Below, one piece after another: positions 1 through 64,000 of a stretch of 64,000 nucleotides of DNA. Source of the stretch: Salinisphaera orenii subsp. halophila YIM 95161 (GTDB taxonomy: Bacteria; Pseudomonadota; Gammaproteobacteria; Nevskiales; Salinisphaeraceae); contig NZ_AYKF01000001.1 in NCBI RefSeq assembly GCF_003732545.1, positions 1 to 64,000 on the forward strand, read 5' to 3'. Every line of letters begins with the position of its first letter. Positions within the stretch are counted from its first letter, which is position 1. The position numbers and the translations under genes were made by a program. Below the pieces are notes generated by a model, which saw only the letters and a program-made list of their open reading frames with translations, was not told where the DNA came from and did no database searches.

Positions 1-1116
<1,116 letters not shown>

Positions 1117-1138
1117 GGGAAGAGCCGGCGTCGAGGCG

Positions 1139-1843
1139 TCAGTCGACGCGACGAATCAGCATCAGGCCGCAACCGAATGCTTTGGCGCGACCAAAGCCGC
1201 GGGCCATCGCTTCGATAAACCGATCGGCGTCCGTAACTTCCAGTAGGCCACTATAATCGACACTAGAAAATTGAACGGTTCGATTCCCGCCGTTGCGCTT
1301 ACTCAATTCGTGCTGCCGATAGGTTTCGACGGCAGTTTCAGCTCGCAGCGCGAAGCCCGCCTTATCGCCCTGCCTCGCCAACCACCGTATGGCGGCGGCT
1401 TCCATTGCAGCCTGGCATTCAGGGCTGTTGCGGTCAGCCTGCGGAAAACCGAATTTCGCATGCATCATCACGTCGCTACGCTGCGAACGTTTGCCGGCGC
1501 CGGCCGGGCGCGCAACCGTAGGGTTGGCGCGTAACTTGAATCCGAGCCGATCCCCCGACCGGAGCTGCGGATCGAAACGCTTGGATTCGACCTCAAGCCA
1601 ATCGAATGATTGCGCTGGCTCGCGATCCGAGAGCACATAGAACAGCGGCAAACCTTTCGGCACGGCCGAGGGGCTTTGCTCGCTTTCGATTTCCTGGCGA
1701 AACAGAAACCGGCGTTGATCATCGTCCGAAAAGAGCTTCCAGAGCAATTGATGGGCCGCGTAGGCGTCGCCCACAAGGACACGCAGAAGAGTGTCGCGAT
1801 CAAGCTGGTTCATATCCAATCGAACCCGTGATAACAGCATCAT
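1139..1843 (-). CDS. cas6e: Cas6e (CasE/Cse3) crRNA-processing endoribonuclease
   Basis: This 234-aa RAMP protein cuts pre-crRNA at the base of each repeat hairpin and stays on the 3' stem as part of Cascade. The start is set by the ATGA overlap with the cas5 stop (1840-1843); a longer reading frame exists upstream but lies inside cas5. His31 in AYAAHQLLWKLF corresponds to the catalytic His of the E. coli protein, LGFKLRANPTV is a conserved Cas6e core strand, and the C-terminal glycine-rich loop GFGRAKAFGCGLMLI is complete. It would process both the array transcript and, if transcribed, the crRNA-like RNA at 6177-6266. Confidence 0.95.
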   Translation of the reverse strand: MMLLSRVRLDMNQLDRDTLLRVLVGDAYAAHQLLWKLFSDDDQRRFLFRQEIESEQSPSAVPKGLPLFYVLSDREPAQSFDWLEVESKRFDPQLRSGDRLGFKLRANPTVARPAGAGKRSQRSDVMMHAKFGFPQADRNSPECQAAMEAAAIRWLARQGDKAGFALRAETAVETYRQHELSKRNGGNRTVQFSSVDYSGLLEVTDADRFIEAMARGFGRAKAFGCGLMLIRRVD

Positions 1844-2586
1844 CTGCCTCCCGAGCCGCGGGCGTAGCGTCGAAATTCCAGACGCGGGCCGAATTGCCAA
1901 CGGCGACGATCACGCGGCATATCCCACACATCGCTGGATTCGACACCGGCGGTATCGCCATCCAGATCTGGCGCCTCGCCTTCCCAGGCATAGAGCATGT
2001 CGTGTGCTGGCACGAGCACGTCTTTTGTTTCGCCGGCGATCGGTGGAAACGCATGATCCAGCGCTTCACGCCAGTTCTCGGCCGAGATGCAACGCGGCGC
2101 CAAGGGCGCGGCCGGCGGGCAGGCCCGGCGCCCAAAGTAAAGCGCGAAGCGTGGGCGCGCCAATGCCTCGGCCAGTTCGTCTAACAGACCTTCATCAGCG
2201 CCCGGGCTCGACCGCAGCGCGATAATCCATAGCCCGTCGCTGCGATAGTCGCGTTTGGAAATGATGGTACCGAGCTCGCTGGACGGGCGATCGAGTTCGT
2301 CGCGACGCGTATGGAAGCGCTGCCCTTTACGACTCGGCGGCATCTGAACCGTGTGATAGTCGCGCAAGAGGCGACCCGGCGAATACTGCTTGACCGCAAG
2401 CCGGATGTTTTGATTCAAGGTGTCCAGCCGCCCAGTTTCGTCGCGGCGAATACCCAATGCCGCAGCCAGTAGCCCCACAACGGCGGAACGGCCCGGGTAG
2501 CTGGCCGTAGGCCGTTCTTCGCCTACTGCCGGCGTGCCCCAACTGGCGAGCGGCGCATACAGCCGAAAGACGAGATAACGCATCAC
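1840..2586 (-). CDS. cas5e: Cas5e (CasD) Cascade subunit
   Basis: This 248-aa RAMP protein begins MMRYLVFRLYAPLASWG, with VGEERPTASYPGRSAVVGLL, the typical Cas5e N-terminal ferredoxin-like fold and the S/Y-P-x-R-S segment. Cas5e binds the 5' handle of crRNA and caps the Cas7 backbone. It overlaps cas7 by 4 bp upstream and cas6e by 4 bp downstream, so the three are translationally coupled and expected in a fixed ratio. No defect is visible. Confidence 0.95.
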   Translation of the reverse strand: MMRYLVFRLYAPLASWGTPAVGEERPTASYPGRSAVVGLLAAALGIRRDETGRLDTLNQNIRLAVKQYSPGRLLRDYHTVQMPPSRKGQRFHTRRDELDRPSSELGTIISKRDYRSDGLWIIALRSSPGADEGLLDELAEALARPRFALYFGRRACPPAAPLAPRCISAENWREALDHAFPPIAGETKDVLVPAHDMLYAWEGEAPDLDGDTAGVESSDVWDMPRDRRRWQFGPRLEFRRYARGSGGR

Positions 2587-3656
2587 GCCCGGTCGCCCGT
2601 CACGAAATCACGCAGGCCGCCCAACGTGCCGTAACCGTCGAGCAGATTGAGCTGGGGCTCGCCCGCCTCGAGCGTGCAAAAGGCATAGCGCCCATCAGCG
2701 CCGGCCCCATAGACGTCGTCGAAACGTTGCGCCTGGACCTCGAGTCGCTGGATCGCCTCCATGCCGAAATCTTCGCCGCTGACCGGGCGCATGAACGCAA
2801 CGGACAGACTGCGAGGCTGTTCGTCGCCGCGCTCTGCCAACGTATAAACAGCGCGGGCCCGCGAGCCGAAGCTGTTCTGCTTGCCCTTGGGCGAGGTCTT
2901 GGTAATCGCTTCGACGAGTGCTGCCACACCGCGATCGGCCAGGTCGGCGTCGCCGGCGAGGTTTTCGATCAGCTGTTGGCGATCGATGCAGATGTACGAA
3001 TAGAACAGGCCGGCACCGAAACCGAGCTCGCCGATGTGACCGGCGCCGCGATCCTCATCACCCGGGTTGAGATCGTCGACCGCGGTGAAATAATCGTCCT
3101 CGACCTCGGCTGCGTGCACGGTAATGGCATGGGCCACTTGGCACGATGCATCCACGTTGTATTTAGGCGACGCGGCCAACATTCGGCCGAACAACGCAAT
3201 GTCCACCGCCCGCGGCCGAGCGCGTAGCAGATCAAGCTCTGTTTTTTCTGGCGCACGCTTTTCTTCGGCCAACACGTCGCTCAAGTCATAAACGGCCTGC
3301 CATTCCTCGGGCGCCACGTGTACGAGTTGACGCGTTTCCACCTGATCTTTTGGGACGTCGCCGAATACACCGGCAATCTGATTGGACCAAGTGCGTGCTT
3401 TTTTCTCGTCGATGCCGGCGTCAACCAAACGTTGCTGCACGTGGGCGCCCAATCGCTTGGTGCGTGTACCCCGGTCGTCTCCCATGGCTGTCTGAAACAC
3501 ATCGGACGTGCGCCAGGTCCGTTTCAGACTTTGGGACGACACGCGAAGACGCTTGGCGCCGCCCATGATCGCCGTCTTGGGCCGGCCGAGATCATCGCGA
3601 TTGAGGTTGGCCGGCGGATAGGCCGTCAAGACGTGCAGTTGAATGAAATCGCTCAT
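2583..3656 (-). CDS. cas7e: Cas7e (CasC/Cse4) Cascade backbone subunit
   Basis: This 357-aa protein begins MSDFIQLHVLTAYPPANLNR, then GRPKTAIMGGAKRLRVSSQS, both diagnostic of Cas7e. Six copies form the crRNA-binding filament; the thumb of each flips out every sixth guide nucleotide, a rule used here to interpret the mismatches of the putative self-targeting guide. GLFYSYICIDRQ and a C-terminal segment rich in conserved glycine positions fit the family, and the length is normal. It is separated from cse2 by 35 bp, the largest gap inside the operon, and overlaps cas5e by 4 bp. Confidence 0.96.
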   Translation of the reverse strand: MSDFIQLHVLTAYPPANLNRDDLGRPKTAIMGGAKRLRVSSQSLKRTWRTSDVFQTAMGDDRGTRTKRLGAHVQQRLVDAGIDEKKARTWSNQIAGVFGDVPKDQVETRQLVHVAPEEWQAVYDLSDVLAEEKRAPEKTELDLLRARPRAVDIALFGRMLAASPKYNVDASCQVAHAITVHAAEVEDDYFTAVDDLNPGDEDRGAGHIGELGFGAGLFYSYICIDRQQLIENLAGDADLADRGVAALVEAITKTSPKGKQNSFGSRARAVYTLAERGDEQPRSLSVAFMRPVSGEDFGMEAIQRLEVQAQRFDDVYGAGADGRYAFCTLEAGEPQLNLLDGYGTLGGLRDFVTGDRA

Positions 3657-3691
3657 TGGTTCCCCCGAAACTGAATAATGGAACGGCCCGC

Positions 3692-4369
3692 TCAGCCGTC
3701 GATGGATTTGTAGCGCGCGACCTGGCCGAAATAGGCCTCCGCCCAGCGGAAGGCCAACCGTTTGCCAGGGTCATCCGGCCACCGCTGCCCGGCCCGCTCG
3801 GCAAACCACAGCAAGACGTCGTCGGCCAAAAGCACTGGGCTCAACGACGAGCCGCGCAGCATGGCAAGCACGCGTCGCAGGCGGCGCACCAACTCCTCCG
3901 GACTGCGGCTTTCCTGCAATTGCTGGAACCGTAATGCGGACACGACCGGCTCTCCGGTGTCGCCCTGCTCCTTGCCTGCCTCGGCCGCGAACGATTGCCC
4001 GACCGCATCGCCCTTAACTTCGGCCAATAGCATGGCCACGCACGCCCACGCGGCGATATTCAGGTTATCTGCGTCGTCGCCGGCCGCTTTCTGCTGTGTG
4101 TACCAGAGCCGTCTAAAGCCTTCGGTCATGGCAGCGGCCTCGGGCGTTTCGCTGCGCCGCAGAACCGCTCGCAAACCCGGCGACCAGGGCCGGACGGCGA
4201 GACCGATTTTTTCCGCCTCTGCCGGAGTGAGCGCCAAACGCTGCCACCAGCGTCGAACCGCCCCGGCAGCCGCGGGTTGGCGACGCAATATGAGGCATCG
4301 ATTCAATTCCGCACGCTCTCGCGCATTGGTCTCGTCTCGGCTCTGCTCCGGCGTCTCGGACTCAACCAT
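3692..4369 (-). CDS. cse2: Cse2 (CasB) small Cascade subunit
   Basis: This 225-aa, mostly helical protein carries the Cse2 pattern ALRFQQLQESRSPEELVRRL followed by LRRVLAMLRGSSLSPVLLADDVLLW. Cse2 forms the dimeric inner belly of Cascade that stabilises the R-loop. Its N-terminus overlaps the cse1 3' end by 8 bp. The C-terminus WAEAYFGQVARY matches the family end. It is slightly longer than the E. coli protein owing to a charged N-terminal extension of about 20 residues. Confidence 0.93.
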   Translation of the reverse strand: MVESETPEQSRDETNARERAELNRCLILRRQPAAAGAVRRWWQRLALTPAEAEKIGLAVRPWSPGLRAVLRRSETPEAAAMTEGFRRLWYTQQKAAGDDADNLNIAAWACVAMLLAEVKGDAVGQSFAAEAGKEQGDTGEPVVSALRFQQLQESRSPEELVRRLRRVLAMLRGSSLSPVLLADDVLLWFAERAGQRWPDDPGKRLAFRWAEAYFGQVARYKSIDG

Positions 4370-6065
4370 TCGTTATCTCCTCGTCGGGCTGTCGGGTTTC
4401 ATCGCGCGCTTTCAGATCGAATCCGCCGCGTTCCGCGAATAAAGCCACGGCATTTCGCTTCTTGGATTTCTTCGCGCCGCCAGCCAACCAGATACTCAAC
4501 CAACGCCGCTCACGCACGCTGCGCTCCATCTGGCGCAGATCCGGCGCGCCGGAAAGCGCCTGCTCGTCGAACAATCGAAAGGCGGCGCGTCGCAGGGCGC
4601 GATACCACGCGCGGGCTGCTTCGGGTGGTAAGAAATTAATAGCGTCTTCGCCGTCGACCGCATCGCGCAGCGTGCGTATGAGCACGAAGAAATCGGCCTG
4701 TGTGGCCTGAAAAAACGCACCGGCGAGGTGGCTGGTATCGCCCCCGGCTTCCTTCGGGCGTTTGAACCAGGCATGCCGAATGCGATCGGAAACCTCGCGC
4801 GCCGTAGCCTGCGCCAGATCAACGCATTCGGACACCCATTCCCGAAGCACATCGCGCCGATCACCCGGTACCGCGACGAGCGGCATCTGCATATCCGTCC
4901 AGCCGCGCGCCTTCATGTTGTCGAGGTCGAAACCGTGAACCCACAAGCGCGCCTGTCGCGATAACACAGTGTCAGTCTTGCCGTCCTCGAACTCTTCCCA
5001 ATAGAACGGGTACTTCGCGCCGATATAGTCGCGAACCACGACCGCAGGCAATGCGCCAACGCGCTCGTCATCATCGAAAACGAAGGCGCTCCAGTGACGA
5101 TAATCGATGCCGCCGGGGCGGCCTTTCTGCGACCAGGGCGTCGTATCCGGCTTCTTGGGATCGTGGCGATACGGGGTTAGCGGATGCCGCCACGGGCCTT
5201 CGTAATTGATACCGTAATTCTTGGCACGCACTTCGGCGACCGTCGTTTCGCTCTCGCCGCCACAGATGTCGCAGACCGCAGCGTGCTCTTCGAACAACAA
5301 ACGGAACCGGCGCGGCATCGACCAATAGACGTGCAGCGGATGCAGCATTTCCGGGTATTGAGCAGATCCGGCCTTCTCGCTGGTCGGTGTTGCGCCCATC
5401 CACGGGAAGACGGTCGCGTCGTCGGCTTGCGGCGCGGTGAACTGCTGCCCTTTCTGGGTGATCTGCGCCTTTGGCACGACATTCAGCCACAGCTTCTGCC
5501 ATAGCGAACTATCCGGGTCGTCCGGCAGCACGAGCGTTGTCAACGGGCCGCCACCGCGCATACCGGTTCGAAACCCCGCTCCACCAGCTGGGCCGCTGGC
5601 TTGAATCGTGTACAGCGCGATCGCCGCGCAATCCGGGCAGAGCCGCTCGGCGACACCTCGCTTGATGAAGAAATCGGTATTGTTCTTTATGCCGTTCGCG
5701 CCGGGCGCGTCGACTAGCAGGCTCGATACCGACGACAACGAGGCGCTGTCGAGCGGATCTCTATCCTGCATGAAGCGCGGGCCAGTACCATCAAGGTTGA
5801 AAGCGCCTGCAAATGGGGTGAATAGCTCGGCCAGCTTCTCTGGCGACGGTGGTGACTCGTAAAGATCTAGCCATTCAGCTTCGCCCTCGGGCGATAAAGC
5901 AGTCTGCAGCAATCCGATTAAAAACTGATATGTCGCGCCGAGGAAGTCCGCGCGCGGCATAACGATGTCAGTCAAGTCGGGGCGTGATAGCTGACAAGGC
6001 TCGACTCTTAAAACGAGATCATCTCTTCGCTCCGCGAAAAGCCACTGGTCGCATATCAGATTCAT
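4362..6065 (-). CDS. cse1: Cse1 (CasA/Cas8e) large Cascade subunit
   Basis: This 567-aa protein recognises the PAM and recruits Cas3. I chose the ATG at 6065 (MNLICDQWLFAERRDD) because it matches the canonical Cse1 N-terminus; an ATG 15 bp upstream (6080) is less likely. Two CxxC pairs, CPDC and CDIC, form the structural zinc site seen in many Cse1 proteins. GPRFMQDRD and the NNTDFF block are conserved. It is the first gene of the cse1-cse2-cas7-cas5-cas6e-cas1-cas2 operon, and its 5' flank holds the proposed self-target (6121-6143). SD context is modest (GAGG four bases before the ATG). Confidence 0.95.
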   Translation of the reverse strand: MNLICDQWLFAERRDDLVLRVEPCQLSRPDLTDIVMPRADFLGATYQFLIGLLQTALSPEGEAEWLDLYESPPSPEKLAELFTPFAGAFNLDGTGPRFMQDRDPLDSASLSSVSSLLVDAPGANGIKNNTDFFIKRGVAERLCPDCAAIALYTIQASGPAGGAGFRTGMRGGGPLTTLVLPDDPDSSLWQKLWLNVVPKAQITQKGQQFTAPQADDATVFPWMGATPTSEKAGSAQYPEMLHPLHVYWSMPRRFRLLFEEHAAVCDICGGESETTVAEVRAKNYGINYEGPWRHPLTPYRHDPKKPDTTPWSQKGRPGGIDYRHWSAFVFDDDERVGALPAVVVRDYIGAKYPFYWEEFEDGKTDTVLSRQARLWVHGFDLDNMKARGWTDMQMPLVAVPGDRRDVLREWVSECVDLAQATAREVSDRIRHAWFKRPKEAGGDTSHLAGAFFQATQADFFVLIRTLRDAVDGEDAINFLPPEAARAWYRALRRAAFRLFDEQALSGAPDLRQMERSVRERRWLSIWLAGGAKKSKKRNAVALFAERGGFDLKARDETRQPDEEITNG

Positions 6066-6115
6066 AAGCCTCGCCCCCATACCTTCAACGTACCAAGCAC
6101 GAAGATCATCTCACA

Positions 6116-6121
6116 ATAATA
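6116..6121 (-). promoter_or_regulatory. Putative -10 element of the cse1 operon promoter
   Basis: The minus strand reads TATTAT here, five of six matches to the sigma-70 -10 box, about 51 bp upstream of the cse1 start codon. No convincing -35 hexamer is found 16-18 bp upstream, so the promoter is either weak or activator-dependent. It directly abuts the PAM of the proposed guide target. Confidence 0.35.
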
Positions 6122-6155
6122 AGACGAATGGTATATCTGCGGCTTGATTCTCAGC
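6121..6155 (+). promoter_or_regulatory. Putative self-target (PAM plus protospacer) of the crRNA-like guide, in the cse1 promoter region
   Basis: Bases 6121-6123 are AAG, the preferred type I-E PAM. Bases 6124-6143 match the first 20 nt of the pseudo-spacer at 6206-6225 at 18 positions; mismatches fall at guide positions 9 and 12. Position 12 belongs to the every-sixth set that Cascade does not read, and the seed (1-5, 7, 8) is perfect. Guide positions 21-32 match at only one of twelve. Short PAM-proximal complementarity of this kind is known to permit Cascade binding without licensing efficient Cas3 degradation. The site lies directly upstream of the likely -10 of cse1. Confidence 0.72.
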
Positions 6156-6176
6156 TGTAGGTCACGCACTATACGA

Positions 6177-6266
6177 ACGTTCCCGTAATTAAGCGGGATG
6201 AACCGACGAATGGCATGTCTGCGGCAGCCATAGTCAACCGTTCCCCGCACCAGCGGGGTCTTAAAT
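6177..6266 (+). ncRNA. crRNA-like guide RNA gene (two diverged repeats flanking a 32-nt pseudo-spacer)
   Basis: The first pseudo-repeat (6177-6205) matches the array repeat at 20 of 29 positions. It keeps GTTCCC, a rebuilt TCCCG/CGGGA stem and an exact 5'-handle ATGAACCG (6198-6205). The pseudo-spacer is 6206-6237, exactly 32 nt. The second pseudo-repeat (6238-6266) matches at 19 of 29. It keeps the Cas6e-type hairpin CCCCGC-ACCA-GCGGGG but has lost the handle, which a last repeat does not need. The two repeats are 61 bp apart, the same unit as in the array. Cas6e cutting would give a 61-nt RNA (6198-6258). The strand is opposite to the cas genes. A weak promoter may lie at 6148-6175 (TTCTCA, 16 bp, TATACG). 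I infer a CreR-like autorepressor or CreA-like RNA; transcription is unproven. Confidence 0.72.
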
Positions 6267-6503
6267 CCGCAATTAACGCACCGAACAGCTATGGTTATGA
6301 CGAGGTTTATGTCTTATGTGGAAAGCCAGAGAACGAGCCGGAGTGATTAGAAACTCGAGTCAATCAAAGTCTTTGAACAAACAGCGTTCTAGGCCTGAGC
6401 ACGCGACCTCATCAACAAGGCTGACCAAGGCACTAGCATTCGGTCACGAGAAACGTCCGGCAACCGCCGCCCTCGATGCAGGCACGGATCTCCCTGTTCC
6501 TCA
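6267..6503. other. Remainder of the cas3-cse1 intergenic region
   Basis: No convincing gene is seen. A plus-strand 63-codon frame (6316-6507) has no recognisable family, no good ribosome site and runs into the cas3 3' end, so I do not call it. A short inverted repeat TCCCT/AGGGA (6491-6510) overlaps the cas3 stop. The stretch is visibly more AT-rich than its neighbours, as is usual for regulatory DNA between cas3 and cse1. A tiny CreT-like toxin cannot be excluded. Confidence 0.4.
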
Positions 6504-9185
6504 CTAGGGAATAATCGAAAGTCGAAGTCCGTATACGGCATCGTAAGCATTCGAGGGATCATCGGCGACGACCCAGGGCCGAGCGAACGCCAACGATCGA
6601 TATCGTTGGACAAGTCGCTCCCAGGCCGGCTCTTGCACCGACGATAACTCGGCCAGCTTAGCGACTTGGCTCTCGCGCAAGCGGATCTGGCTCAGCGTCG
6701 CCGCGTGTGCGACCGCACCCGCCCACGGCACTAGCTCACCCGATTCCTCGCGAAGCAGCACGACCTGTCGGCTTGGCTCATCGGAGAGCCGCGTTCCGAT
6801 TTCGCGCTCGGGTTGCCACCGATCCGGATTGCCGCCGTAGCCGGCGGGCAGATCGAGTGCATTGAAGCGGGCCATACTGCGATCCGCCATCGCCTTGCCT
6901 TCGCGTTCGTCACTGGCCTCGCGCAACCCCTCTGGCAGCCATGTTTCGGCCGGCTCACCGTAGACGTCCTCGATTAGTTTTCGCGCATCGCGCGGCAGAT
7001 GCAGGCCATGACACTCGCGCAGTACGCGTTGCGTGAGCCAGCACAGCCCCGGGTCTCGATAGACGGCATGCGTGCCCGGCAAGCCGCGACGCAGCCATTC
7101 CGCATCCGGATCGTCGGCCCAGCTCGGTGCCAGCACGTGCATCGTGGGCGCGGCGCGTTCGCCGCGACCGTGCCGTTGCAGGCGTCCGGCGCGCTGAATC
7201 AGTGCATCGATCGGGGCCAGGTCACTGATCAGGCGATCGACGTCACAATCGAGGGATTCCTGGAACACCTGCGTGGCGACCAGCACCCGTCCAGATCGCT
7301 CGTCCGGCGTTGACGATTTGCCGAGGCAATCCAGCACCTGCTGCTCGATGCGCTGACGATCGATCATGGCGTAGCGCGCATGGAACAGCGTGCAGCGCTC
7401 GGAGTCTGAGTGAGCGCCGCGAACCAGCTCATAGGCCCGAATGGCGTCGTCCACCGTATTGCGCACCCATGCGATCGACTCGCCCCGCTCGACCGCGGCC
7501 ATCACGACATCGAGCGCTGCCTGCTCATCGGCAAGCCAAGCTACGGCGACGTGTCGATGTGCGGCATCGGGCGTCGTCAGCGGTTGTTCCGCGATTGCAC
7601 CATCCGATCCGACGGCGGTGAATAAGGGAAAATCATCCGCGCGCGGTGCCGACAGCGATGCCTGGCAGCCGCGCTGCCACGCCGCAACCAGCGCGGCTCG
7701 CATGGACTGCGGCAGCGTAGCTGTCAGTAGGATAGCGCTGCCACCCTCGCCGGCGTGATATTCGAGCAACGTTTCCAACAGCCGTTGCATGTAGACGTCG
7801 TAGGCATGCACTTCGTCGATGACCAGCACCTTGCCGGCCAAGCCGAACAGTCGCAGCGACTGATGTCGGAACGCGAGCAGGCCCATTAGCACTTGATCGA
7901 TGGTGCCGACACCGACGTCCGCGAGAAGCGCTTTCTTTCGTGAATCCGCCAGCCAGCGATTACAGGCGGCGGCGTTGCTGGGCTCGCCGCTGGCGTGATC
8001 TCCCGTGCCTGCCAGCACCTTGTCGACGGCGTGTTGGAAAACCTCGTTGAGCTCTCGCGCGCCATGCGCAAGCACGCATGACGGTGCCGATTCGGCGGTA
8101 AAAAACCGTCGGTGCAAGGCACCAAGCCTCGCGTACATGGCATTCGACGTGGCCATCGTCGGAAGGGCGAAAAACAGCCCCCGCGCGTCACCGGCATCGA
8201 GCAAGCGCTGGGCGAGAATACAGGCCGCTTCGGTCTTGCCGGAGCCAGTCAGATCCTCGAGAACGAAAAGCTGCGAGCCACCACCGACCGGATACTGCTC
8301 CGCCTGTTTTTGCAACGGTGTCGGCACGATGTTCGAGCCGTCGAACCAGGCGTTCAATCCGGTAAACGGCACCGGCTCCGGCGCGCAATCCAGTCCACTG
8401 GCGCGCACCGCGTTGGCCGCCTGCGGCAATGCGAAATCGCGCCAGTAATCCGATAGCGCGATCTCGTTGGCCTGAAAATCGAAGAAGTCCTCGTTGGAAC
8501 CGAGCCAATCGCTCGCGACTGCCCAGCCGGCAATCCGCCAGCTCTGTCGATTCCACTGCTCGCACCAGTTGGGGTCCAACAGTTGCTCGACCGGCCATTC
8601 CGGCGCCATGAGCTCGGCCCAGTGTTCGACAAAACTTGTGGCGGCGTTCGTGTCGTCAGCCGATTCATCGTTGGCAAAGAAACGCTCGACGCGATGGTTC
8701 GCAGCGTCCACAGGCTGGCCGTGATGGCCAAAAATCGGCGCAACCAGATGTGACAAGCCGGCACTCATCTGCGCGCGACTTTGTCGATCGACGCGAACAT
8801 CCGGCCACCTCAGTACGCCCTCCCGACGCCAGCGCCGCTGGTTCGCTTGCCAGAGAACCGCCCCAAGGCAGTCATGCCGCACCGTGTTTTCGTAACGCTC
8901 GAGCGGTGGCACCAATGACACGCCCGAAACGACCGCCAGCCCTTGGAAGGAACGTGCGAATTTCCCGATATCGTGCAAACCCAGCAGAAACACCAGCAAT
9001 CGGCGCAGACGACCCGGCTCTATCCGGAGCCGATGCGCCAATTCGCGCAAAAGAGGCGCTTGTGGTGCCAGCAATTGCCACCCGACGGCCGCCACATCCA
9101 GATTGTGATAAGGCAACAGATGACACGGCGCTCCAGGACCATCGTTACGTCGCGTCTTACCCCAGTAGAGAAAATAATTGCCCAT
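6504..9185 (-). CDS. cas3: Cas3 helicase-nuclease, type I-E
   Basis: This 893-aa protein is recruited by Cascade to unwind and degrade target DNA. The N-terminal HD nuclease has GLHDIGKF (His71-Asp72) and a later GHHG motif. The SF2 helicase core shows Walker A LTGSGKTEAA, the DEVH box in VIDEVHAYD, motif III LLTATLP and motif VI QRAGRLQRHGR. All catalytic motifs are intact, so the system should interfere actively. It is transcribed in the same direction as the Cascade operon but separated from it by 438 bp that contain the crRNA-like element. That separation would allow Cascade and Cas3 to be regulated independently. Confidence 0.97.
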   Translation of the reverse strand: MGNYFLYWGKTRRNDGPGAPCHLLPYHNLDVAAVGWQLLAPQAPLLRELAHRLRIEPGRLRRLLVFLLGLHDIGKFARSFQGLAVVSGVSLVPPLERYENTVRHDCLGAVLWQANQRRWRREGVLRWPDVRVDRQSRAQMSAGLSHLVAPIFGHHGQPVDAANHRVERFFANDESADDTNAATSFVEHWAELMAPEWPVEQLLDPNWCEQWNRQSWRIAGWAVASDWLGSNEDFFDFQANEIALSDYWRDFALPQAANAVRASGLDCAPEPVPFTGLNAWFDGSNIVPTPLQKQAEQYPVGGGSQLFVLEDLTGSGKTEAACILAQRLLDAGDARGLFFALPTMATSNAMYARLGALHRRFFTAESAPSCVLAHGARELNEVFQHAVDKVLAGTGDHASGEPSNAAACNRWLADSRKKALLADVGVGTIDQVLMGLLAFRHQSLRLFGLAGKVLVIDEVHAYDVYMQRLLETLLEYHAGEGGSAILLTATLPQSMRAALVAAWQRGCQASLSAPRADDFPLFTAVGSDGAIAEQPLTTPDAAHRHVAVAWLADEQAALDVVMAAVERGESIAWVRNTVDDAIRAYELVRGAHSDSERCTLFHARYAMIDRQRIEQQVLDCLGKSSTPDERSGRVLVATQVFQESLDCDVDRLISDLAPIDALIQRAGRLQRHGRGERAAPTMHVLAPSWADDPDAEWLRRGLPGTHAVYRDPGLCWLTQRVLRECHGLHLPRDARKLIEDVYGEPAETWLPEGLREASDEREGKAMADRSMARFNALDLPAGYGGNPDRWQPEREIGTRLSDEPSRQVVLLREESGELVPWAGAVAHAATLSQIRLRESQVAKLAELSSVQEPAWERLVQRYRSLAFARPWVVADDPSNAYDAVYGLRLSIIP

Positions 9186-9346
9186 CAGCCACTAGGTTGG
9201 GATGTTGCAGCTTTCCATCCTAACGAGCTTGACTGGCTCAAGAGACGTTCCACGCCGACAACGGCGATCACTTTCAGCCTTCGAGGCAAGCATTTGGTTA
9301 GCGAACCAGCTACCTATTATTCCGCTGCGCATGCGGCGACAGCGGT

Positions 9347-9625
9347 TTAGCGCGGCCGATAAACATGCTTCCGATGCGCAATACGAACAACCAGAACGCG
9401 AAGGACGTCATCCTGAATATCACATACAAGTCGATAGTCGCCGACGCGAAATCGCCAGTATTCCCGCAATTCGCCTTGAAGACTTTTTGCTAAGTGGCGG
9501 GGCTCATCCGCTACAGCCACACGCTCGCGCAAGTAATTAGAGATCCGCCGCGCTGTTGGCGGATCGAGCTTCTCCAGAGTCTTGCGCGCGGTCTCGGTCA
9601 GCTCAATCCGCCAGGCCAAGATCAC
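9347..9625 (-). CDS. RelE/ParE-superfamily toxin
   Basis: This 92-aa basic protein has the RelE fold pattern: an N-terminal helix LTETARKTLEKLDPPTARRI, then beta strands LREYWRFRVGDYRLVCDI and LRVLVVRIAHRKHVYR with the Arg/Lys/His residues typical of RelE-type mRNA interferases. The only ATG overlaps the antitoxin 3' end by 23 bp, the usual coupling of such pairs. It would cleave ribosome-bound mRNA when the antitoxin is lost. The pair sits between cas3 and the CRISPR array, inside the CRISPR-Cas locus. Confidence 0.88.
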   Translation of the reverse strand: MILAWRIELTETARKTLEKLDPPTARRISNYLRERVAVADEPRHLAKSLQGELREYWRFRVGDYRLVCDIQDDVLRVLVVRIAHRKHVYRPR

Positions 9626-9836
9626 GCTCTATATCGTCAAGATCGTAGGTGGCCTCGCTACCGTCTTCGAGACGGGTCATCACCTGATCAGCTAAATAAA
9701 TATCTTCCAGATCCTCGATCTGGCTTTCAACGGCTTGGCGCACGTAAAACGTTTTCGTTCGCCCGGTCAGCTGCGCCAACCGAGCTAGCCGTGCATCCAG
9801 TTCGTCGTCAGCACGGAAATTGATCATTCGGCTCAT
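9603..9836 (-). CDS. RelB-like ribbon-helix-helix antitoxin
   Basis: This 77-aa acidic protein begins MSRMINFRADDELDARLARL and continues TGRTKTFYVRQAVESQIEDL, the ribbon-helix-helix DNA-binding pattern. The C-terminal half (LEDIYLADQVMTRLEDG) is the likely toxin-binding arm. It should neutralise the toxin encoded downstream and repress its own promoter at the palindrome just upstream. It is the first gene of the two-gene operon, with a GGGGTG ribosome site about 5 bp before the ATG. Confidence 0.88.
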   Translation of the reverse strand: MSRMINFRADDELDARLARLAQLTGRTKTFYVRQAVESQIEDLEDIYLADQVMTRLEDGSEATYDLDDIERDLGLAD

Positions 9837-9846
9837 AGTCGCACCC

Positions 9847-9892
9847 CGTATGATTTACATGTAAATCATACGAATTGAAACGAGAATTTCAA
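9847..9892 (-). promoter_or_regulatory. Antitoxin-toxin promoter with perfect 26-bp palindromic operator
   Basis: Bases 9847-9872 form a perfect 26-bp palindrome with half-site CGTATGATTTACA. On the minus strand, -35 TTGAAA (9887-9892) and -10 TATGAT (9865-9870) are 16 bp apart, and the -10 lies within the palindrome. Binding of a ribbon-helix-helix antitoxin there would block RNA polymerase. A second shorter dyad TTGAAA/TTTCAA covers the -35 region. Confidence 0.85.
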
Positions 9893-9910
9893 CTCGTTTT
9901 CCAAGGCTCG

Positions 9911-11345
9911 CGGTTTATCCCCGCGCATGCGGGGAACGGACGACCTGGCCGACACCAAGCATGCAAAGTGGCGGTTCATCCCCGCGCATGCGGGGAACGG
10001 CCAATGGTCTAGTCGTGGGCCGCTTTGCGTGGCGGTTCATCCCCGCGCATGCGGGGAACGGCTCCACCAGTTAGGCCCCTGTTTTTACAGGGGCGGTTCA
10101 TCCCCGCGCATGCGGGGAACGGGTGCAGGCGGCCCGGGCCGTCGCCGCGCAGCTTGGTTCATCCCCGCGCATGCGGGGAACGGGCCGGACGCCTGCTGCA
10201 ACCCGCGCACGGCGCCGGTTCATCCCCGCGCATGCGGGGAACGGGCGCTGTAGCGCAAATCGACAAGACCGGGATCGCGGTTCATCCCCGCGCATGCGGG
10301 GAACGGGCATCGCTGGGGTGGGGATGACTAGGCAGCATGCGGTTCATCCCCGCGCATGCGGGGAACGGAGGGGCACACAGTTTGCGGATGCGGCGAGAGC
10401 CGGTTCATCCCCGCGCATGCGGGGAACGGTCGATGTGCCGCAGCTCGCGGGCTACTACGAGCGGTTCATCCCCGCGCATGCGGGGAACGGCGATACACGC
10501 CGCTGCCCAGATCGGTGCCGCCCGGTTCATCCCCGCGCATGCGGGGAACGGGCGACAGATTGCATCGAATTGCCTCGCGCATTCCGGTTCATCCCCGCGC
10601 ATGCGGGGAACGGTCAAGGTATTGCGTCCGCATCGCATGCGGGATCGGTTCATCCCCGCGCATGCGGGGAACGGAGCCCGATATCGTGTCCCGAGTTTCA
10701 CTAATACGGTTCATCCCCGCGCATGCGGGGAACGGACCAGTTTGGCGGCATTCTGCTGGATCAGCTCCGGTTCATCCCCGCGCATGCGGGGAACGGCGAT
10801 TTCTCGGCGATATCGCGAGTAAATGTGCCGGTTCATCCCCGCGCATGCGGGGAACGGCTGCTGGTCGCCTAGTTCGGTAGTGAAGTGAACGGTTCATCCC
10901 CGCGCATGCGGGGAACGGATCCAGGCTTTACTCTGGGCCTGTGCGTCTTTCGGTTCATCCCCGCGCATGCGGGGAACGGCGTCGCATTCTTCGTAGGGCA
11001 ATATTTCGATCTGGTTCATCCCCGCGCATGCGGGGAACGGACCGTCTATCAGCGCCCTTCGAAGCACTATTACGGTTCATCCCCGCGCATGCGGGGAACG
11101 GCGTGTAAATCCGCAGCGCGACGGCCATTACATCGGTTCATCCCCGCGCATGCGGGGAACGGCCACTCTGTGCCGTACCTGAGGCCGCAAGCCACGGTTC
11201 ATCCCCGCGCATGCGGGGAACGGGCGCTCGATAGTTGGCCGCCGGTAAACGTGTTCGGTTCATCCCCGCGCATGCGGGGAACGGCGTGGCCGCTGCGATT
11301 CGGGCCGACGGACGCACGGTTCATCCCCGCGCATGCGGGGAACGG
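9911..11345 (-). CRISPR. Type I-E CRISPR array, 24 repeats and 23 spacers
   Basis: On the plus strand the 29-bp repeat starts CGGTTCATCCCCGCG and ends CATGCGGGGAACGG. The transcribed sense is the minus strand, giving a CCCCGC/GCGGGG hairpin and 5' handle ATGAACCG. Repeats recur every 61 bp, except that three spacers (starting near 10245, 10307 and 10552) are 33 nt instead of 32. Two repeats begin with T instead of C (10155, 11012). The repeat at 9911-9939 has one internal change (handle ATAAACCG), marking it as the leader-distal end. The leader is therefore at 11346 and beyond, and the array is transcribed towards cas3. All spacers look different by eye. Confidence 0.98.
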
Positions 11346-11460
11346 TCTAAATGTAAACGGCTGTTTATATTATTGAAAACAGACCCTGAATTTTCCACCA
11401 GACAAACTGATCAGTTATTGATCATTTCCGATTGTTAAACATCAGGCCTACGCAAGGCCG
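11346..11460 (-). promoter_or_regulatory. CRISPR leader (AT-rich)
   Basis: The sequence flanking the last intact repeat turns sharply AT-rich, as expected of a leader that promotes array transcription and guides Cas1-Cas2. On the minus strand CAATAATATAAACAG just before the first repeat offers a -10-like element. Two TGATCA palindromes (11408-11413 and 11419-11424) are spaced 11 bp apart, one helical turn; the first is embedded in the 12-bp palindrome AACTGATCAGTT. I could not assign a confident IHF site. Confidence 0.75.
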
Positions 11461-11550
11461 CAAACCGTGCCGACGTACGGCTAATCGAAAGACCGCCAGC
11501 ACAGCGGGTTATTGTTCCTTGCTAAGACAATCCTCGACCATCACGGGGCG

Positions 11551-11577
11551 CATCGCCAAGCAGCACCTTTGGCGATG
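11551..11577. terminator. 9-bp perfect hairpin downstream of the kinase gene
   Basis: CATCGCCAA (11551-11559) and TTGGCGATG (11569-11577) form a perfect 9-bp stem with a 9-nt loop, 40 bp beyond the kinase stop codon. There is no T tract on the minus strand, so this may be a transcript-end stabiliser rather than a classical terminator. Confidence 0.35.
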
Positions 11578-11616
11578 ATTCGGGCGAATCGGGTTCGTGC
11601 CGCGCCGGGGCCCGGC

Positions 11617-12798
11617 CTACGAGTCGCCGGAATCGTGGGCTTGCATTGCTGTTTCGGGCACGCGGATTCGGACGGTGGTGCCGTTGTTCTCGTATATCTC
11701 GATCCGAGCGCCGAGCTGGTCGCCGAGCGAGGATATGAGCTCGCGGCCGAGGCCCTGCGGAGCGTCGTCGGGCATGCCGCGACCGTTGTCGGCGACGACC
11801 ACGAGGATGTCGCCGTCGGCGTGCTCGAGGGTGACGTGCACTTCGCCGCCCGAGCTATCGGGAAAGCCGTGCCGGGCGCTGTTGGCGATGAGTTCGTTGA
11901 CCATCAGTGCCAGCGGAATGGCGCGATCGAGGTCGACGAACACGGCGTCGACCGACGAGCGCACGCGCACGGGGTGGTCGTCGTTGCTGTAGAAGGCGTC
12001 AAGTTCACCACAGATCTCGTGCAGATAGCCGCCGAACTCGATGTCGCGTGTCTGCCCGTCCCGATAGAGACGGTTGTAGATGCGCCCGAGCGCGGCCACA
12101 CGGTTGCCGACGGCTCGAAGACGGGCCTTGGCGTTGGCATCGTCCAGACGCGCGGTCTCGACCGCCAGCAGGTTGCTCACGACCTGCAGGTTGTTCTTGA
12201 CGCGGTGGTTGAGCTCGTCGAGCAGGGTGTTCTTCTCCTCGATCAGCGCGTCCTTCTCGCGCAGCGCCTGTTCGAGTTCGGACTCGATCCGCCCCCGCTC
12301 GATGCCGGAGGCGAGCACATGGGCCAGCGACTGCAGAAAGTCGACGTCGTCCTCGTCGAAGGTGCCGTCGGCGGAGGCGTCGGCTTCGAGCACGCCGAAC
12401 GGCTCGCCCGTGCCCTGGATGATGACGTTGATCGCGCGGGTCACCCCGTGTTCGATCAACAGTTCAGGGGTGCGGAACCGTTCCTCGCTGGACAGATGGT
12501 TGCTGACGACCGGCTCGCCGGTGCGCAGCGCGTAGCCGGCCGGCGAGTCCATGCCGGCGCCCACGGTGGCACGGCCGACCACGCCTGGCTGCCAGCCGAT
12601 GCCGGTATAGACACGCAGCCACTCGTCATCCGGCTCGTACTTGAGCACTTTCGCCAGATTCGACTGCACGCCCTCGGCGGCGATGCGGGTCGCCTCCTGG
12701 GCGAGCACTGCGAAATCGTGGCTGTTCAACGCATACAGCCCCAGATCGGATACCAGGGACTGCTGGCGCAGACGGTACTCGAGGCCTTGCTGTCCCAT
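11617..12798 (-). CDS. Soluble GAF-domain sensor histidine kinase (HisKA_2/HWE type)
   Basis: This 393-aa protein has a GAF sensor domain at about residues 20-170 (TGIGWQPGVVGRATV, GEPFGVLEAD), a short coiled coil, the HisKA_2 phosphoacceptor motif LLDELNHRVKNNLQVVSNLL and an ATPase domain with N-box LMVNELIANSARHG and G-box VVADNGRGMP. There is no membrane segment, so it senses a cytoplasmic signal. The ATG at 12798 is preferred because it has GAGG eight bases upstream; a longer frame starts at 12849. No response regulator is adjacent, so its partner is unknown. Such kinases often feed PhyR or diguanylate pathways, but nothing here shows which. Confidence 0.85.
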   Translation of the reverse strand: MGQQGLEYRLRQQSLVSDLGLYALNSHDFAVLAQEATRIAAEGVQSNLAKVLKYEPDDEWLRVYTGIGWQPGVVGRATVGAGMDSPAGYALRTGEPVVSNHLSSEERFRTPELLIEHGVTRAINVIIQGTGEPFGVLEADASADGTFDEDDVDFLQSLAHVLASGIERGRIESELEQALREKDALIEEKNTLLDELNHRVKNNLQVVSNLLAVETARLDDANAKARLRAVGNRVAALGRIYNRLYRDGQTRDIEFGGYLHEICGELDAFYSNDDHPVRVRSSVDAVFVDLDRAIPLALMVNELIANSARHGFPDSSGGEVHVTLEHADGDILVVVADNGRGMPDDAPQGLGRELISSLGDQLGARIEIYENNGTTVRIRVPETAMQAHDSGDS

Positions 12799-12909
12799 CG
12801 TCTTCACCCTCTGACCGGCGCCACGGCAGATGCGGCGTCGTTTTCGCAAAATACTGTACGTGGACGGCGATCACGCACCGATGCCCGGATCCGGGCGAGG
12901 ACGCGAAGC

Positions 12910-13494
12910 TTAACCGCTTGCCGACAAACGCTCCAGCGCGTGATCCGCGGCCGTCTGTAATTGTTCGCGTGTGCGTGCGAGCGCCTCGCGTTCGCCGGCA
13001 TCGTCGAGGTTACGCACGTTGGCGTCGACGTTCAGCAACACCACGGCGAGCCCGGAATGCAGCAGGCGTGCGCCGGCGTCGGTATCGCTGTGCAGGCTCT
13101 CGCGGGTGAGCCCGCGCGCGGCCACCGCCAGTTCGAGCGCCTCCAGACAGCAGCGAGCGGTATCCACCGGTACGCGGTTGATGCGTTCGACGGCCGCCTG
13201 CAGCGCGCCCTCGCCCGCCGTGTCCCGGCGCGCCGCGAGGTAGGCGTTGAACGCCTGCACGTCCTCATCGGCGTAATCGCCGAGCGCGGCGAGCTGGGCG
13301 TCGGCGCGCTCGATCAGCCGTGCGCGCTCGGCCCAGGCCGCCTTGGACTCGCTGATACGCAGCCCCTTGAGCACGAGCGCCAGGCCGATCGCTGCGGAAC
13401 TGGCCGCCGCCGCGCCGCAGCCGGGCATGGAGCGCGACTCGATCGCGTCGCGGAATTCGCCGAGAGTCATCTGCCAGAGACTGTGTTCGGCCAT
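12910..13494 (-). CDS. Cyclodeaminase/cyclohydrolase family protein (FTCD_C-like)
   Basis: This 194-aa helical protein has the N-terminal pattern TLGEFRDAIESRSMPGCGAAAASSAAIGLALV, typical of the formiminotetrahydrofolate cyclodeaminase/methenyl-THF cyclohydrolase family, where the glycine-rich turn binds the substrate. ADEDVQAFNAYLAARR is another conserved helix. In other organisms such enzymes convert formimino- or methenyl-tetrahydrofolate. No histidine degradation or folate gene lies beside it, so the substrate is not settled. It sits between the kinase and the siderophore cluster with small gaps on both sides. Confidence 0.75.
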   Translation of the reverse strand: MAEHSLWQMTLGEFRDAIESRSMPGCGAAAASSAAIGLALVLKGLRISESKAAWAERARLIERADAQLAALGDYADEDVQAFNAYLAARRDTAGEGALQAAVERINRVPVDTARCCLEALELAVAARGLTRESLHSDTDAGARLLHSGLAVVLLNVDANVRNLDDAGEREALARTREQLQTAADHALERLSASG

Positions 13495-13598
13495 GGTATG
13501 CGTTTGTGCCGATCGACCAGACCGGCATTATCCCATGTCCGACCCACGAGCCAAGCGCTCGTTAACCGGCGCCGGGCGCCGGTCGGACACGCGGCCGG

Positions 13599-15407
13599 CT
13601 AGAGATCGGCGATCGGATTGGCCAGCGTGCCGGCGAACTGCAGATGGCCGGCCGGATCGTCGAGATCGATCATCTGGGCGTTGTTGCGCAGCTGCAGCCG
13701 ATTGAGACAGGAGCGCTTGAACGCGGGCGCGAACAGGTCGTAACGCGCGAACTTGTCGGCGAACTCGGGATGCGCGGCCTGGTAGGCGCGCACGCAGTCG
13801 GCCACCCGCTGCCAGAACGCCTGCGGCGGATAGCCGCGCTCGTCGGCGAGGATGTCCGCGATATAGCGAAAGATCAGATCGAACAGATCGGTGAACAAGC
13901 TCAACACCTTGAGCTCTTCCGGCACCTCGACCGCCAGGCGGGCGACCTCGCCGGGCAGTTCGACGTCGGTGTTCATGATGCCCACCTCCTCGGCGATGTC
14001 CTTCATGATCGCGCGCACCGGCACGTTGTCCTCCAGCACGAGAATGATGTTCTCCCCGTGCGGCATGAACACGAGATCATGCGCATAGAAGCAGTGCAGC
14101 AACGGGCTCATGTAAGCGTCGAGATAGCGCGCCAGCCAGGCGTCGATATCCAGCGGCGAGGCGTCGACGAGCTCGCCGATCACCGAGGCGCTTTCGGCGT
14201 CCCGATGCAGCAGCGCAGCCATGGTCATGAGCCGCTGCGAGGCCTCGACCTGGTTGTACGGGCTTTCGCGCCAGAGCGCCGCGAGCATCTTGTTGGCGCC
14301 GTCGGTACTGGGCGCGGCGGCTTCGAAATGCGGATGGCGATAGCCGATGGCGGCGACTTCGCGCAGGATCGTGAATCCCTTGTCACACAGGTAGGCATCG
14401 CCGCGCAGCAGACGATCGATCCAGTCGTTGATCTCGGGCGTGCCGCGCATGTAGTACGGCGACAGCCCGCGGGTGAAGCCCATGTTGAGGATCGATAGCG
14501 CCATCTTCACGTAGCAGCGCGTGGGCGCGTCGCGGTTGAAAAGCGTGCGGATGGACTGCTGTGCCTGGTAGGCATTCTGGCTGAAGCCGAGGTACACCAG
14601 CCGCTCGGCCGCGATCTCGCCGGCGAAGGCGTAGACGATGCGGTTGTGCCACTGCCACGGATGCACGGGCATAAAGCGATAGTCGTCGGCGTCCAGCCCG
14701 CGCGCTTCGAGGCGCTCGGCGAAGGCCGTGCGATCGGCGGCGTCCAGTTCGCCGGCGAGATGCTCGGCGTAGCTGCGGTCCGCGCTGCACGTGAACTGTG
14801 CACGGCTGACGTGGGCCGCGACCCAGACCAGGCGTATCGGCGCGGCGGCCTCTGGCGTATAGGCGCGGTAGTCGATGCTGTCGAAACCCACGCGCCCGCT
14901 GTTGGCGATGAAGGCGGGATGGCCCTCGGTCATCGCCGCCTCGATCTGCTGGAAGTCGGCATCGACGACATCGCGCGCCCGTAGCCCGCCGGCGGCGAGC
15001 TTCCAGGCCAGGCTGTAGAGGGTGGCGGTGATCTCCTCGAGATACGTCGGCAGGGCCGCATCGCCGATGCCCAGCTGCGCGCGCAGTTCCAGCACGAGTT
15101 CGACGGCGTCGAGCGGCGCGGGGGCGCCGTCGACGGTCTTTTCCAGTGTCGCGGGCTCGATATGCCAGTGTTCGAGTGCGCGCACCGTGGCACGAAAACG
15201 ATAGCGCACCCGCGCATCGTGGGTGGTCAGCGTGTAGACGGCCGAATCCGCGGCGTGCGGCTCGGTCTCGGGTACGGGGGCGATCAGTAGCTCGTGGCTG
15301 AACTCGGCGAGCATCTTCACGACCAACCGGGCGTTCGCGCGGGCCCAGGTGCCGGCATCGAGATGGGCGATGGCCTGTTCGGTTGCGACGATAGGCATGC
15401 GGCTCAT
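13599..15407 (-). CDS. desD: NRPS-independent siderophore synthetase, DesD/AlcC-like
   Basis: This 602-aa IucA/IucC-family enzyme would ATP-dependently join and cyclise N-hydroxy-N-acyl diamine units into a hydroxamate siderophore. The start at 15407 overlaps the acyltransferase stop by 4 bp (ATGA). Family landmarks include HPWQWHN, KMALSILNMGFTRGLSPYY and HGENIILVLEDNVPVRAIMKD, plus a C-terminal FhuF-like segment. The gene order decarboxylase, monooxygenase, acyltransferase, synthetase matches desABCD of desferrioxamine producers and related bisucaberin and putrebactin clusters. The exact product cannot be read from sequence alone. Confidence 0.9.
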   Translation of the reverse strand: MSRMPIVATEQAIAHLDAGTWARANARLVVKMLAEFSHELLIAPVPETEPHAADSAVYTLTTHDARVRYRFRATVRALEHWHIEPATLEKTVDGAPAPLDAVELVLELRAQLGIGDAALPTYLEEITATLYSLAWKLAAGGLRARDVVDADFQQIEAAMTEGHPAFIANSGRVGFDSIDYRAYTPEAAAPIRLVWVAAHVSRAQFTCSADRSYAEHLAGELDAADRTAFAERLEARGLDADDYRFMPVHPWQWHNRIVYAFAGEIAAERLVYLGFSQNAYQAQQSIRTLFNRDAPTRCYVKMALSILNMGFTRGLSPYYMRGTPEINDWIDRLLRGDAYLCDKGFTILREVAAIGYRHPHFEAAAPSTDGANKMLAALWRESPYNQVEASQRLMTMAALLHRDAESASVIGELVDASPLDIDAWLARYLDAYMSPLLHCFYAHDLVFMPHGENIILVLEDNVPVRAIMKDIAEEVGIMNTDVELPGEVARLAVEVPEELKVLSLFTDLFDLIFRYIADILADERGYPPQAFWQRVADCVRAYQAAHPEFADKFARYDLFAPAFKRSCLNRLQLRNNAQMIDLDDPAGHLQFAGTLANPIADL

Positions 15408-16012
15408 GAGCGGGTCCTTGCTGCGGCGGCGGGGGCGTTGTGCGGGTGGGCCCGCGCGGCGGCATAGTCCGCACGGGTGCAGGTGGCGAACCACGCGGTC
15501 TTGCCGGGCAGTTCGACGCGGCGGTGATAGACGAAACCGGCGCGGCGGTTGATCGGATGAATGCCTTCGTTGGCGACGTCCGGCTCGACCACGACCCGCT
15601 CGACCTGCGCATCGGCGAACAGGCAATCCATGATCTGGACGAACACCGCCCAGGTGAAACCGGGAATGCGCCTGTCCGCCGGGGCGACGAGCACGTGCAT
15701 GCCGATATCGCCGGGCTGGACGTCGTAGTGCGCGCCGATGGCCTCGGCAGCCGGGGCGTAGCGCTCCATGAGAAATGCCGGCACGCCGTCATGCAGACCG
15801 ATGAAGGCATCGAAGTCGAACGACGCGGCGAGCCGCAGGAAGTAGTCGCGAACCTGCGGCGCGGTCAGCGACTGCATACCCCAGAAGCGGGCGTGGTCGC
15901 TGCGCAGCCAGTCATGGGCCGTCGGTACGTGGCGCTCGATATCGAACGGCGTGATTGCCAGTTCGCCGATACCGGGAATCCGGCACGCCTGTATAACGCG
16001 GGTGTCGGTCAA
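15404..16012 (-). CDS. desC: GNAT N-acyltransferase for hydroxamate siderophore (DesC-like)
   Basis: This 202-aa GNAT protein has the IucB/AlcB-type core: DWLRSDHARFWGMQ, PGDIGMHVLVAPADRRIPGF, and RVVVEPDVANEGIHPINRRA with FVYHRRVELPGKTAWF. It would transfer succinyl or acetyl groups from CoA to the N-hydroxy diamine made by the two upstream enzymes. It overlaps the synthetase start by 4 bp and lies 48 bp after the monooxygenase, so the four genes look like one operon. The short C-terminal tail is alanine-rich and poorly conserved. Confidence 0.88.
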   Translation of the reverse strand: MTDTRVIQACRIPGIGELAITPFDIERHVPTAHDWLRSDHARFWGMQSLTAPQVRDYFLRLAASFDFDAFIGLHDGVPAFLMERYAPAAEAIGAHYDVQPGDIGMHVLVAPADRRIPGFTWAVFVQIMDCLFADAQVERVVVEPDVANEGIHPINRRAGFVYHRRVELPGKTAWFATCTRADYAAARAHPHNAPAAAARTRS

Positions 16013-16060
16013 GCTCGTCTCCTGTCAGGGCATGCAGTCAGTGCCGCGCGGCGAGGCGAT

Positions 16061-17401
16061 TCAGGCCGGCGTACGGCGACGATTCACGGCCGGCGTATCC
16101 GGCGTTTGCACCGCAAACTGCTGAAAGGCGATACGCCGCTCGATCGGGTAATGCTCGACGCCGGTGAGCGCACGCAGAATGCAGGCGTTGCGATAGCAGG
16201 CCATGCCCAGATCCGGCGTGACGAAGCCGTGGGTATGGATCTCGGCGTTCTGAACGAAAATCTCGGCGTTCGCGTGGTCGACGGCGTAATCGCGCGACAC
16301 GTCGAAGCGCCCCTGCTCGTCCCAGCGGATCCGATCGGCGATGCCGTCGATATAGTCCGGCACGCGATACGCAAACCCGGTGGCCAGCACCAGCGACGCG
16401 CTGCGATGGGTGAAACCCGCGCCCTGCTCGTGCTGAACGAAATCCAGTTCGATCGTGTCTCGAACGGCGTCGTGGCGGGCGTCGCGCAGTTCGACGTTGG
16501 CCTGCAGGCCGACGTCCAGGGTGCCGGCCACATCGCGCTCGTACATGAGGTCGTAGATGGCGTTGATCAGCGACTCGTCGATGCCCTTGTAGAGCGATTT
16601 GTGGTCCTCGCCGAGCCGGTGGCGGCGGTGTTCCGACAGGCCGTGGAAATAATCGACGTACTCCGGCGAGGTCATCTCCAGGGTGAGCTTGTCGTAGTTG
16701 AGCGCGAAAAAGCGCGGCGAACGGGTGAACCAGTCGAGCCGGTAGCCGTGCCGCGGCTGTTCGGCCAGCAGCGCATGGAAGACCTCGGCCGCGCTCTGGC
16801 CGCTGCCGACCACGGTGATCGACTCGCCGGCCTGCAGGCGTGCGCGCTCGTGGGCGAAGGCGCTGGCGTGCACCACGCGCCCGCCCAGTTCGCGGCAGCA
16901 GGCCGGCACATGCACGTCGGGCCCGGTGCCCAGCACCAGCGCGCGGGCGCGCAGTTCGCGGCGGGCGCCGGTGGCCGTATCTTCCAACGTGAGCGTGTAG
17001 CAGCCGGCCGCGGCGTCGTGGGCAAGCGCCACCACGCGCGTGCCGAACACCAGATTGTCCAGGCGTTCACAGACCCAGCGGCAGTACTGGTTGTACTCCG
17101 CGCGCAGCATATGGAACTGCTCGCGGATATAGAACGCGTAGATGCGCCCGGTCTGCTTGAGATAGTTGAGAAAGCTGTAGTCGCTGGTCGGGGCGGCGAG
17201 TGTGACCAGATCGGCCATGAACGGCGTCTGCAGGGTCGCGCCCTCCAGCAGCAGCCCGGGATGCCAATCGAAGTGATCGTTCTCGTCGATGAATACGGCG
17301 TCGAGATCGTCGATGGGCGCGGACAACGCAGCCAGGCCCAGATTGAACGGCCCGATGCCGATGCCGGCGACGTCGTGAATGTGCATGGCGGGCTCAACCA
17401 T
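16061..17401 (-). CDS. desB: Lysine/ornithine or diamine N-monooxygenase (DesB-like)
   Basis: This 446-aa flavin monooxygenase N-hydroxylates a diamine such as cadaverine or putrescine. The FAD site GIGIGPFNLGLAAL lies near the N-terminus, LQTPFMADLVTLAAPTSDYS is a conserved substrate-side block, the NADPH site is VVGSGQSAAEVF, and the C-terminal ATGF motif is LVLATGFAY. The ATG at 17401 overlaps the decarboxylase 3' end by 8 bp and is favoured; an internal ATG at 17386 is possible. It fits between decarboxylase and acyltransferase in a desABCD-type order. Confidence 0.9.
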   Translation of the reverse strand: MVEPAMHIHDVAGIGIGPFNLGLAALSAPIDDLDAVFIDENDHFDWHPGLLLEGATLQTPFMADLVTLAAPTSDYSFLNYLKQTGRIYAFYIREQFHMLRAEYNQYCRWVCERLDNLVFGTRVVALAHDAAAGCYTLTLEDTATGARRELRARALVLGTGPDVHVPACCRELGGRVVHASAFAHERARLQAGESITVVGSGQSAAEVFHALLAEQPRHGYRLDWFTRSPRFFALNYDKLTLEMTSPEYVDYFHGLSEHRRHRLGEDHKSLYKGIDESLINAIYDLMYERDVAGTLDVGLQANVELRDARHDAVRDTIELDFVQHEQGAGFTHRSASLVLATGFAYRVPDYIDGIADRIRWDEQGRFDVSRDYAVDHANAEIFVQNAEIHTHGFVTPDLGMACYRNACILRALTGVEHYPIERRIAFQQFAVQTPDTPAVNRRRTPA

Positions 17402-18977
17402 GACGGCGCCACTGCGCGTTGACGGCGGCCGAGCCCGGCACCGCGCCGACCTCGTTCGCCCGGCCATATTCGAGCACGAGATCGACGATCTCGCGCATCT
17501 GTTCGACCGTGGTCGCGGCGTTAAGCAGCGTGAACTTGAGATAGCGCCGGCCGCCGACCCGGGTCGCCGCGATCATGGCCTCGCCGTCGCGCGCGAGCTG
17601 CGCCCGGATCGCGCCGTTGAGGCGGTCGAGTTCGGCCTCGGACGTGGTCAGGCACGGCCGGTAGCGGAACACGATCGTGCTCAGCTCGGGCCGATGCAGC
17701 AGTTCCAGGCGCGGCTCGGCGAGCATGAGCTCGCAGGTGGCCCGTGCAAGCGCGATCGCGCCGTCGAAGGCCGCGCCCACCGCGTCCGCGCCGACCGTGC
17801 GCAGGGTCAGCCACAGTTTGAGAGCGTCGAAGCGCTTGGTCGTCTGCAGCGACTTGTTGACCTGATCGGGCGTGCCAGCCGCGGCCGCCTCGCGCGGGTT
17901 CAGATAGTCCGCATGATGGGTGACCAGACCGAGCTGCGCGCCGTCGGCGACGATGAACGCACTGCAGCTGACCGGCTGGAAGAACGACTTGTGATAGTCG
18001 ACGGTCAGCGAATCCGCGCGTTCAAGCCCGGCGATGCGCGCCCGATGCGCGATCGACACCAGCAGCCCGCAGCCGTAGGCCGCATCCACGTGCAGCCAGA
18101 GATGCTGCGCGTCGCAGACCGCGCCGATCGGGCCGAGATCGTCCAGGCTGCCGAAGTCGGTGGTGCCAAGCGTGGCCACCACGGCGATCGGGATATCACC
18201 CTGCTCGCGGCTGTGCGCGATCGCACGCTCGAGCGCGGCCACGTCCATGCGCCGGGCGCCGTCGCAGGCCACGCCCACGACCGCCTCGTGGCCCAGGCCC
18301 AGCAGCGCGGCGGCCTTGGCCAGGCTGAAATGACTCGCCTCGGAGACGAAGATTCGCAGGCGCGAGGCCGCCGCCGGCAGCCCGTGCGTCTGCACGCGGC
18401 CGTGGCCATATTCGCGCGCGCACCAGGCATCGCGCATGAGCAGCACGGCCATGAGATTCGATTGCGTGCCGCCGCTGGTGAACACGCCGTCGGCGGCCTC
18501 CGGCAGGCCGGCCCGGGCCGCCGTCCAGGCGATGAGCTTCTGCTCGATGAAGGTCGCACCTGCGCTCTGGTCCCAGGTATCCAGCGACGAGTTGATCGCG
18601 CTGAGCACCACCTCGGCCGCGACCGACGGCACCAGCACCGGGCAGTTCAGGTGCGCCGCATAGCGCGGATGATGAAAATACACCGCGTGGTCGAGATAGA
18701 GCCGGCGCAGCTCGTCGAGCGCGGCCGGCATATCGCCCGGCGGCGTATCCAGATCGAGCGCCTCGAAATCGGGCGCCAGCTCGTCGGGCCGCACGCCGCT
18801 GTGCACATGCCGCGCCCGACGCAGGGCCGCCGCGACCGCGTCCGCCGCCTGGTGGACCTGATCGCGATAAAGGTCGAGATTGTGTTCGTTGAACAGCTGG
18901 GCGGAACGGGCGATCTCCGGATCGCCCGTGGCATCGGCACCGTCATGTATCGACGGTACCGGGGTCGAGGTGCGCAT
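17394..18977 (-). CDS. desA: PLP-dependent group II decarboxylase (DesA-like)
   Basis: This 527-aa protein belongs to the L-2,4-diaminobutyrate/lysine/tyrosine decarboxylase family. The PLP lysine is in VDYHKSFF; GVFTSGGTQSNLMAVLLMRD, HFSLAKAAALLG and LWLHVDAAYGCG are family motifs. In desferrioxamine-type clusters this enzyme makes cadaverine from lysine; an ornithine-derived diamine is also possible. A GGAGG site lies 9 bp before the ATG. The 143-bp gap to the upstream receptor contains a GC-only 16-bp palindrome (19017-19032) and a hairpin (19094-19111) but no obvious Fur box, so it may be read through from the receptor promoter. Confidence 0.9.
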   Translation of the reverse strand: MRTSTPVPSIHDGADATGDPEIARSAQLFNEHNLDLYRDQVHQAADAVAAALRRARHVHSGVRPDELAPDFEALDLDTPPGDMPAALDELRRLYLDHAVYFHHPRYAAHLNCPVLVPSVAAEVVLSAINSSLDTWDQSAGATFIEQKLIAWTAARAGLPEAADGVFTSGGTQSNLMAVLLMRDAWCAREYGHGRVQTHGLPAAASRLRIFVSEASHFSLAKAAALLGLGHEAVVGVACDGARRMDVAALERAIAHSREQGDIPIAVVATLGTTDFGSLDDLGPIGAVCDAQHLWLHVDAAYGCGLLVSIAHRARIAGLERADSLTVDYHKSFFQPVSCSAFIVADGAQLGLVTHHADYLNPREAAAAGTPDQVNKSLQTTKRFDALKLWLTLRTVGADAVGAAFDGAIALARATCELMLAEPRLELLHRPELSTIVFRYRPCLTTSEAELDRLNGAIRAQLARDGEAMIAATRVGGRRYLKFTLLNAATTVEQMREIVDLVLEYGRANEVGAVPGSAAVNAQWRRHG

Positions 18978-19120
18978 GGCGCCACCCTCCGTGTCGAGAT
19001 AAAAACACTTCGCCCCGCGCGCCGCGGCGCGCAGGCCCTGCCCCTCGTTCTTATTTCGATATCCGAACCGCGCCCGCCGCCGTGACGACAGCGGGCCGCG
19101 GCCCTGCGGCCGACTACCGC

Positions 19121-21484
19121 CTAGAACTGATAATCCAGCGTCGCGATCACCTCGCGGGCGTAGCCGTAGTAGCAGTTCGTCTGGCTGAAGCAGGCTTCGA
19201 CATATTCCTTGTCGAAGACGTTGTTGGCGTTGAGCCGCAGCGTGGCGCCGTCCATCGACGGCGCGAATTCGCCGAGCTTCACGCTGACCATGGCGTCGGC
19301 GAGCGTGTAATCGGGCACGGTCAGCGTGTTCGCGCTATCGGCATAGCTTTCGCCGACATAGCGCACGCCCGCGCCCACGTCGATCGCAGGCGTAAGATCG
19401 TATTTCGCCCAGGCCGAGGCCAGGTCGTCCGGCGTGCGGGTGAAGGTGTTGCCTTCGATCACGCCCAGGTCGGGGAAGTTGTCGGCATACTCGACGTTGC
19501 TGTGCGAATAGGAGGCAATCACGTTGATGCGGTCGGTGATATCCGCCCGCGCCGACAATTCGATGCCCTGGGATTCCACATCGCCCACGCTGTCGAAGCG
19601 CGCCGGTTCCACCTGGAATCGCTGCTGCACGTTTTCCTGGGTCAGGTCGTAGACCGCCAGCGTAAACATGGCGTCGACGCCCGGCGGCTGGTACTTCAAA
19701 CCCGCCTCGTACTGGTGGCTTTCGACCGGCGACGCGATCTCGCCGTTGAACGGCGTATAGGCGCTGGGGTTGAATCCTTCGCTGTACGACACGTACGGCG
19801 ACAAGCCGATCTGCGATTGATACAGCAACGCCGCGCGGCCGGTGAAGGCGTCGTCGCTTCGCTCGAGGCGTTCGCCGGTCGAGCCGGTGGTGTATTCACG
19901 TTTGAGATAGTCCTGACGACCGCCGAGGACCAGATGGAAGCGATTCCATTCCATCTGATCCTGCAGATAGAGGCCGACCTGGCGTGTCTTTCGATCGTTG
20001 GCCGGCGCGAGACTGTCGTCATCGAGGATCGGATCGCCGCCGTAATCGGGATCGAACGACTCGAGCGGGCTCGCGAGGTAGCCGCTGGCGTAGCGAACCG
20101 AGTTTTCGCGTTCTTCGTAGCCGAAACCGGCCACCATCCGGTGCTCGATCTCACCGGTATCGAAACCGAACTCGGCGTAGTTGTCGAAGCTGATCGAAGT
20201 CAGATCCTCTTCCGCGCGGGAGTAGAAGCGATCGAGAGCGTTGGGTGAAAACTGGTCGTAATAGCCGGCCGGGATTCCGGGCGTATTGTCCTCGCGGAAA
20301 TCCAGCGTTGCCTGCGGCACATCGGCAAGAAAGCCGTTCTGATAGACCTGTTCCAGCGACGTTTCGACCTCGGCATAACGCCCCTTCGAGGTCAGCGTCA
20401 CGTTGTCGTTGACTTCGTGGTCGAGGTGGAAGGAGAACATATTGATATCGCGATCGAAGGTTTCGTAATTGCGTGCGGCATCGACCCATTCATCATCGAC
20501 CGTGCGCCCGAAACGCCCGCCGTCGACGCTGATGTCGTAGGGCACCGAGCCGTGAAAACCGCCCTCGGGATCACGCTGGACATAGGCCTGGAGCAGCAGC
20601 GAGGTGTCGTCGGCGAGATTGAAGTCCACCTGCGGCATGATCGTGAAGCGCTCGCGCTCGACCACGTCGTACTGGGTGTCACTGGTCTCCCCGCTGACCG
20701 TCACGCGGTAGTTGCCGATCTCGGGATTCGGCAGCGGCCCGGTCAGATCCAGACCGGCGCCGTAGGTGCCGAAGCTGCCGCCGTAGACGCGCGCCAGGCC
20801 CTGCTGCTCGGCCAGCGGCTTCTTGGTCACGTAGTTGACCAGACCGCCGGGCTGCGCGCGGCCGTAGAGCGCCGACAGCGCGCCCTTGATGACGTCGATG
20901 CGTTCGACAAAGAACGGGTCGATCTGGATATTGGAATAGGCGCCCGGATCGTTGGCCAGGCGCAGGCCGTCCAGGAAGGTGTTGTTCACGTCGCCGCCGG
21001 GAAAGCCGCGCAGCGCGATGGTGGTCTGGCGCGAGGACGAACCGGCCAGGCCGGTGAACACGCCGGGGGTGTAGCGCAGCGCGTTGTTGATGGTGCGCGC
21101 GCCCTGGTCCTCGACCTGTTCGCGCGGGACCACGTCGATGGCCTGCGGGGTCTGGATGAGCGGCGTGTCGGTCTTGGTGGCCGCGCGGGTGGCGTCGGCC
21201 GAATAGCCGGTGGTCGGCGCATCGGCGCTGTTGATCGCCTCGCCCTGGACCATGAGCGGATCCAGGGACTGCGAGCCCAGACGGTCGTTCGTCGCAGCGC
21301 CCGAGCCGCCGCTACCGATTTCGCCCAGCGACTCGGTGCGCTGGGCGTCGCCGTCCGTGTCGCCCACCTGGGCGAGCGCGAGCACGGGCAGCGCCGACAT
21401 GCCAAGCCCGAGTGCACCGCATGCCAGGACGCGAACCCACGGCCGCGCCCCCGCGTGATCGCGACCAAACTCTACCGTATACAT
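19121..21484 (-). CDS. TonB-dependent ferric hydroxamate siderophore receptor
   Basis: This protein of about 787 aa has a signal peptide ending near LPVLALAQ, a plug domain (TPQAIDVVPREQVEDQ, LRGFPGGDVNNTFLDG, GALSALYGRAQPGGLVNYVT) and a 22-strand barrel ending LDYQF with the outer-membrane terminal Phe. It resembles FhuA/FpvA/FoxA-type receptors and probably imports the siderophore made by the adjacent cluster. I prefer the ATG at 21484 because AGGGAG sits 7 bases upstream; the ATG at 21490 is almost on top of the same ribosome site. A Fur box lies about 57 bp upstream. Confidence 0.92.
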   Translation of the reverse strand: MYTVEFGRDHAGARPWVRVLACGALGLGMSALPVLALAQVGDTDGDAQRTESLGEIGSGGSGAATNDRLGSQSLDPLMVQGEAINSADAPTTGYSADATRAATKTDTPLIQTPQAIDVVPREQVEDQGARTINNALRYTPGVFTGLAGSSSRQTTIALRGFPGGDVNNTFLDGLRLANDPGAYSNIQIDPFFVERIDVIKGALSALYGRAQPGGLVNYVTKKPLAEQQGLARVYGGSFGTYGAGLDLTGPLPNPEIGNYRVTVSGETSDTQYDVVERERFTIMPQVDFNLADDTSLLLQAYVQRDPEGGFHGSVPYDISVDGGRFGRTVDDEWVDAARNYETFDRDINMFSFHLDHEVNDNVTLTSKGRYAEVETSLEQVYQNGFLADVPQATLDFREDNTPGIPAGYYDQFSPNALDRFYSRAEEDLTSISFDNYAEFGFDTGEIEHRMVAGFGYEERENSVRYASGYLASPLESFDPDYGGDPILDDDSLAPANDRKTRQVGLYLQDQMEWNRFHLVLGGRQDYLKREYTTGSTGERLERSDDAFTGRAALLYQSQIGLSPYVSYSEGFNPSAYTPFNGEIASPVESHQYEAGLKYQPPGVDAMFTLAVYDLTQENVQQRFQVEPARFDSVGDVESQGIELSARADITDRINVIASYSHSNVEYADNFPDLGVIEGNTFTRTPDDLASAWAKYDLTPAIDVGAGVRYVGESYADSANTLTVPDYTLADAMVSVKLGEFAPSMDGATLRLNANNVFDKEYVEACFSQTNCYYGYAREVIATLDYQF

Positions 21485-21540
21485 CCCCATTCTCCCTGGT
21501 GAGCGAGCCCGGCCCCATCAGGACGATCGGCCGGGCCGCG

Positions 21541-21564
21541 TGATAATGAGAATGATTATTATTT
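21541..21564 (-). promoter_or_regulatory. Fur box upstream of the siderophore receptor
   Basis: Bases 21542-21560 read GATAATGAGAATGATTATT, 16 of 19 matches to the Fur consensus with three overlapping NAT repeats. The surrounding bases are strikingly AT-rich for this genome. Iron-replete Fur would repress the receptor and perhaps the desABCD genes behind it. Confidence 0.88.
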
Positions 21565-21688
21565 AAACCGTACGCATGGGTCAAATAAGACGTATTCGCA
21601 ACCGTGGGGCGCGCTGTACCCGGGCTCGGCGCCTGCCGATAGGCGGGCACCGGGCCCGCGGGGCTGGATCGCCGCGCCGGCCGCGCGC

Positions 21689-22543
21689 TCAGGTGTTGAG
21701 GATCACGCCGCCGTTCAGATGCAGCGTCTGACCGGTCATGTAGGACGATTCCCGGCTGGCGAGATAGACGTAGGCCGGGCCGATCTCGCTCGGCTGGGCG
21801 GCCCGGTCCATCGGCACCTGGCCGCCGAAGTGCGCGGTCTTCTCGGGCCCGAAGCTGGCGGGTATGAGCGGCGTCCAGACCGGCCCGGGCGCGACCGCGT
21901 TCACGCGGATGCCCTCATCGACCAAGGACTGCGCTAGCGACCGCACCAGGCCCTGGATCGCGCCCTTGGTGGCCGAATAGTCGATCAGGGTGTCGCTGCC
22001 CTTGAAGGCGTTCACCGAGGAGGTGGCGATGATGGTGTCGCCTTCGCCCATATGTGGCACCGCGGCCTTGGCCATGTGGAAATGGCTGAAGATATTGGTC
22101 TGGAAGGTGCGCAGCAGCTGGTCCTCGGGGATCCGGGTGACGTCGTTCCAGTCGTACTGTTCGGCCGCGTTGTTGACGAGGATGTTGATCCGGCCGAAGC
22201 GCTCGAGCGTGCGCTCGACCACCTCGCGGCAGAAGGCCGCATCGCCCACATCGCCGCGCAGCAGTTCGCAGCGGCGCCCGCGCGCCTCGACCAGCCGCCC
22301 GGTCTCGCGCGCGTCGTCGTCCTCGTCGAGATACACCAGCACCACATCCGCGCCCTCGGCGGCATAGTGCACCGCCACCGCGCGGCCGATGCCGCTGTCG
22401 CCGCCGGTGATCACGGCCACGCGGTCCTGCAGCCGGCCGGTGCCCTGATAGTCGGCGCGGATGTACTCCGGCTCGGGCGTCATCTCGCCCTCGTCGCCGG
22501 GCTGGGTCTGCTGCGACTGGGCGGGGAACTGCTTGTCACTCAT
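21689..22543 (-). CDS. SDR-family oxidoreductase (YghA/GsP39-like)
   Basis: This 284-aa short-chain dehydrogenase has an N-terminal extension rich in Gln/Pro (QFPAQSQQTQPGDEGEM), then the cofactor site AVITGGDSGIGRAVAV, NNAAEQ, the catalytic SSVNAFKG serine region and YSATKGAIQG (Tyr-x3-Lys). The extension plus core is the layout of the YghA and general stress protein 39 group. Its substrate is unknown. It stands alone between the receptor and a thioesterase, both more than 100 bp away. Confidence 0.88.
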   Translation of the reverse strand: MSDKQFPAQSQQTQPGDEGEMTPEPEYIRADYQGTGRLQDRVAVITGGDSGIGRAVAVHYAAEGADVVLVYLDEDDDARETGRLVEARGRRCELLRGDVGDAAFCREVVERTLERFGRINILVNNAAEQYDWNDVTRIPEDQLLRTFQTNIFSHFHMAKAAVPHMGEGDTIIATSSVNAFKGSDTLIDYSATKGAIQGLVRSLAQSLVDEGIRVNAVAPGPVWTPLIPASFGPEKTAHFGGQVPMDRAAQPSEIGPAYVYLASRESSYMTGQTLHLNGGVILNT

Positions 22544-22666
22544 GGGGCGAACCTCGATTGCGAAAAGGTCCGTCCAAGGCTAGGTCGTGGCCGCGGAGAC
22601 GCCTATACGCGTTATTCCCGATGCGCCGCGGCGGCCGGCGTGCCGCTCAAGCCACGGGCGCGGCGT

Positions 22667-23488
22667 TCAATAGAAGATCGCCACGTTCTGGCGGCCGGCC
22701 ACCACCGGTTCGCCCGCTCGATTCCATATCGTCATCGCCTGCGAGGAATAACCGTCGCGCGTGGCATCGGCGGTGCTCCGGCACAGCCACCAGCCGTCGT
22801 CGGTGCGCGGATCGCCGGTGAGCAGATCGAACATCCAGGTCATGGTACTGATCGGCGCCGGCTCGACGAAGCTGGCCATGGCGGCCGGCGGCAGCGCGTC
22901 GGCCAGCGCCACCAGGCCGACGAGCGAATCCGCCATGGCCGTGTCCTTGTGCTGCAGCCAGACGGTGAAGTCGGCGGCGTCCGCACCGGACATCGGCAGG
23001 CCGCCGGCCGCATGTCGGCTGTTGAAATGCTGCGCGAAGTTGGGGCCGAGATGGCGGCCGTCGACGCCGCGACGAAAGAAGGGATCGCTGGTTTCCGGCC
23101 CGCTGACGGCCGGCGCGAGCGGGCCGCCCGCGGCCAGGCGCGAATCCCGCGCCGCACCGAAGCACAACGCCGCACGCACGGCGAGCCGACCGTCGCTGAC
23201 GATATCCACGCTCACGAATGCGGTGGATTTGCCGCGCCGGTCCAGGACCGGCCGCAGCTCCACGTCGCTGCCCGCCGGCCCGATGAACGTGAGCTGGACC
23301 GAGCGCAGCGGCGGCAGCGCGTCGAGCGCACCGTGGGCCGAGTGCAGCGCCAGCGCCGCGGACAGGCCGCCATAGACCGCGCGCCCCTGCAGCCAGTCCG
23401 CGGGGACCTGCACTCGATGGCCGCTCTCGGTGGCCGTAAACCCGGCCAGCAGTTCGGACAGTGGCGTGCGCTCGGCGGATTCACTCAT
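22667..23488 (-). CDS. Thioesterase-family protein (TesB-like acyl-CoA thioesterase)
   Basis: This 273-aa double-hotdog protein has an N-terminal half with VYGGLSAALALHSAHGAL and LRSVQLTFIGPA, resembling the acyl-CoA thioesterase hotdog, and a C-terminal half with DPRTDDGWWLCRSTADATRDGYSSQAMTIWNRAG, the typical TesB-like end. It would hydrolyse an acyl-CoA of unknown chain length. No fatty-acid operon surrounds it. Confidence 0.82.
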   Translation of the reverse strand: MSESAERTPLSELLAGFTATESGHRVQVPADWLQGRAVYGGLSAALALHSAHGALDALPPLRSVQLTFIGPAGSDVELRPVLDRRGKSTAFVSVDIVSDGRLAVRAALCFGAARDSRLAAGGPLAPAVSGPETSDPFFRRGVDGRHLGPNFAQHFNSRHAAGGLPMSGADAADFTVWLQHKDTAMADSLVGLVALADALPPAAMASFVEPAPISTMTWMFDLLTGDPRTDDGWWLCRSTADATRDGYSSQAMTIWNRAGEPVVAGRQNVAIFY

Positions 23489-23872
23489 GCAGTCGACTCC
23501 CGGTCGAAGTGGGCAAAGCGCGCTAGCCTAGCGCAGCCGCGCGCGCGGGCCCAGATGCACCACGGCGCCCGGCCCGTCGGGGCGGGCCGCCGATGAACCA
23601 TCGACCCCGGGCGCACTGCGGCGTTGCCCGTCCGGATCGTGGCGTGCCACGACCCGGGCTCGCAACGCCGCCAACCGCCCATGGTCATTGCATGAGCGGT
23701 CCAACTCGCCGGAACAAGCGACCACGAATCAACAAGATACGGCAATCCAGCGTTGTAGCACGCTGGTGCAGAGTGACTGCTCGGCGCGCATGACGCGTCG
23801 TCTTGCCGCCCATGGTCTATTTTTCAGGACGCGACGCGCTTGGCGCCGACGCGTACGAAACCTCAGCAGCCC
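23489..23872. other. Gene-free span holding copy A of a dispersed repeat
   Basis: No credible gene is seen in 384 bp. The span contains repeat copy A (23557-23656) and, at 23747-23759, the sequence CCAGCGTTGTAGC, which is the inverse of GCTACAACGCTGG at 25562-25574 next to copy B. Short frames on both strands have no family features. Confidence 0.6.
23557..23656 (+). repeat. Dispersed 100-bp repeat, copy A
   Basis: Aligned by eye without gaps to 25581-25680, 81 of 100 positions agree, including the run TGCGGCGTTGCCCGT. The mismatches show no three-base rhythm, so the similarity is not from a shared protein. Both copies are in otherwise gene-free DNA and in the same orientation. Confidence 0.72.
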
Positions 23873-24526
23873 CTATACCACGAGCGTGCGCCGCATCTCG
23901 GCGAGCGACTCGAAGAAATAGGCCGGATGCTCGGCCAGCAACTCCTCGCGGCTGCCGTAGCCGTAGCCGACCGCAGCACTGGCGATGCCGTTGTGGTGCG
24001 CACCGATCAGATCGAACCGGCGGTCGCCGATCATGAGCACGTCGGCGGCCCGCAGTTTTTCCTCGCGCAGGATATGGGCGATCAGCGCGTGTTTCTCGGC
24101 CCGCTGGCCGTCGAGCTCGCTGCCGTAAACGTTGCTGAAGAACCCATCGAGATCGAAGTGGGCCACGATCTTGCGCGCGAAGAACCAGGGCTTGGAGGTG
24201 GCCACGAACAGCTGGCGCCCGCCCCGCTTGAGGGCGGCCAACAGATCGCGGATGCCGTCGTAGGGGCGGTTCTCGAACATGCCGTCGCGGGCGAAACGCT
24301 CGCGGTAGTCCGTCACGGCCTGCCAGGCGCAGGCATCGTCCATGCCGTAAAACTGCATGAACGCATCCTTGAGCGGGGGCCCGATGAAGCACTCCAGCCG
24401 GGCCAGATCGTCGATCCGGATGTTCTGGCGCGCCAGCGCGAACTGCACGCAGCGCGTGATGCCCTCGCGCGGGTCGGTCAGCGTGCCGTCCAGATCGAAC
24501 AATAGTACCTTGTGTTGCATACGCAC
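23873..24526 (-). CDS. HAD-superfamily phosphatase (phosphoglycolate phosphatase-like)
   Basis: This 217-aa HAD hydrolase has motif I LLFDLDGTLTDP, a helical cap at about residues 20-85, motif II VATSKPW, a conserved lysine after it, and motif III VLMIGDRRFDLIGAHHNG with the two acidic residues. It resembles Gph/YjjG-type phosphatases that act on small phosphates; the precise substrate is not decided by sequence. The second ATG (MQHKV, 24520) may be the true start. Confidence 0.88.
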   Translation of the reverse strand: MRMQHKVLLFDLDGTLTDPREGITRCVQFALARQNIRIDDLARLECFIGPPLKDAFMQFYGMDDACAWQAVTDYRERFARDGMFENRPYDGIRDLLAALKRGGRQLFVATSKPWFFARKIVAHFDLDGFFSNVYGSELDGQRAEKHALIAHILREEKLRAADVLMIGDRRFDLIGAHHNGIASAAVGYGYGSREELLAEHPAYFFESLAEMRRTLVV

Positions 24527-24710
24527 CTGTCGGACGCCCTCGAACTGGGGAGGACGCTTTGTGTTGTCTACGCGCGCGCTCCGGCCCCCCGGCCTGTTCG
24601 CTCATAAGCAAGAACCCGGCCGATTCTGCCGGGCGCGGGCGGGCGGCCGCCAGCACCGACCCGCCGGCGGGCCCGTCCGCGGCTTCGGTGCGCGCCGCAT
24701 CCGGGTCTGG

Positions 24711-25097
24711 ATGCTGGTCGTCACCGTCCTCGCCGGCTGTGCGGGGCCGCGCCCAGCGCCAACGCCGGACGGCGTTGCCGAGCCGCCAGCCGAGGCCGCC
24801 GCGCCCGTCTATCAATCCGGCGAGGCCACCTACTACGGCGCCCGTTTCGCCGGGCGCACGACCGCCAGTGGCGAAGCCTTCGACCCGCGGGCACTGACCG
24901 CCGCCCACCGCCGTCTCGCCCTGGGCACACGCGTGCGGGTGACCAACGTCGACAACGGACGCACCGTCACCGTGCGCATCAACGACCGCGGCCCCTATGC
25001 CGACGGCCGCATCATCGACCTGTCGCGCGCGGCCGCCGAACGGCTTGGCATGATCGAAAGCGGCGTGGCGACCGTGGAGCTGCGGCGTATCGACTGA
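24711..25097 (+). CDS. RlpA-like double-psi beta-barrel lipoprotein
   Basis: The frame encodes a lipobox VLAGC close to the start (MLVVTVLAGCAG), a proline/alanine linker and the RlpA domain GEATYYGARFAGRTTASGEA through VTNVDNGRTVTVRINDRGPY and RIIDLSRAAAERLGM. RlpA proteins bind or cleave denuded septal glycan strands; the short form lacks a SPOR domain. The signal peptide from the ATG at 24711 is unusually short, so a non-ATG start further upstream in the same frame (for example GTG at 24561) is possible. A CCCGGC/GCCGGG hairpin lies at 24615-24633 upstream. Confidence 0.8.
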   Translation: MLVVTVLAGCAGPRPAPTPDGVAEPPAEAAAPVYQSGEATYYGARFAGRTTASGEAFDPRALTAAHRRLALGTRVRVTNVDNGRTVTVRINDRGPYADGRIIDLSRAAAERLGMIESGVATVELRRID

Positions 25098-25749
25098 ACC
25101 CGCGGGACAACCGCGCCCCGCTAGGCGCGATCGATACGCGCCGGCCCGCAGGGGTGGGCGGGCCCGCCGGCCATCTTCTGACACGGCGGCTCGCCACCGC
25201 GAACGGGGGGCGATGCTGCGACGTCGGGCGATCCGCTCTGCCGGGCCGGAATGCGGCGTCCGTCACGACCCGGCACCACGACGCCGGGCCGTGTCGTGCC
25301 GTCCCTGTCGCCTATCGCCACGGCGTTTCGCAGCGGCGACACCGCCTGGCCCGGCGTCGGACACCCTCTCGGCTGGCGACCCCGGACCTGCCAGTGCACT
25401 GGCCTCGGTCAACGCGGCATGCCGGACCGGGCGCGAGGCGCGGTAGCGCTCGACCGGCTCATCCGCCGTCTTCCGCCGCATGGGTAGCGCTTGTCCGTGA
25501 TTCGATCGTGCGGCGCGAGGCCAGGTTGGGCGGCACGACGAGGCGTCGTCTGCGCCAGCGGGCTACAACGCTGGGTTGGCGCACCACAGCGCTTGGCCCT
25601 TCGGATTGGACCGCCCATGAACAATCAACCCGGGGCGCGCTGCGGCGTTGCCCGTCTTGATCGGGGCGCGCCACGATCGGCGAATCGCGCCTTGCCGCGC
25701 GCGATGTGCGATCTCTCAATGCGGCGCTCGTATGACGTGTTACCAGGCG
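25098..25749. other. Gene-free span holding copy B of the dispersed repeat
   Basis: No credible coding sequence is seen in 652 bp; all frames are Arg/Ala/Pro-rich with no family motif. The span carries copy B of the repeat (25581-25680). Together with 23489-23872 it brackets the HAD and RlpA-like genes, so the two genes sit between repeat copies. Confidence 0.6.
25581..25680 (+). repeat. Dispersed 100-bp repeat, copy B
   Basis: This is the partner of 23557-23656 (81 of 100 identical, gapless, same orientation, 2,024 bp apart). The sequence just before it shares GCTACAACGCTGG in inverse orientation with the flank of copy A. A more diverged relative may lie in 51790-51970. Confidence 0.72.
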
Positions 25750-27408
25750 CTAGACCTGTCCCGCGGCGTGGCGCCCCGCACAGCGCCCCGAGAAGATGCA
25801 GCCGCCGAGAAAGCTACCCTCGAGCGCGTTGTAGCCGTGATGGCCGCCCCCGCCGAAGCCGGCCACCTCGCCGGCGGCGTAGAGCCCCGGTATCGCCGTC
25901 ATGTGGGCATCCAGCACCTGGCCGTCCACGTTGGTGTGCAGCCCACCGAGCGTCTTGCGCGTGAGGATATGCAGGCGCACCGCGATCAACGGCCCGTTGG
26001 CGGGATCGAGCAGTTTGTGCGGCGTGGCGGTGCGGAACAGCCGGTCGCCGATATAGCGGCGCGCGCCGTGGATGGCCGTGATCTGCGCGTCCTTCGAATA
26101 GGGATGGTCGATCTCGCGGTCCCGGGCGGCGATCTGGCGCGCCAGCGCGTCGCGGTCGATGCGATCGTTGCCCGCCAGCCGGCTCATGCCGGCCACCAGC
26201 TCATCCAGGTTGTCGGCGACGACGAAATCCTCGCCGTGCCGCTTGAAGGCCTCGACCGGCGCCGGCGCGCCTTTCGACAGACGGCTCTTGAGCACTTCGG
26301 ACCACCGCTGCGACGTCATGTCCGGATTCTGCTCGGAGCCGGAGAGCGCGAACTCCTTCTCGATGATCTTCTGGGTGAGCACGAACCAGGAATAGTCGTG
26401 GCCGGTGGCCAGGATGTGCTTGAGCGTGGCGAGCGTATCGAAGCCCGGCAGGCAGTGCGCGGGCAGGCGCGCGCCGTCGGCGTCGAACCACAGCGACGAC
26501 GGCCCCGGAATGATGCGGATGCCGTGGGCCGGCCAGATCGGGTTCCAGTTGGCGATGCCCTCGGTGTAGTGCCACATGCGATCGCCGTTGATCACCTCGG
26601 CGCCGGCCGCCCGCGCGACCTCCAGCATGCGCCCGTCGACGTGGTGCGGCACGCCCGAGAGCATGTGCCGCGGCGGCGCGCCGAGCCGCTCGACCGGCCA
26701 GTGACGGCGCACCAGCTCGTGGTTGCCGCCGATGCCGCCCGAGGTCACGATCACCGCGCCGGCGGCGTACTCGAAGGTGTCGACGACATCGCGGCTGGAG
26801 CGCTCGCCGCGGGCCACGCCGTCGTCGGCCAGCACTTCACCGGCCACGCCCGTGACGCGGCCGGCGGTCGTGAGCAATCGGCTGACACGATGGCGAAACG
26901 CCAGCCGCAGTCGCCCCTCGGCCTCGTGGGCACGCACGCGACGCTCGAACGGGGCGACCACGCCGGGCCCGGTGCCCCAGGTGATGTGAAAACGCGGCAC
27001 GGAATTGCCGTGCCCGTGTGCGAGGCCGCCGCCGCGCTCCGCCCAGCCCACGACCGGAAACCAGCGCATGCCCTGGGCAGCGAGCCAGGGGCGCATCTCG
27101 CCCGCCGCGAAGTCGACGAAGGCCTCGGCGGCGCGCCGTGGCCAGTAGTCCACCGGCCGGTCGAAGGCCGCGGATCCCAGCCAGTCCTGCAGGGCGAGCT
27201 CGGCGCTGTCGCGGATGCGCATCCGGCGCTGCTCCGGACTGTCGACGAGAAACAGCCCGCCGAGCGACCAGTGCGCCTGGCCGCCCACTGAATTCGCGCC
27301 TTCCTGCTCCACGATCAGCACCTGCCGGCCGGCATCGGCCAGTTCCGCGGCCGCGACCAGACCGGCCAGGCCCGCCCCGACGACGATCGCATCCACTGTG
27401 GTTGCCAT
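25750..27408 (-). CDS. FAD-binding dehydrogenase (KstD/fumarate reductase-like family)
   Basis: This 552-aa flavoprotein starts MATTVDAIVVGAGLAGLVAA with the GxGxxG FAD site and an acidic end of strand 2 (VLIVEQE). GGIGGNHELVRRHWP and the C-terminal GLYAAGEVAGFGGGGHHGYN block, followed by ALEGSFLGGCIFSGR, are typical of the predicted FAD dehydrogenase group related to 3-ketosteroid-1-dehydrogenases. The ATG at 27408 is preferred over 27477 because the FAD motif then begins at residue 8. The substrate is unknown. It lies 61 bp after a PhaC-like hydrolase gene and could be co-transcribed with it. Confidence 0.87.
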   Translation of the reverse strand: MATTVDAIVVGAGLAGLVAAAELADAGRQVLIVEQEGANSVGGQAHWSLGGLFLVDSPEQRRMRIRDSAELALQDWLGSAAFDRPVDYWPRRAAEAFVDFAAGEMRPWLAAQGMRWFPVVGWAERGGGLAHGHGNSVPRFHITWGTGPGVVAPFERRVRAHEAEGRLRLAFRHRVSRLLTTAGRVTGVAGEVLADDGVARGERSSRDVVDTFEYAAGAVIVTSGGIGGNHELVRRHWPVERLGAPPRHMLSGVPHHVDGRMLEVARAAGAEVINGDRMWHYTEGIANWNPIWPAHGIRIIPGPSSLWFDADGARLPAHCLPGFDTLATLKHILATGHDYSWFVLTQKIIEKEFALSGSEQNPDMTSQRWSEVLKSRLSKGAPAPVEAFKRHGEDFVVADNLDELVAGMSRLAGNDRIDRDALARQIAARDREIDHPYSKDAQITAIHGARRYIGDRLFRTATPHKLLDPANGPLIAVRLHILTRKTLGGLHTNVDGQVLDAHMTAIPGLYAAGEVAGFGGGGHHGYNALEGSFLGGCIFSGRCAGRHAAGQV

Positions 27409-27469
27409 GGCGGTTGTCTCCCTGTCGCCGCGCCCGCTCGCCGCGAGTGTATCGCGCCGATCCGCGCCG

Positions 27470-28618
27470 TTAGTCACGCGCGATCAGCCAGTCGGCGATC
27501 CGGCCCCAGGTCTCGGTCCGTGCCGTGGCGCTCCAGACGATGCCGACATGGCCGCCGCGAACGGTCTCGCAGGTGATGTCCGGGCTGGCCACGAAACGCG
27601 TCATCGCGCGGCTGCACGCCGGGGTGACGATCGCGTCGCCGCGGCCTGTGATGTTGTAGATGGGCACGTCGACCGCAGCCAGCGTCGGGGCCTCGCCCGC
27701 CACCGGCAGCCGCCCGGAACCCAGTACGTTGTCCACCCAGAGCCGATCGATGAAGTCCGCCACCACGCCGCCGGGGTAGGCGACCATGTCGTCCAGAAAG
27801 GCGGCCTGCGTGGCATGCGCTCGCACCGCCGCTTCGTCATCCAGATTGCGCAGCAGCCGAAGATAACTCTTCGCGCTGGCCGCCGGGCTGGTGGCCTTGA
27901 ACACCAGTGCGTTGAGCCAGCCGGGGGATCGCAGCAGCCCCGGCGGCAGCCGATGGGCATCGAGGCCGGTCCAGCGTCGCAGCCATCGCGCCCGCCGCGA
28001 CAGCGCCCGGTAACGTTCGCCGAGGACGCCGTTGTCATGATAGTCCACGGGCGTGCCGACCAACACCAGATTCGCGATATCGCCGGGTGCCGCCTGCGCC
28101 GCGTGGCAGAGGCTGAACAGGCCGCCGAAGCTCCAGCCGTGGAGGGACACCGCGCGCACGCCGCTGTGCGCGCGGACGCGCTCGAGCATGGCCGGCAGCA
28201 GCGTCCCGAAATAGTCTGCGAGGCCGAGCCGGTCCTCGGCCCGGCCGGGCTCGCCCCAGTCCACCAGATACAGCTCGAAGCCGCGGGCACGCAGATAGCG
28301 CACGAGGCTGCGCTGTGGGAACAGATCGTAGACCCGCATGTTGACCGCCAGGGGCGGCACCAGCACCAGCGGCGTGCGAGGCCCCTGCCGGGCCGCCGGC
28401 TGCCGGCTGCCGAGGCCTTCGATACCGGAGGCCGCCAACGGCGGGTAGTAGCGCAGGCGCACCGTCCCCCGCGAATGGATCACGGTGAACGGCGTCTGCC
28501 CGGCCTCGATGAGTGAGCCGCGATCGAACAGATACCGGCATGCGTGTTCGAGGCGCATCCCGCTGCGCCTGAGCCGTGTGGCGACGCGGTCCCGGACCGC
28601 GGTGATCGACGAAGCCAT
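27470..28618 (-). CDS. PhaC-like alpha/beta hydrolase
   Basis: This 382-aa protein resembles class III PHA synthases: LVLVPPLAVNMRVYDLFPQRS, FELYLVDWGEPGRAE, then a nucleophile elbow HGWSFGG with Ser where true PHA synthases carry Cys. A candidate acid is in NITGRGDAIVTP and the histidine in RGGHVGIV. With serine as nucleophile it may be a hydrolase or acyltransferase rather than a polymerase. No PHA granule gene lies nearby. The ATG at 28618 is chosen over 28657 because the extra residues look non-coding. Confidence 0.82.
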   Translation of the reverse strand: MASSITAVRDRVATRLRRSGMRLEHACRYLFDRGSLIEAGQTPFTVIHSRGTVRLRYYPPLAASGIEGLGSRQPAARQGPRTPLVLVPPLAVNMRVYDLFPQRSLVRYLRARGFELYLVDWGEPGRAEDRLGLADYFGTLLPAMLERVRAHSGVRAVSLHGWSFGGLFSLCHAAQAAPGDIANLVLVGTPVDYHDNGVLGERYRALSRRARWLRRWTGLDAHRLPPGLLRSPGWLNALVFKATSPAASAKSYLRLLRNLDDEAAVRAHATQAAFLDDMVAYPGGVVADFIDRLWVDNVLGSGRLPVAGEAPTLAAVDVPIYNITGRGDAIVTPACSRAMTRFVASPDITCETVRGGHVGIVWSATARTETWGRIADWLIARD

Positions 28619-28744
28619 GCCGTTGCATCCCCCAGGGCTTATCCGAAAAGGCGTCATTTTAGCTTGCCGCGATCGGATCGCCTGATTGAATCCCGACGTG
28701 GTCGCACTAACGTATGGGCCATACAGCTATCCACGGAGCATTCC

Positions 28745-29809
28745 ATGCAGTACCGCACCCTCGGCAACTCGGGCCTGCGCGTCTCACAGCTCACCCTCGG
28801 CACCATGACCTTCGGCGGCGAAGGCTTCATGGCCAAGGTGGGCGACACCGACGTCGACGGCGCCCGCCGGCTGATCGACCAGAGCATCGACCGCGGGGTG
28901 AACTTCTTCGATACCGCCAACATGTATTCGGCGGGGCTGTCCGAAGAGATCCTGGGCAAGGCCCTCGGCGACAAGCGCAACAACGTGCTGCTCACCACCA
29001 AGGTGCGCTTCCCCATGGGCGACGGGCCCAACGATGGCGGCCTGTCGCGCCTGCATATCCGCGATCAGGTCGAGGCCAGCCTCAAGCGACTGAACACCGA
29101 CCATATCGATCTCTACCAGATGCACATGTGGGACGGCGTGACGCCGCTCGAGGAAACGCTGCAGACGCTCGACACGCTCGTCGGCCACGGCAAGATCCGC
29201 TACTACGGCATCTCCAACTTCTCGGCCTGGCAGGCGATGAAGGTGATGGCCGTCTGCGAGCGCGAAGGCTTCACCAAGCCGATCAGCCAGCAGATCCACT
29301 ACACGCCGCAGGCACGCGAGGCCGAGTACGAACTCATGCCGATGGCCCACGACGCCGGGCTGGGGACCATGATCTGGAGCCCGCTGGCCGGCGGTCTGCT
29401 CTCCGGCAAGTACCGCCGCGATCAGGCCACGCCCGAAGGCACGCGTATTTCCGAAGGCTGGGACGAGCCGCCGATTCACGACGAAACGCGCCTGTTCGAC
29501 CTGATCGAGACACTCGTGGAAGTCGGCGACGCCCACGGCGTATCCGCAGCCCAGGTCGCGCTGGCCTGGATCACCGCCCGTCCGGGCGTGACCACCGCCG
29601 TGATCGGCGCACGCAAGGCACATCAGCTGGAAGACAATCTCGCCAGCGCCGAGCTCGAGCTCAGCGACGATGAACACGCGGCGATCGAGAAGGTCAGCCG
29701 GCCGCATCTGCTCTATCCCTACTGGCACCAGGCGCTGCACGCCTCCGATCGCTTCAGCGCCGCGGATTGGGTGCTGCACGCGGACCACGCCGAGGACTAC
29801 CAGGGCTGA
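28745..29809 (+). CDS. Aldo/keto reductase
   Basis: This 354-aa AKR starts MQYRTLGNSGLRVSQLTLGT, with catalytic tetrad Asp56, Tyr61, Lys86 and His127, and the NADPH-binding region near TAVIGARKAHQLEDNL. It resembles the YajO/IolS branch that reduces aldehydes or pyridoxal-like substrates; specificity is not clear. It is divergent from the PhaC-like gene and ends 40 bp before a strong intrinsic terminator. Confidence 0.92.
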   Translation: MQYRTLGNSGLRVSQLTLGTMTFGGEGFMAKVGDTDVDGARRLIDQSIDRGVNFFDTANMYSAGLSEEILGKALGDKRNNVLLTTKVRFPMGDGPNDGGLSRLHIRDQVEASLKRLNTDHIDLYQMHMWDGVTPLEETLQTLDTLVGHGKIRYYGISNFSAWQAMKVMAVCEREGFTKPISQQIHYTPQAREAEYELMPMAHDAGLGTMIWSPLAGGLLSGKYRRDQATPEGTRISEGWDEPPIHDETRLFDLIETLVEVGDAHGVSAAQVALAWITARPGVTTAVIGARKAHQLEDNLASAELELSDDEHAAIEKVSRPHLLYPYWHQALHASDRFSAADWVLHADHAEDYQG

Positions 29810-29848
29810 ACACCGCACGCGGCCGGCCAGCCCCGGCAATCCGTCGAG

Positions 29849-29876
29849 AAGGCGCCGCCCACGCGGCGCCTTTTTT
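29849..29876 (+). terminator. Intrinsic terminator after the aldo/keto reductase
   Basis: GGCGCCGC (29851-29858) and GCGGCGCC (29863-29870) form a perfect 8-bp stem with a 4-nt loop, extended by AA/TT and followed by six T residues (29871-29876). Confidence 0.95.
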
Positions 29877-29911
29877 GTGGGCGCGGGCCATCCGCATGCG
29901 ACCATGCGCCG

Positions 29912-30760
29912 GTGATCGACCTGCACGCCCATTCCACCCGTTCCGACGGCCGCCTGACGCCGGGCGCGCTCGTCGCCCGTGCGGCCGAGGCCGGCGTGAC
30001 GACTTTCGCGCTGACCGATCACGACACGATCGACGGCCTGGACGAGGCCCGAACAGCCGCCAATACGCACGACATCACGTTCATCGATGGCGTCGAGGTT
30101 TCGGTGACCTGGCAGCGTCGGACCCTGCACGTGGTCGGCTTGGCGTTCGACCGCGGCAACGCCGCCCTTACCGAGGGCCTGGCGACGCTGCAACAAGTGC
30201 GGCGCGATCGCGCCAAACGTATCGCGGCCAAGATCGAGAAACTCGGCGTCGCCGATGCATGGAGCCGCGCGCAGGCGCTGGCCGCGGCCGGCCAGATCAC
30301 GCGCCCGCATTTCGCCCGTCTGCTGATCGAGGACGGCGTCTGTCGCAATAACAACCAGGCGTTCAAGAAACATCTGCGTCCGGGGCGCGACGCCCACGTC
30401 ACGGTCGAGTGGGCATCGCTGGACGACGCGGTGGCCTGGATTCAGGGCGCGGGCGGCATCGCGGTGCTGGCCCACCCTTTCGGCTACGGCTTTTCCGCGG
30501 CCTGGCGCCGGCGCGCTCTCGCGGCCTTCGCACAGGCCGGCGGCGACGCGCTCGAGATCTGTACCGGCACCACCGACCGCCAGCAGGAAATCACCGCCGC
30601 CCGCGACGCCGCGCAGCATGGCCTCGCGGGCTCGGCGGGCTCCGACTTCCATGCGCCCGAGCAGTTCTGGCTCGGCCTCGGCCGGCTGCGCGCACTGCCG
30701 GGTGGCCTGCCCGCGGTCTGGCATGACCCCCGCTTTCCAGGAGCCGACGCCGCGAACTGA
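29912..30760 (+). CDS. rnm: PHP-domain 3',5'-nucleoside bisphosphate phosphatase / RNase AM (YciV/TrpH-like)
   Basis: This 282-aa PHP protein starts at GTG with the motif IDLHAHSTRSDGRL, then FALTDHDTIDG, GVEVSVTW, AGGIAVLAHPFGYG and AGSAGSDFHAPEQ, which together supply the metal-binding His/Asp set. The family removes phosphates from 3',5'-bisphosphates and trims 5' ends of RNA. It follows the terminator at 29876, so it has its own promoter in the short gap or is weakly read through. Confidence 0.88.
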   Translation: MIDLHAHSTRSDGRLTPGALVARAAEAGVTTFALTDHDTIDGLDEARTAANTHDITFIDGVEVSVTWQRRTLHVVGLAFDRGNAALTEGLATLQQVRRDRAKRIAAKIEKLGVADAWSRAQALAAAGQITRPHFARLLIEDGVCRNNNQAFKKHLRPGRDAHVTVEWASLDDAVAWIQGAGGIAVLAHPFGYGFSAAWRRRALAAFAQAGGDALEICTGTTDRQQEITAARDAAQHGLAGSAGSDFHAPEQFWLGLGRLRALPGGLPAVWHDPRFPGADAAN

Positions 30761-30846
30761 GCGAAGGCGCGAACCCTACGCGCCCGCGTTGCGACGGCCG
30801 CGCCCCGCGCGCACTATGCCAGCGGGGAGAACAACAACGAATTACT

Positions 30847-31677
30847 GTGAACCACTTCCACATTCGCCGCTCACGCCTGCGCGCGTGTCTGGCCGGCGCG
30901 GCCGTATGCCTGGCCGTGGCCGACCTGGTCAGCCCGGCCAGCGCGGACGTCGGCCCGGACGACGAAATCTATTCGCCGCGGGTCGAGGCCGGCGAGTTCG
31001 AGGTGGGCGTGCGTTATTACGACCTCAGTGGCAACGGCCAGGGCGCGGGCGACGGTGCGAACGCAATCCACGAAACCCACGAAACCCGCCCCGAGATCGG
31101 CTATAGTCCGACCGGTTTCTGGCGTGCGAGCGTATCGCCGGTCCTCGTCAACGGCCCGCGCTCGGCGACTCACCTGCACCAGATCCAGATCGAAAACGTG
31201 TTCGCCCTGCCCGGCAACGGCGACGGCCTCTGGCCGAACACGGGACTGTTCCTGTCCTATGAGATCGGCACCATCGACGATTCCGAGGATGAACTCGTGC
31301 TCGGCCCGGTGTTCGAGAAACGGCTCGCTCACTGGCTGCTGAGCGCCAACATATTTCTCGACCGGGCCATGGTGAGCGCACCCGACGTGGGTCTGAGCTA
31401 TGGCTGGCAGGCCCGCTGGCACCCGCCCGCCGGGCCGCTCGATCTCGGCGTGCAGGGCTTCGGCGAACACGAGTTCCTGGCCGAGGACGACGAGGACGAG
31501 AACCCACATGCGCCGCGTTACGCGCCGGGCCATCGTGCCGGCCCGGCGCTGTTCGGCGAGCTGGCGATGGGCGGCGACGCACAGCTGGACTACCAGCTCG
31601 GCCTGCTGTTCGGCCTAGACGACGACGCCGCTGACCGTACCCTGCGGCTGGCGGTGGAGTACGCGTTCGCGCGCTAG
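30847..31677 (+). CDS. Hypothetical secreted/outer-membrane beta-barrel-like protein
   Basis: This 276-aa protein from a GTG start has a signal peptide (basic MNHFHIRRSRLR, hydrophobic LAGAAVCLAVADL, cleavage near SPASA-DVG). The mature part alternates polar and hydrophobic residues (GEFEVGVRYYDLSG, WRASVSPVLVNG, LDYQLGLLFGLDDD, LRLAVEYAFAR), as in a small outer-membrane barrel, and is acidic. I do not recognise a characterised family. The last residue is Arg, not the usual Phe. Alternative: a periplasmic beta protein. Confidence 0.75.
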   Translation: MNHFHIRRSRLRACLAGAAVCLAVADLVSPASADVGPDDEIYSPRVEAGEFEVGVRYYDLSGNGQGAGDGANAIHETHETRPEIGYSPTGFWRASVSPVLVNGPRSATHLHQIQIENVFALPGNGDGLWPNTGLFLSYEIGTIDDSEDELVLGPVFEKRLAHWLLSANIFLDRAMVSAPDVGLSYGWQARWHPPAGPLDLGVQGFGEHEFLAEDDEDENPHAPRYAPGHRAGPALFGELAMGGDAQLDYQLGLLFGLDDDAADRTLRLAVEYAFAR

Positions 31678-32183
31678 CGCCGGGTCGTCACGCCGCGCGG
31701 CGCCACCCGGCGCTTTGCGGCTCCTCGATCCGGGGCGTGCTATACCCACCGTGCAGGCGCAGAAGCGGCGGCGCGGGTACATACGGCTGCGCTTGGTATC
31801 GGCCGGTTATGGCCCCCCGAGATCCAAACAACCGCCGCGCGCCTTGTTTTTACATCTGGCCCGACGACCCGGCACTTGGTCGGACTGGTTCGGACGCCGT
31901 CGCGGGCCTTCGCCTGACGAATACGCGCATCGCTTTCGTACCCCAACCCGACGCCAGCGTCTGCCGGTTGGATCGTGTGTTCGGCCGCCCGGCAACCTCC
32001 AATCGCCACCGGCGGTATCGACTCGCCACGCGGTCGAACCGGCGTCACGGGCCTCGTCGTCACGGCCCGTGAGGCGGGCGTCGGCCGTTGCCGGCCCGAG
32101 CTGCGCCTGCCTCCGCGATATTGCTCGGCCGATAGCGGGTGCGGTGCTACGCGTGTTCGATTCCCCTCAGGTGAACAGCAGTC
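31678..32183. other. Gene-free span of 506 bp
   Basis: No supportable gene, hairpin terminator or repeat is recognised here. Frames on both strands are arginine-rich translations without family motifs. It separates the envelope protein gene from the 3' end of the nitrate assimilation operon. Confidence 0.6.
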
Positions 32184-33752
32184 CTAGTAAACGTCGCGCA
32201 GATAACGATGCTCCGATGACAGCGTTGCGACATAGCGCTTCGCGTCGGCCTCGCTCATGCCGCCCTGTTCGGCCACGATGTCGTGCAGGGCCGCATCAAC
32301 GTCCTTGGCCATGCGCTCGGCGTCGCCGCAGATATAGATCACGGCACCGGCTTCCAGCCAGGCCCAGAACTCGCGCGCCTGTTCGCGCATGCGGTTCTGC
32401 ACATAGACCTTGTCTTCCTGGTCGCGGGAGAAGGCCAGCGTCAGGCGGCTGATCAAGCCGTCGTGGCGCCAGGCTTCGAGCTGGTCGCGATAGATGTGGT
32501 CCTTCGCGCTTTCCGGGTTGCCGAAGAACAGCCAGTTGCGCCCGGCGTCACCGCGCGCCTCGCGCTCCTGCAGAAAGGCAATGAACGGCGCGATGCCGGT
32601 GCCCGGGCCGATCATGATCGCGGGGTGATCGGGGTCGGCGTTGACGCGGAATTCGTCGGAGCGCTGGATATAGACCGGCACTTCGCCGTTGCGCGACAGG
32701 CGCTTGGCCAGGAACGTCGAGGCCACGCCCTTGTAGCCACGCCCGTAGACCGCGGTCTTGACCACCGCGACGGTGGTATGGATCTCGTTGGGGTATTTAC
32801 GCGCCGAGGAGGCGATCGAATACAGCCGCGGCTGTAGCGGGCCGAGTTCGTCGACCAGTTTCTGCACGTCGGGGCGTGCGCTCGGGTACACGCGCAGCAG
32901 TTCGAGCAGGCTCTGGCCTTCCTCCGCGCCTCGCTCGGAGAGCATGCGCAGGTCGTCCGCTTCTTCCGCGTCGCTGGCGGAGGCAGCCAGCAACGCGATC
33001 ACTTCGTCGCTCGGCTTGGTGATATCGACTTCCTTGAGCAGCACCTGGCGCAGCAGCTTGTTGTCGCCGTCAGGGGCTTTGACCTTCTCGCCGCCGGAGG
33101 CCTCGATATCGGCGAGGATCGCATCCACGGTGCGCGGGTCGTTCTCGGGATAGATGCCCATCGAGTCGCCGGCTTCGTATTTGATGCCGGAATCTCCCAG
33201 ATCGATGACCACGTGGCGGGTGTCCTTGCTCGAGCCTTCGGCGTTGAGCGGCGTACTCGCCTTGAGCTTGGCCATGTACGGGTTGTCGCGCGTGCCGAGG
33301 GGGCCTTTCTTCTTCGGCTTGGGCGCGGGTTTGGCCTCTTCCGCCGGCGCATCGGCCTTGCTCGCGTTCGCCTCGCGTTCGGCGACGAGTTCCTTGAGCT
33401 TGCGCTCGGTCTCCTTGGCGCCGGGTACACAGCGATTGAGATCCTCGCCCTCGAAGGCGATGGCCTCGGCGTAGGTCTTGCACAGATAGCCGCACTGGCC
33501 ACAGTCGAGCTGGGCCATCGCGGCCATGAGCTGGCGCTCGTGGGGCTTGCCCTCGGCCAGTTCCATACGTTCGTCCATTTCCATGGCCGGGTCGTGCCAG
33601 GGAAAGGATTCCTTGGCCTCGCCGCCGCCCTGCTCGGCGCCGCCGAGCGAACCTTCCCAACCGGCGAGCGCGGCGATCAGGCCGTTGAGCCATTCGCGCT
33701 GCTCGGCTTCGAACGGCGCGTCCTCGGGAATCAGATCGACTTGTGTGGGCAT
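32184..33752 (-). CDS. CysJ-like FAD/NAD(P) reductase with N-terminal Fe-S-type Cys cluster, no flavodoxin domain
   Basis: This 522-aa protein has a C-terminal two-thirds like the FAD and NADP modules of sulfite reductase flavoprotein: RLYSIASSARKYPNE, GYKGVASTFLAKRL, MIGPGTGIAPFIAFLQER, VYVQNRMREQ and the end RYLRDVY. The flavodoxin domain of CysJ is absent. Instead the N-terminal part has Cys84, Cys87, Cys91 and Cys108 (CGQCGYLC and NRCVPG), a likely [4Fe-4S] or similar site, followed by a Lys/Ala/Pro linker. As the last gene of the nitrate operon, directly after a siroheme reductase, it probably passes electrons from NAD(P)H to NirA. Confidence 0.85.
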   Translation of the reverse strand: MPTQVDLIPEDAPFEAEQREWLNGLIAALAGWEGSLGGAEQGGGEAKESFPWHDPAMEMDERMELAEGKPHERQLMAAMAQLDCGQCGYLCKTYAEAIAFEGEDLNRCVPGAKETERKLKELVAEREANASKADAPAEEAKPAPKPKKKGPLGTRDNPYMAKLKASTPLNAEGSSKDTRHVVIDLGDSGIKYEAGDSMGIYPENDPRTVDAILADIEASGGEKVKAPDGDNKLLRQVLLKEVDITKPSDEVIALLAASASDAEEADDLRMLSERGAEEGQSLLELLRVYPSARPDVQKLVDELGPLQPRLYSIASSARKYPNEIHTTVAVVKTAVYGRGYKGVASTFLAKRLSRNGEVPVYIQRSDEFRVNADPDHPAIMIGPGTGIAPFIAFLQEREARGDAGRNWLFFGNPESAKDHIYRDQLEAWRHDGLISRLTLAFSRDQEDKVYVQNRMREQAREFWAWLEAGAVIYICGDAERMAKDVDAALHDIVAEQGGMSEADAKRYVATLSSEHRYLRDVY

Positions 33753-33865
33753 GTTCTACCTCGTGCTGGGGCCTTGTCTCGTGCCCGCTTCAAACATTTT
33801 CGTAGATGGACACAGAGTTGAAAGCGGTGATATTCATCTCGACAGCGGCTCGCTAACAGGCTGTT

Positions 33866-33893
33866 GTCGGATTACGCCTTCGGCTAATCCGAC
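33866..33893. repeat. REP-like palindromic hairpin
   Basis: GTCGGATTA (33866-33874) pairs with TAATCCGAC (33885-33893) around GCC-TTC-GGC, followed by CTACGCA. Similar GTCGGATTA...TAATCCGAC elements are common intergenic repeats in gammaproteobacteria. It lies between nirA and the flavoprotein gene and could stabilise the upstream mRNA. Confidence 0.7.
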
Positions 33894-33981
33894 CTACGCA
33901 TACAGCCGGCAAAAGCGCTTCTCGCGACCATTTGTCGTCTTCGTCTGCGTTCATCCAAGAACGATTGATCGATTTTCAAAG

Positions 33982-35913
<1,932 letters not shown>

Positions 35914-35962
35914 GATGGGTCGATCCGTGTGGTCGAACGGTTGTCGATGAAATCGGGATAAA

Positions 35963-38635
35963 TCATTCGCCCGCCTGCGCTTCTATCAGCGCGGCGATCT
36001 CCGGCTTGCAGGAACCGCAGTTCGTGCCGGCTTCGAGTGCTTCGCCAACGGCGGCTACCGAGTCCAGCCCCTGTTCGTTGATCGCGCGCACGATCGTGTT
36101 GCGCCCCACGCCGAAGCAGGAACACACCTGCGGGCCGGGATCGGCGCCGGGGTCGGCCGGGCGCCCGGCGAGCAGGCCCATGCGTTCGTCTTCGGCGACC
36201 GGCTCGCCGGTGAACAGGCTGGCCAGCCAGCTGCGATCGGGCAGCGCGGCCGGCTCGGGGGCGACGAACACGCAGGCCTCGATATGGCCGGCGTCCATAT
36301 GCGCGGCGCGATAGCGCCCGCCCGCCGTATCCGCGGCTTCCAGCCAGTCGGCCGTGCGTTCGCCCACGCCGATCCAGCTGCGTGCGGTCGCGGCCCAGTC
36401 GCCCGGTGTGTGCAGGCCGGCGATTTCGTAGCGATAGAAACGCTCGCCCGGCACTTTCACCCAATAGTCGATACTCGCCTCGGCCGCCAGCAACAGCGGG
36501 CGGCTGGCGAGAATGAAGCCGTGCCAAGCGGCTTCGAACGGTGCGATGGCCGCGGGCGTGTGCTTGAACTCCGGCTCGCCCGAGATCGGGCAGACCGCCG
36601 GATTGGCGAGCGCGCCGACCCGGGCGCGGGCCGCGAACTGGTCGTTCCAGTGCATGGGCACGAACAGCGACCCCTCGCGCTGGCCGGCCGTGACGATCAC
36701 GCGTACATGCGCCTCGCCCAGCGTGGTCGAGACCGCCGCCAGCGCACCGTCGGCCACGCCATACCGCTCGGCATCCCGCGGATGTACTTCCACGAACGGC
36801 TCGGGAATATGGGCGGCCAGCCGCGCGGACTTGGCCGTGCGCGTCATCGTGTGCCAGTGATCGCGCACGCGGCCGGTATTCAGCGCCAACGGCCATTGAT
36901 CGCTGACGGCGTTCGCCGGGCCTCGCGGCGTGACCGCGACCAGATGGGCCTTGCCGTCGCTCGTCGGATAGACGCCGTCGGCGAATAGGCGCCGGCTGTC
37001 TTGCTGAACGGGCATCGCGCCGGCGGCGCGCAGGGCCTGCGTGCTAAACACCGGCCAACGCAGCGGCTCGAGCATGTCGTAATCGTCGTCGGCGAGATCG
37101 GCCAGCCCGTCGAGATTGAGCACGCGCTGGCCGTCGTTCTCGAACGCGGTGAGTTCGGCATGCTCGCGAAAGATCGCCGCCGGGCTGTCGAAATCGAAGC
37201 CGTCGAAGCCCATCCGGCGCGCGACGTCGCAGACGATGTCCCAGTCGGCCCGTGCGGCGCCGGGCATCGGCAAGAAGGCGCGCTGGCGCGAGATGATGCG
37301 CTCGGAGTTGGTGACCGTGCCGCTCTTCTCGGCCCAGGCGGCGGCCGGCAGCAGCACATGGGCGCGATCGACCGTATCGGTATGGCGCATACAGTCCGAC
37401 ACGGCCACGAACTCGCAGGCCTCGAGCGCGCGTTTGGCGCGATCGGCATGCGGCAGGCTCACCAACGGATTGGTGGCCATGATCCAGACCGCCTTGATCT
37501 CACCGCGCTCGATCGCCTCGAACAGTTCGACCGCCTTCAAGCCCGGCTCGCGCGCGATCGTGGGCGAATCCCAGAAACGCTGGACACGATCGGCGCCGTC
37601 GAAGCCCATATGCGCGGCCAGCGTGCTGGACAGCCCGCCCACCTCGCGCCCGCCCATGGCATTCGGCTGGCCGGTGATCGAGAACGGGCAGGCGCCGGGC
37701 TTGCCGATACGATCGGTCAGCAAGTGGCAATTGATAATCGCGTTGACCTTATCCGTGCCGGCGGACGACTGGTTCACGCCCTGAGAGAACACGGTGACCG
37801 TGCGCTCGGTCGCCGCGAACAGCTCGAAGAAGGCCGACACGGTGTCGGCGTCGATCCCGCAGGCTTCGGCGATCGTATCGATACCGCCCAGGTTTCGCGC
37901 TTCGTCGATCGCGTCTTCTGCGCCGGGCAGATCGCTCGCAAAACCGCGCTCGGCCAGATGGGCCAGCAGGCCGTTGAACAAGTGCACGTCCGTGCCGGGC
38001 GCGAGCGGCAGATGCAGATCGGCGCCTTCGGCCGTGGCCGTACGGCGGGGATCGATGACCACGAGTTTCTTGTTCGGGTCATGCTCTTGTGCGGCGACGA
38101 TGCGCTGATGGACCACCGGATGGCACCAGGCGGTGTTGGAGCCGACGAGCACCACGAGATCGGCGATTTCCAGATCCTCGTAGCAGCCCGGCACCACGTC
38201 CTCGCCGAAGGCGCGCTTGTGACCGGCCACGGCCGAGGACATGCACAGCCGCGAGTTGGTATCGATATTCGCCGAGCCGATATAGCCTTTCATCAGCTTG
38301 TTGGCGACGTAGTAGTCCTCGGTGAGCAGCTGGCCGGAGACATAGAACGCCACCGCGTCGCGACCGTGTTCGGCGATGATCTCGCCAAAGCGGGCCGCGA
38401 CTTCGTCGAGGGCGTCGTCCCAGCTCGCACGCCGGCCGTCTACCATCGGGTGCAGCAATCGCCCGTCGAGGCCCACCGTGTCGGCCAGGGCGGTCCCCTT
38501 GGAACACAGGCTGCCGAGATTGGACGGATGCGCCGCGTCGCCGGCCACGCTCACGGCGCCGTTCTCGACCACGGCGTTCACGCCACAGCCCACGCCGCAA
38601 TACGGACAGGTCGTGCGCGTGGTCACACTATTCAT
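35963..38635 (-). CDS. nasA: Assimilatory nitrate reductase catalytic subunit
   Basis: This 890-aa molybdopterin oxidoreductase starts MNSVTTRTTCPYCGVGCG at 38635, overlapping the previous stop by one base. The N-terminal [4Fe-4S] motif is CPYCGVGC with a fourth Cys in GSLCSKG. YVSGQLLTEDYYVANKLMKG and SNTAWCHPVVHQR line the Mo-bisMGD site. The C-terminal domain (CSCFGVGRNTIVRAI and GTNCGSCKPEI) is a BFD-like [2Fe-2S] module, typical of NasA proteins that take electrons from a partner reductase. It reduces nitrate to nitrite in the cytoplasm. Confidence 0.94.
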   Translation of the reverse strand: MNSVTTRTTCPYCGVGCGVNAVVENGAVSVAGDAAHPSNLGSLCSKGTALADTVGLDGRLLHPMVDGRRASWDDALDEVAARFGEIIAEHGRDAVAFYVSGQLLTEDYYVANKLMKGYIGSANIDTNSRLCMSSAVAGHKRAFGEDVVPGCYEDLEIADLVVLVGSNTAWCHPVVHQRIVAAQEHDPNKKLVVIDPRRTATAEGADLHLPLAPGTDVHLFNGLLAHLAERGFASDLPGAEDAIDEARNLGGIDTIAEACGIDADTVSAFFELFAATERTVTVFSQGVNQSSAGTDKVNAIINCHLLTDRIGKPGACPFSITGQPNAMGGREVGGLSSTLAAHMGFDGADRVQRFWDSPTIAREPGLKAVELFEAIERGEIKAVWIMATNPLVSLPHADRAKRALEACEFVAVSDCMRHTDTVDRAHVLLPAAAWAEKSGTVTNSERIISRQRAFLPMPGAARADWDIVCDVARRMGFDGFDFDSPAAIFREHAELTAFENDGQRVLNLDGLADLADDDYDMLEPLRWPVFSTQALRAAGAMPVQQDSRRLFADGVYPTSDGKAHLVAVTPRGPANAVSDQWPLALNTGRVRDHWHTMTRTAKSARLAAHIPEPFVEVHPRDAERYGVADGALAAVSTTLGEAHVRVIVTAGQREGSLFVPMHWNDQFAARARVGALANPAVCPISGEPEFKHTPAAIAPFEAAWHGFILASRPLLLAAEASIDYWVKVPGERFYRYEIAGLHTPGDWAATARSWIGVGERTADWLEAADTAGGRYRAAHMDAGHIEACVFVAPEPAALPDRSWLASLFTGEPVAEDERMGLLAGRPADPGADPGPQVCSCFGVGRNTIVRAINEQGLDSVAAVGEALEAGTNCGSCKPEIAALIEAQAGE

Positions 38636-39903
38636 CAGGCCGCCTCCGCGTCGGCGCACGCGTTCTGCGGCCTATAGGCCGGGCCGAACAGCAGCAGATC
38701 GCGAAAGTCGGAGACGTCCACGCCCTCGCGCATGAGCTTGAAATACCAGCCGCCGTCGCGGGTATCGCCATAGAGCACGACGCCGACGATACGATCGTCG
38801 CGCAGCACGATGCGCTTGTAGACGCCGCGGCGGACGTCGGAAAAAGTCAGCGCCTCGGTACTTTCGGCGTCGGCGAAATCGCCCGCGGAATAGACATCGA
38901 TACCGGTGACCTTGAGCTGGGTGGCGGTCGTCGAGCCGCCGTAGTGGCTGTGCCCGCGTTGAGCCAGATGATTGGCACAGACCTTCGCCTGATCCCAAAG
39001 CGGCGCGACCAGGCCATAGACCGAATGGCGATGCTCCACGCATTCGCCGACCGCATAGATCCGCGGGTCGTAGGTCTGCATGGTGTCGTTGACCACGATG
39101 CCTTTTTCGCAGTACAGCCCGGCCGTTTTCGCCAGTTCGACGTTCGGGCGAATGCCGACCGCCATCACCACGATATCGGCATCCAGAGTGGAGCCGTCGG
39201 CGTCGTCGAACTTCAGGCCCATCACGCGGCCGGCCTCGTCGCCGAGAATGGCCGCGGTCTTGGCGCCCATACGAAACGACAGTCCGCGCTGGGCCAGCGA
39301 ATACTGCAGCAGGTCGGCCGCGATCGGGTCGAGCTGGCGCTCCATGAGCGTTTCCATCAGGTGCACGATGGTCACGTCCATACCGCGCCGATGCAGACCG
39401 TAGGCGGCTTCCAGGCCCAGCAGCCCGCCACCGATGACCACCGCCTTGCCGCCCTTTTCGCTCGCCTCGACCATGCGATGCACATCGCCGATATCGCGAA
39501 AGCTGATCACCCCTGCGAGCGTATGGCCGGGCACGGGCAGGATGAACGGCGTGGAACCGGTCGCCAGCAGCAGCCGGTCGTAGCCGATCTCGCGGCCGGT
39601 GTCGGAGACGACCATACGCCGGCGCCGGTCGATCGCGACCACGGCTTCGCCCGTGTAGAGGGCGATGCCGTGGTCGTCGTACCAGTCGCGGCCGTGGGTC
39701 TCGATCTCTTCGAAGGCCTTGTCGCCCGCCAGCACCGGCGAGAGCATGATGCGGTTGTAGCTGGCATGCGGCTCGGCGCCGAACACGGTGACGTTGTAGC
39801 GCTCGGGCTCGGCCTCGAGCACATGCTCGAGCGTACGCACGCCGGCCATGCCGTTGCCGATCACGACCAGATCGAGCTTCGGTTGGGTGGCGGTCTCACG
39901 CAT
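38635..39903 (-). CDS. NirB-like FAD-dependent NAD(P)H oxidoreductase of nitrate assimilation
   Basis: This 422-aa protein corresponds to the N-terminal flavoprotein part of NirB: LDLVVIGNGMAGVRTLEHVL, the ASYNRIMLSPVLAGDK block, a second Rossmann site KAVVIGGGLLGLEAAYGLHR and IYAVGECVEHRH. The siroheme part of NirB is missing; that role is filled by the separate nirA. It likely supplies electrons to NasA. It starts 13 bp after narK ends and overlaps nasA by one base. The ATG at 39903 is preferred over 39942, which lies inside narK. Confidence 0.88.
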   Translation of the reverse strand: MRETATQPKLDLVVIGNGMAGVRTLEHVLEAEPERYNVTVFGAEPHASYNRIMLSPVLAGDKAFEEIETHGRDWYDDHGIALYTGEAVVAIDRRRRMVVSDTGREIGYDRLLLATGSTPFILPVPGHTLAGVISFRDIGDVHRMVEASEKGGKAVVIGGGLLGLEAAYGLHRRGMDVTIVHLMETLMERQLDPIAADLLQYSLAQRGLSFRMGAKTAAILGDEAGRVMGLKFDDADGSTLDADIVVMAVGIRPNVELAKTAGLYCEKGIVVNDTMQTYDPRIYAVGECVEHRHSVYGLVAPLWDQAKVCANHLAQRGHSHYGGSTTATQLKVTGIDVYSAGDFADAESTEALTFSDVRRGVYKRIVLRDDRIVGVVLYGDTRDGGWYFKLMREGVDVSDFRDLLLFGPAYRPQNACADAEAA

Positions 39904-39916
39904 TGCGAAACCCGGC

Positions 39917-41281
39917 CTAAGCCGGCTCCGGCTTGCCGCCACGCGCCTTGATCGGGTCGTCGCCGGATGAGGCGGTATCGAAGGCCGCCTTCTCCTCGGC
40001 CAGCACCTCGGGCGAGAAGCGCACGAAGAAGGTGAACAGCGAGCACACCATCACCGCGAAGCCGAGAAACATCAGCCCCTGGGCGTAGCTCAACGATTCC
40101 GCCTTGAACAGAAAGCCCGCCAGCACCGCGCCCGCGTTGCCGCCCGCGCCCACGATGCCGTTCACGCCGCCGAGCGCCTTTTTATTCATGAACGGCACCA
40201 GCCCGAAGGTCGCGCCCTCCGACATCTGCACGAACAGGCTGAACACGATCATGGTGGTGATGGCCGTGGCCAGCACCTCCATCTGAGAAAAGGCCACCAG
40301 CGCGATGCCCTCGATCAGCATCGCCGCGAACAGAAAACGCACGCGTCCGGTCAGGCCCATATAACGCGCCGACAGGTCCGAGAAGAAGCCGCCGAGGGTG
40401 CGCGCGAAGATGTTCATCAGACCGAACAGGCCCGCGATCAGGCCGGCGGTCTTGAGATCGACATCGAAGTTGTCGAAGAAATAGATCGCGGCGACGTTGT
40501 TGATGGTCAGCTCGACGCCGAAACAGCCCGCATAGACCACGAACAGCGCCCAGACGCGATAGTCGGCCGCGGCCTTCTTGAAGCTGGCCATGCCGCCGTT
40601 TTCGCGGTCGGCCGGCGGAATCTTGCCGGCGGCGCGCAGGTCGGAATAATTGCCGTCCGGCGCGTCCTGCGTGAACTTGAGATACGCCAGCCCCAGCACG
40701 AACAGCATGATGCCGGGCACCACCATCGCCAGCCGCCAGCCCACGGCCTCGGTCACGCCCAGCGATACGATCATGGTGAAGATCAGCGGCATGATCAGCT
40801 GGGTGGTGCCGCCGCCGAGGTTGCCCCAGCCCGCGGTGGTCGCATTCGCCGTGCCCACGATATTGGGCGCGAACATGACCGCGGTGTGGTACTGGGTGAT
40901 CACGAACGACGCGCCGATCGCGCCGATGCACAAGCGCGCGAACAGAAACGTCTCGAAGCTGTCGGCGAAGCCGATACACATCACCGGGATCGAGCCAAGG
41001 ATGAGCAGCGTGGAATAAGTCTTTCTAGGTCCGAACTTGTCGCACAGCGGGCCGATGAGCAGGCGCACCAGCACCGTGATCGCCACCGAGGCGATAATGG
41101 TCGAGCCGACCATCGACTTATCCAGATTCAGATCCTCGCGCACCACGGCCATGAGCGGCGCGATGCCGAACCAGCCGAAGAAGCACAGGTGAAAAGCCAG
41201 CCAGCTCATGTGGAAGGCCCGCATCTGCACCGACTTGAAGTCGAACAGGCGGATGCGGGTGGCCTTGTTGGCGAGTTCCAT
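39917..41281 (-). CDS. narK: NarK/NasA-type MFS nitrate/nitrite transporter
   Basis: This 454-aa protein has about 12 membrane helices (for example WLAFHLCFFGWFGIAPLMAV and ALFVVYAGCFGVELTINNVA). The nitrate signature GWGNLGGGTTQLIMP is present in helix 5, and NNVAAIYFFDNF is typical of the second signature region. It would import nitrate at the inner membrane. It follows nasS by 9 bp and leads the structural genes of the operon. Confidence 0.94.
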   Translation of the reverse strand: MELANKATRIRLFDFKSVQMRAFHMSWLAFHLCFFGWFGIAPLMAVVREDLNLDKSMVGSTIIASVAITVLVRLLIGPLCDKFGPRKTYSTLLILGSIPVMCIGFADSFETFLFARLCIGAIGASFVITQYHTAVMFAPNIVGTANATTAGWGNLGGGTTQLIMPLIFTMIVSLGVTEAVGWRLAMVVPGIMLFVLGLAYLKFTQDAPDGNYSDLRAAGKIPPADRENGGMASFKKAAADYRVWALFVVYAGCFGVELTINNVAAIYFFDNFDVDLKTAGLIAGLFGLMNIFARTLGGFFSDLSARYMGLTGRVRFLFAAMLIEGIALVAFSQMEVLATAITTMIVFSLFVQMSEGATFGLVPFMNKKALGGVNGIVGAGGNAGAVLAGFLFKAESLSYAQGLMFLGFAVMVCSLFTFFVRFSPEVLAEEKAAFDTASSGDDPIKARGGKPEPA

Positions 41282-41290
41282 GACGATCTC

Positions 41291-42610
41291 CTAGCCGGCG
41301 ACGGATGAACGGTTCGAGGGATTGACCTGTGCGAGTTCGGCGAGCCGCGCCGTGCGCGCGGTCGGCTGGGTCTCGGCGATATAGCCGAGACAGTCGGCGG
41401 GATCGAAGACGCGCCCGTCGAAGAAGCGATCAGGCCCCATGGCGATGGCGCCGTCGTTGGTCGCCAGCGCCCAGCCCTCGGCATGCCGGCCTTCGGACTT
41501 GGTGTCCGTGTCCGGACAGGCCACGCCGATGTCGGCCACCGCCTCGCGATAGATGCCGGGTCGGTAGACGGCCGCGGCGGTCGCCGCGATGTCCAGCGCG
41601 CCGACAATCTGGCCCCAGCGCAGCATCTGGGTGATGAACCACATCGCCTGCGAGCACCAGGGAAAGTTGGCGGCGTAGCGATGGAAGACATTGAAATCGG
41701 GCAGCGACACGCTCGTCGCCTCCCGCGCGTGGCGAAATTCGCCGACGAGCGGTCCCCGGATGGCCTCGGCGGGCGCATCCAGGCGATCCGGCGCAGCCAG
41801 CCGCGTCACGATGCCGCGGCGGTTGGCCGGCTCATCCAGCCAGCGCGCGGCCCGCACCAGGGCCCGCACCAGCGCACGATGCGTGTTCGGATGGCGTTCG
41901 GCCCAGTCGCGGGTCACGCCGAGCACCTTTTCCGGGGCGTTGCGCCAGATCTCGTAACCGGTGATCAGCACGCGGCCGAGGCCGGCGCGCACCGCCATCT
42001 GATTCCAGGGTTCGCCCACGCAGTAGCCGGCGATGCGTCCGGCCTCCAGATTCGCGACCATGCGCGGCGGCGGCACGACGATCAGCCGCACGTCGCGATC
42101 CGGATCGATGCCGGCCGCGGCCAGCCAGTAGCGCAGCTGATAGTTGTGGGCCGAGGCCGGATGCACCATGGCGAAGGTCATCGGCGCCAGCCCCGCTTCG
42201 CGATCGGCGTCGATCACCCGCTTGAGCGCCCGCGCCGTACACGGACGCTCGCTCATCGCCTCGGGGTCGGCCGCCACCAAGCGGCCATACAGCGCCTCGG
42301 AGACAGTGATCGCGTTGCCGTTGAGGCCCAACGAGAGCGCCGTGACCATCGCCTGTGGCGGCGCGCCGACACCGAGGGTCGCGGCGATCGGCATGCCCGC
42401 GAGCATCTGGGCGCCGTCCAGCAGGCCGAAGGCCACCTTGTCGCGGATGGCCGCCCACGAGGCCTCCCGCGAGAGTGTGACCGTCAGGCCCTCCTCGGCA
42501 AAGAAACCCGCGCTCTGCGCGGCGATCAGGGGCGCGCAATCGGTCAGCGGCACGAAGCCCAGAGTCAGGGCGCTGCGCTCGAGCGGGCGGTGTGATCGGG
42601 ATGGCTTCAT
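41291..42610 (-). CDS. nasS: NasS-like cytoplasmic nitrate sensor (NrtA/CmpA family)
   Basis: This 439-aa protein has the NrtA fold (LTLGFVPLTDCAPLIAAQSA, GLLDGAQMLAGMP, RIAGYCVGEPWNQMAV, ANFPWCSQAMWFITQMLRWG) but no signal or lipoprotein sequence, so it is cytoplasmic. In NasS-NasT systems NasS holds the ANTAR protein NasT until nitrate or nitrite binds. The ATG at 42610 follows the leader terminator; a longer frame back to 42685 runs through the terminator hairpin and is rejected. It lies after nasT and before narK, so it is made only when the terminator is passed. Confidence 0.88.
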   Translation of the reverse strand: MKPSRSHRPLERSALTLGFVPLTDCAPLIAAQSAGFFAEEGLTVTLSREASWAAIRDKVAFGLLDGAQMLAGMPIAATLGVGAPPQAMVTALSLGLNGNAITVSEALYGRLVAADPEAMSERPCTARALKRVIDADREAGLAPMTFAMVHPASAHNYQLRYWLAAAGIDPDRDVRLIVVPPPRMVANLEAGRIAGYCVGEPWNQMAVRAGLGRVLITGYEIWRNAPEKVLGVTRDWAERHPNTHRALVRALVRAARWLDEPANRRGIVTRLAAPDRLDAPAEAIRGPLVGEFRHAREATSVSLPDFNVFHRYAANFPWCSQAMWFITQMLRWGQIVGALDIAATAAAVYRPGIYREAVADIGVACPDTDTKSEGRHAEGWALATNDGAIAMGPDRFFDGRVFDPADCLGYIAETQPTARTARLAELAQVNPSNRSSVAG

Positions 42611-42652
42611 CGCGTTCCGGGCCTGGGTGTCGTGTCCGCCGGTCGCGGACAC

Positions 42653-42701
42653 AAAAAAGCCCGGCTCGCTGCATGCAGTCACCATGCGGCGTCACCGGGC
42701 T
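42653..42701 (-). terminator. Leader terminator controlled by NasT
   Basis: On the minus strand AGCCCGG and CCGGGCT close a long hairpin (apical part GCATGGTGACTGCATGC) followed by six T residues (42653-42658), 43 bp before the nasS start. It is the attenuator expected in ANTAR-regulated nitrate leaders. Confidence 0.88.
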
Positions 42702-42742
42702 CCCTTGCCCCCCAACCGATTGTTTCGCGCCGGGCCGGATGC

Positions 42743-42775
42743 GGGCCTCTTTCGGCCCCGACCGCCATTGATCGG
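42743..42775 (-). promoter_or_regulatory. Tandem hairpins, probable NasT (ANTAR) RNA-binding element
   Basis: In the leader RNA the first hairpin CCGATC-AATGGC-GGTCGG (42758-42775) has a hexaloop with A at position 1 and G at position 4, the ANTAR rule. The second, GGGCC-GAAAGA-GGCCC (42743-42758), follows directly and also has a six-base loop, but not the A1/G4 pattern. The terminator lies about 40 bases downstream, so NasT binding here could prevent terminator formation. Confidence 0.75.
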
Positions 42776-42805
42776 AGACATGCCGGCGCGGCTTAGTGGG
42801 ACTGA

Positions 42806-42822
42806 TGCAGCAACCGTGCCAG
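42806..42822 (-). promoter_or_regulatory. Sigma-54 promoter of the nas leader
   Basis: The minus strand reads CTGGCACGGTTGCTGCA, matching the -24/-12 consensus at all but one base, with GG and GC exactly 10 bp apart. Transcription would begin near 42795 and run through the hairpins and terminator into nasS. Confidence 0.82.
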
Positions 42823-42931
42823 ACCGCCTCAGATGCCTCAGAGCCCTGTTTCAGAAAGCTTTGGGCGCCAGCATCGCCGCCGCGTCACAGCCCGCCTCCG
42901 CCCGATCACGCTGCCCTGTCGACGTGCAGCC

Positions 42932-42948
42932 TGCACCGATGCCGTGCA
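42932..42948 (-). promoter_or_regulatory. NtrC-like enhancer site
   Basis: TGCACCGATGCCGTGCA has a perfect TGCAC/GTGCA dyad with the 17-bp spacing of NtrC sites. It lies about 110 bp upstream of the sigma-54 promoter, a normal enhancer distance. Additional TGCAG half-sites flank it. Confidence 0.65.
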
Positions 42949-42958
42949 GCGGCGACGC

Positions 42959-43537
42959 CTACTCGGCCGCCCGCGTCATCACGCGGCGGGCGATCTCGGC
43001 CAGGGGCAGGCTGTGGTCCATGGCCGTCTTGCGCAGGCGCGCATAGGCCTGCTGCTCGCTCATCGCCTCGCGCTCCATCAGCAGGCACTTGGCGCGGTTG
43101 ATCACCTGACGGTCGGCCAGCGTTTCGCGGGTTTCGGCCAGCTCGCGTCGCAACGTCTCGACCTGCTGGAACTGGCGCACGGCCACGTCCACGAGCGATC
43201 TCACCAGCGCCGGCGAGAGCCCTTCCATGACATAGGCGCTGATGCCCGCGGCCGAGGCCTCGGCCATCAGCCGCCGATCGTCCTGCGAGGAAAGCATGAG
43301 CAGCGGTTTGGGATAACGCTCGCCCAGCGTGGCGACGTCCTCGAGCACGTCGCGCGACGGCGAGTCGGCGCCGACAATCACCGCATCGGGCGCCAGCCGC
43401 TCCATCGCATCGTAGAGATCGGCCTCGTCGCTGACGACATCCACGACGTCATAGCCGGCATCCGCGATGACGGCTCGCAGCGTCGACAGGCGCGCCGACC
43501 GGCGATCCACAAGCAGTACGCGTAGGGCCACGGCCAT
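42959..43537 (-). CDS. nasT: NasT-like ANTAR response regulator / transcription antiterminator
   Basis: This 192-aa protein has an N-terminal pseudo-receiver domain (LRVLLVDRRSARLSTLRAVI; the acidic pocket is weak, as in NasT) and a C-terminal ANTAR domain (VINRAKCLLMEREAMSEQQA, YARLRKTAMDHSLPLAEIA). It binds the leader hairpins at 42743-42775 and lets RNA polymerase pass the terminator when nitrate frees it from NasS. The ATG at 43537 is the natural start; a much longer frame upstream overlaps another gene and is spurious. Confidence 0.9.
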   Translation of the reverse strand: MAVALRVLLVDRRSARLSTLRAVIADAGYDVVDVVSDEADLYDAMERLAPDAVIVGADSPSRDVLEDVATLGERYPKPLLMLSSQDDRRLMAEASAAGISAYVMEGLSPALVRSLVDVAVRQFQQVETLRRELAETRETLADRQVINRAKCLLMEREAMSEQQAYARLRKTAMDHSLPLAEIARRVMTRAAE

Positions 43538-43623
43538 CGTCCGATTAACCGACGTGTTCTGCTGGAGCAACAAACATGCCACGCCGAGCCGGCCCGTCCG
43601 GCGGGCGCGCATGATCGGCCGTC

Positions 43624-44799
43624 TCAGCCGCTCGGATCGCTCTGCACGTAGCGCCCGAGCGTACGGTCGATGAAGCGCCGCGCCGCCTCGGCGTCGTAGG
43701 TCCGGCCCTCGGCGAGCGCCTGCGCGTAGTCGAACAGCGGAGCGAAACGGGGCGTGCCGTCGCGATGCCGACGGATCGAGACCGCGTCGGCATCCGTCTC
43801 CAGACAGCGCCAGTAGGCACGCACCTCGGCCCAGAACGGCGCGGTACGCCGCCAGTACCGCGCGCCGGCCGAGAAGTCGAAGTCGACGATGCGTCGATAC
43901 CGGTTCACGCCCTGCTCGCGGGCCAGGCGATCGGCCGGCTCGCCCGCCTTGTCGAGCACGACCTTCTCGTTGTCCTGGCCGTGCACCCAGCCGGTGGGCA
44001 GCACGGTGATGCGGTTCGTGCCCACGAGCACGTCGTAGTCGCCGCGCACGCCGGACTCGCGCCGCGGCAGCGGCCGCCAGGTGCGATCGCTCTGCCACAC
44101 GGACCGACTGTCGTCGTGATGCCAGCGCCCGGCGGCTTCGTAGCGCGGCGCATCGTCGACCTGGTAGACCGCCTGGGTCCAGCGTCCGGCGGCACGATCG
44201 GCGGCCACGCGACGCGGCGCCCATCGGCGCTCGCCCGCGAAGACGAACAGGTCGCGATCTTCGTGGCGCCAGTCCTGCCGCCAGTGCTTCATCACGACGG
44301 GGCCCTGCAGACGCGTTTCGCCCGTGTCCTCGTCCGGGGCTTCGTAGTACATGACCATGAGATGCTGCAGGCTGATGAAATCGCCGTCGTCGGCGATCAC
44401 CCGCACGCGCTCGGTCGCCCAGGATCGATACGGCGCGGCGCGCTCGTAGCCGGGCGCGTAGCCGATCGTTTCCACAAACTCGAAATCGACCCGGTAGTCA
44501 CCGGCCAGCGCCAGGATCGCGCGCCGGTCGCGTTCGAAGCGACTCAGGTTCGGGGCCTGCAACCGCGCCCAGGCGGCGCTCGGCGTGTCGGCCAGTTCCA
44601 CCGGCGCGCCGGCGGACGTGCCGCCGCGCGCCGCGGGCGCGCAATCGTCCAGCGTCGACCAGCTGAACACATGCCGCTCGACATCACATGCGGCGATCGC
44701 CGCCGATACCGGGCCCAGGCACAGCAACAGGGCGCCGATAACCGCCAGCGCCTCCCGCCGGACCCGGCGCCCCGGCCTTCCGTATTCCGTTCTCGACAT
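43624..44799 (-). CDS. DUF6607-family exported protein
   Basis: This 391-aa protein with a signal peptide (ALAVIGALLLCLGPVSAAIA-A) has the blocks AGDYRVDFEFVETIGYAPGY, GPVVMKHWRQDWRHEDRDLF, WTQAVYQVDDAPRYEA, WRPLPRRE and VNRYRRIVDFDFSAGARYW, which I recognise as the uncharacterised DUF6607 family. The ATG at 44799 directly precedes the signal peptide. Function is unknown; the protein is predicted periplasmic. It lies 86 bp upstream of nasT on the same strand but has no evident link to nitrate. Confidence 0.82.
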   Translation of the reverse strand: MSRTEYGRPGRRVRREALAVIGALLLCLGPVSAAIAACDVERHVFSWSTLDDCAPAARGGTSAGAPVELADTPSAAWARLQAPNLSRFERDRRAILALAGDYRVDFEFVETIGYAPGYERAAPYRSWATERVRVIADDGDFISLQHLMVMYYEAPDEDTGETRLQGPVVMKHWRQDWRHEDRDLFVFAGERRWAPRRVAADRAAGRWTQAVYQVDDAPRYEAAGRWHHDDSRSVWQSDRTWRPLPRRESGVRGDYDVLVGTNRITVLPTGWVHGQDNEKVVLDKAGEPADRLAREQGVNRYRRIVDFDFSAGARYWRRTAPFWAEVRAYWRCLETDADAVSIRRHRDGTPRFAPLFDYAQALAEGRTYDAEAARRFIDRTLGRYVQSDPSG

Positions 44800-45003
44800 C
44801 ACGCATCTCCCGCGCTCCGGCACCAGCGGTCGATCCTGCCATGCAGAGCTGCGTATGGCTCGTGCCGCAGCCGACATTCCATCGTGCATGACGCAATCGA
44901 TGTGCAGGACGCTTATCGAGCGAATGCAAAATACAATATCGCCTGTTGAAATAGCGCCCGAATGACTACACAATAATGTGGCCTACAATACATTTGCCGC
45001 CCT

Positions 45004-45168
45004 ATGCTCATTGCCAGTCTGAGCGTCGCCTGCATCGTGGCCACTGCCGCCGGCGCGGCGCTGACCTATCGACGCCACGCCCGCCGCCGTACGCGGCTCG
45101 ACGCGGAGCTGGCCTACCACCGTATTAAGAAGCCTACGCACGCCGACGCGCCGCGTTCGACCGACTGA
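45004..45168 (+). CDS. Small single-pass membrane protein (54 aa)
   Basis: The frame from ATG 45004 to TGA 45166-45168 encodes MLIASLSVACIVATAAGAAL, a clear transmembrane helix, followed by a basic cytoplasmic part (YRRHARRRTRLDAEL) and a polar tail. The 60 bp upstream are AT-rich with TACAAT and CAATAAT as possible -10 elements, divergent from the DUF6607 gene. The ribosome site is weak. No family is recognised; the positive-inside pattern supports a real small membrane protein. Confidence 0.5.
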   Translation: MLIASLSVACIVATAAGAALTYRRHARRRTRLDAELAYHRIKKPTHADAPRSTD

Positions 45169-46066
45169 GGCCGGCCCGCCGGCTCGGCCGCACCGACGCC
45201 GACGGACGGCGTCCGCCCAGACCGGCTGATCGACACGTACCCCGCTACCGACATCATCCGGGCGTCGACAGAGACGGTGTCAGCCGGTCAACCGCCCCAC
45301 GCATGCCAGCAAACCCCGACCGCATGCCAGATGGAGTCATCGGCACCTGCTGACGACGTCGATGCGATAGCCCGTCTATTCGCGAGGCGCATTAGCCACG
45401 AGGGCAGACGCGAACCACTCGACCAGCCGGGTCCGCAAGCGTATCGGTGCGGATCGCGTCACCGCGGAAGCCGGGCTCTTGCGGGTCAGCCGCGGCGATC
45501 CGTCTGCCGTTCCTGTCGTGATTCAGCACGCGGGGAGACCGAACCAGCCTCGTCCGGCAACAGCCCGTGAGTCGGTCGACGGCGTGCTGGGAACAGCGGA
45601 GACCCTTGAAGGCTTCCTTCCGGCGGGAGAACGCACGGCAACGGGCCACGGTCGCGCAACGGGCCGTGGAAGCGAGCGGTTGCAGGCGTATCGCCCCGCG
45701 GCCGCTGTGATGGCATGGCGCGCGCCGGTACGCTCTTCACGGGGCGCTCGTCGGAGATCGTCGGCGTCGCCTCGTACGCGGGCTACGACCGATGTGATTG
45801 ACGTCGGGTCACGCTCGACTCGATGCGAGCGGATCGTCGCCCAGCGTTCACGTTCGGAATCACGCGCACCACAGACACCGGCGCGGCTACACGCGGCCGC
45901 CGACCGGGTGTTTCGAGCAACGCGGCCTCATTGGGGCCACGCGTCGCGGGTTCGTACCGCGCCGTCCGGGACTGGCATCGATGACTGGGGCCGGTCGCGG
46001 CTGGCTGTGCGAACCGGCCCCGCTCCCAGGCGAAGGGGCCTCGAAGTCCCCCTCACGGATAGCGCT
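45169..46066. other. Gene-poor span of about 900 bp
   Basis: No protein, RNA or terminator can be supported. Long frames exist on both strands only because stop codons are rare in GC-rich DNA; their translations are Arg/Ser/Ala-rich without motifs and one is antisense to the small gene at 46067. The DNA may be decayed coding sequence. Confidence 0.55.
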
Positions 46067-46276
46067 TCACCCCGTCATTGTGGCCATCTCGCGACCCATC
46101 TGGATGGCCTCCTCTCGTGTCTGGGGCGTGCGCGAGCCGGTGGAGCGCTGCGGTTCGGTGTTGTCGTCGAAGCGCACCTCGACTTCCCAGCCGCCATCCA
46201 CTTCGCGCCCGAGAATCTCGAAGCCGCGGTCCGCATCCCGTTCGAGCGTATCCCAGTCCGTCAGATTACGTTTCAT
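46067..46276 (-). CDS. Small hypothetical protein (69 aa)
   Basis: This short acidic protein, MKRNLTDWDTLERDADRG then FEILGREVDGGWEVEVRFDD, ends with a helix TREEAIQMGREMATMTG. The balanced composition and alternating hydrophobic pattern (two beta strands plus a helix) look like a real small domain, in contrast to the Arg-rich frames around it. The upstream DNA is locally AT-rich. The family and function are not recognised. Confidence 0.65.
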   Translation of the reverse strand: MKRNLTDWDTLERDADRGFEILGREVDGGWEVEVRFDDNTEPQRSTGSRTPQTREEAIQMGREMATMTG

Positions 46277-46759
46277 AGTGTTAAAACCCAGTGTGTCGAG
46301 GCGATAGTCTAACCGTCACGGCAAGCCGGCCCAACGGGGCCGACACGATCGGGCAACGCCCGGCAGGGCCGGTTCGTCTCCCAGGGCCGCCGAGCGCGGG
46401 ATCGTTCGATGATCGAAAACGGCCTCAGCACGGGCGCCTGGCCGATGCGCGGCTCGTCGTCGTTGCCAACCGCATATCCGGGCCCCACGAAACACCTTGC
46501 CCATCGCTGCGCCGATCTTGGGCTTCGCGCCAGGCCGAAGCCGTCTCTCGAGGATGACTCCCGCACACCGCGCGAGCCGGCGGCGAGGCGGATTCAACAT
46601 CGCGGCACGCTGAGATGATGCAATATTCGATTGGAGTCATCCCCGGCCGGCGCCGCGCGCCCGTTCGGCGCCGCCGTCGCGACGCTCCAGCGTGCTCGCA
46701 GACAGATTCGGTCGCGCCTGCACTGCGCTCACCCGGCCCGGCGGCGCGAACGCACCATC
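46277..46759. other. Gene-free span
   Basis: About 480 bp without a supportable gene between the 69-aa protein and the imperfect repeats near tRNA-Gln. Frames on both strands lack family motifs. Confidence 0.5.
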
Positions 46760-47022
46760 GCCCGACCCTATATCGAGCCCTTCGTACGCCCATCGAACCG
46801 AGGGGTCGCCAATCAGCGCCTGTTCGCCGGCAGACAGAAAGCCACCGATAGGCGGGCTCAAACTACGTAACGCTGACGACAGGCCGGGGGCTCGAGGGCC
46901 GGATGGCTCGCAGCCGCGCCGCCCGACCGTCCTCACCAGTCCCGGATTCGCCCATCGAATCGAGCGGTTCCCACAAGCGCTTTCTTCCGGCCAGACAAAA
47001 AAAGCCCGCCGATAGGCGGGCT
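46760..47022. repeat. Imperfect direct duplication of about 100 bp next to tRNA-Gln
   Basis: Segment 46760-46860 and segment 46921-47022 align along their length with an offset of 161-162 bp: GCCCGACC at 46760 and 46921, CGCCCATCGAA at 46787 and 46949, and CCGATAGGCGGGCT at the right ends. The right copy ends in the functional tRNA terminator. In the left copy the hairpin arm is altered (AGCCACC instead of AGCCCGCC) and the T tract is lost, so it looks decayed. Confidence 0.7.
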
Positions 47023-47023
47023 T
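46997..47023 (-). terminator. Intrinsic terminator of tRNA-Gln
   Basis: On the minus strand AAGCCCGCC-TATC-GGCGGGCTT is a perfect 9-bp stem with a 4-nt loop, continued by T residues, 7 bp after the CCA end of the tRNA. Confidence 0.93.
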
Positions 47024-47029
47024 CTGGTC

Positions 47030-47103
47030 TGGCTGGGGGAGAGGGATTCGAACCCCCACTGACGGAGTCAGAGTCCGTAGTCCTACCATTAGACGATCCC
47101 CCA
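47030..47103 (-). tRNA. glnU: tRNA-Gln (anticodon CUG)
   Basis: The minus strand folds into a cloverleaf: acceptor TGGGGGA/TCCCCCA, D arm around GTCTAATGGTAGGAC, anticodon stem ACGGA/TCCGT with loop CTCTGAC giving CUG, and T arm GGGTTCGAATCCC. Discriminator G and an encoded CCA (47030-47032) follow. The U-A first pair and G discriminator fit glutamine tRNAs. The symbol is by analogy only. Confidence 0.95.
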
Positions 47104-47153
47104 GTAACCTGGGCCGGCCGGGCAACGCGGGGCTGCCCGGCCGTGTCTCGTCG

Positions 47154-47546
47154 CTAGCGCTTGGAGTACTGCGGCGACTTGCGCGCCTTGTGCAGGCCGA
47201 TCTTCTTGCGCTCGACCTTGCGCGCGTCGCGGGTCATGTACCCGGCAGCGCGCAGCGGGGCGCGCATCATTTCGTCGTACTGCACCAGGGCGCGCGACAG
47301 GCCGTGGCGGATGGCGCCGGCCTGACCGTTCGGACCACCACCGTTGACCGTGATGTTGATGTCGAAACGATTGGTGGAATCGGTCACCTCGAGCGCCTGA
47401 CGCACGATCATGCGCGACGTCGGCCGACCGAAGTATTCGTCCAGCGTCTTCTTGTTGACCGTGATCTGGCCACTGCCCGGCTTGATGAAAACGCGCGCGG
47501 TGGCGGTCTTGCGACGGCCGGTGCCGTACGACTGTTCGGTTGCCAT
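47154..47546 (-). CDS. rpsI: 30S ribosomal protein S9
   Basis: This 130-aa protein has the S9 landmarks [19 protein letters not shown], [24 protein letters not shown] segment, [18 protein letters not shown] and the invariant C-terminal SPQYSKR that reaches the ribosomal P site. It starts 4 bp after rplM, forming the conserved rplM-rpsI operon. Confidence 0.98.
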
Positions 47547-47550
47547 ATGC

Positions 47551-47979
47551 TTAAATCTCCAGCGTCTGCGGCTGCTGTGCGGCGTGCGGATGCTCGGCGC
47601 CCGGATAGACGCGCAGCTTGCGGCCCATCTGCCGGCCGAGCGGGTTTTTCGGCAGCATGCCCTTGACCGCGCTCTCGATCACGCGCTCCGGGTGGGTCGC
47701 CAGCTGGTCTTCCAGCGTGATCGACTTCAGGTTGCCCACATAGCCGGTGTGACGGTGATAGACCTTCTGCTGCGGCTTCTTGCCGGTGACCTTCACCTGC
47801 GAGGCGTTGATGACCACGATGTGGTCGCCGACATCCATATGCGGGGTGAACTCCGGCTTGTGCTTGCCGCGCAGACGGAAGGCGACCTCGGAGGCGAGCC
47901 GACCGAGCGTCTTGTCGGCAGCGTCCACGACGAACCAGTCGCCGGGCACTTCGTCCTTTTTCGCGGAAAACGTCTTCAT
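47551..47979 (-). CDS. rplM: 50S ribosomal protein L13
   Basis: This 142-aa protein starts [20 protein letters not shown] and contains [30 protein letters not shown] and [20 protein letters not shown], all typical of L13. It is the first gene of the rplM-rpsI pair, with an AGGA ribosome site and a strong promoter about 60 bp upstream. The leader has a perfect 8-bp hairpin (GCAGCCAC/GTGGCTGC, 48007-48024) that could serve in L13 feedback. Confidence 0.98.
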
Positions 47980-48036
47980 TGCATATCCTGGAGCGAACGC
48001 GAACGTGCAGCCACCCGTGGCTGCGGAAAGCGCGCA

Positions 48037-48065
48037 ATTCTAATGCGCGCGCGCCGGATTTGCAA
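48037..48065 (-). promoter_or_regulatory. Sigma-70 promoter of rplM-rpsI
   Basis: On the minus strand -35 TTGCAA (48060-48065) and -10 TAGAAT (48037-48042) are separated by exactly 17 bp, in front of rplM. Confidence 0.85.
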
Positions 48066-48083
48066 CGCCGCCGCGCGGCCGAT

Positions 48084-48671
48084 TCACGGGCAGGAGAAAA
48101 CGATCTCGCCGAGGTCGCGGCGCTGGGTGCGTGGACGCCGTTTCGGGTAACCGTACCAGATCAGGCCCACGCAGTATTCGCGGGCCGGATCGGCGCCGAG
48201 CATCTCGAGGAAACGCGTCTCGCGGGTGACCGTCCCGCTCGTCCACTTGCTCTCCACGCCGGCGCTGTGCAGATACAGTGAGAGGTTGTGGATCGCGCAG
48301 GCGCAGGCGCCGTAGTCCTCCTGCGCAGTGACCGGGTCGTCGTCGCGCACGCAGGTCACCGCCAGCCAGCCCGGGACACGGCGCCAGCGCTCGCGCTTGG
48401 TGGCGGCCACGTCGTCGCCCTTGCGCTCGGCCACCAGCGCCGCGTTGAGTTCGACGATGTCGGCCTGGGTGCGGGGGCCGATGAGATAGAAGCGCCACGG
48501 CTGGGTTTCGTGATGGTTGGGCGCCCAGCGCGCGATCTCGATCGCCTCGCGCACGAGCGCGGGGTCCGGCACCGTGTCGCGGAACTGATCCACCGAGCGG
48601 CGCCCGCGCAAAAAGCGCGCGGCGTCGGCCGGCTCTATCGGGCTGGCCTCGAGGGCGGCGCGGTCGACCAT
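48084..48671 (-). CDS. Nitroreductase-family protein
   Basis: This 195-aa FMN-binding nitroreductase-like protein has the N-terminal FMN phosphate motif RGRRSVDQFRD, ARWAPNHHETQPWRFYLIG, YGACACAIHNLSLYLHSAGV and the C-terminal YCVGLIWYGYPKRRPRTQRR. The group reduces quinones or nitro-compounds with NAD(P)H; the natural substrate is unknown. It begins 4 bp after lptE and is probably co-transcribed with leuS-lptE. Confidence 0.88.
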   Translation of the reverse strand: MVDRAALEASPIEPADAARFLRGRRSVDQFRDTVPDPALVREAIEIARWAPNHHETQPWRFYLIGPRTQADIVELNAALVAERKGDDVAATKRERWRRVPGWLAVTCVRDDDPVTAQEDYGACACAIHNLSLYLHSAGVESKWTSGTVTRETRFLEMLGADPAREYCVGLIWYGYPKRRPRTQRRDLGEIVFSCP

Positions 48672-48675
48672 CGCC

Positions 48676-49245
48676 TCAGGCGCCCTTGTCGCCGGCGGCC
48701 GCGCCGAGCCGATCGTTGGCATCGGCGATGCGCAGCAGAATCAGGTCCGCCAGCTCCCGGTGCATGCTGGTCAGCAGATCCCGCTGTTCGGCTTCGGCGG
48801 CCAGTCGCTCGGTGTCGTCGAAACTGTAGTTGCGGGTGACCGACAGGGTCTCGCCGGACAGCTGGGTGGCGCCGTTGACGCTGTAGTCGAAGCGCACGCG
48901 GGTGGTCAGCTCGTACTCGGCGACGCGGCCGTCGCGCGGGCTCACGGACACGATGCGCTGGTTGTTGTCGATCTCGGCGATGTCGAGCTGGGCGGCGGCA
49001 CCCGACTCGCCCAGCACGCCGCGCTCGCGCAGCCGTTGCTCCAGCGTCTGCACCAACGGCGGGTCGCCCACGCGGTAATCGTCGCTGTAGCTGACGTGCA
49101 TGCGCTCGACGCCGCTCGGCAGCGGCGAGGCGCCCTGCAGATGAAAACCGCAGCCGGCCAGCGACACCAGCACGGCGAGCGCCGCCAGAAGGGGCGGCCA
49201 GGCCCGGCGGCGCGGGCTGATGGCGGTCGGCGATGGGCGTTTCAT
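48676..49245 (-). CDS. lptE: LPS-assembly lipoprotein LptE
   Basis: This 189-aa lipoprotein has the lipobox VSLAGCGFHLQG, a hallmark of LptE, and the following beta/alpha pattern (RMHVSYSDDYRVGDPPLVQT, VRFDYSVNGATQLSGETLSV, RNYSFDDTERLAAEAEQRDL). It plugs the LptD barrel in the outer membrane. Its place directly after leuS is the conserved proteobacterial order. The ATG is 30 bp from the leuS stop. Confidence 0.94.
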   Translation of the reverse strand: MKRPSPTAISPRRRAWPPLLAALAVLVSLAGCGFHLQGASPLPSGVERMHVSYSDDYRVGDPPLVQTLEQRLRERGVLGESGAAAQLDIAEIDNNQRIVSVSPRDGRVAEYELTTRVRFDYSVNGATQLSGETLSVTRNYSFDDTERLAAEAEQRDLLTSMHRELADLILLRIADANDRLGAAAGDKGA

Positions 49246-49275
49246 AGCGGCACGTCCTTGGCGTTACGGAGCGAT

Positions 49276-52039
<2,764 letters not shown>

Positions 52040-53551
52040 TCACCGCGCCCGCCGCCGGATCGCGGTCAGCGCCAGGCCTGCTGCGACCAGCACGAAGGCC
52101 GCCAGCCACAGCGGCCGGTCGCGCAGCCGCATGTAGGGCGTCAGCCCGTCACGCGGCTGCACCGTGGACTCGATGGTCGCCACGGTGAACTGATCGGTGC
52201 GTTCGCGCACGCGCCCTTCGGCGTCGATGATCGCAGAGATGCCGGTATTGGCCGCGCGCAGCATCGGCCGGCCCGCCTCGAGCGCCCGCATGCGGGCGAT
52301 CTCCAGATGCTGCGGCGCGGCGGTGGTGCCGGAGAACCACGCATCGTTGGTCACGTTGACCAGCACCCCGGCCGCCGGCAGCGCCCGGGCGATCTCGTAG
52401 CCGAAAGCGTCCTCGAAGCAGATCGACAGCCCCAGGCGCAGACCGGCGGCCTCGATCGGCGCCTGTTCGTCGGGGCCGAAACCGAGATCTGAAAAGCGCA
52501 TGTCGATGCCGTCGAGCCAGTCCTTGACGAACCCGGGCACTGGGAAATACTCGCCGAAGGGCACCAGGTGGCGCTTGTAGTAGCGCCCCTCGCCCGCGCC
52601 GAGGGCGAGCACTGCATTGTAGTAGGCGCCGGTGGCGTCATCCGGCACCAGCGTGCCCGCAAGCACGGTCTGATCGCGCCCGGCCGCGAGCGCTGCGATA
52701 TCGTCCAGATAGTCGCGCACGCGATCGGCCGGCGCGGGAACCGCGACCTCGGGCCAGACCACCAGGGGCGCGTCGCTGGCCTCGGTCATGTCGCGGTAGC
52801 GCGACAGCGTCTTCGCCAGCGTGTCGCGCCGCCATTTGACCTCCTGCGGGAAATTGCCCTGCAGGATGTCGACCCGCACCGGCTCACCGCTCGGCTGTGT
52901 CCAGTGCCCGGCCGCCGGCAGCCACCACAGCGCCACCGGCGCGATCGCGATCAGCAGCACCGCGACCGTCCGGCCCGCGATGGTGCCCGCGAACAGCAGC
53001 GCGATGGTGCCCGCCGCCGCCATCATCAGGAAACCCAGCAGATACACGCCGCCCAGCGGCGCGATCGCGGTGACGGGCGCATCGATCAGCGAATAGCCGA
53101 GCGACAGCCAGGGGAAACCGGTCATCACCCAACTGCGCACCAGTTCGGCCAGCAGCCAGGCGCCCGGCACGAAGACCAGCGCCCAGAGCGTGCGCGGCAG
53201 CCGCCGCGTGGCGCCCGCGAAGGCGCCCACGAGCATCGGGTAGAGCGCCAGATAGATCGTCAGCAGGCAGACCAGGCCGATGGCCATGATCAGCGGTGCG
53301 CCGCCGTAGTAATAGGTGGAGACGAATGTCCAGTAGATGCCGCTGCCGAAATGGGCGAGCCCGAACACAAACCCCCGCCAGGCGCCGCGCCGGGCGCTGG
53401 CCCGCCACCACAGCGCCACCAGGCCAACCAGCGCGACCAGCGTCAGCCCGTAGTAGCCGAACGGCGCGAAGCCGAGCGTCGCCGCGCCGCCGAGCAGCGC
53501 CGGCGCCAGCACATCGAGCAGCAGAGCCCGGCCGGAAATACGAGACGCCAT
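52040..53551 (-). CDS. lnt: Apolipoprotein N-acyltransferase
   Basis: This 503-aa protein has about six N-terminal membrane helices and a periplasmic nitrilase domain with the catalytic triad Glu in VVWPEVAVP, Lys in YYKRHLVPFGEYFPVP and Cys in LGLSICFEDAFGYE. GYSLIDAPVTAIAPLGGVYL is a conserved membrane loop. It attaches the third acyl chain to lipoproteins in the inner membrane. It lies next to corC, the usual proteobacterial order. Confidence 0.97.
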   Translation of the reverse strand: MASRISGRALLLDVLAPALLGGAATLGFAPFGYYGLTLVALVGLVALWWRASARRGAWRGFVFGLAHFGSGIYWTFVSTYYYGGAPLIMAIGLVCLLTIYLALYPMLVGAFAGATRRLPRTLWALVFVPGAWLLAELVRSWVMTGFPWLSLGYSLIDAPVTAIAPLGGVYLLGFLMMAAAGTIALLFAGTIAGRTVAVLLIAIAPVALWWLPAAGHWTQPSGEPVRVDILQGNFPQEVKWRRDTLAKTLSRYRDMTEASDAPLVVWPEVAVPAPADRVRDYLDDIAALAAGRDQTVLAGTLVPDDATGAYYNAVLALGAGEGRYYKRHLVPFGEYFPVPGFVKDWLDGIDMRFSDLGFGPDEQAPIEAAGLRLGLSICFEDAFGYEIARALPAAGVLVNVTNDAWFSGTTAAPQHLEIARMRALEAGRPMLRAANTGISAIIDAEGRVRERTDQFTVATIESTVQPRDGLTPYMRLRDRPLWLAAFVLVAAGLALTAIRRRAR

Positions 53552-53677
53552 CTAGCGCCCGCCGAGCCGGCACGCCCGGTCCGGCGACGAAACGCGCCCG
53601 GCGGCCGGCGGTGCGATGCTGGATGGTGTCGTCACAACGGTCTCCCTAGCCGACGGAGGCGGGCTGCAGCCTCGGCG

Positions 53678-54541
53678 CTACTCGGCGGCCTCCGGCAGAA
53701 TCGTCATCTGGAACAGATGGATGCGGCGCGAATCGGCGCGCTGGACGTTGAACTGGAAACGGTCGATGGTCGTGGTCTCGCCGCGCTTGGGCATGTGCCC
53801 GAACTCGTGCACCACGAGGCCGCCGATGGTGTCGAAGTCCTCGTCCGAGAAATCGGTGTCGAAGTACTTGTTGAACTCGTCGACCGGCGTGAGGCTGCGC
53901 ACCTGGAAGCGGTTCTTCTCCTGCCGCAGGATATAGGCGCCCTCGGCCTGGTCGTATTCGTCGTCGATGTCGCCCACGATCTGCTCGAGTGCGTCCTCGA
54001 TGGTGACCAGCCCGGCGACGCCGCCGTATTCGTCCACCACGATCGCCATGTGATTGCGCGAGGCTTTGAATTCCTTGAGCAGCACGTTGACGCGCTTGGA
54101 CTCCGGCACATAGACCGCCGACCGCAGCACGTCGCCGATCTCGAACTCGGCGCGCCCGCCGGGCGACTCGGCCAGCTGGAGCATGTCCTTGGCCAGCAGG
54201 ATGCCGGCGACCTCGTCGCGCGATTCGCCGATCACCGGGAATCGCGAGTGGCCGGACTGGATCGCCGTGGCCAGCACCTCGGCGATGTCGGCGTCGGATT
54301 CGACCACCACCATCTGCGAGCGCGGGATCATGATGTCGCGCACCTGCAGCTCCGAGACCTTGAGCACCCCCTGCATCATCCAGAGCGCGTCCACGTCCAG
54401 CAGTTCGTTCTCCTGGGCTTCGGTGAGCACGGCCACCAGCTCGTCCCGATCGCGCGGCGGCCCGGCCAGGCTCATGCCGATCTGACGCAGCCAGTTGCCG
54501 CTGCTACTTCGGTTGGATTCCGATTCGTCGTCTTCGCTCAT
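53678..54541 (-). CDS. corC: CorC/YbeX-like CBS-domain protein
   Basis: This 287-aa soluble protein has two CBS domains (VRDIMIPRSQMVVVESDADI, GHSRFPVIGESRDEVAGILL, FKASRNHMAIVVDEYGGVAG) and a C-terminal CorC_HlyC domain (FGHMPKRGETTTIDRF, FNVQRADSRRIHLF). E. coli CorC has been linked to Mg/Co efflux and, as YbeX, to ribosome function. It lies between lnt and ybeY in the conserved ybeZ-ybeY-ybeX-lnt order. Confidence 0.95.
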   Translation of the reverse strand: MSEDDESESNRSSSGNWLRQIGMSLAGPPRDRDELVAVLTEAQENELLDVDALWMMQGVLKVSELQVRDIMIPRSQMVVVESDADIAEVLATAIQSGHSRFPVIGESRDEVAGILLAKDMLQLAESPGGRAEFEIGDVLRSAVYVPESKRVNVLLKEFKASRNHMAIVVDEYGGVAGLVTIEDALEQIVGDIDDEYDQAEGAYILRQEKNRFQVRSLTPVDEFNKYFDTDFSDEDFDTIGGLVVHEFGHMPKRGETTTIDRFQFNVQRADSRRIHLFQMTILPEAAE

Positions 54542-54598
54542 GCTCGTTCTGCGGCTACGGCCGCCCTCCTTGTGTCACCGGCCGTAGCGGCAGGTCAA

Positions 54599-55069
54599 TC
54601 AGTCACGTTCGAGATAGGGGTCATCGTAGCCCAGCCGCGCCAGCACGCGGCGCTCGGTGGACTCCATGACATTCGCCTCATCGTCGCCGATATGATCGAA
54701 GCCGAGCAAGTGCAGGACACCGTGCACGACCATGTGCGCGACGTGGGCCGACAGCGTCTTGCCCTGGGCCTCGGCCTCGGCCTCGACCACCGGCGCGCAG
54801 ATCACCAGATCGCCCAGCGCGGCGAAGCCCGGCAATCGCACGTCCGCAGGGAACGAGAGCACGTTGGTGGCGTACGGCTTGTCGCGATAGGCGCCGTTGA
54901 GGCGCGCGGATTCGGCCCGATCCACGATGTGCACGCCGAGCTCCACCGCGGTCTCGGCATCGAAGGCCGCGACGGCTTCGAGGGCGGCCGTGGCGGCCGT
55001 CTCGATGCGCGTGGGGTCGAAGGCGTCGCCGGCAGCACCCGCGCCGGCGACTTCGATGTCGAGCATCAT
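54599..55069 (-). CDS. ybeY: Endoribonuclease YbeY
   Basis: This 156-aa metalloprotein has the signature [15 protein letters not shown] (H-x3-H-x5-H), preceded by [16 protein letters not shown] and LGDLVICAP. It acts in 16S rRNA 3' maturation and ribosome quality control. The start at 55069 is one base after the phoH stop; an upstream ATG (55126) would lie inside phoH and is rejected. An adjacent ATG (55066) is equally usable. Confidence 0.96.
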
Positions 55070-55070
55070 C

Positions 55071-56063
55071 TCAGCCGCGACCGGACTCCGTGCCCTCGCC
55101 GTGCTCGGCGTCGTCGGCCCGGTCATAGGCCTGGACGATGCGCTGGACGAGCGGATGCCGGACGACGTCGCGCGCGGCGAAGCGGGTCACGCTGATGCCT
55201 TCGATGCCGCCGAGAATACCCACGGCGTGGCGCAGCCCCGAGCGCTTGGACGCGGGCAGATCGATCTGGGTCATGTCGCCGGTGACCACCGCGGTCGAGC
55301 CGAAGCCGATGCGGGTCAGAAACATCTTCATCTGCTCGACGGTGGTGTTCTGGGCTTCGTCGAGGATGATGTAGGCCTCGTTGAGGGTGCGCCCGCGCAT
55401 GTAGGCCAGCGGCGCGATCTCGATCACCTGACGCTCGATCAGGCGGCCGACCCGATCGAAGCCGAGCATCTCGTAGAGGGCGTCGTAGAGCGGCCGCAGA
55501 TAGGGGTCGATCTTCTGGGCCAGATCGCCGGGCAGGAAACCCAGACGTTCGCCGGCCTCCACGGCCGGGCGCACCAGCAGCAGGCGGCGCACGCGCTCGG
55601 CCTCCAGCGCGTCCACCGCCGCGGCCACCGCCAGAAAGGTCTTGCCGGTGCCGGCGGGGCCGATGCCGAAATTCAGATCATTGGCCTTGAGATTCGCCAG
55701 ATAGCGGCGCTGATTGGGGCCCCGGCCGCGGATCAGCCCCGTGCGCGTCTTGATCACGATCTCGTCGCCGCCGTCGGCCGACTCGCCGCGCTCCTGCCGG
55801 GCCGAGCGGGCGACCACGTGCACGCTGTCGGGGGTGACCTCGCCGGCGGCGGTCGCCGCGTACAGTTCGTTGAGCGCATCGACCGCGGCCGCGGCGTCCG
55901 CCTCCGGCCCGGAGACCTGGAAATGGTGGCCGCGGTTGTGCACGCGCACGCCCAGGCTTTCCTCGATCACTCGGAGATGGCCGTCCTGGGCGCCGCAGAG
56001 GCGGGCCAGCCGCTCGGTATCCGGCGGCGCCAGCTCCAGCGTCTTGCGCACGCTGTCGTTCAA
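55071..56063 (-). CDS. ybeZ: PhoH-like ATPase (YbeZ)
   Basis: This 330-aa protein has an N-terminal KH-like segment ([20 protein letters not shown]) and a P-loop ATPase with Walker [16 protein letters not shown], then [31 protein letters not shown] (Walker B) and [10 protein letters not shown]. YbeZ works with YbeY in ribosome maturation. It starts 25 bp after miaB and is almost fused to ybeY, so translation is coupled. Confidence 0.96.
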
Positions 56064-56088
56064 GGCGTAGGTCCCTTCACAGCCCGCA

Positions 56089-57453
56089 TCAGACGACCGC
56101 CGCGAGTTCGGGCTCGCGGGTCGCGACCCGCCCGCGCAGCGAGTTGTCCAGCGCCTCGGTCACTTCGACTTCGACGAAATGCCCGACCATGCGCGGATGG
56201 CCGTCGAAGTTCACCCAGCGGTTGGAGTCGGTGCGGCCGGCCATCTGACCGCCGCCACGCTTGGATTCGCGCTCGACGAGTACGCGCTGGGTGGTGCCGA
56301 CCATCGCCTGCATGTACTGGCGGTTGAAGTCGCCGATACGCGCCTGCAGGCGCGCCAGGCGTTCTTTCTTGACCTCGCGCGGGGTGTCGTCGGCCATATC
56401 GGCGGCCGGCGTACCGGGACGCTTGCTATAGACGAAGGAAAACGCGGCGTCGAAGCCGATGTCCTCGACCAGCTGCATGGTCTGCTCGAATTCTTCTTCG
56501 CCCTCGCCCGGATGGCCGACGATGATGTCGGTCGACAGGCTGATGTCCGGGCGCACCGCGCGCAGCTTCGCGATGCGCTCGCGGAAATGCTCGGCCGTGT
56601 AGCCGCGCTTCATCTGTGCGAGCACCGCGTCCGAGCCGGACTGCACCGGCAGGTGCAGATAGTTGGCCAGTTTCGGCACCCGCGCATACGCTTCGATGAG
56701 CGCATCCGAGAACTCCAGCGGGTGGCTGGTGGTATAGCGAATCCGCTCGATACCGTCGATCTCGGCCACGAACTCGACCAGCATCGCCAGATCACAGACC
56801 GAGCCGTCTTCCATCGGCCCGCGGTAGCCGTTGACGTTCTGGCCCAGCAGCGTGATTTCCTTGACGCCCTGCTCGGCAAGTTCCGCCACTTCGAGAATCA
56901 CGTCGTCGAAGGGCCGGCTGATCTCTTCGCCACGCGTGTAGGGCACCACACAGAAGCTGCAGTACTTCGAGCAGCCTTCCATGATCGACACGAACGCGGT
57001 AGCGCCTTCGGCCTTGGCCGGCGGCATATGATCGAACTTGTCGATCTCCGGAAAGGCGATATCGACGATGCCGGCGCCGTTGTCCTGCACGGCGTCCAGC
57101 ATCTCGGGCAGACGGTGCAGCGTCTGCGGGCCGAACACCATATCCACGTAGGGCGCGCGCTCGCGGATGGCGTGGCCTTCCTGCGAGGCGACACAGCCGC
57201 CCACGCCGATCACGATCTCGGGCCGGGCTTCCTTCAATTCGCGCCAGCGGCCGAGCTGCGAGAACACCTTCTCCTGTGCCTTCTCGCGCACGGAACAGGT
57301 GTTGAGCAGAATGATGTCAGCGGCTTCCGGGCTGTCCACGCGCTCGGCGCCGCGCTGCTTCGCGAGCACGTCGACCATCTTGGCCGAATCGTACTCGTTC
57401 ATCTGGCAGCCCCAGGTCTGGACGAAGACTTTGGGTTGGGTCGCGCTGGTCAT
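56089..57453 (-). CDS. miaB: tRNA-2-methylthio-N6-dimethylallyladenosine synthase
   Basis: This 454-aa radical-SAM methylthiotransferase has an N-terminal cluster site in [15 protein letters not shown] plus two further Cys ([17 protein letters not shown]), radical SAM motif [29 protein letters not shown] and a C-terminal TRAM domain. The start at 57453 gives the normal N-terminus; the longer frame to 57489 is less likely. It adds the methylthio group at A37 of tRNAs reading UNN codons. Confidence 0.97.
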
Positions 57454-57539
57454 GGCCCGTCCGGCCCGATTCCGGGCGAATTCAAGCAAGCCGCATAGTG
57501 TAACGGATATCGCAAGGCGTTCGATCTATCGTAGCGGTT

Positions 57540-58283
57540 TCACTGGTCCGCCACCCAGGCGCCCTGACTCGAACGGGCGCGCAGAGCCTCCGGGTCGACA
57601 ATATCCACGTCGTTGTGGCGTATGCGAATCACGCCATCGCGCTGCAGGCGCGTGAGCACACGGCTGACCGTTTCCAGGCGCATCGACAGAAAATTGGCCA
57701 GCTCCAGACGCTTCATGCTCAGCGACACCGGACTCGGCTCCAATCCACGCATTTCACGTCGACGGCTCAGGGTAAGCAACAGGCTGCAGATACGGCCCAT
57801 GCTGTTCTTGCGCCCGAGCGTCAGCAGCAGCTTTTCTTCATCGGAAAGCGCCTGGCTCATCAACCGCATGAGCTGATGACGCAGACTCGGCAACTTGTCG
57901 ACCAGCCGATCCAGACGCGCCACCGGTATACGACAGACGTGCGTGGGTTCGAGCGCCACCGCCGTGCAGTGGTGTTTCTGGTCGGCAAACCCGTCGAGGC
58001 CCAGCAGATCGCCGGGATAATAGAAACCCAGGATCTGTTCCAGCCCGTCCTCGTCGACGACGACGGTCTTCATCGAGCCGTCGCGAATGGCATAGATATC
58101 TTCGAGTGGGTCCCCCTGGACGAACAGTTCGTCACTGGCGCCGATCGGCACGCCGGTGCTCACCAGCCGCTCGAGTTCGAGGATGTCTTCGTGGCTCAGG
58201 CCGTAGGGCAAGCACAGATAGCGCAACGAGCAGTGACTGCAGGTTTCAGCCAACTGTTCGAGTTGTAGGGACGTTGCCACCAT
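57540..58283 (-). CDS. fnr: FNR/Anr oxygen-responsive transcription regulator
   Basis: This 247-aa CRP-family protein has the FNR [4Fe-4S] cysteines in CSHCSLRYLC (C-x2-C-x5-C) and a fourth in KHHCTAVALE. The recognition helix carries E..SR in LSMRLETVSRVLTRLQ, which specifies TTGAT-N4-ATCAA. I chose the ATG at 58283 because AAGGCGAG lies just upstream; an in-frame ATG at 58298 is possible. Three FNR boxes follow within 5 kb, in front of ompW, cydD and cydA, so this gene is the likely regulator of its neighbours. Confidence 0.94.
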   Translation of the reverse strand: MVATSLQLEQLAETCSHCSLRYLCLPYGLSHEDILELERLVSTGVPIGASDELFVQGDPLEDIYAIRDGSMKTVVVDEDGLEQILGFYYPGDLLGLDGFADQKHHCTAVALEPTHVCRIPVARLDRLVDKLPSLRHQLMRLMSQALSDEEKLLLTLGRKNSMGRICSLLLTLSRRREMRGLEPSPVSLSMKRLELANFLSMRLETVSRVLTRLQRDGVIRIRHNDVDIVDPEALRARSSQGAWVADQ

Positions 58284-58430
58284 GCGCTCGCCTTGCATCC
58301 GGTTCGAAGTAACGCGCTCCACCGCGCTCAGCTTAGCCAATACGCAGAAACCTGCAGTTTTCGATGGCGCCCTGACTTCATTGCGGGGCAACTACTTGCC
58401 GACCAACAATCGGGACCGCGCCCGCTGTCG

Positions 58431-58444
58431 TTGACCTGGATCAA
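58431..58444 (+). promoter_or_regulatory. FNR box upstream of ompW
   Basis: TTGACCTGGATCAA matches TTGAT-N4-ATCAA at nine of ten positions and lies 62 bp before the ompW start codon. Confidence 0.8.
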
Positions 58445-58506
58445 ATAACGACTTTTACCGGCAAAGCAGCATCCCGGTGGCCGTCCAATGACTAGGAGAA
58501 CCTCCC

Positions 58507-59190
58507 ATGAACCGACTGTACCCGCCCGCGCTTGTCGCGGCCACCCTCGCAAGCCTGCCATTACCGCTATTCGCCCAGCCCGGCGCCGCAGAGGCCGGCG
58601 ACTGGATCCTGCGCGGCGGGCTCACCTATGTCGCGCCCAACGACCACACATCGAGCCGCAACGGCGAGCTCGCGCCGGCGCTCGCCGGCACCGATGTCGC
58701 GGTGAGTTCCGAGCCGCAGTTCGGTGTCACCGCGGCGTATCTGCTGACCGACAACCTCGCGGTCGAGCTGCTGGCCGCCACCCCGTTCGAACACGACCTG
58801 ACGCTGGCCGGCGGCGCGCTCGACGGCGTGCCGCTCGGCGATATCAAGCACCTGCCACCCACCTTGAGTTTGCAGTACCGCTTCGATACCGAGTCGGCGA
58901 TCACGCCCTATGTCGGGCTCGGCCTGAACTACACGTTCTTCTTTTCGGAGGATGTATCCGATCAGGCACGGGCTCTTAGTGTCCAGCATATCAAGCTCGA
59001 CGACTCCTTCGGCCCCGCGGCCCAGGTCGGGCTCGACTACGCGCTCACCGATCACTGGCTGATCAGTGCCGACGTGCGTTATCTGCACATCCAAACCACG
59101 GCCGAACTGCGCACGGCCACCGGTACGACCCATGTGGATGTCGATATCGATCCCTGGGTTTACACGCTCGCGGCGGGCTATCACTTCTAG
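58507..59190 (+). CDS. ompW: OmpW-family outer membrane protein
   Basis: This 227-aa protein has a signal peptide ending LPLPLFAQP-GAAEA and an eight-stranded barrel: GDWILRGGLTYVAPND, FGVTAAYLLTDNLAVELLAA, ITPYVGLGLNYTFFFSED, HWLISADVRYLHIQTTAELR and the C-terminal YTLAAGYHF ending in Phe. OmpW proteins carry small hydrophobic or amphipathic compounds and are FNR-induced in enterobacteria, consistent with the box upstream. AGGAG lies 8 bp before the ATG. Confidence 0.93.
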   Translation: MNRLYPPALVAATLASLPLPLFAQPGAAEAGDWILRGGLTYVAPNDHTSSRNGELAPALAGTDVAVSSEPQFGVTAAYLLTDNLAVELLAATPFEHDLTLAGGALDGVPLGDIKHLPPTLSLQYRFDTESAITPYVGLGLNYTFFFSEDVSDQARALSVQHIKLDDSFGPAAQVGLDYALTDHWLISADVRYLHIQTTAELRTATGTTHVDVDIDPWVYTLAAGYHF

Positions 59191-59215
59191 CTGGCGCAAG
59201 CGCGGCAAACCGGAT

Positions 59216-59229
59216 TTGATCTGGATCAA
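59216..59229 (+). promoter_or_regulatory. FNR box upstream of cydD
   Basis: TTGATCTGGATCAA is a perfect FNR/Anr consensus 81 bp before the cydD start codon. Confidence 0.9.
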
Positions 59230-59310
59230 CCGCCGAGGCCGGCGCCCAGCCTAGTCTGGCGCCGGCGCTCTCCAAAGCATCGTTTCTTCGAGCCCATCGA
59301 CGCTGCAACC

Positions 59311-61056
59311 ATGTCCACAAGTAACCCATCCGCTGCCTGGCTCAAGGCCGAAAGCGAGGTCGTACGTCGCCCGGTCGGCCGCGCCATCGCGATCGAAAGC
59401 CTGGGCGGCGGCCTGCTCATCGCCCAGGCCGCGGTGCTCGCGCACGTCGCGAACGCGGTTATCTTCGCGGGCGCAGCGCTGGCCGACGTCACTGCCTGGC
59501 TGTTTGCTTTTCTGGCGCTCATCGCGCTGCGCGCCCTGCTCGCCTACGCCGGCGAACGCGCGCGTTTCGAGGCCGCCGCGACCATCAAGACCGCAATCCG
59601 CGATCGGCTTTTTCGCCAGATCGAAGCGCTCGGCATCGTCTGGCAACGGCGCATGGCCAGCGGCGATGTGGTGGAAACGCTCACCGACGGCGTGGAAAAA
59701 CTCGAGGCGTACTACGGGCGCTATCTGTCGCAGACCGCGATCGCAGTGCTGTTGCCGATCGCGATCCTCGCGGTGATCACGCCCATCGATTGGCTGTCCG
59801 GGCTGGTCCTGCTGGCCACCGCGCCCCTGATCCCGGTGTTCATGATCTTCATCGGCAAGGGCGCCGAAAAGCTCAACCAACGCCAGTGGCGCCGGCTCGG
59901 GCTGCTGTCGGGGCATTTTCTCGACGCGCTGCAGGGCCTGACCACGCTGCGCATCTTCAACCTCGGCGCGCGCGAGTCGCGGCTGATCGAGCGCCTGTCC
60001 GACGACTACCGCCGCAGCACGATGGCCGTGTTGCGTATCGCGTTCCTGTCGTCGCTGGTGCTGGAATTTCTGGCCACGGTGAGCATCGCCCTGGTCGCCG
60101 TGCTGATCGGGTTCCGCCTGATGTGGGGCCAGCTCGGCTTTGAGGCGGGTTTTCTGGTGCTGCTGCTCGCCCCCGAGTTCTATCTACCGCTGCGCAATAT
60201 GGGCAGTGTCTACCACGCCCGCATGGAAGCGATCGCCGCCGCCGAGCGCATGGTCGAGATCTTCGATGCGCCCACCCTCGAATGGCAGGGCACGCGCCGC
60301 GATGTGTTCGCCGCGGCGCCGCCGCGCCTGACGTTGGCCGGTCTGACCTATACCTATCCCGACAACGACGCCCCGGCGCTGGCCGGTATCGATCTCGCTA
60401 TCGCGCCCGGTGAAACCATCGCGGTCGTGGGCGCCTCCGGCGCGGGCAAGAGCACGCTCGCGCTGGCCCTGCTCGGGCTGATCAAGGCCGACCACGGCGA
60501 TCTTCGTATCGACGAAGTGCCGCTGGCCGATATCGCGATCGAGGCCTGGCACGAACAGCTGGCCTGGGTGCCACAACAGCCTCGGCTGTTCCACGCCAGC
60601 GTGCGTGACAATCTTCGTGTCGGCGGTGTGTCGGCCGACGATACGGCGCTCTGGGCCGCGCTCGAGCGCGCCCAGGCGCGTGACTTCGTCGCTGCCCTGC
60701 CGCAGGGCCTGGATACGCCGATCGGTGAACGTGGCCTGCGGCTATCCGGCGGCCAGGCCCAGCGCCTGGCCATCGCCCGGGCCTTCGTGCGCGACGCGCG
60801 TTTCGTGGTAGTCGACGAGATCAGCGCGCATCTGGACGCCGACAACGAGCGCCGTCTGATCACGGCACTGGCCGCCCTGGCCCGGGGCCGCACGATGGTG
60901 CTCATCGCCCACCGGCTGGCCAGCGTCATTCATACCGATCGTATCGTGGTGATGGATCGCGGGCGCATCGTCGAACAGGGCAGCCATGCCCAATTGCTTG
61001 CGCGCGGCGGCATCTATGCGCGTCTGGCCGCGGGTGCCGCGATGCTGGCCGCATGA
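59311..61056 (+). CDS. cydD: Thiol reductant ABC exporter subunit CydD
   Basis: This 581-aa half-ABC transporter has six membrane helices in the first 300 residues and an ATPase with Walker A VVGASGAGKSTLALALLG, Q-loop WVPQQPRLF, signature LSGGQAQRLAIARAF and Walker B VVVDEISAHLD. CydDC exports cysteine and glutathione to the periplasm and is needed to assemble cytochrome bd. It overlaps cydC by 4 bp and precedes cydA in the same module. Confidence 0.94.
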   Translation: MSTSNPSAAWLKAESEVVRRPVGRAIAIESLGGGLLIAQAAVLAHVANAVIFAGAALADVTAWLFAFLALIALRALLAYAGERARFEAAATIKTAIRDRLFRQIEALGIVWQRRMASGDVVETLTDGVEKLEAYYGRYLSQTAIAVLLPIAILAVITPIDWLSGLVLLATAPLIPVFMIFIGKGAEKLNQRQWRRLGLLSGHFLDALQGLTTLRIFNLGARESRLIERLSDDYRRSTMAVLRIAFLSSLVLEFLATVSIALVAVLIGFRLMWGQLGFEAGFLVLLLAPEFYLPLRNMGSVYHARMEAIAAAERMVEIFDAPTLEWQGTRRDVFAAAPPRLTLAGLTYTYPDNDAPALAGIDLAIAPGETIAVVGASGAGKSTLALALLGLIKADHGDLRIDEVPLADIAIEAWHEQLAWVPQQPRLFHASVRDNLRVGGVSADDTALWAALERAQARDFVAALPQGLDTPIGERGLRLSGGQAQRLAIARAFVRDARFVVVDEISAHLDADNERRLITALAALARGRTMVLIAHRLASVIHTDRIVVMDRGRIVEQGSHAQLLARGGIYARLAAGAAMLAA

Positions 61057-62858
61057 TGCACCGTCCCCGGAGTCTCGGCAGCGATCTACGCTGGTGGTGG
61101 CGTCATGCGCGCCCCTACGCCGGCTGGTTTGCGCTCGGTATCGGTGTATCGATCGTCACCGTGTCGGCCAATATGGCGCTGCTCGCCGTCGCGGGCTGGT
61201 TCATCGCCAGCATGGCCGCGGCCGGGCTGGCCGGCGTGGATATGAATTATTTCACCCCGGCGGCGATGATTCGCGGGCTGGCCATCACCCGCACCGGCGG
61301 GCGCTACCTCGAGCGGTTGATCACCCACGACGCCACGCTGCGCCTGCTCACCGGCCTGCGGGTGTGGTTCTATCGCCAGATCGAGCCGCTGTCGACGGTC
61401 GACCTGCACAACGGTGATCTGCTGGCGCGGGTGCGCTCGGATATCGACACGCTCGATCATGTCTATCTGCGCCTGGTTGCCCCGGTCATTGTCGGCCTGG
61501 TGTGTCTGGCCGGCGCAGGCGCGGTGATGTGGCTGTACAGCCCCGTGGTCGCATTGGTGAATCTCATTTTGCTCGGCATCGCGGGCGTCGCGCTGCCGGG
61601 ACTGGTCTGTCATCTGGGCCGTCGCCCGGGTGCGGCCGCGGTCGATGATGCTGCACGACTCAAGGCGGCCTCGGTCGACTGGGTGGAAGGCCTCGGCGAG
61701 CTGACGGTGTTCGGCGCGGCGGCGGCCCGACGCACGGCCATCGGGGCGCTCTCGCGCGACTGGATCGCGCGCCAGCGAACGCTGTCGCGGCTCAACGGCC
61801 TGTCGAGCGCCGGCGTGCTGCTACTCACGAATCTGGCGATCGCCGGCACGGCGGCCGTCGTCGTCCCGCTGATCCGCAGCGGCGCGCTGCAGGCGGTGGA
61901 CTTCGCCCCGCTGGTGATGCTCGTGATGGGTTGCTTCGAGGCCGTCGCACTCATGCCCGGGGCCTGGCAGTCGCTCGGCCAGGTGCGCGCCGCGACCGCG
62001 CGGCTGCGCGCGTTCGAGCATCGCGAACCGGCCGTTGCCGAGCCGGCCGACCCCGCACCCGCGCCGGCCAGCGACGCAATTCGGTTCGAGCACGTGGGTG
62101 CACGCTACGAGGCCACCGGCGCCTGGGCCCTGCAGGGCGTCAGCCTCGATATCACGCCCGGAGAGCACATCGCCATCGTCGGGCCCAGCGGCGCGGGCAA
62201 GTCGACGTTCGTGAATCTGCTGCTGCGTCTCGCCGACATCCAGCAAGGCGACATTGTCTGGGACGACCGCTCGCTCTCGGCGTACCGCGCCGCCGATCTG
62301 CGCGCACGTATCGCCGTCGTGCCGCAGCGCGTGTATCTGTTCCATACCAGCGTGCGCGAAAACCTGCTGGTGGGCGGGCCGCAAGCCACGGCACAACGGA
62401 TGATCGCCGCGGCACGGATCGCCGGTATCCACGACGACATCGCGGCCCTGCCGGAGGGCTATGACACGATCGTGGGTGAAGAAGGCCTGCGCCTGTCGGG
62501 CGGTCAGATCCGGCGCATCGGTATCGCCCGGGCGCTGCTGCGCGACGCGCCCATGGTGATTCTCGACGAGCCGTTCGAAGGCCTTGACGCGGCCACCGCG
62601 GCGCGCCTCTGGGCGCGCCTGGAACGCCACCTGGCCGACAAGACGCTCATCGTGATCTCGCACGACATGGCTCGCGTACGTGCTTTCGCCCGGGTGCTCG
62701 TGTTCGAAAACGGCCGGCTGGTCGCCGACGGGGACCCCGCCACGCTCGCCGAGCGCTGCGATACCTACCGGCGCTTGACCCGGGCGCACTTCGCCCGCGA
62801 CCTGCCGCCGGTGTCTGCACCCGCAAGCGCACCCCTGTCGATACGACGTCTCGCATGA
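61053..62858 (+). CDS. cydC: Thiol reductant ABC exporter subunit CydC
   Basis: This 601-aa partner of CydD has membrane helices including LLAVAGWFIASMAAAGLAG, RGLAITRTGGRYLERLITHD (a CydC hallmark), Walker A IVGPSGAGKSTFVNLLLRL, signature LSGGQIRRIGIARALL and Walker B MVILDEPFEGLD. Its ATG overlaps the cydD stop by 4 bp. A perfect FNR box follows its stop and serves cydA. Confidence 0.94.
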   Translation: MMHRPRSLGSDLRWWWRHARPYAGWFALGIGVSIVTVSANMALLAVAGWFIASMAAAGLAGVDMNYFTPAAMIRGLAITRTGGRYLERLITHDATLRLLTGLRVWFYRQIEPLSTVDLHNGDLLARVRSDIDTLDHVYLRLVAPVIVGLVCLAGAGAVMWLYSPVVALVNLILLGIAGVALPGLVCHLGRRPGAAAVDDAARLKAASVDWVEGLGELTVFGAAAARRTAIGALSRDWIARQRTLSRLNGLSSAGVLLLTNLAIAGTAAVVVPLIRSGALQAVDFAPLVMLVMGCFEAVALMPGAWQSLGQVRAATARLRAFEHREPAVAEPADPAPAPASDAIRFEHVGARYEATGAWALQGVSLDITPGEHIAIVGPSGAGKSTFVNLLLRLADIQQGDIVWDDRSLSAYRAADLRARIAVVPQRVYLFHTSVRENLLVGGPQATAQRMIAAARIAGIHDDIAALPEGYDTIVGEEGLRLSGGQIRRIGIARALLRDAPMVILDEPFEGLDAATAARLWARLERHLADKTLIVISHDMARVRAFARVLVFENGRLVADGDPATLAERCDTYRRLTRAHFARDLPPVSAPASAPLSIRRLA

Positions 62859-62884
62859 GCCATCGACGCGCCCTCGATCGGCAT

Positions 62885-62898
62885 TTGATCCAAATCAA
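62885..62898 (+). promoter_or_regulatory. FNR box upstream of cydA
   Basis: TTGATCCAAATCAA is a perfect FNR/Anr consensus 83 bp before the cydA start codon. Confidence 0.9.
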
Positions 62899-62981
62899 CG
62901 AGCGCTACGAACCGCCCGACTAATCTTCCCAAAGCCAAACCCGTCTGGTCGCCCCGACCGCCCGACAACGAGCTTCGACCC

Positions 62982-64000
62982 ATGCAGGAACTGGAAACCG
63001 TCATCGCGCTCTCCCGCACGCAGTTCGCGGCGACCGCGCTCTATCACTATCTGTTCGTACCGCTCACGCTTGGCCTGTCCGTGCTGCTGGCAACGATGGA
63101 AACCATCTATGTCATCAGCGGCCGCGAGGTCTACCGCCAGATGACCCAGTTCTGGTCGAAGCTGTTCGCGATCAACTTCGCGCTTGGCGTGGCCACCGGT
63201 CTGACCATGGAGTTCGAGTTCGGCACCAACTGGTCGACGTACTCCCACTTCGTCGGCGACATCTTCGGCGCGCCGCTGGCGATCGAAGGGCTGATGGCGT
63301 TCTTCCTGGAATCGACGTTCGTCGGCCTGATGCTGTTCGGCTGGGACAAGCTCTCGCGCGGCAAGCACCTGCTCGTGACTTACATGGTCGCGCTCGGTTC
63401 GAATCTGTCGGCGCTCTGGATTCTCGTGGCCAATGCTTACATGCAGCATCCGGTCGGCTCGGAATTCAATCCGGCCACCATGCGCATGGAGCTGGAAAGC
63501 TTCACGGCGCTGTTCTTCAGCCACGAGGCCCAGGCCAAGTTCGTGCACACGAGCGTGGCCGGTTTTCTCACCGCGGCCATCTTCGTAATCGGCATCAGCG
63601 CGTTCTACATGCTGCGCAAGCGCCATATGGCGGTCGCGGTGCGCTCGTTCCGGGTCGCGGCCCTGTTCGGCGTATTCGCGAGTATCGGCGTGATCTGTCT
63701 GGGCGACGCGCTCGGCTTCATCAGCGGCGAAGGCCAGCCGAACAAGCTGGTTGCCATGGAAGGCCTGTGGGAAACCGCCGAGGCGCCGGCCGGCTTCAAC
63801 GTGATCGCCTGGCCGGATCAGGAGGCGATGGAAAATCGCTTCGCACTACAGATTCCCTACGTGCTCACACCGCTGGTCACACACAGCTTCGACGGGACCA
63901 TTACCGGCGCGCGCGATCTCGTACACCGTGCCGAGGTTCGAATCCGCGACGGGATTCCGGCGCTGGTCGCCCTCGAGACGCTTAGCGACAACCCGAACGA
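62982..64000 (+). CDS. cydA: Cytochrome bd ubiquinol oxidase subunit I (partial, runs off window)
   Basis: The frame opens at ATG 62982 and stays open to the window end, giving about 339 residues. It begins [20 protein letters not shown] then [20 protein letters not shown] (His19 region, heme b595 side), [40 protein letters not shown] (Glu99/Glu107 proton path), [18 protein letters not shown] (His186-type heme b558 ligand) and the start of the quinol-binding Q-loop. It is the catalytic subunit of a high-affinity oxidase for low oxygen. The C-terminal heme b558 Met lies outside the window. Confidence 0.95.

What the first reader, a model, noticed from the sequence alone, without database searches (positions are those of the whole stretch)
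6121..6266. A crRNA-like guide between cas3 and cse1 that matches the cse1 promoter: probable Cascade self-repressor
Seen: two diverged array-type repeats on the plus strand (6177-6205 and 6238-6266) start exactly 61 bp apart and enclose 32 nt. The first keeps an exact ATGAACCG handle; the second keeps only the Cas6e hairpin, as needed to end a crRNA. The guide start ACGAATGGCATGTCTGCGGC (6206-6225) matches ACGAATGGTATATCTGCGGC (6124-6143) at 18 of 20, with AAG at 6121-6123. The seed is perfect, one mismatch falls on a flipped-out sixth position, and the distal 12 nt do not match. Known: CreA/CreR-type RNAs use short PAM-proximal matches to repress toxin or cas promoters without cutting. Inference: this type I-E system uses a built-in guide to throttle cse1-cas2, so Cascade level would be self-limiting and released when real crRNAs or an anti-CRISPR occupy Cascade.
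Basis: partly seen in the sequence, partly recalled or inferred. Interest (0 to 1): 0.96.

Follow-up and report, generated by a model that had tools for sequence, protein, structure and literature searches.

The report
CRISPR guide RNA repressing cas genes
A two-repeat mini-CRISPR between cas3 and cse1 encodes a crRNA-like guide that most probably leads the cell's own Cascade complex to the cse1 promoter, so the immune system limits its own level; this is a new, well-supported example of a known kind of regulator (CreR).

Summary
In the cas3-cse1 gap of a type I-E locus (a Salinisphaera relative), two degenerate repeats (6177-6205, 6238-6266) flank a 32-nt guide. Its first 20 nt match an AAG-flanked site at 6124-6143 in 18 of 20 positions; no shuffle of the gap reached this (0 of 20,000), and the pair is unique in the genome. 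In the swap test 25 of 29 guides score at least 8/10, against 6 of 802 swapped pairs. Pooled mismatches peak at guide positions 6, 12 and 18, which Cascade does not read. Best explanation: a CreR-type RNA by which Cascade represses the cse1 operon. CreR is already reported for type I-E, so this is a new member of a known kind. In many relatives a short ORF, often hydrophobic and sometimes overlapping the cse1 start, lies between target and cse1, more like a CRISPR-repressed toxin; the window has none. Transcription, Cascade binding and repression are inferred, not shown.

The parts
6177..6205 (+). psiR1, degenerate repeat with intact 8-nt handle ATGAACCG (6198-6205)
   Evidence: 20/29 match to the array repeat; folds into a hairpin at -9.3 kcal/mol
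6206..6237 (+). 32-nt guide (pseudo-spacer); positions 1-20 match the target at 18/20
6238..6266 (+). psiR2, degenerate repeat keeping the Cas6e-type hairpin CCCCGC-ACCA-GCGGGG, handle lost
   Evidence: 19/29 match to the repeat; hairpin -12.3 kcal/mol
6198..6258 (+). predicted mature 61-nt crRNA-like RNA (8-nt 5' handle, 32-nt guide, 3' hairpin)
   Evidence: inferred from Cas6e cleavage at the base of each hairpin; fold
6121..6155 (+). target: AAG PAM (6121-6123) and 32-bp protospacer (6124-6155); non-target strand is +
6065..6123 (-). probable cse1 promoter and short leader next to the target; weak candidates TATTAT (6121-6116) as -10, or TTGTGA-N18-TACGTT (6116-6087)
   Evidence: consensus counting only; the standard scan found no strong promoter; start site not established
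6144..6175 (+). candidate guide promoter (TTCTCA-N16-TATACG, or TTGATT-N17-CACTAT), overlapping the distal part of the target
   Evidence: consensus counting; inference
4362..6065 (-). cse1 (casA), first gene of the unit predicted to be repressed
   Evidence: PF09481, E 1.4e-100
196..4369 (-). cse2, cas7, cas5, cas6e and cas1, downstream of cse1 in the same direction
   Evidence: Pfam hits
6504..9185 (-). cas3, upstream of and outside the predicted repressed unit
   Evidence: Cas3 HD and helicase hits
9911..11347 (-). canonical type I-E array of 24 repeats; crRNAs read from the minus strand

Best explanation
This is a CreR-type cas-regulating RNA gene. A short plus-strand transcript is cut by Cas6e at the two hairpins into a 61-nt crRNA-like RNA that loads into Cascade. 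The loaded Cascade binds AAG plus protospacer at 6121-6155, at or beside the cse1 promoter, through about 20 nt of PAM-proximal pairing. The unmatched distal 12 nt should keep the R-loop from locking, so Cas3 is not called in and the site is blocked rather than cut. Cascade thus represses cse1 and the genes after it. When array crRNAs or an anti-CRISPR take Cascade away, repression should ease. Shown here: anatomy, guide-target match, uniqueness, and co-variation across relatives. Inferred: transcription, processing, binding, repression and release.
For: 18/20 match with AAG, never reached in 20,000 shuffles; unique in the genome. psiR1 keeps the handle and psiR2 the hairpin, exactly what is needed to make one crRNA, the same degeneration reported for creA genes (PMC8501985). 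Relatives have the same locus and orientation with different guides: own-site scores are at least 8/10 informative seed positions in 25 of 29 distinct guides, against 6 of 802 swapped guide-gap pairs. Match fraction by guide position is 0.93-0.97 at 1-5, 0.20 at 6, 0.70-0.97 at 7-11, 0.30 at 12 and 0.27 at 18. In several relatives the PAM complement CTT forms the start of a -35 box, e.g. CTTGACG-N17-TAGCTT in L007 and CTTGTCA-N17-TATTGT in L071. The element is concentrated where cas3 and cse1 are well separated. Cascade, Cas6e and Cas3 genes are intact. CreR autorepression has been reported for types I-B, I-E and V-A (PMC13131331).
Against: No strong sigma-70 promoter is found for cse1 or the guide. 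Guide position 9 is mismatched. No RNA or binding data are available. The one other cse1-bearing genome of the same genus (L032) has a small ORF between target and cse1, so part of the family may control something besides cas genes.
Confidence: 0.86

Rival explanations
1. CreA of a CRISPR-repressed toxin module (CreTA or CrePA type): the guide mainly silences a toxin between the target and cse1.
For: Many relatives with the same guide locus have a short ORF between target and cse1, often hydrophobic.
Against: In the window only 56 nt separate the PAM from the cse1 ATG. The only ORF there is 15 codons (MIFVLGTLKVWGRGL) and would begin upstream of one candidate promoter's start site; there is no room for a toxin like those of the relatives.
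Confidence: 0.07
2. A self-targeting or decaying leftover of an ordinary array whose match to the promoter no longer does anything.
For: Both repeats are degenerate, and the distal 12 nt of the guide do not match.
Against: Relatives have different guides that each match their own site, with the 6-nt periodic mismatch pattern; only the repeat parts needed for processing are kept. Neutral decay predicts neither.
Confidence: 0.04
3. The guide mainly represses its own promoter or blocks read-through from cas3, rather than a dedicated cse1 promoter.
For: The best guide promoter candidates overlap the distal target, and the cse1 promoter candidates are weak.
Against: In relatives with recognisable promoters, the PAM sits at the -35 of the promoter directed towards cse1.
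Confidence: 0.1

Closest known systems
CreR, cas-regulating RNAs from mini-CRISPRs (Liu et al. 2023, Cell Host Microbe; read here only through reviews PMC12737573, PMC13131331 and PMC12948488)
   Same: Mini-CRISPR outside the array, a crRNA-like guide, partial match to a cas promoter, no separate toxin gene; type I-E is named among the reported types.
   Different: The window's pairing is long (18/20) with a guide of full 32-nt length, while many relatives here have 20-nt guides and shorter matches. Not tested experimentally here. Whether this lineage was in the published set could not be checked, because the primary paper is not held.
CreTA, CRISPR-regulated toxin-antitoxin (PMC8501985, PMC9458426)
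   Same: Same guide architecture: two diverged repeats giving an 8-nt 5' handle and a 3' handle, a PAM, free positions at 6 and 12.
   Different: No toxin between target and cse1 in the window.
CrePA (review PMC12737573)
   Same: Guide-directed Cascade repression of a neighbouring promoter, released by anti-CRISPRs.
   Different: CreP is described as typically a KilA-N domain protein; nothing like it is here, and the relatives' ORFs are short peptides.

Membership tests
CreR | Mini-CRISPR outside the array: two degenerate repeats around one guide, Cas6 elements kept | tested here: met
   psiR1 handle and hairpin, psiR2 hairpin
CreR | Guide partly complementary, with PAM, to DNA directly upstream of the cas operon | tested here: met
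   18/20 with AAG, 56 nt from the cse1 ATG
CreR | The site is a functional cas promoter | tested here: inconclusive
   Only weak promoter candidates
CreR | Guide-target match kept by selection across relatives | tested here: met
   Swap test and positional profile
CreR | No toxin gene controlled by the guide | tested here: met
   Only a 15-codon ORF in the 56-nt leader
CreR | RNA is made, bound by Cascade, represses cas; released by crRNAs or Acr proteins | not testable with these tools
   Needs RNA and binding experiments
CreTA | Toxin gene or toxic RNA between the guide's target and the next gene | tested here: not met
   No room in the window
Type I-E CRISPR-Cas host system | cas3, cse1, cse2, cas7, cas5, cas6e, cas1 and a 61-bp periodic array | tested here: met
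   Pfam, array; cas2 not checked, at the window edge

The most novel reading that the evidence does not exclude
Gammaproteobacterial type I-E loci share a widespread guide module in the cas3-cse1 gap that in many lineages controls short peptides (36-52 aa, many hydrophobic) made from the cas leader, so that loss of Cascade would switch on both a peptide toxin and new Cascade. The window would be a toxin-less derivative that kept only cas self-regulation. Such membrane-peptide, cas-coupled modules would be a new variant of CRISPR-repressed toxin systems.
Probability: 0.3. Interest if true: 0.75.

Novelty: new member of a known kind. Interest (0 to 1): 0.52.

Why it matters
It shows from sequence alone that RNA-guided self-repression of Cascade is common and fast-evolving in gammaproteobacterial type I-E systems, with about 35 different guides whose upstream sites have changed together with them. 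The pooled pairing profile is a natural experiment on how much pairing Cascade needs to repress without cutting. It also gives a simple test for how such systems sense anti-CRISPRs. The switching between loci with and without a small ORF makes the relation between CRISPR toxin guards and cas autoregulation directly testable.

Tried and rejected
Rfam gave no hit for the region. The sigma-70 scan found nothing at its threshold. A duplication or dispersed-repeat origin was rejected: only two copies in the genome, with the match starting exactly at guide position 1. A toxin ORF in the window was looked for and not found. Pfam and NCBIfam gave no significant family for nine of the relatives' small ORFs. 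A Cse1 tree shows the guide and its sub-types scattered over the tree, no more clustered than shuffled labels. Long branches, and labels that may miss degenerate copies, make gain/loss counts unreliable: a relaxed rescan found two more guides (L069, L078), and L101, the same locus as L012, was labelled 'none'.

Full report
Observation. Two degenerate copies of the array repeat lie in the cas3-cse1 gap, 61 bp apart, on the strand opposite to the cas genes. The array at 9911-11347 gives the true repeat as CCGTTCCCCGCATGCGCGGGGATGAACCG. The first copy (6177-6205) matches it at 20/29 and keeps the 8-nt handle ATGAACCG and a hairpin. The second (6238-6266) matches at 19/29 and keeps a perfect 6-bp hairpin but not the handle. 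They enclose 32 nt, ACGAATGGCATGTCTGCGGCAGCCATAGTCAA. Its first 20 nt match 6124-6143 at 18 positions, with AAG at 6121-6123; positions 21-32 match at 1 of 12. Mismatches fall at guide positions 9 and 12. Of 20,000 dinucleotide-preserving shuffles of the gap, scanned on both strands with no PAM required, none reached 18. The 20-mer pair occurs nowhere else in the 3.79-Mb genome with up to three mismatches.

Setting. cas3, cse1, cse2, cas7, cas5, cas6e and cas1 give clear Pfam hits. All read on the minus strand; cas3 is upstream of the gap and cse1 (ATG at 6065) downstream. A second array with a slightly different repeat lies on contig C130. The genome is a Salinisphaera relative: the cse1 contig of G002, of the same genus, has the same length (12,735 bp) as that of Salinisphaera sp. 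GH4 (inference).

Comparative test. cse1 loci were gathered by a pattern scan of one genome per species and by protein search of about 870 whole genomes. I scanned 107 cas3-cse1 gap sequences; a few are the same genome held in two collections. In all, 35 distinct guides were found: 29 entered the swap test, four more are (L004, L105, L132, L143), and a relaxed rescan added L069 and L078. In every accepted case the guide reads antisense to cse1. Guides differ widely and are mostly of two lengths, about 20 or 32 nt, which differ by two 6-nt Cascade segments.

Guide and target change together. For 29 distinct guides, the best AAG-flanked site between guide and cse1 was scored at positions 1-5 and 7-11. 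Twenty-five reach at least 8 of 10, whereas 6 of 802 swapped guide-gap pairs do. Of the four low scorers, L002 and L111 have a good match behind AAA instead of AAG, L152 has one on the opposite strand, and L130 has none. Over 30 guide-target pairs the match fraction is 0.93-0.97 at positions 1-5, 0.20 at 6, 0.70-0.97 at 7-11, 0.30 at 12, 0.83 at 13, 0.53-0.63 at 14-17, 0.27 at 18, and near chance beyond 20. Positions 6, 12 and 18 are those that Cascade flips out (established knowledge; 6 and 12 were shown to be free in a CreA by mutation, PMC8501985). This is strong evidence that the sites are held by Cascade pairing. Caveats: the targets used for the profile were chosen as best matches at positions 1-5 and 7-11, which inflates those positions, but it does not explain the dips at 12 and 18 or the high value at 13. 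Some guides are related to each other (for example L013 and L018), so they are not all independent.

Where the target lies. In relatives with recognisable promoters, the complement of the PAM, CTT, forms the start of the -35 of a promoter reading towards cse1: CTTGACG-N17-TAGCTT in L007, CTTGTCA-N17-TATTGT in L071, CTTGTGA-N17-TACGAT in L034. In the window the candidates are weaker: TATTAT at 6121-6116 as a -10, or TTGTGA-N18-TACGTT at 6116-6087. Either would be covered or flanked by Cascade on 6121-6155. Promoter candidates for the guide on the plus strand (6144-6175) overlap the distal target, so the guide may also limit its own synthesis (inference).

Mechanism. The most likely reading is a CreR: Cas6e cuts out a 61-nt RNA (6198-6258), Cascade carries it to 6121-6155, and the bound complex blocks expression of the cse1 operon while cas3 stays outside the repressed unit. 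The unmatched distal 12 nt should prevent full R-loop locking and Cas3 recruitment (established for E. coli Cascade; from memory). CreR autorepression in type I-B, I-E and V-A systems, its competition with array crRNAs and its release by anti-CRISPRs are reported in reviews (PMC13131331; PMC12737573). The primary paper (Liu et al. 2023) is not in the library, so I could not check whether this lineage was in its data. Hence: new member of a known kind.

What is different in relatives. In the window, L007, L111, L123 and L135 the target is 15-60 nt from cse1 with no room for a gene; in L071 it is 107 nt away. In most others it is 150-340 nt away, usually with a short ORF between. One group (L012, L013, L018, L023, L029, L032, L034, L040, L100, L105, L140) encodes a related peptide of about 43 aa (MR.W...FW...WDW..I), whose stop often overlaps the cse1 start; in L012 and L040 the frame is shortened. 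L122, L126, L127, L132 and L153 encode strongly hydrophobic 36-52-aa peptides. A third group (L009, L027, L035, L097, L114, L143) has a conserved leader (GGCGACGAATCACCGAAC...) and a 37-40-aa ORF. The nine representatives tested match no Pfam or NCBIfam family significantly. They could be toxin genes under CreA-like control, but toxicity is not shown.

Distribution. The guide is concentrated where cas3 and cse1 are separated: most gaps of about 120 nt or more carry one, and nearly all shorter gaps do not. On a Cse1 tree it is scattered, no more clustered than shuffled labels. This fits repeated gain and loss, but long branches and missed degenerate copies prevent counting events.

Verdict. Observation confirmed, interpretation supported. 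Confidence 0.86 that this is a CreR-type guide acting on the cse1 operon.

Noticed in passing
L018 4876-5013; also L013, L023, L029, L032, L040, L100, L105, L140: A conserved peptide of about 43 aa (MR.W...FW...WDW..I) lies between the guide's target and cse1, often overlapping the cse1 start; tested members match no Pfam or NCBIfam family significantly. Candidate CRISPR-repressed toxin or Cascade accessory protein.
   Followed up: partly
L122, L126, L127, L132, L153, upstream of cse1: Strongly hydrophobic peptides of 36-52 aa in the same position, reminiscent of type I toxins.
   Followed up: partly
L009, L027, L035, L097, L114, L143, upstream of cse1: A conserved leader (GCGGCGACGAATCACCGAAC...GTCGCC), probably a structured RNA, followed by a 37-40-aa ORF, downstream of the guide's target. 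Could be an RNA toxin or a regulatory leader.
   Followed up: no
L012: One guide has two AAG-flanked target sites 27 bp apart in the same promoter region.
   Followed up: no
window 9347-9625 (-): A ParE/RelE-type toxin gene (PF05016, E 1e-14) sits between the array and cas3; its antitoxin was not checked.
   Followed up: no
G000 contig C130, 9270-10517: A second type I-E array with a slightly different repeat (CGCGTCCGCGGGG instead of CGCGCATGCGGGG), while only one cse1 was found in the genome.
   Followed up: no
L130 and L152: Mini-CRISPRs in the same gap whose guides lack an AAG-flanked match on the usual strand (L152 matches the opposite strand); possibly different targets or decaying copies.
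   Followed up: no
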